A stretch of DNA of 64,000 bases from Paracoccaceae bacterium (GTDB taxonomy: Bacteria; Pseudomonadota; Alphaproteobacteria; Rhodobacterales; Rhodobacteraceae), in NCBI GenBank assembly GCA_004153385.1, contig SDAL01000001.1, forward strand, positions 682,001 through 746,000, read 5' to 3'. The notes beneath the pieces were generated by a model, which worked only from the letters and a program-made list of their open reading frames with translations, made no database searches and was not told the DNA's origin. Below are positions 1 through 64,000 of the stretch, one piece after another (position 1 is the stretch's first letter; every line of letters starts with the position of its first letter). A program made the position numbers and the translations under genes.

Positions 1-1
1 T

Positions 2-163
2 GTGATCCGCGGGTTTGTTTTTGCGATGACATGGGGCGTTGTGATCGGTACCTATTCCTCGGTCTTTGTGGCGAAAAACATCGTTTTGATGCTAGGGATC
101 ACGCGAAACAAGGAAAAGGCCGATCCGTCTTCGAAATTCTTCAGCGAGAAGGTTGAGAAATGA
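2..163 (+). CDS. secF: Protein translocase subunit SecF, C-terminal fragment
   Basis: Only the last 53 codons are in the window; the gene begins upstream of base 1. The fragment reads as a final membrane helix (VIRGFVFAMTWGVVIGTYSS) followed by a short charged cytoplasmic tail. The GTYSSVFVA segment is typical of the last transmembrane helix of SecF, which with SecD uses the proton motive force to help pull exported proteins across the inner membrane. The stop overlaps the next start (ATGA, 160-163), so it is translationally coupled to the Mth938-domain gene, an arrangement usual in Rhodobacteraceae. Identification rests on this short tail plus context. Confidence 0.8.
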   Translation: MIRGFVFAMTWGVVIGTYSSVFVAKNIVLMLGITRNKEKADPSSKFFSEKVEK

Positions 164-540
164 AGATCACAGAAGCGGATTACAGCGGCCTGCTTCCGGT
201 CGATTCCTACGGTCCGGGGTTTTTCCGCGTTGGTGGAAAAATCTACACCGGTCCGCTTCTGGTTTTTGGCAGCGATGTTGCAAGCTGGCGTGATTTCGAT
301 GATCTGGCTGCGTTCGAACCGCTGCGCGGCAATGTTGATGTTTTGTTTGTGGGAATGGGGGCAGAGGTTGCCTTTGCCCCCAAAACCTTCATTGATGCCA
401 TGCAAGCGCTTGATGTGATGGCAGAGCCTATGGCCACGCCTGCAGCTGCGCGCAGCTACAATGTATTGCTATCAGAAGGGCGGCGTGTTGCGGCGGCCTT
501 GCTGCCGATGCCCGGCACGCCCCCTGAAGGTGCGCGCTAG
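160..540 (+). CDS. Mth938-like domain protein (DUF498/NDUFAF3 family)
   Basis: A 126-residue soluble protein. The middle (VGGKIYTGPLLVFGSDVASW and VDVLFVGMG) matches the Mth938/NDUFAF3 fold, in which a small alpha/beta protein carries conserved glycines around a pocket. The mitochondrial relative NDUFAF3 is a complex I assembly factor; the role of the bacterial proteins is not established. The start overlaps the secF stop by 4 nt, and ccmA follows after 64 nt, so it is probably co-transcribed with the secretion and haem-export genes. No signal peptide or membrane segment is visible. Family assignment is good; function is unknown. Confidence 0.8.
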   Translation: MKITEADYSGLLPVDSYGPGFFRVGGKIYTGPLLVFGSDVASWRDFDDLAAFEPLRGNVDVLFVGMGAEVAFAPKTFIDAMQALDVMAEPMATPAAARSYNVLLSEGRRVAAALLPMPGTPPEGAR

Positions 541-604
541 AACGCCCTGACCCGCGCCCGTTCGCTGATCCGGAAGCGGGCCGGTTACCCTGAAAGAGGG
601 GCCT

Positions 605-1237
605 ATGAGCCTTCTGCACATCCATGATCTATGCGTTGCCCGTGGCGGCATGGCGATCTTGCAAAACCTCTGCGTGACGCTGGATCGTGGTCAGGCGATT
701 GTTTTGCGCGGCCCGAACGGTATCGGTAAAACCACGCTGTTGCGTACGATTGCCGGATTGCAGCCCGGCCATGGCGGCACCATCAAACTACCCGCCGAGG
801 GGGTGGCCTACGCCGGTCACGCCGACGGGCTGAAACCCTCGTTAAGTGTTTTGGAAAACCTGCAATTCTGGGCGTCTGTTTATGGTGGCAGGTCGATCGA
901 GGCCGCACTGGACCAGATGAACCTTGCCGATCTGCAACACCGCACGGCCCAGACGCTGTCGGCGGGCCAGAAGCGGCGGCTGGGGCTTGCGCGTTTGATG
1001 GTCACAGGTCGCGCGCTATGGGTAATGGACGAGCCAACCGTATCGCTTGATACCCGCTCGGTCGCGCTGTTTGCACAGATCGTTCGCCAGCATCTTGCCG
1101 CGGGGGGTGCCGCGGTGATGGCCACCCATATCGATCTGGGGCTGCCGGAAGCGCATGTACTGGATCTGACCGATCTGCGCGCCCGTGCACGCGGAGGTTT
1201 CACACCGGGCGATCCGCTTGCGGGGGACTATTTTTGA
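605..1237 (+). CDS. ccmA: Haem exporter ATP-binding protein CcmA
   Basis: A 210-residue ABC ATPase. Visible motifs are Walker A GPNGIGKTT (residues 36-44), signature LSAGQKRR, Walker B LWVMDEPT and a switch histidine in ATHIDLG. CcmA works with CcmB and CcmC in the inner membrane in system I cytochrome c maturation, releasing haem-loaded CcmE for transfer to apocytochromes. It is the first gene of the ccmABCDG run (called helABCDX in Rhodobacter capsulatus). A GAAAGAGGGG ribosome-binding site lies just before the ATG. Length is normal for the family. Confidence 0.95.
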   Translation: MSLLHIHDLCVARGGMAILQNLCVTLDRGQAIVLRGPNGIGKTTLLRTIAGLQPGHGGTIKLPAEGVAYAGHADGLKPSLSVLENLQFWASVYGGRSIEAALDQMNLADLQHRTAQTLSAGQKRRLGLARLMVTGRALWVMDEPTVSLDTRSVALFAQIVRQHLAAGGAAVMATHIDLGLPEAHVLDLTDLRARARGGFTPGDPLAGDYF

Positions 1238-1334
1238 TCCCCGCGTTGGACATATCCTGTAATGCTTCGGCTGGTGCGGGAAGACCATTGGCCCTTGGTC
1301 GGCGCGCAGGCATTTTCTTGCGGAAGGGGCCGCG

Positions 1335-1991
1335 ATGATTGCGTTATTGATCCGTGATTTGCGTATCGCAATACGCGCCGGCGGGGGCTTTGGTCTGGGG
1401 CTTGCGTTTTTCCTGATCGTGGTCACGCTTGTGCCATTTGGTGTGGGCGCGCGCACGGAACTGCTGCGGGCAATCGCGCCGGGCATCTTGTGGCTTGGGG
1501 CGCTTCTGGCGTGCCTATTGTCGCTTGATCGGGTCTTTGCGCTTGATCACGAGGACGGCTCGCTGGATCTGCTGGCCACAGCACCGATCCCGCTGGAGGC
1601 GGTGGTCGCGATCAAGGCACTGGCCCACTGGATTACAACCGGCCTGCCGCTGGTTCTTGCGGCGCCGCTTTTCGGGCTGCTTTTGCAGCTGGAGCCGCGG
1701 GGCTATCCGTGGTTGGTGTGCGCGCTGTTGGCGGGGACGCCTGCGCTGTCGGTTCTGGGCAGTTTTGGCGCGGCCCTGACCGTGGGGTTGAAACGGGGCG
1801 GGCTTTTGCTTTCGCTTCTGGTTCTTCCGCTCTATATCCCGACACTCATCTTTGGCGCGGATGTTGTGCGGCGCGGGGCGCAGGGGCTGGATGTCACCAC
1901 GCCCTTGCTGGTTTTGGCGGCCATCACACTTGCGTCTGTCGCGCTGGTACCGTTTGCTTCTGCGGCGGCAATACGGGTAAACCTGCGCTGA
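1335..1991 (+). CDS. ccmB: Haem exporter membrane protein CcmB
   Basis: A 218-residue, very hydrophobic protein with about six membrane helices, starting MIALLIRDLRIAIRAGGG, the usual cytoplasmic N-terminus of CcmB. It is the membrane partner of CcmA in the CcmABCD complex that releases holo-CcmE. The motif FALDHEDGSLDLL in the first third is characteristic of the family. It lies 97 nt after ccmA; that gap contains a short inverted repeat (GACCA...TGGTC, about 1305) but no clear terminator. A GGAAGGGG ribosome-binding site precedes the start. Confidence 0.95.
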   Translation: MIALLIRDLRIAIRAGGGFGLGLAFFLIVVTLVPFGVGARTELLRAIAPGILWLGALLACLLSLDRVFALDHEDGSLDLLATAPIPLEAVVAIKALAHWITTGLPLVLAAPLFGLLLQLEPRGYPWLVCALLAGTPALSVLGSFGAALTVGLKRGGLLLSLLVLPLYIPTLIFGADVVRRGAQGLDVTTPLLVLAAITLASVALVPFASAAAIRVNLR

Positions 1992-2056
1992 AAACCTGCC
2001 ATCGCGGGCCAGGCTTGCCACGGCAATGCCCGCAAACAAAGGACGTAGCCAACCCG

Positions 2057-2785
2057 ATGTCACTTTGGGAATATGCCAACCCTGTCAAGTTCATGCGACT
2101 TACCGACAGACTGTGGCCCTGGGCCATGGGGCTTGCGGTGGTCACCCTTGTCCCCGGACTGATCTGGGGGTTTTTCGCGACCCCTGATGCCGAGAATTTC
2201 GGCTCCAGCGTCAAGGTGATCTATGTCCATGTTCCGGCCGCGATGATGGCGATAAATATCTGGGTTATGATGCTGATCGCCTCGCTTGTGTGGCTGGTCC
2301 GGCGCCATCATGTCTCGGCACTCGCCGCCAAGGCGGCCGCCCCCATCGGACTGGTTATGACGTTGATCGCGCTTGTCACGGGCGCCATCTGGGGCGAGCC
2401 TATGTGGGGTACATGGTGGGCTTGGGATCCGCGGCTTACATCGTTTCTGATCCTTTTTTTATTCTATTTGGGATATCTTGCGCTTTGGGCCGCAATTGAT
2501 GATCCCGATACGGCTGCGGATCTGACAGGGGTGTTGTGCCTTGTGGGATCGGTGTTTGCATTGTTGTCGCGCTACGCGGTCAACTTCTGGAACCAAGGGT
2601 TGCATCAAGGCGCGACGCTGTCGCTGGATAAGGAAGAACACATCGCGAATGTCTACTGGTTTCCGCTATTGTTATGCTTGGCGGGATTTGTGTTTTTGTT
2701 TCTGGTCCTGCTGCTGGCGCGTACACGAACGGAAATCCGCCTGCGCCGTTTGCGCGCATTGGAACATAGGGAGCGGATGCAATGA
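2057..2785 (+). CDS. ccmC: Haem exporter protein CcmC
   Basis: A 242-residue membrane protein of the haem-handling family. The tryptophan-rich periplasmic haem-binding segment is present as GTWWAWDPRLTS, and histidines (VHVPAA; NQGLHQG) lie in the flanking loops. CcmC attaches haem to the active-site histidine of CcmE. I placed the start at the ATG of MSLWEYANPVKFM, because the open frame upstream runs back into ccmB and reads as non-coding there. The stop overlaps the start of ccmD (ATGA at 2782-2785). Confidence 0.95.
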   Translation: MSLWEYANPVKFMRLTDRLWPWAMGLAVVTLVPGLIWGFFATPDAENFGSSVKVIYVHVPAAMMAINIWVMMLIASLVWLVRRHHVSALAAKAAAPIGLVMTLIALVTGAIWGEPMWGTWWAWDPRLTSFLILFLFYLGYLALWAAIDDPDTAADLTGVLCLVGSVFALLSRYAVNFWNQGLHQGATLSLDKEEHIANVYWFPLLLCLAGFVFLFLVLLLARTRTEIRLRRLRALEHRERMQ

Positions 2786-2943
2786 TGCCTGATCTTGGAA
2801 AATACTCCGATACGGTGCTGTTGTCTTGGGGGGCGACGCTTGTCTTGCTTGGTGCCCTGATCGTGGTCACGGTGGTGCAATCACGGCGGGCGGCACGGGC
2901 GTTATCGGCCCAAGAAACCCGGATGAGGGCGCGCAATGATTAA
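2782..2943 (+). CDS. ccmD: Haem exporter protein CcmD (small membrane protein)
   Basis: A 53-residue open frame, MMPDLGKYSDTVLLSWGATL and onward: one membrane helix (about residues 12-33) followed by an arginine-rich cytoplasmic tail (SRRAARALS). This is the classic CcmD layout. CcmD is needed for release of holo-CcmE from CcmC. The start overlaps the ccmC stop by 4 nt, and the stop overlaps the ccmG start by 8 nt, giving tight translational coupling. Two tandem ATGs are possible starts. The position between ccmC and ccmG makes the call firm despite its length. Confidence 0.9.
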   Translation: MMPDLGKYSDTVLLSWGATLVLLGALIVVTVVQSRRAARALSAQETRMRARND

Positions 2944-3472
2944 GCCTTTGATGCTGGCCCCTCCGTTGATATTCGCGGCCCTGGCGGGGGTTTTTGTCTG
3001 GGGGATGCTTCGCGATGATCCCAGCCAGCTTCCCAGCGCCTTTGTGGGCAAACCCGCCCCTGACGTCGCAATCAGCCCGCTGGGGCGTTTGCCACAATTC
3101 AGCAATGCCGATCTGCGCGACGGGGAACTAAAACTGGTGAATTTCTGGGCGTCATGGTGCGCGCCCTGTCGGGTTGAGCATCCCAATCTTGAGGCCCTTT
3201 CGAACGAAGGCATCAAGATTTACGGCGTGAATTACAAAGATCAACCTGACAAGGCTCTTGGCTTTCTGGCAAGCTTGGGCAATCCGTTTGCCGCAGCAGG
3301 TGCCGATAGAACCGCTGATATGGCGCTTGACTGGGGGGTTTATGGTGTGCCCGAAACCTTTGTGGTGGACGGCAAGGGCAGGGTGCTGCTTCGGTTTGCA
3401 GGCCCTGTGACAGATCGTGTGATCACGACCAAACTGCGCCCGCTTCTAACCCAGAACACGGCTGAGGACTGA
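2936..3472 (+). CDS. ccmG: Thiol:disulfide interchange protein CcmG/DsbE
   Basis: A 178-residue membrane-anchored thioredoxin-fold protein. Residues 7-24 form the N-terminal anchor; the active site is WCAPC with Cys75 and Cys78 in NFWASWCAPC. The region YGVPETFVVDGKGRV carries the cis-proline typical of this family. CcmG keeps apocytochrome c haem-binding cysteines reduced in the periplasm before haem ligation. It closes the ccmABCDG block; ccmE, ccmF and ccmH must lie elsewhere, as in Rhodobacter. The next gene is convergent. Confidence 0.95.
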   Translation: MIKPLMLAPPLIFAALAGVFVWGMLRDDPSQLPSAFVGKPAPDVAISPLGRLPQFSNADLRDGELKLVNFWASWCAPCRVEHPNLEALSNEGIKIYGVNYKDQPDKALGFLASLGNPFAAAGADRTADMALDWGVYGVPETFVVDGKGRVLLRFAGPVTDRVITTKLRPLLTQNTAED

Positions 3473-3525
3473 GGTGGAAACACGCACATCACGCAGGCCC
3501 GGATAAAGGGGCATAGTGCTGGCGG

Positions 3526-3714
3526 TTAATTGGCGTGGGGCAGGCGCATGCTGCCCTTGGGGTTGACTGTTGCCCAGTCGGGCCAGAACCCCAGCCATTC
3601 GACCGCCGCGATGGCGATCACGATCACGGCCACAACAGCCACAAGCTTGACCTGTTTTTTTGAAGGCGGATGGCGCGCCCAACGGGCCATCCGTAAAAAC
3701 CACATGGGGTTCAT
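3526..3714 (-). CDS. Small single-pass membrane protein, unknown function
   Basis: A 62-residue protein, [20 protein letters not shown] then a hydrophobic helix (about residues 23-44, [20 protein letters not shown]). The N-terminal half is basic, so it should sit in the cytoplasm, with a short periplasmic tail. Its ATG overlaps the hpt stop (ATGA), so it is translated from the hpt message. I do not recognise a named family. The overlap and the sensible membrane layout support a real gene. Confidence 0.65.
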
Positions 3715-4262
3715 TGTGCGTCCTCGTCCAGAAAACGGACGGTACCGATATAGGGCAGATTACGGTGACGCTGCGCAAAGTCCAGCCCGTACCCGATCAC
3801 GAACTCATCGGGGATTTCAAACCCGCACCAGTCGGCCTTTACATCGACCTCGCGGCGCGAGGGTTTATCGAGCATAGCACAGCACGCAATACGACGCGGG
3901 CCGCGTGCGCCCAGCATCTCCATGATCTTCGAGATAGTATGACCGGTATCGACGATATCTTCTACCACCAGCACATCGCAACCGCCGATATTGCCACGCA
4001 AATCCTTGAGGATCCGCACTTCACGCGAGGATGTGGTATCATTGCCATAACTTGATGCTTCCAGAAAATCGACCTCGCAGGGCAGGTCGATCTCGCGGAT
4101 CAGATCGGCGATAAACACAAACGAGCCGCGCAGAAGACCGACGACCACGAGCCGGTCAGTACCCTTGAAATGGGTGGTGATTTCGGCGCCCAGCAATTCC
4201 ACCCGTGCCGCGATCTGTTTGGCAGAGAGGAAAGTGTCAATCGCATATGGTCTATCGGTCAT
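3711..4262 (-). CDS. hpt: Hypoxanthine phosphoribosyltransferase
   Basis: A 183-residue type I phosphoribosyltransferase. The PRPP-binding loop is [17 protein letters not shown] (acidic EDIVDTG core), preceded by [20 protein letters not shown]. The enzyme joins hypoxanthine or guanine to PRPP in purine salvage. Length and motif order match bacterial Hpt. It is divergent from the START-domain gene and shares a message with the small membrane protein downstream. Confidence 0.95.
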
Positions 4263-4367
4263 CGTCTATGCTCCTTTGCGGGCCGATCATGACGCGGCCC
4301 TTGAATCTTGTGCCGTTTATCGCAACTAAGGGACGAGATGAACAAGGCCCGAAGGGATAAGGACGGT

Positions 4368-4829
4368 ATGCCGAAACAATCTGACACGCGTGTCATGCCA
4401 TACACAGCCCAGCAGATGTACGATCTGGTGGCAGATGTTCAACGCTACCCTGAATTTCTGCCATGGAATGCGGCTGCGCGCATTCGCAGCCGTGAGCCCG
4501 GCCCCGAGGCAGGCACAGAGGTACTGAAGGCGGATCTTGTTGTTTCCTTTAAAGTTTTCCGCGAAAGTTTCGGCTCGCGCGTCGTTCTTTGGCCGGAGAA
4601 AAAGCATATCGATACTGAATATCTGGACGGTCCGTTCAAATATCTTAAAAGTGAGTGGAATTTTCAGGATTTGCCAGAAGGCGGTTGCAAGGTCGATTTC
4701 TTCGTGGATTTCGAATTCAAGAACATGATCTTGCAGCGGGTTATTGGCACGGTGTTTAACGAAGCCATGCGCCGAATCGTGAAAGCGTTCGAAAATCGCG
4801 CCCATGACCTTTACGGTAAACCCGCCTGA
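4368..4829 (+). CDS. COQ10/RatA-type START domain protein (coenzyme Q-binding)
   Basis: A 153-residue protein of the polyketide cyclase/START fold: the N-terminal YTAQQMYDLVADVQRYPEFL and the C-terminal amphipathic helix with IVKAFENRAHDLYGKPA are standard. Mitochondrial COQ10 relatives bind coenzyme Q and support respiration; the Escherichia coli relative is called RatA. I chose the ATG of MPKQSDTRVMPYTA at 4368 over the longer frame from 4308, since the fold begins there. The next gene (pncC-like) is convergent with 6 nt between stops. Confidence 0.85.
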   Translation: MPKQSDTRVMPYTAQQMYDLVADVQRYPEFLPWNAAARIRSREPGPEAGTEVLKADLVVSFKVFRESFGSRVVLWPEKKHIDTEYLDGPFKYLKSEWNFQDLPEGGCKVDFFVDFEFKNMILQRVIGTVFNEAMRRIVKAFENRAHDLYGKPA

Positions 4830-4835
4830 TTCTGC

Positions 4836-5309
4836 CTATTCGGCGAGCCGGTCGAGAACCAGCTGCAAGGCATGATCGCGGGCTGACAGGCGCACGCGGT
4901 CACGTCCCAGCGCGCCGAATTCTACCGTTTCGGTTGCGACCGGCTGACCTGTTTGGGCCAGCCCGAAACATACGCGCCCCTCTGGCTTGAACTCAGATCC
5001 GCCGGGGCCTGCGATGCCTGTGATCGATATGGCAAGCCCTGCGTGGCTGCGGGTCAAGGCACCGGTGGCCATTTCCGCCGCAACCTCTTGGGATACAGCA
5101 CCAAAGGCCGCGAGTGTTTCCTCGCTCACACCTAACATCTCGGTCTTGGCGGCGTTTGTGTAGGTGACAAAGCCCCGCTCGACGACGGCAGAGGCCCCGG
5201 CGACATCGGTCAGCGCTGCAATCACCAAGCCGCCTGTGCAACTTTCGGCAGTCGAAATGCTGATATTCTGTTTTTTTGCGGCATCCAAAACGCTTTGGGA
5301 AAGGGTCAT
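4836..5309 (-). CDS. pncC: CinA C-terminal-type nicotinamide-nucleotide amidase
   Basis: A 157-residue stand-alone CinA C-terminal domain. The signature STAESCTGGLVIAALTDVAG near the N-terminus and SITGIAGPGGSEFKPEGRVCFG in the middle (conserved Ser, Gly-rich loop) are family hallmarks. Members deamidate nicotinamide mononucleotide to nicotinate mononucleotide in NAD recycling. The N-terminal CinA half is absent, as is common. It starts 4 nt after the pgpA stop, so ispDF-pgpA-pncC form one transcription unit. Confidence 0.9.
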   Translation of the reverse strand: MTLSQSVLDAAKKQNISISTAESCTGGLVIAALTDVAGASAVVERGFVTYTNAAKTEMLGVSEETLAAFGAVSQEVAAEMATGALTRSHAGLAISITGIAGPGGSEFKPEGRVCFGLAQTGQPVATETVEFGALGRDRVRLSARDHALQLVLDRLAE

Positions 5310-5313
5310 CGCG

Positions 5314-5811
5314 TTATCCTAACAGCACGATGTGATAAAGGGCGGCAAGGATTATCGTGCAGATCCCCGCGAACACGCCGGCCACCAGATCATCAAGCAT
5401 GACACCTTGGGGCGTGTGCAGCCGGTCCATTCGCCCAACGGGGCCCGGTTTCCAGATATCGAACAGACGAAACAGCAAGAAAGCGGCGACCGGTCCGGGC
5501 CAGACCATCGACATATCGCGCATCCAGAAGCCCGCCGCCGGAAACAGCATTGCCAACCAAAGGCCGGCAACCTCGTCTATGACAATCTCTGACGGATCAT
5601 CGGTGGGCCGGTCTTTCAATGCCGCAGGCACGGTGTAGAACCCGATTGCGGTCACAATCACCGTGGCCGCGACCAACGGGACAAAGCCCAGGTAATGTTC
5701 AATCGCCCAACCGACGATCAGCGCTGCAAGCGACCCCCAAGTGCCTGAGGCGGGGCGCAGAAGGCCGCTATAGAAAAACGTATTGATCAGGCGCAGAAAT
5801 CCGGGCTGCAT
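5314..5811 (-). CDS. pgpA: Phosphatidylglycerophosphatase A
   Basis: A 165-residue membrane protein with about four helices. The motif SGLLRPASGTWGSLAAL near the start and VIDEVAGLWLAM and DIWKPGPVGRMDRLHTPQGVMLDDLVAG later are the conserved cytoplasmic acidic segments of the PgpA family. It removes phosphate from phosphatidylglycerophosphate to give phosphatidylglycerol. I prefer the ATG at 5811 (MQPGFLRL), which has GAGGAA six bases upstream; an ATG at 5841 would add ten residues. It lies between ispDF and pncC. Confidence 0.92.
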   Translation of the reverse strand: MQPGFLRLINTFFYSGLLRPASGTWGSLAALIVGWAIEHYLGFVPLVAATVIVTAIGFYTVPAALKDRPTDDPSEIVIDEVAGLWLAMLFPAAGFWMRDMSMVWPGPVAAFLLFRLFDIWKPGPVGRMDRLHTPQGVMLDDLVAGVFAGICTIILAALYHIVLLG

Positions 5812-5859
5812 GGGCGTTTCCTCGGGGTTATTGGCGGGCATCTCGGCGCGCGCGGGGGG

Positions 5860-7005
5860 TCAGTCGGCAATCAGTGTGACGGTGGCAATCGCGGCAATGC
5901 CTTCTTCGCGTCCGGTGAAACCCAGCCGTTCGGATGTTGTTGCCTTGACAGATACGCGCGAAGGCTCAACCGCCATGATCCGCGCCAGTTCCGCCATCAT
6001 CGCAGTGGCATGGGGGCCAATTTTGGGTTGCTCGCAGATCAACGTGACATCCGCATTCCCTATTTTATAGCCCTTGTCGCGGGCGAGATTTGTAGCATGC
6101 TCGAGAAAAATCCATGATGCCGCCCCTTTCCATTGCGGGTCGCTTGGCGGGAAATGGCGACCGATATCGCCTTCCGCCATGGCCCCATAAATCGCATCGG
6201 TCAATGCATGCATCCCGACATCGGCATCCGAGTGTCCCAAAAGCGCTTTGGAATGCGGGATTTCGACGCCACAAAGAAAAACTGCATCGCCTTGTGTGAA
6301 AGCATGCACATCATATCCGTTGCCCAGTCTTACGTCCATTTTCCGGCCTTTCCGCTCTTGGATGATTACTTCTGCCCGAAGGAAGTCATTCGCATAAGTG
6401 ATTTTGAGATTGTCTTCTTGGCCACGGGTTATGGCAACCGGTAAACCTGCGGCACGCGCCACCTCCACATCATCTGCGGCCGTCCCGATATAGCTGCGAT
6501 GGGCATTCAGGATGGCGGGGAAGTGGAAGCCCTGCGGCGTCTGCGCCCGGTAAAGGCCGGTGCGGTCATGCGTGCCCTCCACATACCCGTGGTGCCCTTT
6601 CCACAGCGCATCGGTCACCGGCAAGGCTGGCGCTGCAGCCGGTGACGTCTCGAGCGCTGATAAAACATCTTTGATAACCGCGCCTGTCACCAAGGGGCGC
6701 GCACCATCATGGATCAGAACACGGGTCACCGGGCTGCCGTCCAAGGCCTCAAGCGCGTTTCGGACAGACGCATTGCGACTGTCTCCGCCTGCGACAAGGG
6801 TCACGGCGCCACCGCAAAGCTCCATCCCGCGCTGCATCTCATCGGGGTGCAAAACCAGCAAAATTCGCGCGTCCAAAGCGTTTTGAAATGCCGAAATCGT
6901 ATGGGACAGCACAGGCTTCCCATTCAAAAGGCACCATTGTTTCGGCAACTCGCCTCCGGCGCGTGTGCCGCGTCCGGCCGCAACGATGATCACAGCGTCT
7001 GTCAT
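5860..7005 (-). CDS. ispDF: Bifunctional IspD/IspF enzyme of the MEP isoprenoid pathway
   Basis: A 381-residue fusion. Residues 1 to about 225 are IspD (2-C-methyl-D-erythritol 4-phosphate cytidylyltransferase), with the CTP-binding loop [17 protein letters not shown] and DGARPLV. Residues from about 226 are IspF (2,4-cyclodiphosphate synthase), with metal ligands in GNGYDVHAF and GHSDADV. The two act at the third and fifth steps of the non-mevalonate route. Fusion is common in alphaproteobacteria. The start [11 protein letters not shown] is preferred over an in-frame ATG five codons earlier. Confidence 0.95.
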
Positions 7006-7225
7006 CCGGTCCTCTTTCAATTTGCATCACAAGACTTAGGCGAAGCGCAATCTGCGTGCAACGAGAACAGTTCTTATCGAAATGCGACCAAATTCCGCTT
7101 TGTGATGCTTAAAAATTGTGCATATGCTGATTTTAAGCGCCGCTCTTGTGACCCGATCCGGTCCTTTCAATTGTTATTACCCGCCTGAAGCGATAGCAAA
7201 AAGACACATCAGAATAGGAAGTTTA

Positions 7226-8200
7226 GTGAAAATCGCTCTGGATCAGTTAGCCATTACTCCGCCGGTTCTGCTGGCCCCTATGGCGGGTATCACGGATAAA
7301 CCGTTTCGCGCGCTGGTTGCACAGTTCGGGGCCGGGCTGGTGGTGTCAGAGATGGTGGCCTCTGGCGAAATGATCACGGCAAAACCTTCGGTGCGCGCAA
7401 AGGCCAGAACCGATATGTCGATTGGTCTGCCGTCGTCTGTTCAACTGGCGGGGCGCGAGCCTGAGCCAATGGCCGAAGCCGCCCGCCTTGTGGCGGGGAT
7501 GGGTGCCCAGATCATTGATATCAACATGGGATGCCCTGCGAAAAAGGTCACCGGCGGCGCATCCGGATCTGCATTGATGCGCACGCCAGATCACGCGCTA
7601 CGCCTGATCGAGGCCGTGGTCGGGGCTGTTGACGTGCCTGTTACTTTGAAAATGCGCCTTGGGTGGTGTGATCAAAGCCATAACGCCGCCGATATCGCGC
7701 GCCGCGCCGAGGCGGCAGGCGTGCGTATGATCGTGGTGCATGGCCGCACCCGCATGCAGTTTTACAAAGGGCAGGCGGATTGGCAGGCAATCGCGCAGGT
7801 TGTTGATGCGGTTGATATACCGGTTATCGCAAACGGCGATATTATTGATGCCAGAACCGCGCGCCATGCGCTACGTCAAAGCGGGGCTGCGGGTGTTATG
7901 GTGGGGCGCGGAATTCAGGGGCGCCCTTGGCTGCTGGCTGAAATTGCCCACGCGATCTATGGCACGCCTGCACCGGATATCCCCAAGGGGGAGGCCTTGG
8001 CCGACGTGGTTCTGACCCATTATGACGAGATTTTATCATTTTACGGCAAGGAGTTGGGCCTTCGCTTGGCGCGCAAACATCTGGGCTGGTATTGCGATGC
8101 GGCACACGCACCGCTACGCGATCAATTGGTACGTGCCCGAACTGTTGAAGAGACGCAGGCGCTTATCCGCGCCGCATTTGCACAAAAGGTGGCTGCCTGA
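7226..8200 (+). CDS. dusB: tRNA-dihydrouridine synthase (DusB/NifR3)
   Basis: A 324-residue FMN enzyme that reduces uridine in the tRNA D-loop. The FMN-binding start PPVLLAPMAGITDKPFR, the catalytic cysteine in NMGCPAKKVTGG and the phosphate loop VMVGRGIQGRPWL are visible. I placed the start at the GTG at 7226 (VKIALDQLAITPP) because AGGAAG lies about 6 nt upstream; the open frame extends to 7118 but that part does not fit the family. The stop shares one base with the ntrB start. This is the nifR3-ntrB-ntrC order known from Rhodobacter. Confidence 0.93.
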   Translation: MKIALDQLAITPPVLLAPMAGITDKPFRALVAQFGAGLVVSEMVASGEMITAKPSVRAKARTDMSIGLPSSVQLAGREPEPMAEAARLVAGMGAQIIDINMGCPAKKVTGGASGSALMRTPDHALRLIEAVVGAVDVPVTLKMRLGWCDQSHNAADIARRAEAAGVRMIVVHGRTRMQFYKGQADWQAIAQVVDAVDIPVIANGDIIDARTARHALRQSGAAGVMVGRGIQGRPWLLAEIAHAIYGTPAPDIPKGEALADVVLTHYDEILSFYGKELGLRLARKHLGWYCDAAHAPLRDQLVRARTVEETQALIRAAFAQKVAA

Positions 8201-9264
8201 TGCTTCCCGGTCCTGGTGTTATATGGAACTCCCTGCCGATACCGGCCTTGCTGATCAACAGGCTTGATCGGGTAGAGGAGGTCAATCCGGCGGCAGAACT
8301 GTTTTTGAACCTGTCGATGAAATCAATGGCGGGCAAGTTGGTCTCGGAACGGTTGGCCATTGACGCCCCGCTTGAGGAGATCTTTGCCAGAACGCGCACC
8401 GGCCGCTCGACCATGTTTGTAAATGATGTCGAGGTCACAACCGGTGAAAAGGCGCCGATCCGGTGCAATTTGCAAACGGCACCTTTAGGTGACGATCCCC
8501 ACCAGCTTTTGCTTCTGATTGCCCCCAGAGAGCTTTCAAACCGCCTTGGACGCGCCAATCTGGCCAAATCCGCGGCCCGATCTGCAATCGGCATGGCCGA
8601 AATGCTGGCCCATGAAATCAAAAACCCGCTTGCTGGGATTGCAGGGGCCGCGCAGCTTTTGTCGATGAACCTGACCGGCGACGATCTGGAACTGACCGAC
8701 CTGATTGTCAGCGAAACCCGCCGCGTTGTGAAACTTCTCGAGCAAGTGGAACAGTTCGGCAATGTGCGCCCGCCGCAAAAACGGCCGGTGAATATTCACG
8801 ATGTACTGGACAGGGCCCGCAAATCGACAGAGGTGGGTTTTGGAGAGCATATGGAGATCGTTGACGATTACGACCCATCATTGCCGCCGACCCTCGCCGA
8901 TAGTGACCAGCTTACGCAAGTGTTTTTGAACCTGTTCAAGAACGCCGCCCAAGCCGCGAAGGGAAATGGAAAAATTTGCATCCGGACATTTTATGAACAT
9001 AAGCTTCGTGTCCGGGCCCGCGATGGCAGCGATAAAGCCCTGCCGCTACAGATCGAGATCATAGATAACGGGCCCGGGATACCCTCCGATATCGCGGCCA
9101 ATGTCTTCGAGCCGTTCGTCTCGGGTCGCGAGAATGGCACCGGATTGGGCCTCGCGCTCGTCTCAAAAATCATTTCCGAACACGATGGCTGGATCAATCT
9201 GGATTCTGTTCCCGGACGCACTGTGTTTCGCATATCTTTGCCTGTGGCCAAAGAAGAGGAGTAA
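8200..9264 (+). CDS. ntrB: Nitrogen regulation sensor histidine kinase NtrB
   Basis: A 354-residue soluble kinase: an N-terminal PAS domain (about 1-115), the phospho-acceptor His138 in [20 protein letters not shown], the N box [12 protein letters not shown], and G boxes DNGPGIP and [13 protein letters not shown]. NtrB phosphorylates NtrC when nitrogen is short and is controlled by PII protein. There is no membrane segment, as expected. It overlaps dusB by one base and is followed by ntrC after 5 nt. Confidence 0.95.
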
Positions 9265-9269
9265 CCCCC

Positions 9270-10649
9270 ATGGATGGCACTGTTCTTGTAGCTGATGATG
9301 ATCGTACAATCCGGACCGTTTTGACCCAAGCATTGACACGCGCAGGCTGCAAGGTTCACGCGACCGCCTCGCTGATGACGCTGATGCGCTGGGTAGAGGA
9401 AGGCAAGGGAGATTTGGTGATCTCCGATGTGATGATGCCCGATGGCAATGGCTTGGAGCAACTGCCCCAAATTGCCAAGCTGCGCCCCGGCATGCCGGTG
9501 ATCGTCATCTCCGCCCAAAATACCATTATGACCGCTATTCAGGCCGCAGAGGCCGATGCCTATGATTATCTTCCAAAGCCGTTCGATTTGCCCGATTTGA
9601 TGAAACGCGCGCAAAAGGCGCTCGAGCAGAAACGGCGCCATCAGGTCACGCCGCCGAAAGTTTCCGAGATAGAGCCTCGCGAACAGACAAGTGATCTGCC
9701 TTTGGTTGGCCGCACACAGGCAATGCAATCGCTTTACCGTTTGGTGGCGCGGGTGATGAATGCGGATTTGCCTGTGTTGATTTTGGGAGAATCCGGCACC
9801 GGCAAATCTTTGATCGCACGTGCGATCCATGATTTTTCTGATCGGCGGACGTTGCCGTTTGTCGTGGCCCAGATCTCTGATCTTCAGGGCAGTGACGGGC
9901 CTTCGTCGCTGATCAGCCGCGCGAAGGGCGGCAGCCTCGTGTTTGACGAGGTGGGCGATTACGATGACGAGACACAGGGCCGCATCGTGCGCATGCTGGA
10001 TGCGTTGCCAGATCCTTCGCCGCGGATCATGGCGACCACACAAGTCGATCTTTCCGCACTGATGGAGGCGGGAAAATTCCGTCAGGATTTGTACTACCGG
10101 CTGGGCGGTGTCACACTCGGCGTCCCGGCTTTGCGCGAACGGGTGGAAGACATCCCGCTTCTTGCGGAGCATTTCCTGAACCGGGCCGAGCGCGAAGGTC
10201 TGGGGGCCCGCCGTTTTTCCGGTGACGCGATGGCGCTGGTGCGCGGCTATGCATGGCCCGGAAATGTGCGGCAGCTTGAAAATACCATTCGCAGGCTGGT
10301 GGTGACCTCGTCTGAGAATGAAATCAGCCGCGGCGAGGTCGAATCTGTCTTGGGTAACCAGCCTGCGGTGGAACCGATGCGGGCAGGTGGCGAGGGAGAA
10401 AAACTCTCGGCTTCGATCGGACGTCATCTACGGCGTTATTTTGATCTGCACGGCGGCAACCTTCCCGCACCGGGACTGTATGACCGTATCCTGAAAGAAA
10501 TGGAGGCGCCCCTGATCGAGATCGCGCTGGATGCCACGGGCGGCAACCAAGCCCGTTGCGCCGATCTGCTTGGGATTAATCGCAACACCCTGCGCAAAAA
10601 AATCACAGATCTGGATATACAGGTCACACGGCGCCGCAAGCTCAGTTGA
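9270..10649 (+). CDS. ntrC: Nitrogen regulation response regulator NtrC (GAFTGA-less)
   Basis: A 459-residue regulator: receiver domain (acceptor Asp53 in [11 protein letters not shown]), AAA+ domain with Walker A GESGTGKS (173-180) and Walker [10 protein letters not shown], and a Fis-type helix-turn-helix at the end ([20 protein letters not shown]). The stretch between (about 203-218) is short and has no GAFTGA loop, the part of NtrC that contacts sigma-54. Rhodobacter capsulatus NtrC has the same gap and activates with sigma-70 RNA polymerase. A GGAGTAA ribosome-binding site precedes the start. A strong terminator follows at 10696. Confidence 0.95.
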
Positions 10650-10695
10650 CGCGATGATCTAGTCTATTCGTATGCAAGCTAACGCTAACTCTTTT

Positions 10696-10725
10696 GGTCG
10701 ACCGGATAAAACGGTCGACCTTTTT
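10696..10725 (+). terminator. Rho-independent terminator after ntrC
   Basis: Perfect 9-bp stem (GGTCGACCG / CGGTCGACC), 7-nt loop GATAAAA, then five T. It lies 47 nt after the ntrC stop and separates dusB-ntrBC from ntrYX, which therefore need their own promoter in 10726-10822. Confidence 0.9.
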
Positions 10726-10822
10726 ATAAATTCTGCTTCAGTTTCCCGTGACATATTCAAACGCGTGATGTATTAACGCAACAGGGCTATGTGGCCGATC
10801 CGCAAGGATCACGCGCGCCCGG

Positions 10823-13114
10823 ATGAGGAAACGCCCGGGGGCAGCTGTGCACTCAGCCATACGACATCGCGGCGCATTATGGGATCGGCTTGTTCGGCTC
10901 AGAAGACAACGTCGGGTGAATAATGTTTTGACCCTAAGCCTCGTTGTGCTGGGTCCGTTGCTGGCAATGGCGACGTTTTTCGTCCTCGGCCCGATGGCAC
11001 GTGGCGGCAGTAGCGGCGGTGCGCTTCGGGTCGTTCTTTTAGCAGATTTTGTGTATTTTTTGTTATTGGCGGGGCTGATCGTCGCACGGCTCGCACAAAT
11101 GCTGGCTGCACGGCGAAACCGTTCTTCAGGGTCCCGGCTGACCTTGCGGTTAACGGGGATTTTCGCCTTTGTTGCCCTTATGCCAACAGTGCTTGTGGCC
11201 TTGTTTGCAGGGCTTACGCTGAACATCGGGCTTGAAGGGTGGTTCTCGGATAGGGTTCGGCAGGTGGTCGGCACCTCTCTGCAGGCGGCAGAAGCCTATC
11301 AGGAAGAACACCGCCATGACTTGACCGAAGATGCAGAGGCGCTATCGGGCTTTTTGAACCTGCGCCGTCAAGCCGCAACCTTCATGTCTGACGGAGAGCT
11401 GCGAGAGCTGCTGGTGGCCGGTCAAAGCGGCATCCAGCGCGGATTGAAAGAAGCCTATATCATTGACGGCACCGGAGAAATCGTTGCCCGGGGCGATCGC
11501 AGCTACCTTTTCGATTTTGAAAAACCCGCCCCTGAACGTATCGTCGAAGCGCAAGCAGGCGGCACGGTGCTGATAGAGGATTGGGGCATCAATGAATTTC
11601 ATGCCCTGAGACAGCTTGATGCATTTGTGGACCGATATCTTTATGTGTCGCGCACCGTCGACGGGTCTATTCTGTCACTTTTGGATGATACCCGCGCAAC
11701 CGTGAACCTCTACCAGCAGCTAGAGGCAACTCGGGGGCGCGTTATATTTGAATTCGGCCTTGTTTATCTGGGCTTTGCCCTGATCATGATTTTGGCCGCC
11801 GTTTGGCTTGGGCTGTGGTTTGCAGAGCGTTTGTCCAGACCGATTGGCCGGATGGCGGCAGCGGCCGAACGGGTTGGTGCGGGGGATCTGGATGCGCGCG
11901 TCATTTCGGCTGAAGGTGATGATGAAATCGCCCTGCTGGGGCGCAGTTTCAACCGGATGACCGCGCAGCTTAAAGATCAGCGTGTGGCCCTGATCGCCAG
12001 TCATGCGATCACCGAAGAACGTCGCAGGCTTTTTGATTCCGTACTGGGCTCTGTGACTTCCGGGGTAATAGGGTTGGACGCGCAAGGTAACATCGATTTT
12101 GTCAACCGCTCCGCCGCAAAGCTGCTGGATCTGGACGACAGTCAGGACCATGATCGTGCCATTGGTGAAGCGGTCCCAGAGTTTTCCGATCTTTTCAATC
12201 GCTTGCACGGATCTGTTTATGAGGTTCTACAAGAGGAAATCCGGCTATCACGGCAAGGCCGTTTGGAAAGTCTTCTGGTGCGGATCGCTTTGCGCCGCCG
12301 GGAGGATGGGGTCACCGAAGGCTATGTGATCGCCTTTGAAGATGTGACCGAACTGGTGTCCGCCCAGCGAATGGCCGCGTGGGGTGACGTCGCCCGCCGG
12401 ATTGCACATGAAATTAAAAATCCGTTGACGCCGATCCAGCTTTCAGCCGAACGGATCAAACGGAAGTTCACCAAACACGTAGGAGACGATGCAGGGTCTC
12501 TGGATCAATTGACCGGCGTGATCATCAGGCAAACCAATGACTTGCGTCGGATCGTTGATGAATTTTCTCGCTTTGCGAGGATGCCCGAACCTGACCGGCG
12601 CGAGCATGATGTCACCTATCTGATGCGCGATATCGTCGCATTGCAAGAAGACGCACTGCATGGCGCCCGACTGAGTGCCGATCTGCCAGATCACCCTGTT
12701 ATCATCGAACTGGACGCCACGATGATCGGTCAAGCCATCACAAACTTGATTAAAAATGCCGGGGAAGCCATTGAATCACTTTGCGAAAAAGGACAACCCG
12801 AAGAGTATGATCCACAAGTTCGCGTCGAGATGCTGGATCAATCCGATTTCTTGATCATACGGATCATGGACAATGGTATCGGGCTTCCTGAGGATCGCAC
12901 GCGCTTGTTTGAACCCTATGTCACAACCCGTTCCAAAGGGACCGGTTTGGGTCTACCCATCGTAAAGAAGATCATCGAAGAACATGGCGGGACTTTGGTG
13001 CTGCGCGATGCACCGCCATTTGAACCGGGGGCACAGTGTGGCGCCCTTGCTGAAATTCGTCTGCCACGCGCCCATGCGGCGATGCGTGCCATCAAGGATA
13101 GTGAACTGACATGA
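10823..13114 (+). CDS. ntrY: Membrane sensor histidine kinase NtrY
   Basis: A 763-residue kinase. Membrane helices lie near residues 33-55, 68-92, 110-135 and 315-335, enclosing a periplasmic or membrane-proximal sensor region (about 136-310). A HAMP domain (RLSRPIGRMAAAAERVGAGD), a PAS domain and the histidine box [20 protein letters not shown] follow, then ATP-binding boxes NLIKNAGEAIE, DNGIGLP and GTGLGLPIVKKI. NtrYX senses nitrogen, redox or envelope state in alphaproteobacteria. Its stop overlaps the ntrX start by 4 nt. Confidence 0.95.
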   Translation: MRKRPGAAVHSAIRHRGALWDRLVRLRRQRRVNNVLTLSLVVLGPLLAMATFFVLGPMARGGSSGGALRVVLLADFVYFLLLAGLIVARLAQMLAARRNRSSGSRLTLRLTGIFAFVALMPTVLVALFAGLTLNIGLEGWFSDRVRQVVGTSLQAAEAYQEEHRHDLTEDAEALSGFLNLRRQAATFMSDGELRELLVAGQSGIQRGLKEAYIIDGTGEIVARGDRSYLFDFEKPAPERIVEAQAGGTVLIEDWGINEFHALRQLDAFVDRYLYVSRTVDGSILSLLDDTRATVNLYQQLEATRGRVIFEFGLVYLGFALIMILAAVWLGLWFAERLSRPIGRMAAAAERVGAGDLDARVISAEGDDEIALLGRSFNRMTAQLKDQRVALIASHAITEERRRLFDSVLGSVTSGVIGLDAQGNIDFVNRSAAKLLDLDDSQDHDRAIGEAVPEFSDLFNRLHGSVYEVLQEEIRLSRQGRLESLLVRIALRRREDGVTEGYVIAFEDVTELVSAQRMAAWGDVARRIAHEIKNPLTPIQLSAERIKRKFTKHVGDDAGSLDQLTGVIIRQTNDLRRIVDEFSRFARMPEPDRREHDVTYLMRDIVALQEDALHGARLSADLPDHPVIIELDATMIGQAITNLIKNAGEAIESLCEKGQPEEYDPQVRVEMLDQSDFLIIRIMDNGIGLPEDRTRLFEPYVTTRSKGTGLGLPIVKKIIEEHGGTLVLRDAPPFEPGAQCGALAEIRLPRAHAAMRAIKDSELT

Positions 13115-14517
13115 GTGATATTTTAATCGTCGATGATGAAAAAGACATCCGCGAACTCATTTCTGAGATCCTCGAGGATGAGGGCTTTTCAACGCGAATG
13201 GCTTCGAACTCGGATGAATGTCTTGATCAGATCAACTCTGAAGCGCCGGCGCTGATGATCTTGGATATCTGGCTCAAAGACAGCCGTATGGACGGGATCG
13301 ACATTCTAAAAGCCACGAAACGAGATAATCCCGATATTCCGATCATCATCATTTCGGGCCACGGGAATGTGGAAATCGCAGTGGCTGCAATCAAGCAGGG
13401 CGCGTATGATTTCATTGAAAAACCCTTTAATATCGATCAGTTGCTGGTGGTTATTTCACGTGCGATGGAAACCTCGCGGCTGCGGCGCGAAAATTCGACC
13501 CTGAAGCGGCGTGACATGCAAACAGGTGAGATGCTGGGCGATGGTGTGGCCTTTCGCAGGCTGCGCGAGCATCTGGACAAAGTGACCAAATCGAATGGCC
13601 GCGTCATGCTGACAGGTGAGCCCGGATCGGGCAAGGAAACGGCCGCACGCTATATCCACCAGCATTCCGCGCGCGCGACCGCCCCGTTTGTGACGGTGAA
13701 TTCCGCCTCGATCGAGCCCGACCGCATGGAGGAGGTGTTGTTTGGCCGCGAGACACCGGAACGTGGCATCGAAAAAGGGCTTTTGGAACAGGGACATGGT
13801 GGTGTGGTCTACCTTGATGAGGTGGCCGAGATGCCGCTGGGGACCCAGTCCAAGATTTTGCGCGTTCTGACAGAGCAACAGTTCCAGCGTGTGGGCGGCG
13901 CCGACAAGGTGCGGGTGGATTTGCGGTTCATCAGCTCCACCACCCGTGATCTGTCTTCGGAAATCACCGCAGGGCGGTTCCGCCAAGAACTGTACGACCG
14001 GCTGAATGTGGTGCCGATCACGGTGCCCAGCCTGACAGACCGCCGCGAGGATTTACCGCTCTTGGCGGAGTATTTCATCGTCCAGTTCAACGAAACGCAG
14101 GGGCTGCCACTTCGCCCGCTGTCTGATGATGCGATTGCGCTGATGCAAACGCTTGACTGGCCGGGTAATATCCGCCAGCTGCGAAATGTGATCGAACGGG
14201 TGCTGATTTTGGGTGACGGGACCGGCGCGATCGAGGCCAGAGAACTGGAAGGCGACGGACCGGCACAATCTGACGAGGGACGGGTAGTACTGGCAGGACA
14301 GCTTGCGACCCTGCCGCTGCGCGAGGCGCGAGAGCTGTTCGAACGCGAGTATCTGCTGACCCAGATCAACAGGTTCGGGGGCAATATTTCGCGCACAGCC
14401 AGCTTCGTTGGGATGGAACGCTCTGCGTTGCATCGAAAGCTGAAATCGCTTGGTGTTGTGACCAGCTCGAAATCGGGCGCGCGTATCGCGCGGCTCGAGG
14501 ATGAATTCCCTGAGTGA
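13111..14517 (+). CDS. ntrX: Response regulator NtrX (GAFTGA-less)
   Basis: A 468-residue regulator, partner of NtrY. The receiver domain has acceptor Asp52 (MILDIWLKDSRMDG); the AAA+ domain has Walker A GEPGSGKE (169-176) and Walker B GGVVYLDEVAEMP; the C-terminus carries a Fis-type helix-turn-helix (GGNISRTASFVGMERSALHR). Where sigma-54 activators have GAFTGA, this protein reads LFGRETPERGIEKGLLE (210-226), so the loop is replaced. It is therefore unlikely to work through sigma-54 in the usual way. It is coupled to ntrY by an ATGA overlap. Confidence 0.95.
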   Translation: MSDILIVDDEKDIRELISEILEDEGFSTRMASNSDECLDQINSEAPALMILDIWLKDSRMDGIDILKATKRDNPDIPIIIISGHGNVEIAVAAIKQGAYDFIEKPFNIDQLLVVISRAMETSRLRRENSTLKRRDMQTGEMLGDGVAFRRLREHLDKVTKSNGRVMLTGEPGSGKETAARYIHQHSARATAPFVTVNSASIEPDRMEEVLFGRETPERGIEKGLLEQGHGGVVYLDEVAEMPLGTQSKILRVLTEQQFQRVGGADKVRVDLRFISSTTRDLSSEITAGRFRQELYDRLNVVPITVPSLTDRREDLPLLAEYFIVQFNETQGLPLRPLSDDAIALMQTLDWPGNIRQLRNVIERVLILGDGTGAIEARELEGDGPAQSDEGRVVLAGQLATLPLREARELFEREYLLTQINRFGGNISRTASFVGMERSALHRKLKSLGVVTSSKSGARIARLEDEFPE

Positions 14518-14623
14518 GCGCTGATCCGGCAAGCCGGCGGGCCCTTTCTGGGTGGGGCAGACGCCGCATTGACCCGCCACTGGGGGCACCATAGAAGGGC
14601 TGTAACGTTGCGCGGAGGTTCGC

Positions 14624-16003
14624 ATGAAGGTCATTATCTGCGGTGCAGGACAGGTTGGTTGGCAGATCGCCCGGCACCTGTCGGGTGAACGCAATGACGT
14701 TACCGTGGTGGATATGAACCCGGAACTGGTTCGGCGGGCAGCCGATGTGCTGGATGTTCAGGGCACGGTGGGGTTTGCCTCCCATCCGGATGTCCTTGAG
14801 GCCGCAGGTGCGCGCGATTGCGACCTGATCATTGCCGCGACCCATTCCGACGAGGTCAACATGGTGACCTGTCAGGTGGCACAGTCTGTTTTCGGCATCA
14901 CGCGAAAAATCGCGCGTCTGCGGTCGCAAAGCTACCTCAACCCTGAATATACCGATATTTACCGCCGCGATCAGTTGCCCATTGATGTGATCATCAGCCC
15001 CGAGCGCGAGGTCGCAGAGGCCGCGTTGCAGCGGCTGGCCTCGCCTGCGACATTCGACACCGAAAGCTTCATGGGTGGCAAATTGCAGCTGATGGGGATC
15101 GTAATCGATCAGGACTGTCCTGTTCTGGCGACCCCGTTACGCCAGCTGACAGACCTGTTTTCGACGTTGCGCGCCATTGTGGTGGGGGTACGCCGCGACG
15201 AGCGGCTTTTTGCGCCAGAACCCGGCGATCAGCTGTTTGCCGGTGACCAGATCTATCTGTCGTCGCATACCGATGATGTGGCCCGAACGCTGGAAATTTT
15301 CGGCAAGGTGTCCAAGCGGCAGGAGAGGATCGTGATTATCGGCGGCGGCAATGTCGGTCTGGCGGTTGCCAAGGCGCTGGAGGAACGCTCCGGCAAGACC
15401 CGCACTAAAATTATCGAAGGGTCACGCGCCCGCGCGGAGCTGGCCGCCGATACGCTGGAGCGCACGATCGTGCTGCATGGGGATGGGATGTCCGCGGAAC
15501 TGCTGGCAGAGGCCAACATCTCTACCGCGGATGCGCTTTTGGCAGTGACCGACGATGACAAGACCAATATTCTGGTGGCTGTGCGCGCCAAGCAGGCTGG
15601 CTGTAATATGGTGATCAGCTTGGTCAATGATCCCACTTTGGTGCCGATGATGGGGCCGCTCGGGATCGATGCGCAAATCAATCCGCGCGCGACCACCGTA
15701 TCGTCGATCCTGCGCCACGTCCGTCATGGCAGGGTGCGCTCTATCTACTCCATCGGCGACGCCGAGGCGGAGGTGATCGAGGCGCAGGTGCTGGGCACGT
15801 CTCCGATTTCGGGCAAGATGCTGCGGGATGTCGAATTTCCCGAAGGCGTGTTGATGGGCGGGCTGATGAAGGGCGACAAGGTCATCGTGCGCCCCAAAGC
15901 CACCACCCGCATTGAAGAGGGCGATGTCGTGGTCTTGTTCGCGCTATCTGCGGATGTGGCCGAGGTGGAGCGCCTGTTGCAGGTCTCCATCGATTACTTC
16001 TAA
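14624..16003 (+). CDS. trkA: Trk potassium uptake regulatory protein TrkA
   Basis: A 459-residue cytoplasmic protein made of two RCK units. Each begins with a nucleotide-binding Rossmann motif: MKVIICGAGQVGWQIAR at the start and IVIIGGGNVGLAVAKAL in the middle; each is followed by a TrkA-C domain. TrkA binds NAD(H)/ATP and gates the TrkH channel. GGAGG precedes the ATG. It follows ntrX by 106 nt and precedes trkH by 12 nt, so trkAH are an operon, probably with ntrYX. Confidence 0.96.
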   Translation: MKVIICGAGQVGWQIARHLSGERNDVTVVDMNPELVRRAADVLDVQGTVGFASHPDVLEAAGARDCDLIIAATHSDEVNMVTCQVAQSVFGITRKIARLRSQSYLNPEYTDIYRRDQLPIDVIISPEREVAEAALQRLASPATFDTESFMGGKLQLMGIVIDQDCPVLATPLRQLTDLFSTLRAIVVGVRRDERLFAPEPGDQLFAGDQIYLSSHTDDVARTLEIFGKVSKRQERIVIIGGGNVGLAVAKALEERSGKTRTKIIEGSRARAELAADTLERTIVLHGDGMSAELLAEANISTADALLAVTDDDKTNILVAVRAKQAGCNMVISLVNDPTLVPMMGPLGIDAQINPRATTVSSILRHVRHGRVRSIYSIGDAEAEVIEAQVLGTSPISGKMLRDVEFPEGVLMGGLMKGDKVIVRPKATTRIEEGDVVVLFALSADVAEVERLLQVSIDYF

Positions 16004-16015
16004 GGGGGCCGCCTT

Positions 16016-17527
16016 ATGCTGCGCGTCTTCCTGAATATGCCGCTTTTTGTCATCCTGATCGCGATTGTCGGTCTGGCAATGTATGTGCCGGCGTTCCACG
16101 CGCTGAGCCTGCGGCAGCATTTTGTGGCGCGCCCGTTTTTCTATTCCGGCACGCTTTTGCTGTTTTTGTCAGTGATGCTGGCACTTGCGACGGCGGCCAA
16201 CAAGCGTCGCGCCAGAGAGCGCTCGACGCTGCTGACGATGCTTGCGGCCTTCACCGCGTTGCCTTTGGTGCTGGCAATCCCGTTTCATGAAGCACTTCCC
16301 GATACCAGTCTGTTCAATGCATGGTGGGAGATGGTGTCGTGTTTTACGACCACGGGCGGCTCTCTTTATGCGCCATCACGCCTGCCGCCATCGCTGCATC
16401 TATGGCGGGCGCTTGTGGGGTGGATGGGCGGCTATTTCATGCTGGTCATGGCGATTGCGGTTCTGGCGCCTTTGCGCTTGGGGGGCTTCGAGATTTTCTT
16501 TTCGGGCGGGCCGTCAGGTGCGGTCACCGATGCGGGGCCGCGGTCTATCGCATCGCGCAGCCGGATGGCGGAATATGCGCTACAGTTGCTACCAACCTAT
16601 GCGGGGCTGACAGTCGCGCTATGGGTGGCGCTACGTATCGCAGGGGAAGGCAATCTGATCGCGCTCAGCACGGCGATGTCCACCTTGTCGACCTCCGGCA
16701 TTTTGCCCGTGGGTTCATTGCCAGAAGGTCAGGGTGGCATTGCGGGCGAAATGCTGGTGTTTTTATTTTTGATACCCGCGCTTTCAAGGCGTTTCTGGCC
16801 GGGGGCAGGCGAAATGCGTGCAACCCAGCGCATGCGCGACGATCCTGAAATACTGCTCGCGGCCTTTTTGGTCATCACGGTGGTGGTGATCTTGTTCTTG
16901 CGTCATTGGATTGCAGCCCTGGAGGTGGAGACGCGATCCGATCTGATGGCCGCCGTGCGCACGCAATGGGGCAGCTTGTTCACTGCGCTGTCATTTCTGA
17001 CCACCACCGGGTTTGAATCGACGGGCTGGGAAGATGCGCGCAGCTGGGCGGGCTTGGGCGCACCGGGGCTGATCCTGTCGGGGCTGGCGATCGTAGGCGG
17101 AGGGATTGCCACGACCGCCGGGGGCGTACGATTGCTAAGGGTGTATGCGCTGATCCGGCATGGCGAACGAGAACTGGATACGCTTGTCTATCCCAGTTCG
17201 ATCGGGGGCGGTGGCGCCTCCGCACGCAAACTGCGCCGCAGCGGTGCGTTCATCGCGTGGATTTTTTTCATGCTGTTTGCGATGTCCATCTCCTCCGTGA
17301 TGATCGCGATATCGCTGGCGGGGCTGGATTTCGAGCCGGCCACGATCTTTACCGTCGCGGCCCTGTCAAATACCGGCCCGCTGGCGGCTGTGGCAGGGGA
17401 TTTCCCGCTGGCATGGGGGGATCTGGGCAGTATGGCAAAGACTATTCTGGCTGCAGCCATGGTACTCGGGCGACTTGAAACACTCGCGATCATTGCGCTT
17501 TTTAATCCCGAACTTTGGCGGAAATAA
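16016..17527 (+). CDS. trkH: Trk potassium uptake channel protein TrkH
   Basis: A 503-residue membrane protein of the TrkH/KtrB family with about ten to twelve helices. The four pore-loop repeats with filter glycines are visible, for example FTTTGGSLYAPS, STLSTSGILP, FLTTTGFESTGW and AALSNTGPLA. It imports potassium, gated by TrkA. Arms CGGGCGAC (17467) and GTCGCCCG (17530), followed by six T at 17543, could form a terminator with a long loop spanning the stop codon. Confidence 0.95.
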   Translation: MLRVFLNMPLFVILIAIVGLAMYVPAFHALSLRQHFVARPFFYSGTLLLFLSVMLALATAANKRRARERSTLLTMLAAFTALPLVLAIPFHEALPDTSLFNAWWEMVSCFTTTGGSLYAPSRLPPSLHLWRALVGWMGGYFMLVMAIAVLAPLRLGGFEIFFSGGPSGAVTDAGPRSIASRSRMAEYALQLLPTYAGLTVALWVALRIAGEGNLIALSTAMSTLSTSGILPVGSLPEGQGGIAGEMLVFLFLIPALSRRFWPGAGEMRATQRMRDDPEILLAAFLVITVVVILFLRHWIAALEVETRSDLMAAVRTQWGSLFTALSFLTTTGFESTGWEDARSWAGLGAPGLILSGLAIVGGGIATTAGGVRLLRVYALIRHGERELDTLVYPSSIGGGGASARKLRRSGAFIAWIFFMLFAMSISSVMIAISLAGLDFEPATIFTVAALSNTGPLAAVAGDFPLAWGDLGSMAKTILAAAMVLGRLETLAIIALFNPELWRK

Positions 17528-17666
17528 CCGTCGCCCGAGAGGTTTTTTCGACGATAGCGCTAAGAGTTTGTTTTTGGGGCTGGAAACTTATACCGAGTTC
17601 AGCATACTCAGGAGAGAGCGGGACGAACCAACGTCCCCGAACTGCTACAAGAAAAGGCAAAACTAA

Positions 17667-17900
17667 ATGGCTGCCGATAAACAGAACCTGCAGGATGCGT
17701 TTCTGAACCACGTGCGTAAGACGAAGGTTCCGGTCACGATCTTTTTGATTAATGGCGTAAAACTTCAGGGTGTGATTACCTGGTTTGATAATTTCTGTGT
17801 GTTGTTGCGCCGTGATGGCCAGTCCCAACTGGTTTATAAGCACGCGATTTCCACGATTATGCCAGGCCAGCCGATTTCCCTGTATGAAGGCGACGATTGA
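17667..17900 (+). CDS. hfq: RNA-binding protein Hfq
   Basis: A 77-residue protein with the Sm1 motif ([34 protein letters not shown]) and the Sm2 motif [10 protein letters not shown]. Hfq forms a ring that pairs small RNAs with messages; in alphaproteobacteria it also controls nitrogen-related genes, which fits its place beside ntrBC/ntrYX. The short acidic tail (YEGDD) is typical for the group. The 139 nt upstream is A+T richer than the genes and should carry its promoter; it also has a small hairpin GGGACG...CGTCCC near 17620. Confidence 0.97.
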
Positions 17901-19191
17901 GTCCGATTTGAACGAATTCGTATCTACTGAAAAAGCCCCAACGCGGGCTTATGTGTTGCATCCCGACCTGAAAACCGGGAACGGGATGCGTTTGCCGAAA
18001 CATGCGCTGGCCGAAGCAACGGCCCTCGCCGCAGCGCTTCCCGGTCTGGAGGTCGTCGGGTCGGAGATTGTACGCCTGCCCAAACCTCATGCGGGCCATT
18101 TGTTTGGTACAGGCAAAATGGCCGAACTGGCCGAACGGCTTGAGGCGGAAGAGGTTGATCTGGTTTTGGTCGACGGCCCCGTCACGCCAGTCCAGCAACG
18201 CAATCTGGAGAAGGAATGGGGGGTCAAGCTGCTTGACCGTCCGGGGCTGATCCTTGAGATTTTCGCCGACCGCGCGCGCACCCGTGAAGGGGTGCTGCAG
18301 GTCGAACTGGCCGCCCTTAGCTATCAGCGCACCCGTCTGGTGCGGGCATGGACCCACCTTGAACGCCAGCGCGGCGGGCTTGGGTTTGTGGGTGGACCGG
18401 GCGAGACACAGATCGAGGCAGACAGACGGGCGATCGATGACCAGATGGTACGGTTGCGTCGCCAGCTTGCCAAGGTTGTGAAAACCCGCGAGTTGCACCG
18501 CGCGTCGCGGCGCAAGGTGCCGTTCCCGATTGTTGCGCTGGTGGGCTATACAAACGCCGGCAAATCGACGCTGTTCAACAAAATGACCGGTGCCGATGTG
18601 ATGGCCAAGGATATGCTGTTTGCGACCCTTGATCCGACCATGCGCGGTGTGGAGCTGCCCTCCGGGCGCAAGGTGATCTTGTCCGATACGGTTGGCTTTA
18701 TCTCCGAGTTGCCCCACCAGTTGGTGGCCGCGTTCCGCGCGACCCTTGAGGAGGTTCTCGAGGCCGATCTGATCGTGCATGTGCGCGATATTTCCCACCC
18801 CCAGACAGACGCCCAATCCGAGGATGTGGCCGATATTCTGGAAAAACTCGGTATCGATAAGCAAACGCCGCAGATCGAGGTCTGGAACAAGCTCGATCAG
18901 GTCCCGCAGGACGCGGCAGATGCGTTGCGCACCCAATCGGGCCGACAAGACGATGTGGAGGCAATTTCCGCGATCACCGGTGAAGGGTTCGAGGCGCTAC
19001 TTGCTTTGATCGAATCCCGTCTTGGCGAAGAGCGTCTGGACGAGGTGCTGGAATTGCCGTTTGCCGATGGCCGCCGTTATGCCTGGCTTCACGCGCAAAA
19101 CGTCGTGCGCGAAGAAAAGCAGACCAAGCAGGGTTGGTCGATCGAGGTCAACTGGACCATCTCGCAAAAAGGTCGCTTTGACGCGCTTTAA
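17884..19191 (+). CDS. hflX: Ribosome-associated GTPase HflX
   Basis: A 435-residue GTPase. The N-terminal HflX domain ([35 protein letters not shown]) is followed by a linker helix region with [15 protein letters not shown], then the G domain: G1 [10 protein letters not shown]3 DTVGF, G4 NKLD. HflX splits stalled ribosomes. I set the start at the ATG at 17884, which overlaps the end of hfq by 17 nt in another frame; a TTG at 17908 just after the hfq stop is the alternative. hfq-hflX is the classical order. Confidence 0.93.
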
Positions 19192-19208
19192 ATCTTAAAG
19201 GCGCCTCG

Positions 19209-19250
19209 AAAAAAGCCCCCCCGCGCCGTTATATGCGTGCAGCGGGGGGC
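19209..19250 (-). terminator. Terminator for the penicillin acylase gene (minus strand)
   Basis: On the minus strand the arms GCCCCCCGC / GCGGGGGGGC (9-bp G+C stem, 17-nt loop) are followed by six T (A-run at 19209-19214 on the plus strand). It lies beyond the hflX terminator as seen from the acylase gene, so the two convergent terminators are interlocked. Confidence 0.8.
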
Positions 19251-19271
19251 ATTCCTTGCGCGACACCAATA

Positions 19272-19301
19272 CCGCCACGCCCTGCGTATGGCGGCTTTTT
19301 T
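19272..19301 (+). terminator. Rho-independent terminator after hflX
   Basis: Stem CCGCCA / TGGCGG with an 11-nt loop followed by C and six T (19296-19301). It ends the hfq-hflX message a few bases before the convergent acylase stop. Confidence 0.8.
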
Positions 19302-19309
19302 ATGACCGC

Positions 19310-21793
19310 CTACTCGGCCTCGGCGGACGGGGGCATGGGATTGCGCGGCAAAAGATGCGTGATACCGGCCGCCGCGGCCCGCGCCAGTTCTGGGTCAAGC
19401 GACATCGGGATATATTCACCGCGCCGCCACAGCTCCGACAGGTCATCGTAATGCGGCGAGAGCGGATGGCCCGATTGTCCCGTTGCGATGATAAACACCG
19501 AACTGTCGGGATCGGCCAGGTCATACACCCCGCGATACCCTGCGGCCTGAATATTGCTGAACGGCATCGTGCCCTTGCTTGCAGTGGATCCGCGCATCAG
19601 CGTGAAATCACCACCCGATGTGGATTGGCGGATATTTACAAACCAACCCAGCACGGGCGTTTGGCCCAGTACCGGATGGTCCTGATGCGCCTCATGTGCA
19701 TCCCCCCAACGCCAGCTTTCGATATTGCCGCCATATTTCTGTTTGAGCGACAAAAGCGCCTCGTCAAGCGAGATCCGCGCGATGTCGCTGCAGGTTTCTG
19801 TTTGCGCTGATTGCACGACATTGCACCAATGGCCTGCACCTTGCGTATTGCGAAACACACGTTCGATGAAGAGCGGATCGACACGTTCGAAGCTGCTGGC
19901 CAGAGGACCCAGTTCATCGCGCAGCAGGCGATGCTGCAGCCGGTTCATCCACGCGGCATAGATCAGCGGTTCGGGCAAATGCTCCGACATTTCACCATCC
20001 CACGCGGCCAGCAATTCCAGCGCGCGCTGCCGCAACCGCTCGGGCGTGCCTTCCTCGGCCGCTGTACCGGTATACCAAAGATCGCCACCCACCAGCGGCA
20101 ACAGCCCGCGTGCCGCAGGGCTTACAGTATCCAGCTGGGCCGAGATAAAGCTTTCGCGGGAATGGACCTCACGCTCGCCCATCAACCGGGTCAGCCGCTG
20201 GATGCGCTGCGTATCGCCCCAGTCAAAGCTGACGTTCTGGGGAAAAGGCCTGTTGATTGTCTTGTTGTTTGTGTTCATCACCAGCCCGTTTGCGGGATCG
20301 CGCATGTGGGGGTTCGTGTCATAGGGCAGGCGGCCCTGCCACTGGTTCTGGCGCTGCCAACCTGCCGACGGCATACGGCCTTGGGTTTCATGGGCAGGGT
20401 CGCGTTTGGGAATGGCCCCCACGGTTTGAAAAGCCACACCGGTTTGATCGGCCAGCATCAGGTTCAGCGCGGGCGCGATAAAGGTCTCGCCCGCTTTCAC
20501 GGCCGCATTGATATCTGTGGCCTGCATCAACTGACGCGCTGCACTCATCGTGGTATCTGCGGGGTCCAGCGCGGTCCAGCTGACGGACATGACCGTGCCC
20601 GGTGGCGTGACCGTGGCAAGGTCGAAATGCGTGCCGGGAAGAACCGGGCCGTTTTGGGTGGCGCGCAGGGTCAGCGTGATAGGCGCGTGGTCCTTGATGC
20701 GGATAATCTCGTGGCGGGTCTCGAACTCGGCCCAGCCATCGCTGGTGCGGTAGCGTTGATGGTCCTTGGGGTCGAGCTGCTCGACATGCAGATCCATATC
20801 ATCGACATAGGCTGCCGTGATGCCCCATGCCATATGGCTGTTACGCCCCGTAATTATCAACGGAACGCCCGGAATACTTGCGCCGATAACACCGCCCGAT
20901 TTCAGCTGCAAGCGCGCCAGATACCAGATCGCGGGTGCGCTTAGACCCAGATGCGGGTCGTTGGCCAGCAAAGCCCCGCCTGCCGCCGAACGCTCCGGTG
21001 CGGCCGCCCATGCATTTGACGCGCCCGCCAGACCGTTTTGCGGGAAGGGCGAGAGCGCGGGCTCCAGCTGCGCCTGACGTGACGCTCTGGGCACATCGGG
21101 GAAAAGCGTGCCATAGCTTGGCAATGCAGGTTCGGGCGTGCCCGGGCTTTCGGGCAGCAGGTCGCGCACCCAATCGGGATCAAGCAAAGAGACGCGCGCG
21201 CGGCGCACCTCACGGTCGAACTGACTGTTCAACTCCACCGACATCAGTTTCAAAATCGCAAGGGAATCTGCGGGGGTCCAGTACGCGATCGAGCTGTCGA
21301 AGAGGAAGAATTCCGGTGCGCCACGGCCCATGGCCCCCTTGTTGACCTGCTCGATCCACTGGTTGATCCCGTCCGAATAGGCCTCGAGCGCGTCACGGGT
21401 TTCAGGGTCTTGTGACGCAACAGAGCGCATGGCCGCACGATACAACCCCAGCCTGCGCATCAACTCGTCGGTTTTCACGGTCGACGTTCCGAACACCTCC
21501 GACAGCCGCCCCTGAACCGTGCGCCGCAACATGACCATTTGCCATAGGCGGTCTTGGGCATGTGCAAGGCCAAGCCCGAAATACACATCGCGGTCCGTCT
21601 GGCCAAAAATATGGGGAACATCCTCGGTCGAACGTACAATATCAACCGGTGCCGAAATGCCCGCGACCGTAAAGCTTGCGTTATAATCGGGCAGGGAGCG
21701 TGATCCGAAATACCACACACCCATGATCCCCAGCAGGGCAATGACCAGCGCGACGGTGATGATACGGACCATCCAGCGAAAAAGTTTGAACAT
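19310..21793 (-). CDS. Penicillin acylase family hydrolase (Ntn hydrolase)
   Basis: An 827-residue precursor with an N-terminal membrane or signal helix (about residues 8-28). The family order is clear: alpha chain with STEDVPHIFGQTDRDVYFGLG, then the self-cleavage site GLAGASNAWA (new N-terminal Ser near residue 260), then beta-chain motifs GGALLANDPHLGLSAPAIWY and GRNSHMAWGITAAYVDDMDL. These enzymes cleave amide bonds of beta-lactams, acyl-homoserine lactones or acyl-amino acids in the periplasm. The substrate cannot be read from sequence; quorum-signal breakdown is one possibility. It stands alone and ends at a terminator. Confidence 0.9.
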   Translation of the reverse strand: MFKLFRWMVRIITVALVIALLGIMGVWYFGSRSLPDYNASFTVAGISAPVDIVRSTEDVPHIFGQTDRDVYFGLGLAHAQDRLWQMVMLRRTVQGRLSEVFGTSTVKTDELMRRLGLYRAAMRSVASQDPETRDALEAYSDGINQWIEQVNKGAMGRGAPEFFLFDSSIAYWTPADSLAILKLMSVELNSQFDREVRRARVSLLDPDWVRDLLPESPGTPEPALPSYGTLFPDVPRASRQAQLEPALSPFPQNGLAGASNAWAAAPERSAAGGALLANDPHLGLSAPAIWYLARLQLKSGGVIGASIPGVPLIITGRNSHMAWGITAAYVDDMDLHVEQLDPKDHQRYRTSDGWAEFETRHEIIRIKDHAPITLTLRATQNGPVLPGTHFDLATVTPPGTVMSVSWTALDPADTTMSAARQLMQATDINAAVKAGETFIAPALNLMLADQTGVAFQTVGAIPKRDPAHETQGRMPSAGWQRQNQWQGRLPYDTNPHMRDPANGLVMNTNNKTINRPFPQNVSFDWGDTQRIQRLTRLMGEREVHSRESFISAQLDTVSPAARGLLPLVGGDLWYTGTAAEEGTPERLRQRALELLAAWDGEMSEHLPEPLIYAAWMNRLQHRLLRDELGPLASSFERVDPLFIERVFRNTQGAGHWCNVVQSAQTETCSDIARISLDEALLSLKQKYGGNIESWRWGDAHEAHQDHPVLGQTPVLGWFVNIRQSTSGGDFTLMRGSTASKGTMPFSNIQAAGYRGVYDLADPDSSVFIIATGQSGHPLSPHYDDLSELWRRGEYIPMSLDPELARAAAAGITHLLPRNPMPPSAEAE

Positions 21794-21969
21794 TCGGTCT
21801 CCGGGGCACGCGGGTGCAGGGCGGGGTGATCCCGGCGGGGATCTTAAACGGCGCAGCGATTGACGCCGCTGGTTTGAGGCTTACTAAGTCAGGCTGTGAT
21901 AAGGATCAACGCGCCTTTGCGATCTCAGGCGGATCAAGATGTCAATAAAAGTTCAACAGGGAGACGGTA

Positions 21970-22842
21970 ATGGCAAAAATTGCATTTCTGGGGCTTGGTG
22001 TGATGGGCTATCCGATGGCGGGCCATCTGCAAACCGCAGGCCATCAGGTCACGGTCTATAACCGCACCGCTGCCAAAGCGCAGGCGTGGGCCAAACACTA
22101 TGGCGGATCACAGGCCGACACGCCTGCCAAGGCCGCGCAGGGGGTCGATTTTGTGATGACCTGCGTGGGTAATGATGAGGATCTACGGGCTGTTTGCACA
22201 GGCCCGGATGGCGCGTTTTCCGGCATGTCGCGCGGGGCCATTCTGGTGGACCATACGACCGTCTCGCCGATGGTCACGCGTGAGTTGTCCCGAAGCGCCT
22301 GTGATCTGGGGCTGGGCTATGTGGATGCACCGATTTCGGGTGGACAGGCTGGCGCGGAAAATGGCGTGCTGTCTGTGATGTGCGGTGGAACGCCCGAGGA
22401 TTTCGATAAGGCCGCGGAAGTGATCGATGCCTATGCCAAGATCTGCCGTCGGTTGGGTGACAGCGGCGCGGGGCAGTTGTGCAAATCGGCCAACCAGATC
22501 GCGATTGCAGGGTTGGTCCAGGGGCTGTCAGAGGCGCTCAGGTTTTCGGAAAAAGCCGGATTGGATATCGCCGATGTCGTCGAGGTGATATCGCAAGGTG
22601 CGGCTGGAAGCTGGCAAATGACCAACCGCTCGCAAACCATGGCCAAGGGCGAGTTTGACCACGGGTTTGCGGTCGACTGGATGCGCAAGGATCTGGGGAT
22701 TTGTCTGAGCACCGCCGAAGAGCTGGGCGCGCCCTTGCCGGTGACGGCGCTGGTTGACCAGTTCTACAAGGACGTGCAGGCGATGGGCGGCGCGCGCTGG
22801 GATACCTCGGCACTGATCGAGCGGTTGCGCAAACTGTCCTGA
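21970..22842 (+). CDS. NAD(P)-dependent beta-hydroxyacid dehydrogenase
   Basis: A 290-residue member of the 3-hydroxyisobutyrate dehydrogenase family. The N-terminal nucleotide fold is MAKIAFLGLGVMGYPMAGHL; the substrate motif is DAPISGGQAGAENG; the catalytic lysine lies in GQLCKSANQI. Members oxidise 3-hydroxyisobutyrate, tartronate semialdehyde or related acids. The residues seen do not fix the substrate. It is a single gene with a GGGAGAC ribosome-binding site, convergent with ssb. Confidence 0.88.
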   Translation: MAKIAFLGLGVMGYPMAGHLQTAGHQVTVYNRTAAKAQAWAKHYGGSQADTPAKAAQGVDFVMTCVGNDEDLRAVCTGPDGAFSGMSRGAILVDHTTVSPMVTRELSRSACDLGLGYVDAPISGGQAGAENGVLSVMCGGTPEDFDKAAEVIDAYAKICRRLGDSGAGQLCKSANQIAIAGLVQGLSEALRFSEKAGLDIADVVEVISQGAAGSWQMTNRSQTMAKGEFDHGFAVDWMRKDLGICLSTAEELGAPLPVTALVDQFYKDVQAMGGARWDTSALIERLRKLS

Positions 22843-22937
22843 AAGAACGTGTGAAACGCCATCCGGGGGCGCCTGTTGCCAGTGCGCCCCCGGATAAAGT
22901 GTCAAGCTGCGATGGCCACGCATGGCCAAAGGCGTCG

Positions 22938-23468
22938 TTAGAACGGGATCTCGTCGTCGAAATCCTGACGACCGCCGCCACCACCGCCCGAGCTGCCGCC
23001 ATCGCCGTAGCCACCGCCCGATGGCGCGTCGCCATACCCGCCGCCTTGGCCACCACCGTAGCCGCCGCCTTGCGAGGCACCGCCGCCGCTGTAACCACCG
23101 CCGTCGCCACCGCCATTGCGGCTATCAAGCAGTGTCAATTCGCCACGATAGGGCCGTAGCACCACTTCGGTGGAATACCGGTCCTGACCCGACTGGTCCT
23201 GCCATTTACGGGTTTCGAGCTGGCCTTCGATATAGACTTTCGAGCCTTTGCGCAGATACTGTTCCGCGATCTTGGCAAGCGGCTCGGAGAAGATCGCAAC
23301 CGAATGCCACTCGGTGCGCTCTTTGCGCTCGCCGGAACTGCGGTCACGCCAGTTTTCCGATGTCGCGATCCGCAAATTGCAGACCTTACCGCCATTTGAA
23401 AAGCTGCGAACCTCCGGGTCACGCCCGAGATTCCCCACCAAAATGACCTTATTTACCGATCCTGCCAT
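22938..23468 (-). CDS. ssb: Single-stranded DNA-binding protein
   Basis: A 176-residue SSB. The OB fold covers about residues 1-112 ([20 protein letters not shown], with [19 protein letters not shown] and [20 protein letters not shown]). A long glycine-rich linker of GGGY-like repeats (about 118-168) leads to the acidic tip DFDDEIPF that recruits repair and replication proteins. The start is placed at MAGSVNK, 99 nt inside the open frame, as in all SSBs. The linker DNA is a degenerate GGC/GGT tandem repeat. Confidence 0.97.
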
Positions 23469-23692
23469 CAACACCTCCGCTGGCTGGCCCACGCATCGCT
23501 GCGCAGTGATTCCGAAACTGATTTGCGCGGGTATAACAGACCCGGCCCGCGTGCAAAGCCCGCACACAGCGAAAACCCGCCCGCATGACGTGGCAGAAAC
23601 CCGGCCAATCGCGGTGGGGGCTTTTCTTGTGCGTCATAGTGGCTATATTCCAGCCAAGCGATCAAGTCAGAAAAATCTGGGGACAGTAACCG

Positions 23693-24316
23693 ATGCATAA
23701 ACGGACCGTGGGAGCGTTGTTCACGCTAACCGCCGGCATGAGCATATTGGCCATGTCATATGCACAAGCAGAAGGCCTTGTGCTCAAAGGGGCATCCTCT
23801 TCCAACCGGTCGCAGTTGTTCAGCAATCAAACGAGCATTCTGGATAGCCGTGCATCCTCGCAATACTCCCATTCGGGCCGCCTCAAGCCGGAAACGAAAA
23901 CCAAATCCGTCGCGTCAAACGCTGATATCCCCTCATATTCAGGGCATTATCGCGGTCAGTTCATGCCGATGGCCCGGGCTGCGGCACAACGTCACAACAT
24001 TCCCACAGATCTGTTCTTGCGCCTTGTTCAGCAAGAAAGCGGCTGGAATCCCAACGCGGTGAGCCACGCGGGCGCACGCGGCCTTGCGCAGTTGATGCCT
24101 GCCACAGCCGCCAAGATGGGGGTGCGCGACATCAGCGATCCACGCCAGAATCTGGAAGGCGGTGCGCGTTATCTGCGTTTGATGTATGATCGTTTCGGAA
24201 ACTGGCGCCATGCGCTTGCTGCGTATAACGCAGGCCCGCAAGCCGTTGCGAAATACAATGGTGTTCCGCCATATCGCGAGACGCGCAACTACGTGACCGT
24301 GATTTTGGGAAGCTGA
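23693..24316 (+). CDS. Lytic transglycosylase (SLT domain), exported
   Basis: A 207-residue protein with a signal peptide (about residues 1-27, ending SYAQA). After a low-complexity Ser-rich region, the Slt fold starts near residue 90: catalytic Glu in [15 protein letters not shown], then [18 protein letters not shown], and [10 protein letters not shown]. It cuts glycan strands of murein to anhydromuropeptides in the periplasm. The catalytic domain is the minimal type. A strong terminator follows at 24354. Confidence 0.92.
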
Positions 24317-24353
24317 TCAGGCGCCTGCGGCGGGAGTGTCGTGATCCAGATCA

Positions 24354-24387
24354 AGATGGCGCATTAAGAAAATGCGCCATCTTTTTT
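24354..24387 (+). terminator. Rho-independent terminator after the lytic transglycosylase
   Basis: A 12-bp perfect stem (AGATGGCGCATT / AATGCGCCATCT) with loop AAGAA, followed by T. It may also stop the convergent SYLF gene from the other side. Confidence 0.9.
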
Positions 24388-24400
24388 GTTCTATTGCCTT

Positions 24401-24952
24401 TTAAGGCAAAATACGTGTGTATTTTGTACCTGCCAATGACGCGCCCGCGATCAGGCCGGCCTGGCCGAAGACCAGTGCAATTACAGGGGCTTGTGAAGTG
24501 GTGGTATCCACGCCAAGCGAACCGCCGCGATCTGGCAAAGCGTAGCGCGCATCGGCACCTAACTGCCAGCCATCCGCACGCCGGAAAGCGGCCAGAGATT
24601 CTGGCGTCATGAAGAATAATGCATGCGCATATTGTTGCGCACCGATCTGGAAACCGACCGAGGCCGAAGTGGCCACATAATAGTCGACAGTTGCATCATT
24701 GATCCGCAAAGCGCCCCGCCCATATGCGCCGCCGATGCCGAAGCCTGCCTCTGTCATAAGCGGCATGTAGAGAATGCCTACCGCTTTGTTCATCAGATCC
24801 TGCGTGCCCGGATATTGGCGCAAAAGATAGGCATGGGTGGCATCAACGCGGGCATCGATCTGAGTGCCCGCATTCGACCCGATGCCATTACCGCAAGCCG
24901 CCAGACCACAGGTTGCGCCTGCCGTTGCCAGAAGGGTTCGTCTGGAAATCAT
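24401..24952 (-). CDS. SYLF-domain (YSC84-type) lipoprotein
   Basis: A 183-residue protein. The N-terminus MISRRTLLATAGATCGLAAC has a twin-arginine-like pair and a lipobox (LAAC, Cys20), so it is likely a Tat or Sec exported lipoprotein. The rest matches the SYLF/DUF500 fold: AVGILYMPLMTEAGFGIGGAYGRG and ATSASVGFQIGAQQYAHALFF. SYLF domains bind lipids in eukaryotes; the bacterial role is unknown. It is convergent with the transglycosylase. Confidence 0.85.
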   Translation of the reverse strand: MISRRTLLATAGATCGLAACGNGIGSNAGTQIDARVDATHAYLLRQYPGTQDLMNKAVGILYMPLMTEAGFGIGGAYGRGALRINDATVDYYVATSASVGFQIGAQQYAHALFFMTPESLAAFRRADGWQLGADARYALPDRGGSLGVDTTTSQAPVIALVFGQAGLIAGASLAGTKYTRILP

Positions 24953-25074
24953 TTAATTGCCTCTTGCTCGAAATGGGGCGTTCAACCCTGTAAAGAAAAG
25001 TAAACACTAATGGAACTTTTCTGCGGTGTCACTTCCGGTTGGGCTTGTAACCGCGCGGGTGTGCGGGTTTCGGC

Positions 25075-26079
25075 CTAAGCGCCGTTGGCCAATGCGCGGG
25101 CGGCCGCCGGTGCGAAATAGGTCAAAATACCGTCGCAACCTGCGCGGCGGAATCCCAGCAGGCTTTCAAGCATCATCTTGTCATGGTCCATCCAGCCGTT
25201 TTGCACAGCCGCCATCGCCATCGCATATTCGCCAGACACCTGATAGGCATAGGTCGGGACGCCGAATGCATCCTTGACCCGACGGCAAACGTCTAGGTAG
25301 GGCTGGCCGGGTTTGATCATGACCATATCCGCACCTTCTGCCAGATCACGGGCAACAAGGCGCAATGCCTCATCGGAATTGCCAGGGTTCATCTGGTACG
25401 TTTTCTTGTCACCTTTCAGCGCATTCGATGCGCCCACCGCATCACGAAAGGGGCTGTAATACGTGCTTGCGAATTTTGCCGAATAGCTGAGGATAGAGAC
25501 CTGACCATGGCCGGCCGCCTCCAGCGCCTCGCGCATTGCCAGAATACGCCCGTCCATCATATCCGAAGGCCCCAAGATATCGGCACCGGATTCAGCCTGA
25601 GCGATAGCCATTTTCACCAGTAATTCAACGGTTTCGTCGTTAAGAATGACACCATCCTTGACCAAACCGTCATGTCCGTTTGCGTTATAGGGATCAAGCG
25701 CGATATCGGTCATGATCGCCAGTTCCGGCACGCGTGCCTTGATCGCACGGATCACCCGATTGGTGATGTTGTCGGGGTTCCACGCCTCTTCGCAATATTC
25801 GGTTTTGACCGACGGATCGGTATAGGGAAAAAGACAGATCGCAGGAATGCCCAGTCCGGCGGCTTCCTCGGCGGCGCGCACCGCGCCCTCAAGCGTGCGG
25901 CGACTGACCCCCGGCATCGAGGGCACCTCGACATCCGCGCCCGCCACATCTGTGACAAAAATCGGCCAGATAAGGTCTTTGACGCTCAGGCGGTTTTCTT
26001 GCGCCAGATCGCGCAGCGCAGCCGTACGACGCAAGCGGCGCATCCGTGTTGTGGGGAACGGCGGAAGGATCGGTGTCAT
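25075..26079 (-). CDS. hemB: Delta-aminolevulinic acid dehydratase (porphobilinogen synthase)
   Basis: A 334-residue enzyme that joins two 5-aminolevulinate molecules to porphobilinogen in tetrapyrrole synthesis. The Schiff-base lysine lies in ADMVMIKPGQPYLDV, and the second active-site lysine in SYSAKFASTYYSPFRDA. Where zinc enzymes have three cysteines, this one reads DIALDPYNANGHDG (125-138), so it belongs to the cysteine-free type as in Rhodobacter. I placed the start at MTPILPPFP (26079), since the longer frame overlaps the divergent gene. Confidence 0.95.
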   Translation of the reverse strand: MTPILPPFPTTRMRRLRRTAALRDLAQENRLSVKDLIWPIFVTDVAGADVEVPSMPGVSRRTLEGAVRAAEEAAGLGIPAICLFPYTDPSVKTEYCEEAWNPDNITNRVIRAIKARVPELAIMTDIALDPYNANGHDGLVKDGVILNDETVELLVKMAIAQAESGADILGPSDMMDGRILAMREALEAAGHGQVSILSYSAKFASTYYSPFRDAVGASNALKGDKKTYQMNPGNSDEALRLVARDLAEGADMVMIKPGQPYLDVCRRVKDAFGVPTYAYQVSGEYAMAMAAVQNGWMDHDKMMLESLLGFRRAGCDGILTYFAPAAARALANGA

Positions 26080-26233
26080 GGCATATCTCCGTTTCTTATC
26101 ATTGAGGTGCCACGTTACTGCCGTGTTCTCAAGACCTATCGGGAACAAATGCCCGTGCAGTGACCTCGCGTGCGATCGTGGTGCTTTCCCCTGCCTTTTG
26201 CATCGGCTAGACAAAGGACAGCCGATATGACGA

Positions 26234-26788
26234 ATGAAAGCAGTGCCTGTGACATTTCTGGATCTTTTCGCCGCAATGATCGATACAAGATCATTTTCCA
26301 GCATCTGGTATTGGGGCCTTCTGGCGATCATGTGGTCACTGGCTGGCATCCGTATCCTGGGCGTGCCGTTCGATCAGGTCATCCGCTACAGAACCGCGCC
26401 AGCAAGCGCCGGCCATGACCTTCTTATGCATGCCAAGGCAGAAGTGTCGCGCAGACAAGGGGCAGGCGGGATCGGCGCCATCGGGCTAACCGCCGTTGTG
26501 TGCTTTGTCCTGAGCATGATCTTCATGCTGGGATTTATTTACAAGATCGAGCTGAGCCAGGCGGTGTTTTTTCTGGCATTGCCACAAGCCATACTCGCAG
26601 CAAGCGGGGCCCGTACACGTTTGCGCCTTGCGTCGGCAGTAGCAGAGCAACGCGCCGACCTTGTGGCGCAGATCCTATCGCGCAGGCGGCGGAACATTCA
26701 GTTGCTGGGGCTGTTATTCATTCTGCTGACCGCGTTTTGGGGCATGCTGCATACACTGGCCCGTAGCTTCATGGGCATCGGGTACTAA
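26234..26788 (+). CDS. Membrane protein of the type annotated as component of SufBCD complex
   Basis: A 184-residue protein with three or four membrane helices (about 25-45, 80-105, 110-128, 155-177) and a basic loop (RTRLRLASAVAEQRADLVAQILSR is split between helices). Orthologues in Rhodobacteraceae are often labelled component of SufBCD complex, but I see no Fe-S assembly motif, so I treat the function as unknown. It is divergent from hemB and lies 53 nt before mfd. Confidence 0.7.
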   Translation: MKAVPVTFLDLFAAMIDTRSFSSIWYWGLLAIMWSLAGIRILGVPFDQVIRYRTAPASAGHDLLMHAKAEVSRRQGAGGIGAIGLTAVVCFVLSMIFMLGFIYKIELSQAVFFLALPQAILAASGARTRLRLASAVAEQRADLVAQILSRRRRNIQLLGLLFILLTAFWGMLHTLARSFMGIGY

Positions 26789-26841
26789 ACTTCTACGCTA
26801 ATACGTTACACTAAAGCCTTATAGGCAGTAGGTTTTTTCGC

Positions 26842-29800
26842 ATGACTCATCTTCTTCTTTCCGGTGCCCCAGAAGGGTATGATGCAAAACTTCTGGCCCG
26901 AGAGCTGGAGCGCGGGAAGTCCGTAATTCATGTTGCGCGCGACGACCGGCGGTTGGAGGCGATGCGCACGGCGTTACAGTTTTTTGCACCCGATGCTGTG
27001 GTACTGAACTTTCCTGCATGGGATTGCCTGCCCTATGACCGCGTCTCGCCCAATCCCGACGTGTCTGCAAACCGCATGGCAACACTGGCGGCGCTGGCCA
27101 CGGGCGTCCCCGGGCCCTTTGTGCTACTCACAACGCTTTCGGCCGCGATGCAAAAAATTCCAGCACGCAAGGTTTTGAAAGAGAACGCTTTCAGTGCACG
27201 CGTGGGCGGGCAGCTTAATGACGGCGCGCTGAAAACATTTCTGTCGCGTATGGGGTTCTCGCCGGTCTCCACCGTGTCCGAGCCGGGGGATTATGCCATC
27301 CGCGGCGGGATTATCGATATCTTTCCCCCTGGCGAAAGCGGCCCGATACGTCTGGATCTTTGGGGGGATGTGCTGGACGGGGCGCGGCGTTTTGACCCGG
27401 CGACGCAGCGCACATCTGAAAAACTGACCAAAATCGAGTTGGCACCAGTCTCGGAAGTCATTCTTGATGATGCTTCGATCACGCGCTTTAGGCAGAATTA
27501 CCGGATCGAATTTGGTGCAGGCGGGGCGGATGATCCACTCTACGAGGCAGTGTCTGCGGGGCGCAAACATGCGGGCATGGAGCATTGGCTAGGGTTTTTC
27601 CACGACCATCTGGAAACGATTTTTGACTATATCCCCGATGCAAGCGTCATGCTGGACGAAAATATTACCGTTTTGCATGATGCGCGCTGGATTCAGATTA
27701 CGGATCAATATGATACGCGCTGCGAGGCGATGCGCCGCCGTGATCGCGTAGACAGCGTTTATAAACCCGCGCCACCTGCCTTGCTGTATCTGGATGAACC
27801 GGCTTGGGTGCACGTGTTATCCGAACGTCGTGTGTTGAAGTTGCAAGTCCTCGAGGCGCCGCCCGGTCCGGGAATACTGAATGCCCAAAGCCGGTTAGGT
27901 CGCAACTTTGCCCCTGAGCGTCAGCAAGAAAACATTAGTCTTTTCGGTGCATTGCGCGAACATATTCAATCAAGACTTCCAGATGGGCCTGTCGTCATCG
28001 CCTCGTGGTCCGAAGGGGCGCGCGAACGCTTGGGCGGGCTGATGGCAGATGAGGGTTTGACCAACACGCGTCTGATACGGGATGCGCGCGAAATCGGGCC
28101 GGGTGTAAACCTGACGATATGGGCGCTTGATCAGGGGTTCGAGGTGCGCGCAAAGGACGGTGCGCCAGCCCTGACCGTGATTTCCGAGCAAGACGTGTTG
28201 GGTGACCGGTTGATCCGCAAACCCAAGAAAAAACGCAAAGCCGACAATTTCCTGACAGAGGCCCAATCGCTGACACCAGGGGATTTGGTCGTGCACGTGG
28301 ACCACGGCGTGGGCCGCTACAAAGGGCTGGAGACGGTGGACGCGCTTGGCGCACCGCTTGACTGCGTGCTGCTGGAGTACGCAGGCGGCGACAGGCTGTT
28401 TGTGCCAGTGGTGAATATCGAGTTGTTAAGCCGTTTCGGCCACGAAGAGGGCCTGCTCGACAAACTTGGCGGCGGCGCGTGGCAGGCCAAAAAAGCCAAG
28501 TTGAAAGAACGTATCCGGCAGGTGGCCGACAAGCTTATGCGGATCGCGGCTGAGCGTTATTTGCAAAAAGCCCCGATTTTGGAGGCGCCGCATCACGAAT
28601 GGGAAGCCTTCGCCGCACGTTTTCCCTACAGTGAAACCGATGACCAGATGTCCGCGATCGATGATGTGGTGGGCGATCTGAAATCGGGCACGCCGATGGA
28701 TAGGCTGGTTGTGGGGGATGTGGGTTTCGGCAAAACCGAAGTCGCCATGCGCGCGGCCTTCATCGCAGCCAATTCCGGCGCACAAGTCGCTGTAATTGCG
28801 CCAACAACCCTATTGGCCCGCCAGCACTACAAAACATTCGAGGAACGGTTCCGCGCCACGGCGATCAATGTTCGCCCGCTCTCGCGATTTGTTTCTGCCA
28901 AGGAGGCGGCCGCCACGCGCCAAGGCTTGGCCGATGGTACGGTGGACATCGTGATCGGCACACATGCGGTACTGGCCAAGGCAGTCCGGTTTTTCAATCT
29001 CGGACTGTTGGTGATTGACGAAGAACAGCATTTCGGCGTGCAACACAAAGAACGCCTGAAGGAAATGCGGGCGGAAATCCATGTATTGACCCTGACTGCC
29101 ACGCCCATTCCGCGCACCTTGCAGCTATCGCTGACCGGGGTGCGGGATTTGTCGGTCATCGGCACGCCCCCCGTCGACCGGTTGGCGATCCGCACGTATG
29201 TGTCCGAATTCGACGCGGTGACCATCCGCGAGGCGCTGCTGCGCGAGCGCTATCGCGGCGGGCAAAGCTTTTACGTTGTGCCACGCATCAGCGATCTTGA
29301 AGAGGTCGAGGCATTCCTGCGCGACGAGGTGCCGGAGGTGAGCGTGGTCATTGCGCATGGCCAGATGGCGGCGGGCGAACTGGATGACCGGATGAACGCG
29401 TTCTATGATGGCAAGTATGACGTCATTCTTGCCACAACGATCGTTGAATCGGGGCTGGATATTCCGACGGCAAATACGATGATCATCCACCGTGCCGATA
29501 TGTTCGGGCTAAGCCAGTTGTACCAGATCAGAGGGCGGGTGGGCCGTGCGAAAATGCGTGCCTATTGCTATCTGACCACGAAACCCAGAATGCCACTGAC
29601 CCCGCAGGCCACCAAACGATTGCGGCTGTTAGGCTCGATGGACAGTCTGGGTGCAGGGTTCAATCTTGCCAGCCAAGACATGGACTTGCGTGGGGCAGGC
29701 AACCTATTGGGCGAAGAACAGTCCGGCCATATCAAGGAAGTTGGATACGAGCTTTACCAAGCTATGCTGGAGGAAACCATCGCCAAGCTGAAAGCCGGAG

Positions 29801-30306
29801 AGTTGGGCGAGACGGTCTCGGACGGGGAATGGTCGCCCAATATAAACCTCGGCGTGCCAGTGACAATTCCAGAAACCTATGTGCCCGATCTTGACGTGCG
29901 TCTGGGGCTTTACCGGCGTTTGTCCGGGTTGACCACGAAGGTTGAGCTGGAAGGATTTGCCGCAGAGCTGATCGACCGTTTCGGACCTGTGCCCAAAGAG
30001 GTGAACACGCTCTTGCTGGTCATTCGCATCAAGGCCATGTGTAAGCGTGCCCATATCGGCAAGCTGGATGCGGGCCCTAAAGGGGTCACAGTCCAGTTCC
30101 ATAATGACAAATTCCCCAATCCGGCGGGTCTGGTGGAGTATGTCAGTTCTGAACGGGATCTGGCTAAAATACGTGACAACAAGCTGGTGATCCGTCGCGA
30201 TTGGCCGCGCGATAGTGACAAGATCAAGGGCGCCTTTGCGATTGCGCGCGATCTGGCCGAAAAAGTACGTGATGGTGAAAAGAAGGTACAAAAGCAGGGC
30301 CGCTAA
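26842..30306 (+). CDS. mfd: Transcription-repair coupling factor Mfd
   Basis: A 1154-residue DNA translocase. Visible in order: UvrB-like N-terminal module (VLNFPAWDCLPYDRVSPNPD, GGIIDIFPPGESGPIRLDLWG), the RNA polymerase-interaction domain starting near LTPGDLVVHVDHGVGRYKGL, the RecG-like motor with Walker A GDVGFGKTEVAMRAAF and DEEQHFG, motif VI region QIRGRVGR, and the C-terminal TRCF domain (VPVTIPETYVPDLDVRLGLY). It removes stalled RNA polymerase at lesions and recruits UvrA. Length is normal. Confidence 0.97.
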   Translation: MTHLLLSGAPEGYDAKLLARELERGKSVIHVARDDRRLEAMRTALQFFAPDAVVLNFPAWDCLPYDRVSPNPDVSANRMATLAALATGVPGPFVLLTTLSAAMQKIPARKVLKENAFSARVGGQLNDGALKTFLSRMGFSPVSTVSEPGDYAIRGGIIDIFPPGESGPIRLDLWGDVLDGARRFDPATQRTSEKLTKIELAPVSEVILDDASITRFRQNYRIEFGAGGADDPLYEAVSAGRKHAGMEHWLGFFHDHLETIFDYIPDASVMLDENITVLHDARWIQITDQYDTRCEAMRRRDRVDSVYKPAPPALLYLDEPAWVHVLSERRVLKLQVLEAPPGPGILNAQSRLGRNFAPERQQENISLFGALREHIQSRLPDGPVVIASWSEGARERLGGLMADEGLTNTRLIRDAREIGPGVNLTIWALDQGFEVRAKDGAPALTVISEQDVLGDRLIRKPKKKRKADNFLTEAQSLTPGDLVVHVDHGVGRYKGLETVDALGAPLDCVLLEYAGGDRLFVPVVNIELLSRFGHEEGLLDKLGGGAWQAKKAKLKERIRQVADKLMRIAAERYLQKAPILEAPHHEWEAFAARFPYSETDDQMSAIDDVVGDLKSGTPMDRLVVGDVGFGKTEVAMRAAFIAANSGAQVAVIAPTTLLARQHYKTFEERFRATAINVRPLSRFVSAKEAAATRQGLADGTVDIVIGTHAVLAKAVRFFNLGLLVIDEEQHFGVQHKERLKEMRAEIHVLTLTATPIPRTLQLSLTGVRDLSVIGTPPVDRLAIRTYVSEFDAVTIREALLRERYRGGQSFYVVPRISDLEEVEAFLRDEVPEVSVVIAHGQMAAGELDDRMNAFYDGKYDVILATTIVESGLDIPTANTMIIHRADMFGLSQLYQIRGRVGRAKMRAYCYLTTKPRMPLTPQATKRLRLLGSMDSLGAGFNLASQDMDLRGAGNLLGEEQSGHIKEVGYELYQAMLEETIAKLKAGELGETVSDGEWSPNINLGVPVTIPETYVPDLDVRLGLYRRLSGLTTKVELEGFAAELIDRFGPVPKEVNTLLLVIRIKAMCKRAHIGKLDAGPKGVTVQFHNDKFPNPAGLVEYVSSERDLAKIRDNKLVIRRDWPRDSDKIKGAFAIARDLAEKVRDGEKKVQKQGR

Positions 30307-30326
30307 TACTGAAGCAGCCCTGCTTT
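30291..30326. terminator. Bidirectional hairpin between mfd and the MFS exporter
   Basis: Ten-bp stem AAAGCAGGGC / GCCCTGCTTT with a 16-nt loop that contains the mfd stop codon. Both sides end in short A or T runs, so it may serve both convergent genes. Confidence 0.55.
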
Positions 30327-30338
30327 CACTTCCGGTGG

Positions 30339-31562
30339 TTAGCTGTCGTTTTGGGTGTAACGCATCAAAAACGCGGCGATGAGCGAGCACACGAGTGTTG
30401 CGCAGGCAATTGGTACGGCGGTACCGTTGAACGCCAAGCCAACCGGCGTGGCCAGAACAGCGGCCCCCATCGTCGACAGCGCCGTGATTATAGAGGCGGC
30501 CATGCCCGCAAGGTGACCCATATTTTGCATGGCCAGCGCGTTAAGATTGCCAAAGGTGATACCGGCCATCGCAAATACAGAAACAAAATACACGAAGAAC
30601 ACAGCGAACCCCCAAGAGTTCTGCGGTAGCCCGGCCACCAGCAAAACCAGAGTAACCGCCGAGATCACCACCTGCAGACGGTAGGCAACGCCGACAATGC
30701 GCCGCATACCGACACGCACAACAATACGGGAATTGATGAACGACACACTGCCGGCCAACAACGCACCGATTGCAAACCATACGGGAAACGTATCGGTGAT
30801 ACCGTAGGCTGCGTAAAGCTGCGGGGCCGAACTTAGGGCCGCAAACATCTGGCCGAAGCCCAAGGTAAGGATCACGATGTAAAGACGGACCTGACGATCG
30901 GCCAGAACCTCGCGTAGGCCGGCCATCAAAGAGGCCACGCGCAGCGGGCGGCGCCGTGATGGCGGCAGGGTTTCGGGCTGGCGCAGGAACAGCCAGCTGA
31001 CCCCGATCAGTCCGAACAGACAAAATGCATAGAAAATGCCCCGCCAGTCACTCAAAGCCATGATTGCCGCCCCGATAGAGGGGGCGAGTGCCGGAACGAT
31101 GATGAAGATCATCATGATGATCGAGGTGACGCGCGCCATTTCGCGGCCCGCGTAAAGGTCGCGCACCAAAGCCATGGGCACAAGCCGTGGGCTGGCCGCC
31201 CCGGCACCTTGGATAAACCGCGCGATCAACAGGGCCTCAAGGCTATTGGCAAAAATCGCCATGACCGAGCCTGCTAGATAGATCCCGATCCCGATCAGCA
31301 ATGTCATTCGCCGACCGATCGCGTCGGAAAGCGGGCCCACAAACAACGTGCCACCCCCCATCCCGAAAACAAAGACGGTCAGGATCATCTGGCCGCGTTC
31401 GATGTTTCCGGGAGAGAGTTCCTCGGCAATTTCTCCGAGCGCCGGCAGCATCGCATCAATAGAAAAAGCCACCGTCGCGATAAGAGACGCGAGCATGATG
31501 GTAAATTCTTTCATGGAAAGGCGGTGCGCCGATGTCTCGGCGCTCTGGTCGGAGTGGATCAT
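30339..31562 (-). CDS. MFS exporter, Bcr/CflA drug-resistance type
   Basis: A 407-residue transporter with twelve predicted helices. The opening MLASLIATVAFSIDAMLPAL (Asp in helix 1), FGMGGGTLFVGPLSDAIGRR (motif A) and RFIQGAGAASPRLVPMALVRD (motif B/C region) match the Bcr/CflA group, which pumps out compounds such as bicyclomycin or chloramphenicol using the proton gradient. The real substrate is unknown. No regulator is adjacent. An internal ATG at residue 17 (MKEFTIMLA) is a possible alternative start. Confidence 0.88.
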   Translation of the reverse strand: MIHSDQSAETSAHRLSMKEFTIMLASLIATVAFSIDAMLPALGEIAEELSPGNIERGQMILTVFVFGMGGGTLFVGPLSDAIGRRMTLLIGIGIYLAGSVMAIFANSLEALLIARFIQGAGAASPRLVPMALVRDLYAGREMARVTSIIMMIFIIVPALAPSIGAAIMALSDWRGIFYAFCLFGLIGVSWLFLRQPETLPPSRRRPLRVASLMAGLREVLADRQVRLYIVILTLGFGQMFAALSSAPQLYAAYGITDTFPVWFAIGALLAGSVSFINSRIVVRVGMRRIVGVAYRLQVVISAVTLVLLVAGLPQNSWGFAVFFVYFVSVFAMAGITFGNLNALAMQNMGHLAGMAASIITALSTMGAAVLATPVGLAFNGTAVPIACATLVCSLIAAFLMRYTQNDS

Positions 31563-31727
31563 ACTGTTCTCAGTTCAAAAAACCATGGGCTGACGCACCC
31601 TATGTGCCACCAGCGCAAAGTCCATCTGTGTATTCGCATATGTTACATGTTGGGTGTGCACTGTTGCATGCGCATCGGATCTGGTGGCTGAACTGTGGGC
31701 CAGAAAACCGACCGATGCTGAACAGGG

Positions 31728-32375
31728 CTAGTGCACGGGGGCATCGGGGGGGATGCTTGTCAGCTCGTCAATCACCTGCAGCCAGACATCGGTGGGCTGG
31801 GCTCCTTCAACCACATGAGTGTTGGCCACAATGAATGTCGGCACCGCTTTGATCCCCCGTGCACGCCCATGCGCGTCACGGTCGCGCACAGTGTCGCGAT
31901 CAGCATCGGTTGACAACAGCTTGCTGACCAGTACGCCATCCATTCCGGCAGCTTTGGCAATTGCACATAATTCATCGGTATTGCCGATATCGCGCCCCTC
32001 GACCCAATGTGCCTGCATCAGCGCGTCCATGACCGCGCTTGCGCATTCCTCAAGACCGGCCCAATGCAGCACGCGCAGCGCATCAAGCGTGTTGGGCTGG
32101 CGCAAAACCTGCAATGGCTCCATCGGGATATTTTCGCTTTGCGCGATCTGTGCCAGTTGCTCGTGCATTTTGACCGCACCGTCCTGACCGAATTTGGCCT
32201 GAAGATAGTCTGCGCGGTTCATACCTTCTGCGGGCATGGACGGGTTCAACTGAAACGGTTGCCATGCCAACCGGAAGGGATGATCCGGACGCTTGGCCAA
32301 GGCACGGTCCAGACGGGCCTTTCCAATCAGACAGAAAGGACACACGGGATCGGCAAAGATATCGAGGGTGATCAT
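31728..32375 (-). CDS. DsbA-family oxidoreductase, FrnE-like
   Basis: A 215-residue cytoplasmic thioredoxin-fold protein with an alpha-helical insert. The start MITLDIFADPVCPFCLIGKA shows the redox motif Cys12-Pro-Phe-Cys15; VKAVPTFIVANTHVVEGAQP carries the cis-proline. FrnE-like proteins and 2-hydroxychromene-2-carboxylate isomerases share this fold; the CPFC pair favours a thiol-disulfide enzyme. There is no signal peptide. I chose the second ATG (32375) because the fold begins there. Confidence 0.85.
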   Translation of the reverse strand: MITLDIFADPVCPFCLIGKARLDRALAKRPDHPFRLAWQPFQLNPSMPAEGMNRADYLQAKFGQDGAVKMHEQLAQIAQSENIPMEPLQVLRQPNTLDALRVLHWAGLEECASAVMDALMQAHWVEGRDIGNTDELCAIAKAAGMDGVLVSKLLSTDADRDTVRDRDAHGRARGIKAVPTFIVANTHVVEGAQPTDVWLQVIDELTSIPPDAPVH

Positions 32376-32470
32376 GGCAAGTCCTTTCACGGCTGCCCCG
32401 CCGGGCGACGGTGGGGATGTTGCGGCTCTTCACCGCAAAGCACCGCCCGGGTCAAGACTAAGGGACGGAT

Positions 32471-32797
32471 TTATTCGTCATCCTCCTCATCGGCGAAGTT
32501 CTCGTCTGCGTCATACACATCCTCGCCTTCATTAACATATTTGCCGACATTGTTGAGAGAGCGGTTATCGTGGGTAGGGTCCATGACAACATCAGAGGGC
32601 AATTCGCCAGCCAGCCACTCTCGCAGTTCTTCGGTAATATCTTCGGCATCCTGACCGGTTTGTTCGATCAGATACTCCACGAACCGCTTCTGGTCGCCGT
32701 CGATTGCATCAAGGTCTTCTTGGGCCACTTCCGGCCATTTCTCCTCGATCGCCTCGTAAAACGCCGACCAGTTTTCTTCTACATGCTTCCATTTCAT
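32471..32797 (-). CDS. CsbD-like stress protein with acidic tail
   Basis: A 108-residue acidic protein. The first half (MKWKHVEENWSAFYEAIEEK, then a DLDAIDGDQKRFVEYLIEQ helix) follows the CsbD helical pattern, in which Trp and Phe residues space two helices. The second half is highly acidic and ends DADENFADEEDDE. CsbD relatives are general-stress proteins of unknown action. I placed the start at MKWKHV (32797). The family match is moderate, and the acidic tail is unlike the short canonical CsbD. Confidence 0.7.
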   Translation of the reverse strand: MKWKHVEENWSAFYEAIEEKWPEVAQEDLDAIDGDQKRFVEYLIEQTGQDAEDITEELREWLAGELPSDVVMDPTHDNRSLNNVGKYVNEGEDVYDADENFADEEDDE

Positions 32798-32982
32798 CGT
32801 GGTCTGCCTTTCGCATTGGGTGCAAGAGGCCGATTGCTGCATGGGCACATTGGCCCCGCAGCAATGGCTCTGTCACAGAAACCCCAACTGCGCGAGAAGT
32901 TCCCGATAACCTTACGATTTATTTATGGCTTGAATGCGCCTGCGGGCAGATGTGGGGGCGATAGCAAGGGCGCAAGATGGCC

Positions 32983-34824
32983 TTATTGCACGGGCTCGCT
33001 CCACCACACATCAGGCAAAAACCCGGGCCAATCGCCATAAACGGGCAGGGTGTCGGGAAAGGCGAGGCTCGATTTATGCGCCAGCCGCGAAACACGCGAA
33101 TACCACGCCGGTATGACATACCGTTCGCTTGTCAAAACCCGGTCCAGAGCGCGCACTGCGGCGATATAGTCCTCTTGATCGGTGGCCGCCAGCATCGCCT
33201 CTATCATGGCATCGATTGCGGGATTGTGGGCCCCCATCATATTGCGCGTGCCTTGCGTCTCTACCCCTTGCGCGCCCCAGTAAAGCGGTTGCTCGTTGCC
33301 CGGGCTTAGCGACAGGGCGATCAGATACCACGTCATATCGAAATTATAACTGCGGGTGCGCTGCACATATTGCGCATCATCAATCACCGTCACCTCGGGG
33401 AAAACGCCAATCCGTGCCAAGGCCTGCAAGAAGATGCTGACAACGGGCTGCGGATTGTAGGGGCCAAAACTGTAACCACCCCCCTGTCGCAACAAGATCT
33501 CGAACCGGAAGGGTTGGCCTGCGTCATTGCGCAAAATCCCGTCATCAGCCACATGCCATCCCGCCTCGTTAAGCAAGCCAAGCGCGGCACGTGCACCGCG
33601 CCGGTTGAGCGCGCGTCCGTCTGTAACGGGCAGGGGATTGCCATCCATTGTGCCGGGCGGCAAGGAGGCGGCAAAGGGTGCAAGCAGCGCGCGGACCTTG
33701 CCGGTCGCAGGCCCCTTGCGCATGCCCAGCACGGAATTGTCGAAATAGGATTGTGCGCGGGGTTCGCTGCCGTCATTCAGGGTCTGGTTGATAAATTCGT
33801 AATTGAAAACCTGTGTCAGCGCCTCGCGCACACGCCAATCCGAAAAAATCGCGCGCCGTGTATTAAACACCAAGCCGTCCATGCCCGACGGACGCTTATG
33901 GGGGATTTCATCCTGTACGACCTCGCCAGAGGATACGGCCGCAAATGTGTAGTTATTATCCCAGCGCGCACCGCTCATTTCGCGCCAGATATCGATTGCT
34001 CCTGCTTTAAAGGCCTCGAATATCACGTTGGCATCACTAAAGTATTCAAGCTGGATCGTATCGAAATTCCACAATCCCGCGTTGAAATTAATGTCTTGGC
34101 CCCACCAGTCTTGATCCCGCTCGAACCGGATCGACTTGCCTTGATCGACGCCACCCACAACATAAGGCCCCGAGCCGATCGGCACCATATGGGTGGTGGT
34201 GGCAAAATCTTTCCCCTCCCACTGCGCTTTTTCCAAAATCGGACGCATTCCCATGATCAGCGCCAGTTCGCGATCGGGGGAGTTGAAGGTCAGCCGCACA
34301 CGCCGCGGGCCGGTTTGTGTGATCGAGGCCACCTTCGCCCATGCGTTGCGGTAGCGCGGGTGGCCTTGGGTCCCGAGCGTTTCGTAAGACCAGATCACAT
34401 CGTCCACAGTGACAGGCGCGCCATCTGAAAAGCGGGCCTGCGGACGCAAGGTAAATTCCACCCAGCTACGCTCGGGATCGGTCTCTACCGTTTCTGCCAA
34501 AAGACCATACAGCGTAAATGGTTCGTCACGCGAGCGTGCCATCAGTGTTTCGGTTACATAGGTATCGATTCCAGCGGCCGCGCGTCCGGTCAGTATCCAC
34601 GGGTTGAGCGAGTCAAAGCTGCCTGATTCGCCTAGCCGGATCGTGCCGCCTTTCGGGGCATCGGGGTTCGCATAGGGAAGGTGGTCAAACCCGGGGTCAA
34701 GCGCAGGGTCGCCATTCATCGCGATAGCGTGTTGTGGGCGGGCCTGAAGGGAGGTTGCGCAAACCAGTGTGCCAGCAACCACAGAAACGGCTAGAAAAAC
34801 GTTAATAAACACCGACTTTGCCAT
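32983..34824 (-). CDS. Extracellular solute-binding protein, family 5 (peptide-type)
   Basis: A 613-residue periplasmic protein with a signal peptide (about residues 1-29, ending LQARP). The SBP_bac_5 pattern is clear: GTIRLGESGSFDSLNPWILT, then EFTLRPQARFSDGAPVTVDDV, and SGARWDNNYTFAAV. Such proteins bind oligopeptides or related solutes for Opp/Dpp-type ABC importers. No permease or ATPase genes are next to it, so it is an orphan here. AAGGAAAAG precedes the ATG. Confidence 0.9.
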   Translation of the reverse strand: MAKSVFINVFLAVSVVAGTLVCATSLQARPQHAIAMNGDPALDPGFDHLPYANPDAPKGGTIRLGESGSFDSLNPWILTGRAAAGIDTYVTETLMARSRDEPFTLYGLLAETVETDPERSWVEFTLRPQARFSDGAPVTVDDVIWSYETLGTQGHPRYRNAWAKVASITQTGPRRVRLTFNSPDRELALIMGMRPILEKAQWEGKDFATTTHMVPIGSGPYVVGGVDQGKSIRFERDQDWWGQDINFNAGLWNFDTIQLEYFSDANVIFEAFKAGAIDIWREMSGARWDNNYTFAAVSSGEVVQDEIPHKRPSGMDGLVFNTRRAIFSDWRVREALTQVFNYEFINQTLNDGSEPRAQSYFDNSVLGMRKGPATGKVRALLAPFAASLPPGTMDGNPLPVTDGRALNRRGARAALGLLNEAGWHVADDGILRNDAGQPFRFEILLRQGGGYSFGPYNPQPVVSIFLQALARIGVFPEVTVIDDAQYVQRTRSYNFDMTWYLIALSLSPGNEQPLYWGAQGVETQGTRNMMGAHNPAIDAMIEAMLAATDQEDYIAAVRALDRVLTSERYVIPAWYSRVSRLAHKSSLAFPDTLPVYGDWPGFLPDVWWSEPVQ

Positions 34825-34897
34825 TACTTTTCCTTTTATATCGCCACAACTTTAAAGAAAAACTAGCCAGCCGCCAGATTCAGGATGAATTTTCCCC

Positions 34898-35005
34898 TTT
34901 AAACCCAAGTCAGATCAGCATATAAAGGTGTCACTGCTCGATAGGTTTCTGCCTGTATGAAACCTGCCTCATGACTTAGCGCCCGCCTTGTGCGGGCGTT
35001 TTTTT
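34898..35005 (+). ncRNA. Candidate small RNA with its own promoter-like boxes and terminator
   Basis: The plus strand shows a TTTAAA box (34898-34903), 17 nt, then TATAAA (34921-34926). A transcript from about 34933 would hold a 7-bp hairpin (AGGTTTC 34943-34949 with GAAACCT 34959-34965) and end at a 7-bp stem CGCCCGC / GCGGGCG (34980-34998) followed by seven T. It would be about 70 nt. No open frame here is credible, and the neighbouring gene on the left runs the other way. I do not recognise a named RNA family. Confidence 0.45.
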
Positions 35006-35240
35006 GTTTTCTTGCTGGATTTTATCAAAACAGATGCGGTGTGTATTTGGGAATCAACACATTGCCGGCGCGGTTGCACCGGGCTTCAACGAGCTGACTC
35101 CTTAGGTGATCCCCCGCTTTTCCAATATGGGATTCCCAAGCGCAAGCGGAAAATAGCACCTAGGCGTGATCACGCGTAGCTGGACCTTTGACGTCTATGG
35201 CCTAAAGTCAACGCTGCAGTGTATTGCAATGGAGGGGACC
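35006..35240. other. Gene-free stretch before bdhA
   Basis: With the candidate RNA, 34825-35240 is a gap of 416 bases. This part has no credible gene. It contains the bdhA leader with GGAGGGG just before the start, and a G+C-rich stretch 35090-35165. I see no confident promoter. Confidence 0.5.
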
Positions 35241-36014
35241 ATGAGTCTCGAAGGTAAAACCGCCGTCATCACCGGCTCGAATTCCGGTATCGGGTTGGGT
35301 GTGGCCACAGAGCTTGCCAAAGCTGGCGCCAATATCGTTCTCAATTCTTATACCGACCGCGACGAAGATCATAAGCTGGCAGATGACCTCGCACGTAAAT
35401 ACGGTATCACAGCGCGCTATATAAAAGCGGACCTGTCCAATGGAAGCGAAGCTCGCGGCCTGATCGAGGCGGCCGGCCAGTGCGATATTCTGGTGAATAA
35501 CGCAGGCATCCAACACGTCGCCCCGATTGACGAGTTCCCGATCGAGAAATGGGACGCGATCATTGCGATCATGCTGAGTTCTGCCTTTCACACAACGGCT
35601 GTCGCATTGCCGATGATGCGCAAGGCAGGTTGGGGACGGGTGGTCAACATAGCCTCTGCACACGGGCTGACTGCATCGCCTTACAAATCAGCCTATGTTT
35701 CGGCCAAACACGGTGTGGTGGGTCTGACGAAGACAGTCGCGCTGGAAACTGCGCGTGAACAAATCACCGCAAATGCAATCTGTCCGGGATATGTGCACAC
35801 GCCGCTGGTCGAGGCCCAGATCCCCGATACCGCAAAAAAGTATAATATGAGCGAAGAGGAAGCCGTCGAGAAGATTATTCTTGATCGCCAGCCCTCGAAA
35901 GAATTTGCAACTGTCGAGCAAATCGGGGGCACAGCCGTGTTCTTGTGCTCTGCGGCGGCCGAGCAGATTACCGGGACAACCATCTCGATTGATGGCGGCT
36001 GGACCGCGCTTTAA
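35241..36014 (+). CDS. bdhA: 3-hydroxybutyrate dehydrogenase
   Basis: A 257-residue short-chain dehydrogenase. The cofactor motif is TGSNSGIGLG, NNAG is present (NNAGIQHV), and the catalytic Ser139, Tyr152 and Lys156 lie in NIASAHGL and SAYVSAKHG. The insert YNMSEEEAVEKIILDRQPSKEF is typical of D-3-hydroxybutyrate dehydrogenases, which oxidise 3-hydroxybutyrate to acetoacetate after breakdown of polyhydroxybutyrate. The start at MSLEGKTAVI has a GGAGGGG site upstream. The downstream patatin-like gene is probably co-transcribed. Confidence 0.93.
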   Translation: MSLEGKTAVITGSNSGIGLGVATELAKAGANIVLNSYTDRDEDHKLADDLARKYGITARYIKADLSNGSEARGLIEAAGQCDILVNNAGIQHVAPIDEFPIEKWDAIIAIMLSSAFHTTAVALPMMRKAGWGRVVNIASAHGLTASPYKSAYVSAKHGVVGLTKTVALETAREQITANAICPGYVHTPLVEAQIPDTAKKYNMSEEEAVEKIILDRQPSKEFATVEQIGGTAVFLCSAAAEQITGTTISIDGGWTAL

Positions 36015-36057
36015 CCGTTCGCGCCGCACCAATCGCGCCTGACAGGGCCCGCGTCAT

Positions 36058-36107
36058 ACGCCCCGCGCCACAGGAATAGTGTGGCACGGAGATCCACAGC
36101 GGGGCGT
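36058..36107 (+). other. Nested hairpin in the bdhA-patatin gap
   Basis: An outer 9-bp stem ACGCCCCGC / GCGGGGCGT (36058-36066 with 36099-36107) encloses a second hairpin GCCACA / TGTGGC (36067-36072 with 36080-36085). Only three T follow, so it is a weak terminator or an RNA-stability or processing element that could lower expression of the second gene. Confidence 0.5.
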
Positions 36108-36220
36108 TTACGGCTGCGGCCCCCCGTCGCGTACGCAAGTTGATCGACCGGCACAATCGGGCCAAAGATAGGCCGCGCGGGGCCAGCGCCGGCCCTGCGC
36201 GGCCCGAGGAACTCAGCACA

Positions 36221-37279
36221 ATGGCAGGTAACACGATGCGACGCATAAATCTCGCCCTTCAGGGGGGCGGCGCACATGGGGCCTTCACGTGGGGCGCGCT
36301 TGACCGGATCTTGCAAGACGACACAATCGAGATTACCGCGATATCGGGCACGTCGGCAGGGGCCCTGAACGGGGCCGCGCTGAAGGCAGGGTTGGCGCAG
36401 GCCGAAGGGGCCGAGGGACGCGCCGCTGCACGCGAAAATCTGGACTGGTTATGGTCGCAAGTGGCCGAGGTGAACGACATCCGCATGGACCGATGGGTTA
36501 CCGCGATGTTTCCCTATCCGGAAATTTTTACGCGCTGGATGGATATGTTCAATCCGGTGGCGTGGATGGGGCAGGCGGCGCGGATGTTCTCGCCCTATGA
36601 TTCAGGACCATTCTATATCAATCCGCTTGAACGGGTGGTAAAGCGGTTCGCATTCGACAAGATCGGGTGCAGCGCAGGGCCTGCCCTGTTTGTATCCGCG
36701 ACCAATGTGCGCAGCGGTAAAATTCGTGTATTTTCGGGCCAAGAGGTGACCGCTCAGGCGATCCTTGCCTCTGCCTGCCTGCCCAATGTGTTTCGTGCTG
36801 TTGAAATCGACGATCCCGAAACCGGCGTGACCGAGGCGTATTGGGATGGTGGGTATACCGGAAACCCCGCGCTGTTTCCATTGTTCGAACCGGACTTCCC
36901 CGGTGATCTGGTGATCGTCAATATCAACCCGCTCAAGCGCGACACGGTGCCCCGCACGCCAGACCAGATCGAAGAACGGATCAACGAGATTTCGTTCAAC
37001 TCCTCATTGTTGCGGGAATTGCGGGCAATCGATTTTGTCAGGCGCCTGATCAGGGAAGAGCGGCTGCCAGCGGGGATGATGAAAAACGTTCTGATCCATA
37101 TGATCGCCGATGACGAAATCATGCTGTCGCTCGGCGGATCCTCCAAGATATCGCCTGTCAGCGGCACGCTTGTACGGTTGAAAAATGCAGGCTATCAGGC
37201 CGCCGACAGGTTTCTGGATCGCCATGGCGACAAGATCGGCAAGGAAGCCTCCGTTGATCTGGCGGCGCTGTTTTCCTGA
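36221..37279 (+). CDS. Patatin-like phospholipase
   Basis: A 352-residue cytoplasmic patatin-fold protein. The oxyanion loop LALQGGGAHGAFTWG, the nucleophile Ser45 in ISGTSAGALNG and the Asp in EAYWDGGYTGNP form the Ser-Asp dyad. Patatin proteins cleave acyl esters of lipids; some are linked to polyhydroxybutyrate metabolism, which fits the position behind bdhA, but the substrate is not proven. I chose the ATG at 36221, with GAGGAA upstream; MRRINLALQ at 36236 is an alternative. Confidence 0.88.
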   Translation: MAGNTMRRINLALQGGGAHGAFTWGALDRILQDDTIEITAISGTSAGALNGAALKAGLAQAEGAEGRAAARENLDWLWSQVAEVNDIRMDRWVTAMFPYPEIFTRWMDMFNPVAWMGQAARMFSPYDSGPFYINPLERVVKRFAFDKIGCSAGPALFVSATNVRSGKIRVFSGQEVTAQAILASACLPNVFRAVEIDDPETGVTEAYWDGGYTGNPALFPLFEPDFPGDLVIVNINPLKRDTVPRTPDQIEERINEISFNSSLLRELRAIDFVRRLIREERLPAGMMKNVLIHMIADDEIMLSLGGSSKISPVSGTLVRLKNAGYQAADRFLDRHGDKIGKEASVDLAALFS

Positions 37280-37317
37280 GCTGTGCGCAGGACCAAGGCA
37301 ACGTACAGTCGCTGGAA

Positions 37318-38007
37318 CTATTTGCCTGTCACAGTGCCGCGCTCGGGGGGGTACACAAGCCCCGCCGAAATTATAAGCTTTGCCGCATCCTCGACCGACA
37401 TATCCAGATAGGTCACTTCGGATTTCGGCACAAATAGCAAGAACCCCGAGGTCGGATTGGGCGTGGTGGGCAAAAAGACCGAAATCAGCGGATCGTCTGC
37501 GACCTCTGCCCGTCGCGCCACCTCTCCCTTGGCCGTAGAGGACACAAAAGCCACCGCCTTGATCCCTTGGCGGGGATAGTCGATCAGACAGGCCCGGTCG
37601 AACTTTTCCTCGCCCTGACTGAACACGGTCTCTGCGATCTGTTTGATGCCGGAATAGACGCTGCGCACAATCGGCATACGGTCGACGATGGATTCGCCGA
37701 TGCGGATCAGGGCACGACCAAAGATCCCCTTGGCAAGCCAGCCTACAACAAGCGTGAAAACCAAGAAGATCACCACACCGATACCGCGCAGGTTCACCCC
37801 GATATAATGCTCGGGACGCAATTCATGCGGCACCATCGGTAAAACCCAGCCATCCACCCAGCCCGCGACGGTCCAGATCAGCCATGCGGTCACCCCGATC
37901 GGTGTGACCACCACGAGGCCTGTCAGGAAAGACGCTCTGAGCGTCGCAAACCGCCCCTTGCGGCGGGCGGGGGCATCTGCGCGGGACTGGTCGTCTGGGG
38001 ATGTCAT
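37318..38007 (-). CDS. DUF502 family inner-membrane protein
   Basis: A 229-residue protein with two membrane helices (about 27-55 and 68-95). Family motifs are FLTGLVVVTPIGVTAWLIW, ADDPLISVFLPTTPNPTSGF and DRMPIVRSVYSGIKQIAETV. Members are conserved across Gram-negative bacteria and plants and have no firm function. It is downstream of psuG on the same strand but separated from it by a hairpin at 38044. Confidence 0.88.
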   Translation of the reverse strand: MTSPDDQSRADAPARRKGRFATLRASFLTGLVVVTPIGVTAWLIWTVAGWVDGWVLPMVPHELRPEHYIGVNLRGIGVVIFLVFTLVVGWLAKGIFGRALIRIGESIVDRMPIVRSVYSGIKQIAETVFSQGEEKFDRACLIDYPRQGIKAVAFVSSTAKGEVARRAEVADDPLISVFLPTTPNPTSGFLLFVPKSEVTYLDMSVEDAAKLIISAGLVYPPERGTVTGK

Positions 38008-38043
38008 GATCGTTCCTGTGGCCCCTGGGGGCGATGATGGGAA

Positions 38044-38067
38044 GGCTGCCCCTAGATAAGGGCAGCC
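38044..38067 (-). terminator. Hairpin after psuG
   Basis: Eight-bp stem GGCTGCCC / GGGCAGCC, 8-nt loop, 27 nt beyond the psuG stop on the minus strand. No T run follows, so termination is uncertain. Confidence 0.4.
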
Positions 38068-38093
38068 CGATGCCCCTGCAAGACCGGCCGCAG

Positions 38094-39011
38094 TTAACGC
38101 TGCGCTGTGATCTGGGTCGCAATCTCTGCCGCAAGGCGCGCATTGTTGAGCACAAGCGCGATATTTGCGGCAAGCGAACGGCCTTCGGTCAACTCAAAAA
38201 TCCGCCCGAGTAAGAATGGCGTCACCGCTTTCGCCGTGATATTCTGGGCCTCGGCTTCGGCCAGTGCTTGTTCGATCACCGGTATGATGACATCACGCGC
38301 GATCTCGTCGGCCTCGGGGATCGGGTTGGTGACAAGCTGCCCGCCTGCAAGGCCCAAGCGGCCGCGCAGAATATGCGATTTGGCGATCTGTGCGGCGGTA
38401 TCGGCCCGCAACGGGGCCATCAGACCGGACTCGCGCGACCAGAAGGCAGGCAAAGCGTCCTGACCGTAGGCCATCACCGGCACCCCTGTGGTTTCCAGCA
38501 CTTCCAGCGTTTTGGGCAGATCGAGAATGGCCTTGGCACCTGCGGCCACAACCGTCACGGCCGTGGTGCCCAGTTCCGCCAGATCAGCCGATATGTCAAA
38601 ACTTTCTTCCGCGCCGCGATGCACTCCGCCGATGCCGCCGGTTGCGAACACCTCGATGCCTGCGAGAGCTGCACAGATCATCGTGGCAGCCACGGTCGTG
38701 GCACCATACGCCCCGAGCGCCAGACACACCGCCATATCGGCACGGCTGACTTTCATCACGTCCTTCGCCTGTGCCAATTCGTCAAGCTCTGCATCGCTCA
38801 AACCGATGTGGATCATGCCATTCATCAGCGCGATCGTCGCTGGCACAGCACCAGCGCGGCGGATTGTTGCCTCGACTTCGCGCGCGGTTTGCACATTTTG
38901 CGGGAACGGCATGCCGTGGGTGATGATGGTGGATTCCAGTGCCACCACGGGCTGACCGGCATCAAGCGCATCGCGCACTTCGGGGGTGAAAACAAGCAGG
39001 GCGTCAGTCAT
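38094..39011 (-). CDS. psuG: Pseudouridine-5'-phosphate glycosidase
   Basis: A 305-residue enzyme that splits pseudouridine 5'-phosphate to uracil and ribose 5-phosphate. Family motifs are PVVALESTIITHGMPFPQN, the catalytic-lysine region DVMKVSRADMA, and ATGGIGGVHRGAEESFDISADL. It overlaps psuK by 4 nt, so the kinase and glycosidase are made together. No nucleoside transporter is adjacent; the substrate may come from RNA turnover inside the cell. Confidence 0.93.
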   Translation of the reverse strand: MTDALLVFTPEVRDALDAGQPVVALESTIITHGMPFPQNVQTAREVEATIRRAGAVPATIALMNGMIHIGLSDAELDELAQAKDVMKVSRADMAVCLALGAYGATTVAATMICAALAGIEVFATGGIGGVHRGAEESFDISADLAELGTTAVTVVAAGAKAILDLPKTLEVLETTGVPVMAYGQDALPAFWSRESGLMAPLRADTAAQIAKSHILRGRLGLAGGQLVTNPIPEADEIARDVIIPVIEQALAEAEAQNITAKAVTPFLLGRIFELTEGRSLAANIALVLNNARLAAEIATQITAQR

Positions 39012-39901
39012 GTTGAGATATCTCCAGATACATAGCGCGCCGCGGCCTCAAGCGCCGCACCAAGGGCCGCCTTACGATCGGCCCCACGATATTCGGCCAC
39101 CAGATGGGCAGCCATGAAAGTGTCGCCCGCGCCGGTCACCCGCGATACGAGCACCTCCGGTGGATGGGCCGTCAGGATGCCTTCGGGCGATCCGTCGGCC
39201 GCAGGGCGGCCCCCGTTGGTCACAAGCACGCGGTTCGCACCGCGGGCCAGAAGGGCCTCTGCCGCTTGCGGCGCGGTATCGAAGCTGCTTTGGCAAAGAA
39301 TGCCTGCCTCTTCAAGGTTCAGATACAGCGTCGCATGGGGAGCCTTGAGCAGGGGCAAAAGCCGTTCGGCCTTGCCTGGGCTTGCAGGCGCGATGCGCAG
39401 ATCAGCGTTGGCGAATACACCTGAGCTGGCGATATGGGCCAGCAGATCAGTGGTCAGGTTGCCATCAAGCGCGACCGGACCGGCCCATGGGGCGTCTTTG
39501 CTGCCCAGAACGCCGTTTTGTAACGCAGACAGGATCTTTTCACCTGCGGCTTCGAGCGAATGCGCATCCGCAATGGCCGCAATCAGGCCATTGCTGGCCT
39601 CGACCGCCATATAACGGTCGGTCGGCAGATCAATGGACCGGTAGGCATGATCCACATTGATGCCAAGGCGGCCCGCCTGCGCCAGCAGCTCGTCGCCTTG
39701 GGTGTCGCACCCGATTGCGCTTAATATAGCCGGCCGCATGCCAAATCTGGCCAATGTCATCGCGATATTCATAGCCACGCCGCCAGGCACACGAGTGATA
39801 CGTCCGGGCACATCAGCGCCCAGGCGCATCGGACCTGACGCACGCCCGATAATGTCCCAAAGGGCCGAGCCAACACATAAGATATCGATTTCTTTTTCCA
39901 T
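39008..39901 (-). CDS. psuK: PfkB-family kinase, probable pseudouridine kinase
   Basis: A 297-residue PfkB/ribokinase-type kinase. The N-terminal sugar-binding motif DVPGRITRVPGGVAMNIAMTLARFG and the C-terminal VSRVTGAGDTFMAAHLVAEY (catalytic Asp in GAGD) are visible. The 4-nt overlap with psuG identifies it as the pseudouridine kinase of the pathway; by sequence alone it could be another ribokinase-like enzyme. Confidence 0.87.
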   Translation of the reverse strand: MEKEIDILCVGSALWDIIGRASGPMRLGADVPGRITRVPGGVAMNIAMTLARFGMRPAILSAIGCDTQGDELLAQAGRLGINVDHAYRSIDLPTDRYMAVEASNGLIAAIADAHSLEAAGEKILSALQNGVLGSKDAPWAGPVALDGNLTTDLLAHIASSGVFANADLRIAPASPGKAERLLPLLKAPHATLYLNLEEAGILCQSSFDTAPQAAEALLARGANRVLVTNGGRPAADGSPEGILTAHPPEVLVSRVTGAGDTFMAAHLVAEYRGADRKAALGAALEAAARYVSGDIST

Positions 39902-40282
39902 GCCTCTAACTGGCGCGACTTTTAAAAGGGTGCAAGAGTGCGCAAGGGGGTAGGCGTCGGTTTTTCAGGGGATTGGCGAAAAGAGTCTATGCAGAGGCCG
40001 TGATGCACATCCCCCCAAGAGCGCTGCCGGATAGACCCTTCGCCTACGCACGACGCATTTTGGAAAAAATGGACATGTTAAAACGTGCGCGCCTTAGGAT
40101 CGCCGCATGTTTCCGCAGCTATGCGTCGGTTTGGGCTTGCCAATTCCGGCACTGCGCGTTAATTGGCCGACACTTCACAGGCGAAGGCGGGCTTGCAAGA
40201 CATATATCTTGTACAGTCCACCGGTTGGGACGGGCTCCGTTCTCAAAACCTTCGCCCAGGCGCAAACCGGAAAGGACATTTC
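39902..40282. other. Gene-free 381-bp gap between psuK and rpsB
   Basis: Divergent intergenic region that must hold the psuK promoter and the rpsB promoter and leader. The leader has arms CCGGTT (40221) and AACCGG (40265) that could close a hairpin just before the rpsB start, which might serve S2 autoregulation. I see no clean -35/-10 pair and no credible gene. Confidence 0.5.
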
Positions 40283-41041
40283 ATGGCGCTTCCTGAATTC
40301 TCCATGCGTCAGCTCTTGGAAGCTGGCGTTCACTTTGGTCACCAAACGCAACGCTGGAACCCCCGTATGGGCGAGTTCATCTATGGCGAGCGCAACGGGA
40401 TCCACATCCTCGACCTGACGCAAACCGTGCCGATGCTCGACAAAGCTCTGCAAGCCGTGCGCGACACCGTTGCAAAAGGTGGCCGCGTTCTGTTCGTGGG
40501 CACAAAGCGTCAGGCTGCAAAGCCGATCGCGGAAGCTGCCGAAAAATCGGCACAATATTACATGAACCACCGCTGGCTGGGTGGCACGCTGACCAACTGG
40601 AAAACTGTTTCCCAGTCGATCCAGCGCCTGAAATCCATTGACGAGAAGCTCAACGCCGGCGCCGAAGGCCTGACGAAGAAAGAGCGTCTTGGCCTTGAGC
40701 GCGATCAGGAAAAGCTGAACGCGTCGCTGGGTGGCATTGCTGAAATGGGCGGCCTGCCGGATCTTCTTTTCGTCATCGACGTGAAAAAAGAAGACCTTGC
40801 AATCGCAGAAGCAAAGAAACTGGGTATCCCGGTTGTTGCAGTGGTTGATACCAACTGCTCGCCCAAAGGCGTCGACTATGTGATCCCGGGCAACGACGAT
40901 GCGGCCCGTGCGATTTCGCTTTACTGTGACCTCGTCTCGCGTGCCGCGCTCGACGGTATGACCGCACAGATGGGCGCAGCAGGCGTCGATCTGGGCGCGC
41001 TTGAAGATGCGCCGGTCGAAGAGGCCGTTGAAGAGGCATAA
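40283..41041 (+). CDS. rpsB: 30S ribosomal protein S2
   Basis: A 252-residue protein beginning [20 protein letters not shown]. The signature regions [20 protein letters not shown] and [16 protein letters not shown] are typical. S2 binds the 30S neck late in assembly. The acidic C-terminal tail ([12 protein letters not shown]) is common in alphaproteobacteria. The start has AAAGGA upstream; the open frame extends to 40163 but that part is leader. Confidence 0.98.
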
Positions 41042-41067
41042 TTCCTCTTTCTTCATCCAAATGACAT

Positions 41068-41089
41068 AGGACGGGGTTAGCCCCGTCCT
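41068..41089 (+). terminator. Perfect intercistronic hairpin between rpsB and tsf
   Basis: Nine-bp perfect stem AGGACGGGG / CCCCGTCCT with a 4-nt loop TTAG. It is followed by GATCCAATTTG, not a T run, so it is likely an attenuator or message-processing site rather than a full stop. Confidence 0.6.
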
Positions 41090-41115
41090 GATCCAATTTG
41101 ACAGGAGATCTGAGC

Positions 41116-41997
41116 ATGGCGATCACCGCAGCACAGGTGAAAGAACTGCGCGAAAGCACCGGCGCAGGCATGATGGACGCGAAAAAAGCGCTCACCGAAA
41201 CCAATGGCGACATGGAAGCAGCGGTCGATTGGCTGCGCACCAAAGGCCTTGCGAAAGCCGCTAAAAAATCCGGCCGTGTTGCTGCCGAGGGCCTTGTTGC
41301 CGTCGCAGTTGAAGGCGGAAAAGGCGTGGCTGTCGAGGTGAACTCCGAGACCGACTTCGTTGGTAAAAATGCGGAATTCCAGAAAATGGTTTCCGACATC
41401 ACGTCGACCGCGCTGAAAGTCGATTCCGTTCAAGCATTGAATGATGCGGAACTGAACGGCAAGAAAGTGTCCGAAGTCGTCACTGACGCGATTGCGAAAA
41501 TCGGCGAGAACATGACCATTCGCCGGATGCAAACGGTAGAAGGCGATACGGTTGTCTCCTACGTCCATAACGCAGTGGCCGAAGGTATGGGCAAAATCGG
41601 TGTTCTGGTTGCGCTGAAAGGCGAAAACGAAGCGCTTGGCAAACAGATCGCCATGCACATCGCAGCAACCAACCCGGCATCGCTTTCCGAAAACGATCTC
41701 GACCAATCGATCGTTGAAAAAGAAAAGCAAGTTCAGATTGATATCGCACGCGAATCCGGAAAACCGGAGAATATCATCGAGAACATGATCAAGGGCCGCA
41801 TGAAGAAATTCCTGCAAGAGATCACCCTTGTGAACCAAGCATTCGTTATCAACCCCGATGTGACCGTGGGCCAAGCCGCAAAAGACGCTGGCGTGGAAAT
41901 CCTCGGCTTTGCGCGTGTTGAAGTCGGCGAAGGCATCGAGAAGAAAGAAGAAGATTTCGCAGCAGAAGTTGCGAAAACAGCCGCAGGCGGCGCATAA
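41116..41997 (+). CDS. tsf: Elongation factor Ts
   Basis: A 293-residue EF-Tu nucleotide exchange factor. The UBA-like start [20 protein letters not shown] and the core [15 protein letters not shown] and [11 protein letters not shown] motifs are present, with a dimerisation region ([20 protein letters not shown]). AGGAGA precedes the ATG. rpsB-tsf is the classic pair; pyrH and frr, which often follow, are not here. A strong terminator follows at 42025. Confidence 0.98.
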
Positions 41998-42024
41998 GCT
42001 CCAACTGGACTGTTTGTCTTCAAA

Positions 42025-42053
42025 GGCGCCATCAGCTGATGGCGCCTTTTTTC
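42025..42053 (+). terminator. Rho-independent terminator after tsf
   Basis: The arms GGCGCCATCA (42025-42034) and TGATGGCGCC (42037-42046) with centre GC form a perfect 22-base palindrome; as a hairpin it gives about nine pairs, followed by six T or more. Confidence 0.95.
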
Positions 42054-42267
42054 TATGTAATGTCATGAAATCACGAAAAAGAAACAAAAAGAGCGGCATT
42101 GCAAAATGCATATTCCGCCATTGTCCGGCCATGCGGCTCAACTCCTGAAATGCCCGGATCCATACTCGAAGTCTTCTCAAAGACTTGAGCGTTTCTTGCA
42201 AGCTGGCGCCTTAGTATCAACGCTGGCCGGCTGCCAAAGCTATCAGGTCGCTTTCTTAGCATAGGTT

Positions 42268-42303
42268 TATCCCGGGACCGATTGGGCAAGCGGTCCCAGG
42301 ATA
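42268..42303. repeat. Long imperfect inverted repeat, 3' of the DUF442-type gene
   Basis: Arms TATCC-C-GGGACCG (42268-42280) and CGGTCCC-A-GGATA (42291-42303) pair in 12 of 13 positions around a 10-nt loop. It lies 27 nt beyond the stop of the minus-strand gene at 42330 and may be its terminator, but no T run follows. The remaining 42054-42267 shows no gene. Confidence 0.5.
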
Positions 42304-42329
42304 ATGGAAAATAATTGCAAAAAAAAGAC

Positions 42330-42764
42330 TTACGTCTCTTTCTTTGCGTATGCAGTGAGCAGGGGAACAAGCTGGGAATGGTCATATCCGGCCTTACCAG
42401 CGGCTTCTACGATCGCATCAATTTCCACCCCAGCGCCCGCTTGTGCCATGGCCCACAAATGTGAGCTACGTGTTCCGGACCGGCAATATGCAAGTACCGG
42501 CTCCTCTGCAGAGCGAAGCGTTTCTTCAAACCCCTCGACCAGATCCTGGGTCATGTGGCCCGGGAAAAACGGTAGGTAATGCACTGACAATCCAGCATCT
42601 TTTGCGGACTTTGCAATGACGCCCTGCGCATGATCGGCATCGACCTCTTCATCCGGCCTATTGATGATCAATGTCTTAAAGCCAAGCTGCGCAACTGCAC
42701 GCAGTTCGTCCGCCTCAATTTGTGGTGCGACCGAAAACGTGGGTGATAAGGGTCGAATATCCAT
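42330..42764 (-). CDS. TIGR01244/DUF442-type phosphatase-like protein
   Basis: A 144-residue protein of the family fused to the N-terminus of beta-lactamase-like hydrolases (Blh) elsewhere. The start MDIRPLSPTFSVAPQIEADE and the loop LAYCRSGTRSSHLWAM with Cys94 and Arg99 are the hallmark. It resembles the tyrosine-phosphatase loop, but the spacing is C-X4-R, not C-X5-R. The Blh group is associated with sulfide oxidation or biofilm growth; the role of the stand-alone form is unclear. No adjacent partner is present. Confidence 0.82.
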   Translation of the reverse strand: MDIRPLSPTFSVAPQIEADELRAVAQLGFKTLIINRPDEEVDADHAQGVIAKSAKDAGLSVHYLPFFPGHMTQDLVEGFEETLRSAEEPVLAYCRSGTRSSHLWAMAQAGAGVEIDAIVEAAGKAGYDHSQLVPLLTAYAKKET

Positions 42765-42844
42765 TGTGTTCTCCTGTTCGAGGGCACGAACGTTTCAAAA
42801 GGTCGAGTTGAACGTCTGTCCACGTCCACGCTGCAACTGTGCAG

Positions 42845-43534
42845 TTAGTATTTTAACGCATTGATATTCTGTAACAAGTCCGGCAGCTCCCTATAAGAAG
42901 AGAAGTGAGCACGCGGATTGAGTTCATCTATCGAAGATGCGCGATATCCTTCGGTAAATAACACGAAGGGAATGTCAGCATTTAAGGCGGTTTTCTGATC
43001 CACCTCTGAATCCCCGATATAAACAGCCGAGTTTCCAGCTGCTTGCTGAATAGCAGCATGGAGCATTTCGGGCTCTGGTTTGCGGCTGGCGAGGCTGTCA
43101 CCAGCGATAACGACCGGAAAGAACTTCAGTAATCCAAGGTGATTTAACACCGAGCGGGCAGGGGCCATAGGCTTGTTCGTGCACAGAGCCAAGTGATGAC
43201 CACGGATCTGCAGCTCCTTCAATGCCTCTGGCACCCCGATAAAACAGTGATTTCCATCTAGTTGCGCAGGATAAAGCTCTGAGAAAATTCTGTAAATCTC
43301 GTCTGCCTTGGAACCTGCCGGATCAAGCGAGAGAAACAGCGCCATCGAGCGAGTGAGATGGTGAACCCCGTGCCCGATAAAACTGCGGATTTTAACATGA
43401 GGTATGTCGGGCAAACCCAATGATAACAATGTTTTTTGACTAACAGCGTAGATCGCATCGACACTATCGACCAGCGTACCATCAAGATCGAAAATTATTG
43501 TATCCACCTTGTTCGGCCTTTCAGAATCTTGCAC
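42845..43534 (-). CDS. gph: HAD-family hydrolase, phosphoglycolate phosphatase-like
   Basis: A 229-residue HAD hydrolase. Motif I is IIFDLDGTLVDSVDAIYAVS (nucleophile Asp16, acid/base Asp18), motif II is ALCTNKP, and motif III/IV is RKPEPEMLHAA with VYIGDSEVDQKTA. The cap size and sequence match Gph-type phosphoglycolate phosphatases, which recycle 2-phosphoglycolate. It lies 43 nt from rpe on the same strand, and gph-rpe linkage is common. Substrate assignment is probable, not certain. Confidence 0.82.
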   Translation of the reverse strand: MQDSERPNKVDTIIFDLDGTLVDSVDAIYAVSQKTLLSLGLPDIPHVKIRSFIGHGVHHLTRSMALFLSLDPAGSKADEIYRIFSELYPAQLDGNHCFIGVPEALKELQIRGHHLALCTNKPMAPARSVLNHLGLLKFFPVVIAGDSLASRKPEPEMLHAAIQQAAGNSAVYIGDSEVDQKTALNADIPFVLFTEGYRASSIDELNPRAHFSSYRELPDLLQNINALKY

Positions 43535-43577
43535 GTAGAATGGTCACACTGGCGCAACCGGACCAAAGCAAAAATGG

Positions 43578-44270
43578 TTACTTCATCCCAGCCATGGCGG
43601 CCGCCCGTATTTCACGAATATTGTGTCCGTACACGTCAGGATTGGAAACCGAACCGCCTTTGAAAACAGCCGAGCCGGCGACCAAGACATCTGCTCCGGC
43701 AGCGGACATCAACGGTGCGGTCTGCGGGGTAATGCCGCCATCAATTTCGATATGGATGGGACGGTCGCCGATCATCGCGCGTAACTGACGGACTTTTTCG
43801 ATTTGCGAATGGATGAACTTTTGTCCACCGAAACCGGGATTTACGGTCATCACACAGACCAAATCGACCTGATCTAAAAGGTATTCCAAGCCATGAAGCC
43901 CAGTGCCCGGGTTCAGCGCCAAACCTGCTTTACAGCCGGCAGCGCGAATTGCTTGCAGGGTACGGTGGATATGAGGTCCGGCCTCCATATGTGCCGTGAT
44001 GATATCAGCACCAGCTTGGGCATATGCATCGATATAGGCATCCACCGGCGAAATCATTAAATGCACATCCATAACTGTTTTCACATGCGGACGGATGGCT
44101 TTGACTAAGGGAGGACCAAACGTCAGGTTTGGTACGAAGTGGCCGTCCATAACATCCACGTGAATCCAATCGGCACCTTGCGCTTCGATTGCCTGGATCT
44201 CGCGCCCAAAATCCGCGAAATCGGCTGAAAGAATAGACGGTGCAATCTTGATAGTTTGCGCTGCGCTCAT
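43578..44270 (-). CDS. rpe: Ribulose-phosphate 3-epimerase
   Basis: A 230-residue TIM-barrel enzyme of the pentose phosphate cycle, interconverting ribulose 5-phosphate and xylulose 5-phosphate. Motifs: KIAPSILSADFADFG, WIHVDVMDGHFVPNLTFGP (metal His and catalytic Asp), VMDVHLMI, MTVNPGFGGQKFI and EIDGGI. The stop is 43 nt before the HAD gene. Its 5' side is A+T rich and holds a TATAAT-like box on the minus strand. Confidence 0.96.
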   Translation of the reverse strand: MSAAQTIKIAPSILSADFADFGREIQAIEAQGADWIHVDVMDGHFVPNLTFGPPLVKAIRPHVKTVMDVHLMISPVDAYIDAYAQAGADIITAHMEAGPHIHRTLQAIRAAGCKAGLALNPGTGLHGLEYLLDQVDLVCVMTVNPGFGGQKFIHSQIEKVRQLRAMIGDRPIHIEIDGGITPQTAPLMSAAGADVLVAGSAVFKGGSVSNPDVYGHNIREIRAAAMAGMK

Positions 44271-44384
44271 CAGGGAAATCCTTAAATTCTATCTGGGGCG
44301 TTATCGGATGCTTAAAGGTTCTAACGGAGATCGTCTAGCACAGCAAACCATAATATATTACATAATCCTAATTATAAGCATCAG

Positions 44385-44469
44385 TATAATATGTAGAAAT
44401 GCCGCCTGATCTATTGTAATTCAGCTATTTTTAGACGACCGGCATCGCTTGTATGCCGGTCGCGTTTTT
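44385..44469 (+). ncRNA. Possible plus-strand small RNA in the rpe-aminopeptidase gap
   Basis: A perfect TATAAT (44385-44390) on the plus strand is followed by about 45 nt and then a 10-bp stem CGACCGGCAT / ATGCCGGTCG (44436-44445 with 44453-44462), then CG and five T (44465-44469). This is a terminator facing the plus strand although both flanking genes are on the minus strand. A transcript of about 70 nt would result. No -35 match is obvious; alternatively the stem is a poor minus-strand terminator for the aminopeptidase gene. Confidence 0.35.
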
Positions 44470-45710
44470 CACTCAGCCCAATTACCGTTACGAAATACCG
44501 GTACTTTCGTGCCATCGGCCATAATGCCGTCAATATCCGTCTCTGCACCACCTATCATCCAGTCCACGTGAATCAACGAACTGTTGCCGCCCCTTTGCGC
44601 AATCTCATTTTCGCTCAAGGCAGCACCTCCCACAAAGCATTTGGAGTAACATTGGCCGAGCGCGATATGGCATGCCGCATTTTCATCATAAAGCGTGTTG
44701 AAAAACAGCAAGCCAGACGCAGAGATGGGCGACTGATACGGAACCAATGCCACCTCACCCAATCGTGCAGCGCCCTCATCGGTCTTGATCAATTCTTGCA
44801 ACACGGCTTCGCCTTGGCTCGCCCGTGCTTCAATCGCTCGCCCGTCTTTGAACACCATCTCGATATCCTTGATCAGGCTTCCTTGATGTGAAAGCGGTTT
44901 GGTCGCCCTGACTCTACCGTTGATACGGTTTGCATGCGGCGTGGTGAAAACCTCTTCTGTTGGAATATTGGGATTACAGGTTATCCCGTTTTGCGCTTGC
45001 GATGCACCGCCATGCCATTCATGATCGTCAGCCAAACCGACAACCAGATCGGTCCCAGGTCCTGTGAAATGCAGCGCGTCAAAGCGCTTTGAATTCAACC
45101 AATCAGATCGATCACGCAAAGTGGCGTTGTGGTCTGCCCACGCCGCAACCGGATCGTCAAGATCTACACGCGAGGCTGCGAAAATTGCATCTGCAAGCCT
45201 ATCCACAGCTTCCTGAGGCTTCAGATCCGGAAACACGCGCATCGCCCAAGCTTTCGTTGGATAGCTCACAATTGACCAGTTGATCTCGAAGTTAGAGATT
45301 TTCTTAAGCGCTGGCTTGTAGGCTTTGGCATTTGCCTTGCCCGCTTGGGCAACTTTTGCTGGATCACACTCTGCCAGCAACATCGGATCCTCGCCAACGA
45401 TCGCCAGACGCGCCGCGTTATTGGAATAGGCTTTGGCCATACCCTCGTAAAGCCAGTCCGGCGCGCTATCAAAACTGCCATCACGCGCATGCTCGAAACG
45501 CGCTTTGCTGATCTCGCCATCAGACAAAATCGGCGTGACCAAACCGGCACCGGCCTTATAGGCACTGGCGGTGATACGGCGCACCAATGGCAACGCCTCT
45601 ACCGGCGCGGTGATGATAAGATCCTGGCCCGGTTGCAGGTTCAAACCGGTTTGAATAGCCACGTCGGCGAGTCTGTCAAGCTTGACGGGATCGAGGATTA
45701 GATCGCTCAT
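44469..45710 (-). CDS. Aminopeptidase, M29 (thermophilic) family
   Basis: A 413-residue metallopeptidase of the AmpS/AmpT type. The N-terminal half has VAIQTGLNLQPGQDLIITAP; the metal-site half includes GGASQAQNGITCNPNIPTEE, EVFTTPHANRINGRVRATKP, and GGNSSLIHVDWMIGG. It removes N-terminal residues from peptides, with two metal ions. It is in the cytoplasm and stands alone. The sequence is typical in length. Confidence 0.92.
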   Translation of the reverse strand: MSDLILDPVKLDRLADVAIQTGLNLQPGQDLIITAPVEALPLVRRITASAYKAGAGLVTPILSDGEISKARFEHARDGSFDSAPDWLYEGMAKAYSNNAARLAIVGEDPMLLAECDPAKVAQAGKANAKAYKPALKKISNFEINWSIVSYPTKAWAMRVFPDLKPQEAVDRLADAIFAASRVDLDDPVAAWADHNATLRDRSDWLNSKRFDALHFTGPGTDLVVGLADDHEWHGGASQAQNGITCNPNIPTEEVFTTPHANRINGRVRATKPLSHQGSLIKDIEMVFKDGRAIEARASQGEAVLQELIKTDEGAARLGEVALVPYQSPISASGLLFFNTLYDENAACHIALGQCYSKCFVGGAALSENEIAQRGGNSSLIHVDWMIGGAETDIDGIMADGTKVPVFRNGNWAE

Positions 45711-45781
45711 CGGGCTCTCCCTTGGGTTTCATGAAACACTATTGGCATCGGTTGCAACGCATATCCACGTGCTCCGATGAT

Positions 45782-45806
45782 GCGCGCCGCATCACGTACG
45801 GCGCGC
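45782..45806 (-). terminator. G+C-rich hairpin after pgm
   Basis: Eight-bp stem GCGCGCCG / CGGCGCGC with a 9-nt loop, ten nt beyond the pgm stop on the minus strand. No T run, so the terminator call is tentative. Confidence 0.45.
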
Positions 45807-45815
45807 TTTGATTGA

Positions 45816-47725
<1,910 letters not shown>

Positions 47726-49312
47726 ATGACAATCGAATGGTGGCGCGGTGCTGTCGTCTATCAAATTTACCCCCGCAGCTTTCAGGATGCCTCCGGAGAC
47801 GGTGTCGGCGATCTGAAGGGCATCACACAGCGGCTCGGGTATGTTGCCAGCCTCGGGGTGGACGCGATCTGGCTATCGCCGATCTTCACCTCGCCCATGA
47901 AGGATATGGGCTATGATGTTAGCAATTACCGCGACGTTGATCGCCAGTTCGGCACAATCGATGATTTTGATGCACTGGTGACACGGGCCCACGAGTTGGG
48001 GCTAAAGGTGATTATCGATCAGGTCATTTCACATAGTTCCGATCAACATCCATGGTTTCAGGACGCTAAATCCGGAGGGGCCAAGAAAGACTGGTATGTC
48101 TGGGCGGACCCGAAACCTGACGGCAGCCCGCCCAACAACTGGATTTCGGTCTTCGGTGGGTCGTCTTGGGAATACGCACCGCAAAACCGGCAGTACTACC
48201 TGCATAACTTCCTTATAGAGCAACCTGATTTGAACCTGCACAACCCTGCCGTTCAAGACGAGTTGCTGGATGTCTTCCGCTTCTGGCTGGATCGTGGGGT
48301 CGATGGGTTCAGGCTTGATACGGTCAACTACTATTTCCACGATCAAACGCTGCGCGACAACCCCGCCATGCCAGCGCGGGAAACCGACCGGCCGCCGGTG
48401 TCTACCTATGACATGCAAGACCATGAGTATGACAAAAATCGGCCGGAAAACCTCGATTTCCTGAAACGCATGCGGGCCTTGATGGATGAATACCAAGAGC
48501 GTTGCCTGATTGGCGAGGTGGGGGAAGTTCCTCATCGTGCGCTCAAGATCATGCAGGAATATACTGCGGGAAGCGACAGGCTGCATATGGCCTATAGCTT
48601 TGATATGCTGGGGTCAGAGTTCACCCCATCCCATTTCCGTTCCAAGATTGCTGATTTCTTCCGTGAGGCCCCGGATGGATGGCCAAGCTGGTCATTCTCC
48701 AATCACGACGTCAATCGCCATGCAACCCGGTGGGCGCAGCATGGTGAAACGGATGATGTGGCGAAGCTGGCAATTTCCATGCTGGCCTCGTTTCAGGGAA
48801 CAATCGGTCTGTATCAGGGCGAAGAATTGGGTCAGACCGAGACAGAGCTCGAGTATAGCGAACTGACAGACCCACCAGGCCTGCGGTTCTGGCCCGAAAA
48901 CAAGGGGCGTGATGGTTGCCGCACCCCGATGGTTTGGGACGAGAGCAAGAACGCGGGCTTCAGCCAAGGCACACCTTGGCTGCCCGTAAAAGCACCACAG
49001 GCCGCCCGCGCGGTTAGCAACCTTGAAAGCGATACGAACAGTGTGCTCACGCACTATCGTGCCGTTCTGGCCTTTCGCAAGACAGAGCCGGCGTTGCGCG
49101 TGGGCGAAAGCATGTTTCTTGACACACCGGACCCCGTTCTGGCCTTTCGCCGCAGCTTGAATGGCCGGTCTATCACTTGCGTGTTCAATCTTGGCGCCGC
49201 GCCACAAAGCGTAGTGGCCCCTTTGGGTACGATGATCGGCCCGAGTTTGAATGCGGAGTTGCGCGACGGCACGTTGCGGCTTGGGCCGAATGGGGCAGCG
49301 TGGATTGGCTAG
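47726..49312 (+). CDS. Alpha-glucosidase (GH13 family)
   Basis: A 528-residue GH13 enzyme of the oligo-1,6-/alpha-glucosidase group. Start MTIEWWRGAVVYQIYPRSFQ; conserved regions are DQVISHSSDQHPWF, GFRLDTVNYYFHD (nucleophile Asp), IGEVGE (acid Glu) and FSNHDVNR (transition-state Asp). It releases glucose from short alpha-glucosides in the cytoplasm. In relatives it sits in an aglEFGAK-type uptake operon; here only pgm is adjacent, so sugar import is encoded elsewhere. AGGAGG lies nine bases upstream. Confidence 0.93.
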   Translation: MTIEWWRGAVVYQIYPRSFQDASGDGVGDLKGITQRLGYVASLGVDAIWLSPIFTSPMKDMGYDVSNYRDVDRQFGTIDDFDALVTRAHELGLKVIIDQVISHSSDQHPWFQDAKSGGAKKDWYVWADPKPDGSPPNNWISVFGGSSWEYAPQNRQYYLHNFLIEQPDLNLHNPAVQDELLDVFRFWLDRGVDGFRLDTVNYYFHDQTLRDNPAMPARETDRPPVSTYDMQDHEYDKNRPENLDFLKRMRALMDEYQERCLIGEVGEVPHRALKIMQEYTAGSDRLHMAYSFDMLGSEFTPSHFRSKIADFFREAPDGWPSWSFSNHDVNRHATRWAQHGETDDVAKLAISMLASFQGTIGLYQGEELGQTETELEYSELTDPPGLRFWPENKGRDGCRTPMVWDESKNAGFSQGTPWLPVKAPQAARAVSNLESDTNSVLTHYRAVLAFRKTEPALRVGESMFLDTPDPVLAFRRSLNGRSITCVFNLGAAPQSVVAPLGTMIGPSLNAELRDGTLRLGPNGAAWIG

Positions 49313-49329
49313 CAAATTGCGTGCAGACA

Positions 49330-49378
49330 ATCTGGTGGGTGGGGCGGCACGCGTGCGGCCCCACCTCTTAAACCAGAT
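49330..49378. terminator. Large bidirectional hairpin between the GH13 gene and phoR
   Basis: Outer arms ATCTGGT / ACCAGAT (49330, 49372), a middle stem GGTGGGGC / GCCCCACC (49338-49345 with 49358-49365) and an inner GCAC/GTGC stem make a long near-symmetrical hairpin between convergent genes. Confidence 0.7.
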
Positions 49379-49382
49379 CGCA

Positions 49383-50441
49383 TCAACTCGATAGCGGCAA
49401 GATTACAATAAAGTTGGTTCCCAGTCCTTTTTTGCTTTCGACTTTCAATCGGCCGCGGTGACGCTGAATGATATGTTTGACGATGGCCAACCCCAACCCT
49501 GTGCCACCCTGCTCGCGCGAGCGGTGGGTATCCACGCGATAGAACCGCTCGGTCAATCGTGGCAGGTGGATTTCATCAATCCCTTCGCCTTGATCTGCGA
49601 CGATTACGCGCAAGGCCGGCCCGCGCAAGGCGGCTTCGTGTTCGGTCACTTCGATACTGACACGCACTTGCGCATTTTCCGCCCCGTATTTGATGGCGTT
49701 CTCGATCAGATTGGAAAACACTTGGGTCAGCTGATCGGGATCGCCTGCCACACGGGGCGGTTTTTCAACGCCGTCGCGCACCAGTTCGATCCGGCGGCTA
49801 TCGGCCACTTGGGTCAGCGCCTGCATGGCGCCTTTGAGGACCGCCGATATATCAACCGCCTTGGTCGGGCGCTGGCGTTCTTCGGATTCAACCCGGCTGA
49901 GCGATAACAAATCGCCCACGAGGCGGTTCATACGGCTGGCTTCACGTTCCATGATACGCAAAAAACGTGTTCGGGCTTTGGGATCATCTTTGGCAGCACC
50001 CAAAAGCGTTTCGATAAACCCAGAAAGCGCTGTAAGCGGCGTACGCAACTCATGGCTTACATTTGCAACAAAATCACGCCGCTGCAGCTCTGCTTCCTCA
50101 AGCGCGGTAATATCTTCGATCACCATCATCGCACCACCATGCGGCAGCGGACTATCTGGATCGGCTGGCAGCGGCGAAATGCTGACCATCGCGACCATTT
50201 CACGTTCGGCCAGCGATAATTGCGCACGCACCTTTTCTTCATTGCCGGTCGCAAGGGCCGTTTCCAGCGCTTGATTTACCGCGGGCTTGCGGATCACGGT
50301 GACAAATGCGCGCCCCGCCAACCCATCACCCAACAATCGCAGTGCCATGGGATTGGCAAATTTGACCCGTTCTTGACGATCAATCAGCAAGAGAGGAAAT
50401 GGCACGGCTTGCAAAACCAGAACTGTGGATGAGCTTGGCAT
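49383..50441 (-). CDS. phoR: Phosphate-type sensor histidine kinase PhoR
   Basis: A 352-residue kinase with a PAS domain (about 10-115), the phospho-acceptor His130 in FVANVSHELRTPLTALSGFI, and ATP-binding boxes NLIENAIKYG, DQGEGI, RFYRVDTHRSREQGGTGLGL. There is no N-terminal membrane helix, unlike Escherichia coli PhoR. The Pho-box-like site upstream supports the phosphate role. It stands apart from pstSCAB-phoU-phoB, which are not in this window. The start MPSSSTVLVLQAVPF is preferred over a codon nine residues earlier. Confidence 0.82.
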   Translation of the reverse strand: MPSSSTVLVLQAVPFPLLLIDRQERVKFANPMALRLLGDGLAGRAFVTVIRKPAVNQALETALATGNEEKVRAQLSLAEREMVAMVSISPLPADPDSPLPHGGAMMVIEDITALEEAELQRRDFVANVSHELRTPLTALSGFIETLLGAAKDDPKARTRFLRIMEREASRMNRLVGDLLSLSRVESEERQRPTKAVDISAVLKGAMQALTQVADSRRIELVRDGVEKPPRVAGDPDQLTQVFSNLIENAIKYGAENAQVRVSIEVTEHEAALRGPALRVIVADQGEGIDEIHLPRLTERFYRVDTHRSREQGGTGLGLAIVKHIIQRHRGRLKVESKKGLGTNFIVILPLSS

Positions 50442-50498
50442 GATGTACCTTTCCTTAAAACCGCACAAATGTGTAACGCCGGAGTCAGCCCTATGAAC

Positions 50499-50516
50499 AT
50501 GACATTACGGTAACAG
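50499..50516 (-). promoter_or_regulatory. Pho-box-like PhoB site upstream of phoR
   Basis: Read on the minus strand, CTGTTAC-CGTA-ATGTCAT is two 7-base repeats spaced by four, the layout of the Pho box (CTGTCAT repeats spaced by four). It lies 58-75 bases upstream of the phoR start. A further CTGTCAC occurs on the plus strand at 50517-50523. Confidence 0.55.
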
Positions 50517-50559
50517 CTGTCACTGTCCTCTGGCATAGTGTAGCGATCCGCTGTCCTGT

Positions 50560-51081
50560 TTACGCCACCGGACGCAGGCCGGCCGCAAATCTTGCAGCAT
50601 TGCGCCGGTAATGGGCCGCGGACTGGCGCAGCTTGTCTTGCGCCGCCTGATCGAGCGCCCGCACAACCTTGCCGGGAGCGCCCATCACCAATGATCCGTC
50701 GGGGATGTGCTTGCCTTCGGTGATCAACGCCCCCGCCCCGATCAAGCAGCCCTGCCCGATTGTGGCGCCATTCAGGACAACGGCCCCCATCCCGACAAGC
50801 GTTCCATCCCCGATCACACAGCCGTGCAACATCGCTTTATGACCGATTGTGCAATCATGTCCGACATGTACCGGGAAGCCCAAATCGGTATGGATGACAA
50901 CGTTTTCTTGAATGTTGCTGCCAGCGCCGATCCATATCTCTTCATTATCACCGCGCAATGTCGCGCCAAACCACACGGATGCCTGCGCCTCCAGCACGAT
51001 ATTGCCGATCAGGTTCGCATCCGGCGCGATCCAACAGCCGCCCGCGATCCGCGGTACGATGCCGTCCAATTCATAAATCAT
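50560..51081 (-). CDS. Gamma-class carbonic anhydrase-like protein
   Basis: A 173-residue left-handed beta-helix protein with hexapeptide repeats. The metal-binding histidines are His64 (NVVIHTD), His81 and His86 (IGHKAMLHG). Such proteins (for example YrdA/CaiE types) interconvert CO2 and bicarbonate, but many family members show weak or no activity. It overlaps the gmk stop by 4 nt, so it is translated from the gmk message. Zinc binding is likely; catalysis is unproven. Confidence 0.88.
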
Positions 51082-51716
51082 CGTTCGTCAAACTCCACGT
51101 TCAACGCACGCACAAAATCATTGAGCCACGGCTGGCGGTCCCGCCGCGCCCGTTCGGCGGTCAGGATCGTCTTCAACTCGGTTTCTGCGGCATCGATATC
51201 GCGATTGACCAAAACATAGTCATATTCGGCCCAGTGACTGATTTCCGATATCGACTTTTCCATTCTGGCGGCAATCACGTCCTCACTGTCTTGCGCACGA
51301 CCGCGAAGCCGGTTTTCCAGTTCGGCAATGGAAGGTGGCAACACAAAGATCGACACGACATCCTTGCCCAAAGCCGAGTTGCGAATCTGCTGCCCGCCCT
51401 GCCAATCGATATCGAAAAGCGTATCACGGCCAGCGGCCATCGCGGTTTGCACTGGCCCTTTCGGCGTACCGTAAAAATTGCCGAACACATGCGCATGCTC
51501 GAGCATTTCATCGGCGGCGACCATCTGCTCGAACTCGGTACGATCTTTAAAATAATACTCGACCCCGTCGGTTTCGCCTTCGCGCGGGGCACGGGTGGTG
51601 GCCGATACACTAAACCGGAGTGTCGGATCCCACTGCATCAACCGTCGTGCCAGCGTGGATTTTCCCGCCCCTGAGGGGGATGACAAGATGATCAGGATGC
51701 CGCGCCGATCCGCCAT
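51078..51716 (-). CDS. gmk: Guanylate kinase
   Basis: A 212-residue enzyme that phosphorylates GMP to GDP. Visible: the P-loop [38 protein letters not shown] (nucleotide-binding) and GAP-like [13 protein letters not shown]. The start at MADRRGILI is preferred over an ATG five codons upstream. The 4-nt overlap with the carbonic anhydrase-like gene makes an operon. It is divergent from the PAS_5 gene, with a 270-nt gap. Confidence 0.96.
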
Positions 51717-51928
51717 AGTAATAAACTCCAAATTCTGTTTTGTATGCTATCGTACCCATCGGGTACATGCGCCACACGCACGACAGCTGTCCCTCGAGCA
51801 TTGGTCAATTTAACCATTTAACAGTTTTGCTGCCGCAAAGTCGTTAAAACTGCGCTATTAAGGGTTCAGTAATCATTTAGCCTTCGGGGTCAACCAAAAG
51901 CTGGATGTATAAGAGCCGCCGCCTGCAG

Positions 51929-51945
51929 TGTCGCAATTTGCGACA
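51929..51945. promoter_or_regulatory. Perfect 17-base palindrome upstream of the PAS_5 gene
   Basis: TGTCGCAA-T-TTGCGACA, eight-base arms around one base, 42 bases before the GTG start. It is a good candidate operator for an unknown dimeric regulator. The rest of 51717-51986 is A+T rich, with TTAACCAT and TTAA motifs near 51811-51870 that resemble CtrA half-sites, but I see no gene. Confidence 0.5.
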
Positions 51946-51986
51946 AGCGGAGGGTTTCGTCTGTTTATTTTATTGAGGATACAAAA

Positions 51987-52649
51987 GTGACCAAGATGAT
52001 GCGCACTCGCACCAGATCAGAGGAGGTCGTGGGACACCTTCGCGCCTATTGGGATGGATTGCGCAAAGGCCGCCTTGTGCCATCACGCACCGATATTGAT
52101 CCGCGCGGTATCGAAACGACGCTGCATTACACGTATATCATCGAACGGATTGCCCCCGGCATGGGACGTTTCCGCGTGGCTGGAATGCATCTGAACGATC
52201 TGATGGGCATGGAAGTGCGTGGTATGCCCCTTTCGTCCTTGTTCGAACCAGCCGCACGCAAAGGCCTGTCTGATGCATGTGAGGCAGTGTTCAACAGCCC
52301 GGCCATCGCCGAGTTCGATTTGCGCTCGGATGGTGGCGTAGGACGCCCGCCATTGCAGGCAAAACTACTGATTTTACCGCTCAGCTCCGATCTGGGGGAT
52401 ATCAGCCGCGCGATGGGCTGTTTGGTCTGCGAGCAAGCGCCAGAAGACCTTGGTCGTGCGCCCCGTCGGTTTGTGACAGACAGGGTCACGCTTGAGGAAT
52501 TGCAACCGGCAAATCCACACACCGACAACATGGCCAAAACGCCCGACGCACCGAAAGCAGCCCCCGCACGTCCCTTGCGCCCCGAAGCACCTCCGCTCAG
52601 CCCAGAGGCGCGTCGGGCCTTGTTCAGAATTGTCTCAAAAAAAGAATGA
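51987..52649 (+). CDS. PAS_5-domain protein (PF07310 type), unknown role
   Basis: A 220-residue protein. Residues about 10-150 match the PAS_5 fold found in Caulobacterales and Rhodobacterales: VVGHLRAYWDGLRKGRLVPS, DIDPRGIETTLHYTYIIERI and AGMHLNDLMGMEVRGMPLSS. The C-terminal third is rich in Ala and Pro (APKAAPARPLRPEAPPLSP) and probably disordered. No output domain is seen, so it is a sensor without a visible effector. The GTG start has GAGGAT six bases upstream. Confidence 0.82.
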   Translation: MTKMMRTRTRSEEVVGHLRAYWDGLRKGRLVPSRTDIDPRGIETTLHYTYIIERIAPGMGRFRVAGMHLNDLMGMEVRGMPLSSLFEPAARKGLSDACEAVFNSPAIAEFDLRSDGGVGRPPLQAKLLILPLSSDLGDISRAMGCLVCEQAPEDLGRAPRRFVTDRVTLEELQPANPHTDNMAKTPDAPKAAPARPLRPEAPPLSPEARRALFRIVSKKE

Positions 52650-52697
52650 CATCACGATCACCGATCAACGAACGAACCCTTGGCCTGAACGGGATGT

Positions 52698-52730
52698 AAA
52701 AAAAGCGGAGGCAATAGCCACCGCTTTTTT
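52698..52730. terminator. Bidirectional terminator between the PAS_5 gene and DAHP synthase
   Basis: AGCGG-A-GGC / GCC-A-CCGCT, an 8-bp stem with one mismatch around an AATA loop, flanked by seven A on the left and six T on the right, so it can stop both convergent genes. Confidence 0.85.
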
Positions 52731-52750
52731 CGGTCATTCAGCAGCTGGCG

Positions 52751-54124
52751 TTATATCACCGCTTGCGCGCGTTGCAGTTGGCGGCGATCTTGCAGCTCTT
52801 CCGCGACCAAAAACGCCAATTCAAGCGATTGGCTGGCGTTCAGGCGTGGATCGCAAGCCGTATGGTAGCGGCTGGACAGATCCCCGTCTGACACGGCACG
52901 CAGCCCGCCGGTGCATTCCGTCACATCTTTGCCGGTCATCTCGAAATGCACACCGCCCGGAATGGTCCCTTCGGCTTTATGAACGGCAAAGAATTCCTTG
53001 ACCTCTTGCAGCACGGCATCAAACGGACGGGTTTTGAAACCGCTGGCCGATTTGATTGTATTGCCGTGCATCGGATCGCAGGACCAAACCACATTTGCGC
53101 CTTCTTCTTTGACCGCTTGGATAAGTCGCGGCAGATGCTCTGCCACTTTCCCTGCCCCGAATCGTGCGATCAGCGTCAGGCGCCCTGCCTCGTTCGCAGG
53201 ATTAAGCTTCGCCATCAGTACCTTCAGGTCCTCAGCGGTCGTGCTTGGTCCGCATTTCAGACCGATCGGATTTTGCACACCGCGCGCAAATTCGACATGC
53301 GCACCATCGGGCTGACGGGTACGATCGCCGATCCAGATCATATGTCCTGATCCCGCCACAGGCAGGCCGGTCGTCGTATCCGTGCGAGACAGCGCCTCTT
53401 CATATTCCAGCAAAAGCGCTTCGTGAGAGGTGTAAAAATCTACCGTTTTCAACTCATGGGCGGTATCGGACGTCACACCGGCTGCCGCCATGAAATCCAT
53501 TGCCTCGGAAATACGATCAGCCAGCACTCTGTATTTGGTTGCTTTTTCCTCGTCGGTGAAACTTGCAATCCAGCCATGCACACTGTGGATATCCGCATAT
53601 CCGCCGGTCGAGAACGCGCGCAGAAGGTTAAGCGACGCAGCCGCTTGGGTATAGGCTTGCAGCATCCGGTTGGGATCGGGTATCCGTGCGTCTGGCGTGA
53701 AATCGAACCCGTTGATAATATCGCCGCGATAACTTGGCAGCTCAACGCCATCCACCGTCTCCATTCCCGAAGAACGCGGTTTTGCAAATTGTCCGGCCAT
53801 ACGGCCAACCTTGATCACAGGCACTTTCGCACCCCATGTCAGCACAATCGCCATTTGCAACATGACTTTAAACGTATCGCGAATGTTATCGGCACCGAAT
53901 TCGGTAAAGCTTTCGGCGCAATCGCCGCCTTGCAACAAAAATGCCTCGCCACGTGCTGCCTTTGCAAGCTCATGGCGCAACTGGCGCGCCTCGCCTGCAA
54001 AAACCAGAGGAGGCATTTGCGAGAGCGTTTTTTCTACGGCGTTCAAGGCCGCCGCATCGGGATAATCGGGCATCTGAACCCGCGGCTTGGCGCGCCAGTC
54101 CGACTTTTTCCATCCGTTGGCCAT
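52751..54124 (-). CDS. 3-deoxy-7-phosphoheptulonate synthase, class II
   Basis: A 457-residue plant-type DAHP synthase, first enzyme of the shikimate pathway. Motifs are [35 protein letters not shown] (with a metal-binding Cys), [24 protein letters not shown] and [11 protein letters not shown] (metal His). The start [10 protein letters not shown] at 54124 has GGAGG five bases upstream; ATGs just before it are too close. It is divergent from the GlxA regulator. aroB, for the next step, lies at the window end. Confidence 0.93.
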
Positions 54125-54336
54125 CATATCCTCCACTCGGTCTTTGAAAACAGCTTCAGGGCCTTATACGATGCACGTTAGCGAGAACAAATGCTTTTCT
54201 TTATTTGAAGGACTGTTTCGATACCCTCGATCACTACTCAAAAATACGCCGATAAAGCAGATCAGGGATATTCTTATACTTGTCACATCTCTTGAACGGT
54301 GTTTTTGTCGCGACACATTCCAAAGGTAGGCTGGAC

Positions 54337-55458
54337 ATGCGCAAATCCTCACCCACCCGGACAACGTCGCGACCAGCGCCATCGTATGGTTCGCTACATC
54401 TGCCGGCACAAGAGCGTCCCAAACGCATTATTTTCCTGCTTTTGGAGCGTTTTACGCTGATGGCCTTCACCAGCGCCTGCGAGCCTCTTCGTCTGGCCAA
54501 CCAAATCGCCGGGCAAAAACTGTATGAATGGGTCCTGGCCTCTGAAAATGGCACGACCGCCACAAGCTCGGGTCTGATCGACCTCAAGGTCGACATCGGC
54601 CTGCAGGAGCTGGGACGCGACGACATCATCATCGTATGCGGCGGGATCGATGTCAGTAAGGCCACGACACAACCGATCTTGAACTGGCTGCGCCGCGAAG
54701 GCCGGCGCGGTTGCGTGCTGGCGGGCATTTGCACAGGCACATGGACATTGGCCCAAGCAGGACTGCTGGATGGACGTCGCGCCACCGTGCATTGGGAAAT
54801 CCACGATGCGTTTTCTGAGGATTTCGACAGCGTCGATCTGGTCAAGTCCGTCTATGTTTTCGACGGCAACCGGTTGAGTGCTGCAGGCGGCACAGCCACG
54901 CTCGATTTGATGCTGCGCATGATTGCAGGCGATCACGGTGAAGCCATCGCAGGAACCGTTGCAGATCAACTGGTTCATACCGCAATCAGATCCGAAAACG
55001 ACAGTCTGAGACTTTCCATCCCCACGCGTATCGGAGTGCGTCATCCAAAACTCGCCCAAGTGATCGGCCGGATGGAAGCCAATATCGAGGACCCGATCAG
55101 CCCGGCGCTTCTGGCCACGGAGGTCGGCATGTCCACCCGCCAGCTCGAGCGTCTGTTCAGGCGCTATCTGAACCGCAGTCCCAAGAGATATTATATGGAG
55201 TTACGGCTGCAAAAGGCCCGCAGCCTGCTGATGCAAACAGAGATGAGCATTATCAACGTCGCGCTCGCATGCGGATTTGCGTCGCCGTCGCATTTCTCGA
55301 AATGCTACCGCGAGCATTACCAGACCACGCCCTACCGTGAGCGTGGCACGAAATCCGACGGACAGCCTCTGCGTGAGCCGGCCTCGGTCCTCACAGACGA
55401 TCTGCCGGTCGAGTTCTTTCCTCTGGATGAAGGCATTGAGGATGATGACCTTATCTGA
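54337..55458 (+). CDS. GlxA-family transcriptional regulator (AraC type)
   Basis: A 373-residue regulator with an N-terminal DJ-1/PfpI-like domain (IIFLLLERFTLMAFTSACEP, GGIDVSKATTQPI and VLAGICTGTWTLAQAGLLDG with the family Cys in a non-catalytic pocket) and a C-terminal AraC helix-turn-helix (EVGMSTRQLERLFRRYLNRS and LACGFASPSHFSKCYREHY). Relatives such as GbdR, CdhR and ArgR control amino-acid, betaine or carnitine use. It lies directly before the liv-type operon and is its likely activator. The start is put at MRKSSPTRT. Confidence 0.9.
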   Translation: MRKSSPTRTTSRPAPSYGSLHLPAQERPKRIIFLLLERFTLMAFTSACEPLRLANQIAGQKLYEWVLASENGTTATSSGLIDLKVDIGLQELGRDDIIIVCGGIDVSKATTQPILNWLRREGRRGCVLAGICTGTWTLAQAGLLDGRRATVHWEIHDAFSEDFDSVDLVKSVYVFDGNRLSAAGGTATLDLMLRMIAGDHGEAIAGTVADQLVHTAIRSENDSLRLSIPTRIGVRHPKLAQVIGRMEANIEDPISPALLATEVGMSTRQLERLFRRYLNRSPKRYYMELRLQKARSLLMQTEMSIINVALACGFASPSHFSKCYREHYQTTPYRERGTKSDGQPLREPASVLTDDLPVEFFPLDEGIEDDDLI

Positions 55459-55506
55459 ACGGCCCATAACGCGGTAAATTCCATCGGTTCGAACAGTTAA
55501 TTGCAC

Positions 55507-55545
55507 AAAGCGCCATCCGATATGACGGGCGGCGCTTTTCTTTTT
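55507..55545 (+). terminator. Terminator after the GlxA regulator
   Basis: Eight-bp stem AAAGCGCC / GGCGCTTT with a 16-nt loop that itself has CCG/CGG pairing, then TTCTTTTTT. It separates the regulator from the transporter operon, which must have its own promoter in 55546-55600. Confidence 0.8.
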
Positions 55546-55617
55546 TGAAACGTCGTTTTACGATCAGTAAAAACAACCACAAAATAATGTTACTACTTCG
55601 TTCTCAGGGAGAGACAC

Positions 55618-56802
55618 ATGAAGAAACTTCTGCTCGCCACAGCAACCGTGGCGCTAAGCGCCGGTGCGACCTATGCCGATGATGTAAAACTGGGCATTTT
55701 GCTTGGCTACACAGGCCCGCTGGAATCGCTGGCCCCCGGCATGACAGCTGGCGCTGAAATGGCGATCAAGGAAATCTCGGATAGCGGCAAGTTCATGGAC
55801 GGCTCCACCGTCACTGCGGTGCGCGCCGATTCTACCTGTATCGATGCGGGTGCTGCGACCTCTGCGGGTGAGCGTCTGATTACCGTCGATGGCGTAAAGG
55901 GCATCATGGGGGCAATGTGTTCGGGTGCGACAACGGCTGTGCTGCAAAATGTGGCGATGGCGAACGGTATGGTGATGATCTCGCCATCGGCGACGTCTCC
56001 TGCGTTATCACAAATGGAAGATGACGGCTTGTTCTTCCGCACAGCCCCGTCAGACGCGCGCCAAGGCGCTGTGATGGCCGATATCGTCATGGACCATGAC
56101 ATCAAATCCGTGGCCCTGACCTATACCAACAATGATTACGGCAAGGGGTTGGCCGACAGCTTCCAACGCTCTTTCGAGGAAAAAGGCGGCGAAGTGACCA
56201 TTGTTGCCGCCCATGAGGATGGCAAAGGCGACTACTCTGCCGAAGTGGCGGCGCTTGCGTCGGCAGGCGGCGACGCGCTTGTGGTTGCAGGCTATGTGGA
56301 TCAAGGCGGCTCCGGTATCTTGCGCGGCGCGCTCGACACCGGCGCGTTCTACACATTCGTGTTGCCAGATGGCATGGTAGCTTCGGCTCTGGAAGAAAAC
56401 TTCGGTGACGAGCTTGACGGATCGTTCGGCCAGATCCCTGCGGCCGAAGGCGAAGGCAAAGATAAATTCCTCGCCATTGCCGAAGAAAACGGATTTGACG
56501 GATCGCAGGTTTATGCCTCCGAAGCCTATGATGCTGCCGCTTTGATGCTGCTGGCCATGCAAGCGGCAGGCTCGACGGATCCATCTGTGTATAAAGATAA
56601 AATCATGCAGATTGCGAATGGTCCGGGCGAGAAGATCCTTCCCGGAGAGCTTGGTCATGCGCTGGATCTGATCGCGGCGGGCGACGCGATTGATTATGAT
56701 GGCGGCTCAGCGGTTGATTTCGTGGGCGGCGGCGAGTCTGCCGGTACCTTCCGCGAGATCGAGATCACTGACGGCAAAATCGAAACCGTACAATACCGCT
56801 AA
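55618..56802 (+). CDS. Branched-chain-type ABC transporter substrate-binding protein
   Basis: A 394-residue periplasmic protein with a signal peptide (about residues 1-20, ending ATYA). The type I periplasmic-binding fold reads DDVKLGILLGYTGPLESLAP, GVKGIMGAMCSGATTAVLQN and SVALTYTNNDYGKGLADSF. It collects a ligand for the LivHMGF-type importer downstream. The ligand is not clear; the GlxA regulator suggests an amino acid, betaine or amide. A GGGAGAG site precedes the ATG. A hairpin follows before livG. Confidence 0.9.
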   Translation: MKKLLLATATVALSAGATYADDVKLGILLGYTGPLESLAPGMTAGAEMAIKEISDSGKFMDGSTVTAVRADSTCIDAGAATSAGERLITVDGVKGIMGAMCSGATTAVLQNVAMANGMVMISPSATSPALSQMEDDGLFFRTAPSDARQGAVMADIVMDHDIKSVALTYTNNDYGKGLADSFQRSFEEKGGEVTIVAAHEDGKGDYSAEVAALASAGGDALVVAGYVDQGGSGILRGALDTGAFYTFVLPDGMVASALEENFGDELDGSFGQIPAAEGEGKDKFLAIAEENGFDGSQVYASEAYDAAALMLLAMQAAGSTDPSVYKDKIMQIANGPGEKILPGELGHALDLIAAGDAIDYDGGSAVDFVGGGESAGTFREIEITDGKIETVQYR

Positions 56803-56826
56803 TCGACGGCTGAATCCGTCCGACAC

Positions 56827-56856
56827 TCCCCTTCGCGGCGCAAGATCGCGAGGGGA
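56827..56856 (+). other. Intercistronic hairpin after the binding-protein gene
   Basis: Arms TCCCC-T-TCGCG / CGCGA-GGGGA pair in nine to ten positions with a bulged T. No T run follows. Such a stem behind the binding-protein gene probably protects its message, so it is made in excess over the membrane parts. Confidence 0.6.
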
Positions 56857-56899
56857 AATAACAAACATCTCTGAAAACAGAGAGTTACAGGGGTTTATT

Positions 56900-57676
56900 A
56901 TGATCAGGGTTGAAAACCTGCATAAGCATTTTGGCGGGTTTCACGCGGTTGACGGCGCATCATTGGACATTGCGGACGGCTCTATTACAGGGCTAATCGG
57001 GCCCAACGGCGCTGGCAAATCGACGCTGTTTAACGTGATCGCTGGTGTCCATCCGGCCACCAGCGGGCGTGTCCTGATGGACGGCGAAGACATCACAGGG
57101 CTTGCGCCGCATGTCCTGTTTCACAAGGGGTTACTTCGCACCTTTCAGATCGCACACGAATTTCCGACGCTTACTGTACGCGAAAATCTGATGATGGTGC
57201 CGGCACGCCAAGCGGGCGAAGGGCTTGGCGCGGCGCTTTTTCAGCGCGGCCGGATTGCGAAAGAAGAAGCGGCTCTCCTTAAAAAAGCCGATGAAGTCCT
57301 TGATTTTCTGACCGTTTCGCATCTTAAGGATGAGAAAGCGGGCAATCTTTCGGGTGGGCAGAAAAAGCTTCTGGAACTGGGCCGGACGATGATGGTCGAT
57401 GCCAAAGTCGTGTTTCTGGACGAGGTTGGCGCCGGTGTGAATCGCACGCTTTTGAATACGATCGGGGATGCGATTGTTCGGCTAAACCGCGAACGGGGCT
57501 ATACATTTTGTGTGATCGAGCATGACATGGATTTCATCGGGCGCCTGTGCGATCCGGTGATTGTGATGGCGCAGGGCAAGGTTCTGGCCGAAGGCCCGCC
57601 CGATACAATCATGCAAAACGACGCCGTGATCGAAGCCTATCTTGGCACAGGCTTAAAAAACAAGGCAATCGCATGA
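56900..57676 (+). CDS. livG: ABC transporter ATP-binding protein LivG-type
   Basis: A 258-residue ATPase: N-terminal [20 protein letters not shown], Walker [10 protein letters not shown], signature [15 protein letters not shown], Walker [14 protein letters not shown] and switch His in [11 protein letters not shown]. The typical LivG C-terminal extension ([20 protein letters not shown]) is present. I chose the ATG at 56900, since earlier frame overlaps the binding-protein gene. Its stop overlaps livF by 4 nt (ATGA). Confidence 0.92.
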
Positions 57677-58377
57677 GCTTCCTAACTGCATCCGCTATGA
57701 CCGGCGGCTATGGCAAGGCAGATATTCTGCATTCATGTAACCTGAGCGTCGAGAAAGGCCAGATCGCGGTCATCGTCGGCCCGAACGGTGCCGGGAAATC
57801 CACCGCGATGAAAGCCGTGTTCGGGATGTTGCCACTGCGCGATGGCAAGATCACTCTGGATGGCACTGATATCACAGCCCTTTCACCGCAACAGCGTGTA
57901 TCGAAGGGCATGGGGTTCGTGCCGCAGGTCAACAATGTCTTCCCCACGATGACGGTCGAGGAAAATCTCGAGATGGGGGCATACATCCGTCACGACGATT
58001 TCAGCGATACGCTTGAGATGGTTTATGCCCTATTTCCGATTTTGCGCGACAAGCGCCGCCAACATGCGGGTGAATTGTCGGGCGGCCAACGTCAACAGGT
58101 GGCAGTAGGCCGCGCCTTGATGACCCAGCCGAAGCTGCTGATGCTTGATGAACCGACAGCCGGTGTAAGCCCCATCGTTATGGATGAGCTGTTCGACCGC
58201 ATTATCGAGGTGGCGCGCACTGGCATCTCTATCCTGATGGTCGAACAGAATGCCAGACAAGCCCTTGATATCGCGGATATCGGCTATGTTCTGGTTCAGG
58301 GGCGGAATGCCTACACCGATACAGGCGCGGCGCTTTTGGCGGATGCCGAGGTGCGCCGAACATTTCTGGGGGGCTGA
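57673..58377 (+). CDS. livF: ABC transporter ATP-binding protein LivF-type
   Basis: A 234-residue ATPase: [20 protein letters not shown], Walker [10 protein letters not shown], signature LSGGQRQQVAVGRALM, Walker B LLMLDEPTAGVSP, and switch VEQNARQALDI. It is the second ATPase of the importer. The 4-nt overlap with livG and the 2-nt gap to the following small gene show one operon. Confidence 0.92.
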   Translation: MSFLTASAMTGGYGKADILHSCNLSVEKGQIAVIVGPNGAGKSTAMKAVFGMLPLRDGKITLDGTDITALSPQQRVSKGMGFVPQVNNVFPTMTVEENLEMGAYIRHDDFSDTLEMVYALFPILRDKRRQHAGELSGGQRQQVAVGRALMTQPKLLMLDEPTAGVSPIVMDELFDRIIEVARTGISILMVEQNARQALDIADIGYVLVQGRNAYTDTGAALLADAEVRRTFLGG

Positions 58378-58379
58378 TC

Positions 58380-58724
58380 ATGAAATCCGTCATAGGACCG
58401 ACCCTGCTGTGCCTGATTGCGGTACCCGCACACGCCGAAGGACAGACAGATACGCTACTCGATTGCCGGTTCGGCCACGAGCACGTGACCATCACGCAAG
58501 ACGGTGAAGGCGGATATCGATGGCGCGGCAAAACTCTTGAGGCCGCAGCCGCTCTTGACGTGACAGCCGCGCAGTCGATCATTGTCGCCCGCTCAGACGA
58601 GTATTCGGGCGAGATAACCCTGCCGCCGGTCGACCACATCGCACAGGGCACACCGGCCCGATTGAAACAAACGCGCAAGGGCACGCAGACAGTGACCCAA
58701 GGCACATGCGGGGAACCATTGTAA
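58380..58724 (+). CDS. Small exported protein embedded in the liv operon, unknown
   Basis: A 114-residue protein with a signal peptide (MKSVIGPTLLCLIAVPAHA, cut likely before EG at residue 20). The mature part is about 95 residues, mostly beta-strand-like, with two cysteines (Cys29 in LLDCRFG and Cys110 in QGTCGEPL) that could pair in the periplasm. I recognise no family. It starts 2 nt after livF and its stop shares a base with the livH start (TAATG), so it is made together with the transporter and may help ligand capture. Confidence 0.75.
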   Translation: MKSVIGPTLLCLIAVPAHAEGQTDTLLDCRFGHEHVTITQDGEGGYRWRGKTLEAAAALDVTAAQSIIVARSDEYSGEITLPPVDHIAQGTPARLKQTRKGTQTVTQGTCGEPL

Positions 58725-59776
58725 TGGATGCAATCAACGCACTGGTCGCGCTGACCAATTACGTGATCATCCCGGCCACCTCTTACGGGGCGCAGCTTGC
58801 GCTCGGGGCGCTTGGGGTCACGCTTGTCTATGCAATTTTACGGTTCTCGAATTTCGCCCATGGCGACACTATGGCTTTTGGCACGGCGATTACCATTTTG
58901 ATGACTTGGATCATCCAGCAGGCAGGACTTTCGCTGGGGCCGCTTCCAACCGCCCTTCTGGCACTGCCAATCGGCATTGTCCTGACTGCAGGATTTGCCC
59001 TTCTGACCGACCGGATCGTCTATCGCCATTACCGCAAAATCCGGGCCTCGCCTGTGGTTATGGTCATGGTGTCGGTCGGGGTCATGTTTGTAATGAACGC
59101 GCTGACGCGGATTGTGATCTCGGTCTTTTCAGTTCCAATCCTAGGCGCGCGCGAGGCGGTGAGCGGCGTGGACGAGATCCAGTTTGCGGATGGCGCGCGT
59201 TTTTTGATATCGGCACGCGATTTTCGCGATTGGACCGGTCTGGCAGAGCCTTTGGCCCTGCGCGCCACATCCGTAATCACCGTTGTCACCACAGTCATCG
59301 TCGTGGTCGCGCTGTTTTGGTTTTTGAACAGGACACGGGCCGGAAAATCCATGCGCGCCTTTTCCGACAACGAGGATCTGGCACTATTGTCGGGCATCAA
59401 TCCCGCCCGCGTTGTGGCAATCACATGGATAATCGCCGCCGCTTTGGCAACGATTGCCGGCACACTTTACGGATTGGATAAATCGTTCAAAGCATTCAAC
59501 TATTTCCAACTTCTACTGCCAATTTTCGCTGCCGCGATTGTGGGTGGCATTGGCAATCCGGTCGGCGCGGTTGTGGGCGGGTTTATCATCGCCTTTTCCG
59601 AGGTCGGCATCACCTACGCGTGGAAAAAGGTCATGGGCTATATCCTGCCCGCGTGGGAGCCATCGGGCCTCGTGCAGCTGCTCTCCACCGATTATAAATT
59701 CGCAGTCAGCTTCACAATTCTGATCATCGTTCTGATCTTCCGGCCCACAGGCCTTTTCAAGGGAAAAACGATATGA
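58724..59776 (+). CDS. livH: ABC transporter permease LivH-type
   Basis: A 350-residue permease with about eight to nine helices. The family pattern is clear: QLALGALGVTLVYAILRFSN, FAHGDTMAFG and the coupling loop NRTRAGKSMRAFSDNEDLAL. It forms half of the membrane channel. I chose the ATG of MDAINALVALTNY at 58724, which shares its base with the stop of the small gene; a frame seven codons longer exists. The end overlaps livM by 4 nt. Confidence 0.93.
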   Translation: MDAINALVALTNYVIIPATSYGAQLALGALGVTLVYAILRFSNFAHGDTMAFGTAITILMTWIIQQAGLSLGPLPTALLALPIGIVLTAGFALLTDRIVYRHYRKIRASPVVMVMVSVGVMFVMNALTRIVISVFSVPILGAREAVSGVDEIQFADGARFLISARDFRDWTGLAEPLALRATSVITVVTTVIVVVALFWFLNRTRAGKSMRAFSDNEDLALLSGINPARVVAITWIIAAALATIAGTLYGLDKSFKAFNYFQLLLPIFAAAIVGGIGNPVGAVVGGFIIAFSEVGITYAWKKVMGYILPAWEPSGLVQLLSTDYKFAVSFTILIIVLIFRPTGLFKGKTI

Positions 59777-61104
59777 GCGCGCATCAACCACAACCTGCCA
59801 CCGGCGGGGCACTTCGCGCACCTTTGTTGTTCGCAGCCCTCATCGTTTTGTTCATTTTCGAAGGCTTCAGTTCGGGCTGGAACTCCGCGTTGGGACTTTT
59901 GAACATGGGTCTCATCAGCGCCATCATGGCGCTGGGGCTTAACCTTCAATGGGGATATGCGGGGCTCTTCAATGCAGGCACGATGGGGTTTATCGCCCTT
60001 GGTGGTCTGGCGCCGGTGCTGGTTTCAATGCCAGCCACGCCGGGGGCGATGCAGGCCGGGGGCTGGAGGATTATGGGCGCGCTGGCGTTGGCCGCAGTAG
60101 CCCTTTTCATAGCAATCTGGCTTTATCAGCGTTTGCGCAAAGGCATACGTGGCGCAGCACTTCTGGCATGGCTGGTTGCAGCATTCTTCCTGTTTCGCTG
60201 GGTGTTCGATCCGGGCGTCGCCGCGGTTGAGGCGATCAATCCGTCCGCCCAAGGGTATTTAGGCGGGTTGGGTTTGCCGATCCTGCTGTCCTGGCCGGTG
60301 GGCGCGTTATTTGCCGCGGCTGCGGCGTGGGCCATCGGCAAAATTGCCCTTGGCCTGCGATCGGATTATCTGGCGATTGCAACATTGGGCATTGCCGAAA
60401 TTATTGTGGCAGTTCTTAAAAACGAAAACTGGCTGGACCGCGGTGTAATGAACGTAAACGGTCTTCCACGACCGTTTTTCATCCCGCGAGAGATCGACCT
60501 TCAAGCCGATGCCGCATTCATTGACGTGAGCACGAAATTAGGAATTGATCCCGTGACAGCGTCAACGGTTCTGGTGAAGCTTTTGTATCTGGGCCTGTTT
60601 GTCGTGGTGATCGCCGCGCTGTTGTGGGCCACGGAGCGTGCGCTTCATTCGCCATGGGGGCGCATGATGCGCGCCATTCGTGAAAACGAGATAGCCGCCT
60701 CTGCCATGGGTAAAAATGTAACGCGCAGACATCTGCAGATCTTCATTCTGGGCTCTGCAATTTGCGGTTTGGCAGGCGCGATGCTGATCACACTGGACGG
60801 CCAGATGACACCTTCCAGCTATAACCCCTTGCGCTACACATTCGTAATCATGGTTATGGTCATTGCGGGCGGCTCGGGCAACAACTGGGGTGCGGTCTTG
60901 GGTGGTGTGCTGATCTGGTATCTTTGGATCAAGGCGGAAAGCTGGGGCCCGGGTCTGATGCAATTGGCGACGGCTGGGCTGGATAACGGCGTATTGCGGG
61001 CGCATATCCTCGAATCCGCAGCACAGATGCGGTACTTGGCGATGGGTGTCATTTTGCTGTTGGTGCTACGATTTGCGCCCCGTGGATTGCTTCCAGAACG
61101 CTAA
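59773..61104 (+). CDS. livM: ABC transporter permease LivM-type
   Basis: A 443-residue permease, longer than usual by an N-terminal segment and a loop between helices (SMPATPGAMQAGGWRIMGAL through FRWVFDPGVAAVEAI). Conserved parts are MGLISAIMALGLNLQWGYAG, DYLAIATLGIAEIIVAVLKN and SPWGRMMRAIRENEIAASAM. It pairs with LivH. The ATGA overlap with livH and the terminator at 61129 mark the end of the operon. Confidence 0.93.
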   Translation: MSAHQPQPATGGALRAPLLFAALIVLFIFEGFSSGWNSALGLLNMGLISAIMALGLNLQWGYAGLFNAGTMGFIALGGLAPVLVSMPATPGAMQAGGWRIMGALALAAVALFIAIWLYQRLRKGIRGAALLAWLVAAFFLFRWVFDPGVAAVEAINPSAQGYLGGLGLPILLSWPVGALFAAAAAWAIGKIALGLRSDYLAIATLGIAEIIVAVLKNENWLDRGVMNVNGLPRPFFIPREIDLQADAAFIDVSTKLGIDPVTASTVLVKLLYLGLFVVVIAALLWATERALHSPWGRMMRAIRENEIAASAMGKNVTRRHLQIFILGSAICGLAGAMLITLDGQMTPSSYNPLRYTFVIMVMVIAGGSGNNWGAVLGGVLIWYLWIKAESWGPGLMQLATAGLDNGVLRAHILESAAQMRYLAMGVILLLVLRFAPRGLLPER

Positions 61105-61128
61105 GGCAGACAGGCCGATATATATTGG

Positions 61129-61158
61129 AAAAGGGCGTGCCAGATCTGCGCCCTTTTC
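61129..61158 (+). terminator. Rho-independent terminator of the liv-type operon
   Basis: Nine-bp stem AAAAGGGCG / CGCCCTTTT with an 11-nt loop; the right arm itself carries the T run. It lies 24 nt beyond the livM stop. Confidence 0.85.
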
Positions 61159-61200
61159 TCGTAATGTGATGGATCAGCATGCCGGGAATACCTTTGGCAT

Positions 61201-61476
61201 TCAATCCTCTATCACTTGATACTCCCGCTCGATATCAACTGTCGCCTCGGCCCAGGCGGAGCCTTTCATGCGGGCTTGATGAGCCTCGAAACTCGGGCGG
61301 TCAAGGAAACTTTCCCGCACCAGCCAGATCATCGGATCGTCGCCGGGGATCACTTCGAAATTCAAACAACCGGGTTCGGCGCGGCTAAGTGAGATATGCG
61401 TTGGCAGATGCACGCGGACCGCGGCGCATTGCGCCTCGCTGGTACATTTCAACTGGCCGAACAGATGAACAGGCAT
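61201..61476 (-). CDS. Antibiotic biosynthesis monooxygenase-domain (ABM) protein
   Basis: A 91-residue protein with the ferredoxin-like ABM fold: SRAEPGCLNFEVIPGDDPMI and WLVRESFLDRPSFEAHQARM (here RPSFEAHQ replaces the common AAFDAHFAS). Family members are cofactor-free monooxygenases for quinols or haem, or have unknown roles. No partner gene is adjacent. It is convergent with the liv operon. Confidence 0.8.
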   Translation of the reverse strand: MPVHLFGQLKCTSEAQCAAVRVHLPTHISLSRAEPGCLNFEVIPGDDPMIWLVRESFLDRPSFEAHQARMKGSAWAEATVDIEREYQVIED

Positions 61477-61561
61477 AACGCCGCACTCCTTTGCAAACCA
61501 AATTCCCGCGGATAATCGCGATCAAAGACCGGACACGCAAGGCATGTTACAAACCGCATGA

Positions 61562-61595
61562 AAACACCCCCGCCAATCGAACAGCGGGGGTGTTT
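61562..61595 (-). terminator. Terminator after guaA
   Basis: Twelve-bp perfect stem AAACACCCCCGC / GCGGGGGTGTTT with a 10-nt loop. On the minus strand it ends in TGTTTT, 62 nt beyond the guaA stop. Confidence 0.75.
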
Positions 61596-61657
61596 CAATA
61601 CCGGAAAGCGGCACGGCAGAAATCAGTGCGTGACAGGCACCTAAGCGCCCGAACGCA

Positions 61658-63220
61658 TTATTCCCACTCGATCGTCCCTGGCGGTTTGGAGGTGATATCA
61701 TAGGTCACACGGTTGATGCCCTTGACCTCGTTGATGATCCGCGTTGCGGTTTCGCCCAAGAAATCGTGGCTGAAGGGATAGTAATCCGCCGTCATCCCGT
61801 CAACGCTGGTCACTGCACGCAGCGCGCAGGCGAAATCATATGTGCGACCGTCGCCCATAACCCCCACGGTGCGCACCGGCAAAATTGCGACGAACGCCTG
61901 CCAGATCTCATCATAAAGCCCGTGCTTGCGGATCTGATCGATATAGACCGCATCCGCTTTACGCAAAATATCCAGCTTTTCGGGTGTAATCTCGCCAGGG
62001 CAACGAATAGCAAGCCCCGGCCCCGGGAACGGATGGCGCCCGATAAAGCTTGCAGGCAGGCCCAGCTCGCGGCCAAGCACGCGCACTTCGTCCTTGAACA
62101 ACTCACGCAGTGGCTCGACCAGCTTCAGTCCCATTTTTTCTGGCAAACCGCCCACATTATGGTGTGATTTGATCGTGACCGACGGACCACCAGAGAACGA
62201 AACGCTTTCAATCACATCGGGGTAAAGCGTGCCTTGGGCCAGAAACTCCGCCCCGTCGATATCATTCGCGTATTTCTGGAAGACGTCAATGAACAGCTTG
62301 CCAATGGTTTTACGCTTCACTTCCGGATCCGACACACCATCAAGCGCGCCGATAAACAGATCGCTTTCATCAGCCGCGATCAGCTTGATGTTATAGTTGT
62401 CGCGGAACATGGCCTTGACCTCATCGGCCTCGCCCTGACGCAAAAGCCCGTGATCCACAAACACACACGTCAGCTGGTCGCCGATCGCTTCATGCAGCAA
62501 GATCGCGGTCACCGAACTGTCGACGCCGCCCGACAGGCCACAAATGACCTGTTTGTCGCCCACCTGCTCGCGGATGGTGCGAATGGCTTCCTCGCGGTAG
62601 GCCGCCATTGTCCAGTCACCCGTAAACCCTGCCTTGCGCACAAAGTTTTCAAGCAAAGCCTTGCCGTTGGGCGTGTGATGGACTTCCGGATGGAACTGCA
62701 CCCCATAGAACTGGCGCTGTTCGTCTGCGATGATCGCAAAAGGCGCATTGGGCGAGGTTCCGATAACCTCGAAGCCCGGGGCAAGCGATGTGACGCGGTC
62801 GCCGTGGCTCATCCATACCTGCTCGCGACCATTGTCCAAAAACAGCCCGGCAAAGATACCGTCCAGTTTGTGATCTTCGGTAGGTGAAACAAACGCGCGG
62901 CCATATTCGGCGTGATGACCGGCCTCGACCGCACCGCCAAGCTGCGTCATCATGACCTGTTGGCCATAACAGATGCCGAAAATCGGCAGCCCCATTTCAA
63001 ACAGAGCTTGCGGCACGCGAGGGCTGCCCTCGCGTGTCACGCTGTCAGGTCCGCCCGACAAGATTACGGCCAAGGGCGCGATCTCGCGGATCACCTCTTC
63101 GGTGACCGACTGATAGGGACGGATTTCGCAAAAAATGCTCAGTTCGCGCAGACGACGCGCGATCAGCTGCGTAACCTGTGAACCGAAATCGATGATAAGA
63201 AGGGTCTGATGCTGTGCCAT
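61658..63220 (-). CDS. guaA: GMP synthase (glutamine-hydrolysing)
   Basis: A 520-residue enzyme that aminates XMP to GMP. The glutaminase domain has the nucleophile Cys84 in [15 protein letters not shown] and a catalytic His/Glu pair in [11 protein letters not shown]; the ATP-pyrophosphatase has the P-loop [15 protein letters not shown]; the C-terminal dimer domain ends [11 protein letters not shown]. The start [15 protein letters not shown] is 36 nt inside the open frame. Length is standard. Confidence 0.97.
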
Positions 63221-63330
63221 ATTCGAGCGTTTAGGCAAGCCCATGATCAAAGGCAACAGAATTTCGCACCTCTGGGGCCATGTATTGGTGCAAGCAACCG
63301 ATCTGGCGGGGATTTAAGCCAGATCTGCGG

Positions 63331-63368
63331 ATGCCCATTGCGGTTCACCGAAGGCGTGCAATGGGCAT
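63331..63368. other. Hairpin in the aroB-guaA gap
   Basis: Eleven-bp stem ATGCCCATTGC / GCAATGGGCAT (63331-63341 with 63358-63368) lies 37 nt beyond the aroB stop; next to it ATCTGGC (63301) and GCCAGAT (63318) form a second stem. No T run on the minus strand; it may be an unusual terminator or a leader structure for guaA. Confidence 0.45.
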
Positions 63369-63404
63369 TCTTGTGTCAATCCGGCACCTTGGACAGGATC
63401 GGGA

Positions 63405-64000
63405 CTAACGCCCGCTGGCCTCTGTCAGCAACTGGTGCAGCACATCACGCGGCACATCGGCCGTCACGAACGCGTCGCCGATCCCGCGCGCAAGGATGAA
63501 CTGCAACTTTCCGTCCAGCACTTTCTTGTCTTGGCCCATCAAGGCAATCAGACCGTCGGCATCAGGCAGATCGCCCGCAATATCACCCAAGTCGGTTTTC
63601 ATACCCATCGCATGCAGATGCGCGCGCACACGGCCCGGGGTTTCCTGCGCGCAAAGGCCCAGTTTCTGGCTTAGCTCGAACGCCAGAACGCACCCGATGG
63701 CAACACCCTCGCCGTGCAGCAGCCTGTCGCTGTAGCTTGTCGCCGCCTCAAGCGCGTGTCCGAATGTATGCCCCAGATTTAAAAGCGCGCGCTCGCCCTC
63801 CTCGGTCTCGTCGCGCGCGACGATATCGGCCTTCATCTGGACAGACCGGCGCACCGCCTCAAGGCGCAGATCACGCCCGCCTGCCGCAGCCAGTGGCCCG
63901 TTCTGTTCAAGCCATTCAAAAAATGGCAATGATCCCAAAAGCCCGTATTTCACCACCTCACCGTAACCTGCGCGGAAATCGCGTGCCGTCAACGTGCCAA
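63405..64000 (-). CDS. aroB: 3-dehydroquinate synthase, C-terminal part
   Basis: The last 198 codons of AroB; the beginning lies beyond the window end. The fragment starts at the GTLTARDFRAGYGEVVKYG segment and contains EGERALLNLGHTFGHALEAA (metal His) and HGEGVAIGCVLAFEL (metal His), the standard active-site residues. The enzyme converts DAHP to 3-dehydroquinate with NAD and a metal ion, the step after the DAHP synthase at 52.7 kb. The ending is typical in length. Confidence 0.93.
   Translation of the reverse strand, partial: GTLTARDFRAGYGEVVKYGLLGSLPFFEWLEQNGPLAAAGGRDLRLEAVRRSVQMKADIVARDETEEGERALLNLGHTFGHALEAATSYSDRLLHGEGVAIGCVLAFELSQKLGLCAQETPGRVRAHLHAMGMKTDLGDIAGDLPDADGLIALMGQDKKVLDGKLQFILARGIGDAFVTADVPRDVLHQLLTEASGR

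Follow-up and report, generated by a model that had tools for sequence, protein, structure and literature searches.

Positions 34933-35004 (plus strand) of the window, by which we mean the whole stretch of 64,000 nucleotides that was analysed, very probably hold the gene of StsR, a trans-acting small RNA of stress and stationary phase with an RpoH-type promoter, its own terminator and the ability to pair with UpsM and the dcw leader. The element is an autonomous and conserved RNA gene, equipped with a terminator of its own and with a seed that complements the mraZ leader of the same genome, and it is best read as an independent small RNA gene. It is most likely the counterpart of the StsR of Rhodobacter sphaeroides, a correspondence drawn by comparison with the description of that RNA and not with its sequence.

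Locus and Architecture of the Element

The element lies in a 416-bp gap (34825-35240) that separates a divergent gene (32983-34824, minus strand) from bdhA (35241-36014, plus strand). A sequence-only reading of the same DNA had described the gap as free of genes and the left gene as divergent, and direct reading confirmed these coordinates. It had proposed an orphan small RNA on the strength of a TTTAAA box (34898-34903), a 17-nt spacer, a TATAAA box, a small hairpin and a G+C stem with seven T, all of which are present in the letters. The features can be listed as follows.

34897-34901, plus strand: CTTTA at the place of the -35 box, from the alignment; relatives have CTTGG
34921-34926, plus strand: -10 box TATAAA, read directly; TATA in every one of the 81 distinct upstream sequences from relatives
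34933-35004, plus strand: predicted 72-nt small RNA (StsR), with its start predicted from the first conserved base together with the -10 box and its end inside the T run
34942-34966, plus strand: hairpin 1, stem 34942-34949 with 34959-34966, loop UGCCUGUAU; invariant in 61 aligned sequences
34950-34963, plus strand: stretch complementary to the genome's own mraZ leader (UpsM), 13 exact pairs, 14 with one G-U
34978-35005, plus strand: intrinsic terminator, nine-pair stem (34978-34986 with 34992-35000) and seven T (34999-35005); a terminator scan also finds the stem, which shows compensatory changes in relatives
32983-34824, minus strand: divergent neighbour, a substrate-binding protein of an ABC transporter by weak matches to families, none of which reaches cut-off
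35241-36014, plus strand: downstream neighbour bdhA, 3-hydroxybutyrate dehydrogenase (TIGR01963, 362.3 bits, cut-off 307.05)
17667-17900, plus strand: hfq, likely RNA chaperone partner (TIGR02383, 113.8 bits, cut-off 61.7)

Counted from the A that follows the -10 box as far as the T run, the RNA would measure 72 nt between its predicted ends and be closed by its own terminator. Promoter-, hairpin- and terminator-like letters prove little by themselves, and the region 34400-35400 contains three terminator-like sites against 1.2 expected. The fold of 34928-35006 has z = -4.93, with none of 200 shuffles as good, and that of the 72-nt form has z = -3.17, with two of 200 shuffles as good.

As had also been pointed out, Hfq is encoded in the same window; its gene comes after a sensor kinase gene and ntrX (NF051870, 739 bits) within 10823-19191 (plus strand), where the other open reading frames presumably encode NtrY, TrkA, TrkH and HflX. 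Behind bdhA, the open reading frame 36206-37279 (plus strand) carries GGGAHGAF and GTSAG motifs and looks by eye like a patatin-like phospholipase, its sole NCBIfam match being far below cut-off (23.5 bits against 1000). On the minus strand, a terminator-like stem with a T run (34863-34877) precedes the divergent transporter gene and may be an attenuator or a chance occurrence.

Conservation of Sequence and Structure

Conservation in relatives had been set as a check on the proposal, and the outcome speaks for it. A nucleotide search with 34880-35020 found matches in 290 of 295 family genomes, corresponding to 289 of 294 genera and to 258 of 260 good assemblies. The five genomes with no match are 71-92% complete, and a covariance model run on them returned nothing convincing (best 23.0 bits). 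One of the 290, G236, matched at E 0.0016 in the nucleotide search and at 20.3 bits with the covariance model, which did not confirm it. In its own genome the element is single-copy, other matches being short and weak (E 0.86 or worse). A scan of 385 genomes of the class gave 20 matches at E 0.01 or better, under strict filters by which distant relatives may be missed. Five of these are listed family members (92-107 bits); the 15 outside them score 23-33 bits, and the ten that were inspected resemble unrelated terminators.

Positions 2-40 of the RNA are invariant in 61 distinct aligned sequences, save one T missing in the window alone. The loci L009-L037 are the best matches of the family-wide nucleotide search, and 14 of the 61 aligned rows belong to a set of 25 loci retrieved with an exact pattern that spans much of the RNA, a set that is therefore uninformative on the conservation of that part. 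The set least biased for the 5' domain consists of 30 genomes chosen by MraZ score, and all 30 are identical over GATAGGTTTCTTGCCTGTATGAAACCTGCCTC. Among 15 weak-match genomes picked by eye, the covariance model confirmed 14, ten of which keep ACTGCTCGATAGGTTTCTTGCCTGTATGAAACCTGCCTC, G102, G017, G157 and G227 being the ones that differ.

The two stem-loops are conserved in different ways. Among the 61 sequences, four terminator pairs show changes in both partners, a number reached by 16 of 500 shuffles. Over the whole structure 98.9% of cells pair, and 37 both-sided cells were counted against a shuffled mean of 13.2, with none of 500 shuffles reaching 37. In hairpin 1, all eight pairs never vary in the 61 sequences; covariation is thus uninformative there, and what is conserved is the sequence, with no compensatory changes.

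The Promoter

The sequence-only reading had listed TTTAAA ahead of TATAAA. At the same spacing relatives have CTTGG, of which TTTAAA is a degenerate version. CTTGG followed by TATA at a distance of 17 to 20 occurs in 70 of the 81 distinct upstream sequences of relatives (the window sequence lies outside the 81, part of which come from the 25 pattern-retrieved loci). The G of TTG is kept in 78 of these promoters and the block AAACTTTT is carried by 70. Promoters of RpoHI and RpoHII are described as having TTG at -35 and TAT at -12 (PMC10673084). The window promoter (34887-34903) reads CTTTA at the -35 place and has neither TTG nor AAACTTTT; its genus-mate G254 (L013), which keeps both, reads CAAACTTTTCCCTTGG there. 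Since the -35 box is devoid of TTG, control of the window copy may differ from that of its relatives, and a change of sigma control in the window's lineage is possible, judging from these letters. A sigma-70 promoter was also considered and rejected, as a strict scan of 34400-35400 found none (0.9 expected) and the RpoH-type motif of the relatives explains the boxes better.

Complementarity to the mraZ Leader

UpsM has been described as a 206-nt RNA that arises when transcription terminates within the 268-nt mraZ leader and that RNase E converts to a 3' fragment of 130 nt in a manner dependent on Hfq and RpoHI/II, long mraZ leaders being a feature of the family (PMC5089854). We searched 32 mraZ loci, namely those of the window's own genome, of G051 and of the 30 relatives with the best MraZ scores, for complementarity to the RNA. 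G051 we take to be R. sphaeroides, its PufL being identical to the R. sphaeroides PufL. One homologue of the RNA is present in it (L070); no named R. sphaeroides record was found with the patterns tried, which did find Cereibacter johrii (L134).

A single copy of the motif CATACAGG, on the mraZ strand, is present in 28 of the 32 loci; the motif lies within CAGGTTTCATACAGGC, the reverse complement of the RNA's GCCTGTATGAAACCTG. When each RNA was compared with the leader of its own genome, the longest exact run measured 16-18 nt in 20 of the 32 genomes; it was no shorter than 12 nt in 26 of them and no shorter than 11 nt in 30. Out of 640 shuffled leaders, two reached an exact run of 11 and none reached 12 or more. 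The exact run is 12 nt in G051.

With G-U pairs allowed, 45 genomes were compared (the 32 and 13 of the weak-match genomes, G017 being left out), and runs of at least 14 were present in 32 of them against 31 of 900 shuffles. Nine of the 45 stay at 12 or less, a length of 12 being reached by 138 of the 900 shuffles; these nine include G051 (12), G008 (10) and G102 (9). In at least G291, G095 and G122 the longest such run lies away from the CATACAGG site.

When the beginning of the G051 leader is set 268 nt ahead of the mraZ start, a 206-nt RNA ends in the T-rich tail of the terminator. The pairing site occupies nt 55-71 of this UpsM, with 12 exact pairs, one mismatch and then four further pairs; the 130-nt fragment implies a cut at 76/77, five bases after the site. 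In the predicted fold of UpsM the site is 57% unpaired and the cut region 12%. This model, with the site more open than the cut region, is in line with the description of StsR pairing as exposing a previously double-stranded RNase E site in UpsM (PMC8307010).

Joint folding, with a program unable to represent the opening of the cut region, gave a gain of -12.1 for the own genome (shuffle mean -8.8, sd 3.0) and of -11.3 for G051 (shuffle mean -8.5, sd 3.0), each against 60 shuffles, so that real and shuffled UpsM are separated weakly, by about one sd, and the same holds for duplex energies over the whole leader. A helix of at least eight next to the site in UpsM was found in 9 of 30 leaders and in 24 of 600 shuffles, which is suggestive.

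The leader of the own genome resembles other UpsM leaders of the Rhodobacteraceae in its order of blocks (pairing site, long hairpin, terminator), and UpsM is the target and not the same RNA. Its site GCAGTTTCATACAGGC is missing one G of the usual GCAGGTTTCATACAGGC (L073, about 1250-1275), and the loop of the RNA has lost one T (34949-34951) when compared with its relatives; the two losses together shorten the exact pairing to 13 nt.

Other details of the leaders were observed as well. Besides the pairing site, they share a long hairpin block running from GATCCGGCGCGC to GCGAGCAGACATCCCCCCAGGTG (e.g., L073, about 1290-1420). The loop of the UpsM terminator, CAGTGGCAGC, is kept though the surrounding stem changes. 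In the mraZ leader of G227 (L203) there are tandem partial pairing sites, GCAGGTTTCATGCGGG and then TCATACAGGC about 20 nt on.

Further contacts between RNA and leader were considered and rejected. In the own genome and in G051, the 5' end of the RNA (CACTGCTCGAT) can pair with the UpsM terminator at its 5' arm and loop (ATCGGGCAGTG), as for a toehold antitermination. As a conserved feature this was discarded: when G-U is scored as a mismatch and no more than one mismatch is tolerated, 10 of the 32 leaders match, and changes in the terminator stem are not followed by the RNA. The 7-nt match of the tail CTGCTCG to the conserved leader block CGAGCAG is too short to exceed chance, by an estimate made with no control. 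Compensatory change between RNA and leader was likewise rejected, the RNA hardly varying; a both-sided change in G102 is suggestive, but its longest run is at chance level. In G017 the seed is altered, but the leader falls outside the contig.

Identity of the RNA

StsR, formerly RSs0827, is described as a 72-nt RNA of R. sphaeroides that associates with Hfq, is controlled by RpoHI/RpoHII, is abundant in stationary phase and binds UpsM, the dcw 5' UTR and the rpoE mRNA (PMC8307010), the published target in the latter starting 10 nt past the start codon. The predicted length of 72 nt equals the published one (PMC8307010), and the two RNAs further have in common their own terminator and complementarity to UpsM and the mraZ/dcw leader. 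In G051 the complementary site lies just before the RNase E cut. The promoter of StsR is of the RpoH type, as are those of the window's relatives, whereas the window copy has CTTTA and not CTTGG at -35. The proposal of an orphan small RNA is supported, the gene being conserved, single-copy, syntenic and autonomous with its own terminator; as a refinement, it most likely corresponds to an RNA already described and is not a new one.

It is improbable that the element is another conserved small RNA of the family, with the mraZ leader as one of several targets. In favour of such a reading, the identity with StsR was not read off a sequence, and other family-wide small RNAs have been reported, for example intergenic 60 and 134 of Paracoccus denitrificans (PMC5107571); but the element agrees with StsR in its length, in the type of promoter, in complementarity to UpsM and in the placement of the site right in front of the published cut. 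None of the Rfam 15 models reaches its gathering score across the window. Weak sub-threshold matches over the same bases were given by Hrs13 (RF02631; 24.0 bits, gathering 52), suhB/mmgR (RF00519; 21.3 bits, gathering 41) and SorY (RF02651; 16.3 bits, gathering 111), the last being a named R. sphaeroides RNA, and the failure to match it also speaks against that reading. All three are small RNAs with a 3' terminator hairpin, as is the element, but their scores are far below gathering.

Still less credible is a cis-acting leader or attenuator of bdhA, in which transcription from 34933 would usually stop at the terminator and occasionally read through. The terminator does stand upstream of bdhA on the same strand, and a bdhA match follows within 1.5 kb in 49 of 61 loci (58 genomes, G012, G241 and G103 each being present twice), in 45 of these at no more than 400 nt from the core. 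However, no bdhA match follows the element in the other 12 loci, while the divergent transporter gene is kept upstream of the RNA in 60 of 61, and the invariant part is the 5' targeting domain and not the terminator. The possibility that there is no RNA gene at all, the promoter-like and terminator-like letters being accidental, finds some favour in the empty strict promoter scan and in the terminator-like sites expected by chance, but is practically dismissed by conservation, synteny and the compensatory changes in the terminator.

Proposed Mode of Action

Taking the element as StsR, the following pathway can be proposed. Transcription of StsR would start at an RpoH-type promoter under stress and in stationary phase and stop at the terminator of the gene. 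The first 40 nt of the RNA would hold the target-reading part, where the hairpin loop GCCUGUAU, continued by the 3' arm GAAACCUG, would pair with a complementary site that is present both in the long leader of the mraZ/dcw (division and cell wall) operon and in UpsM, the short RNA that results from termination in that leader. With the help of Hfq, this pairing would open the adjacent leader sequence to RNase E, which would remove UpsM and lower the amount of dcw mRNA, so that division slows. The transcript, its sigma control and stress induction, Hfq binding, RNase E cleavage and the effect on division are thus predicted here by analogy with R. sphaeroides, in which less dcw mRNA and slower growth are described (PMC8625941, PMC11354728).

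Significance for the Rhodobacteraceae

The first 40 nt of the RNA keep nearly every letter even where promoter, terminator and UpsM site have changed. The 5' tail ACUGCUCGAUAGG lies outside the UpsM duplex and is as invariant as the seed, and a conserved partner for it, sought in the mraZ leaders, was not found there. This invariant tail outside the duplex, together with an RNA more conserved than its site in the leader, suggests another universal partner. We tentatively propose, at somewhat less than even odds, that StsR is no speciality of Rhodobacter but the frozen trans half of a division switch common to practically the whole Rhodobacteraceae, and a fixed hub with at least one further universal partner, RNA or protein, more than a regulator that adapts.

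No account of a family-wide distribution of StsR was found in the available parts of PMC8307010, PMC11354728, PMC8625941, PMC9779115, PMC10673084, PMC11089165, PMC13414033, PMC3413700 and PMC3688512; the founding description of StsR lies outside that scope, and no claim is made that its conservation is unreported. An alignment and a covariance model are now given for an RNA with no threshold match among the Rfam 15 models, and the question is posed of why its 40-nt reading part is more conserved than the target site. An RNA that is induced by stress and restrains division, as worked out in one laboratory species, would in this way become a testable property of the whole of this ecologically important family, roseobacters included.
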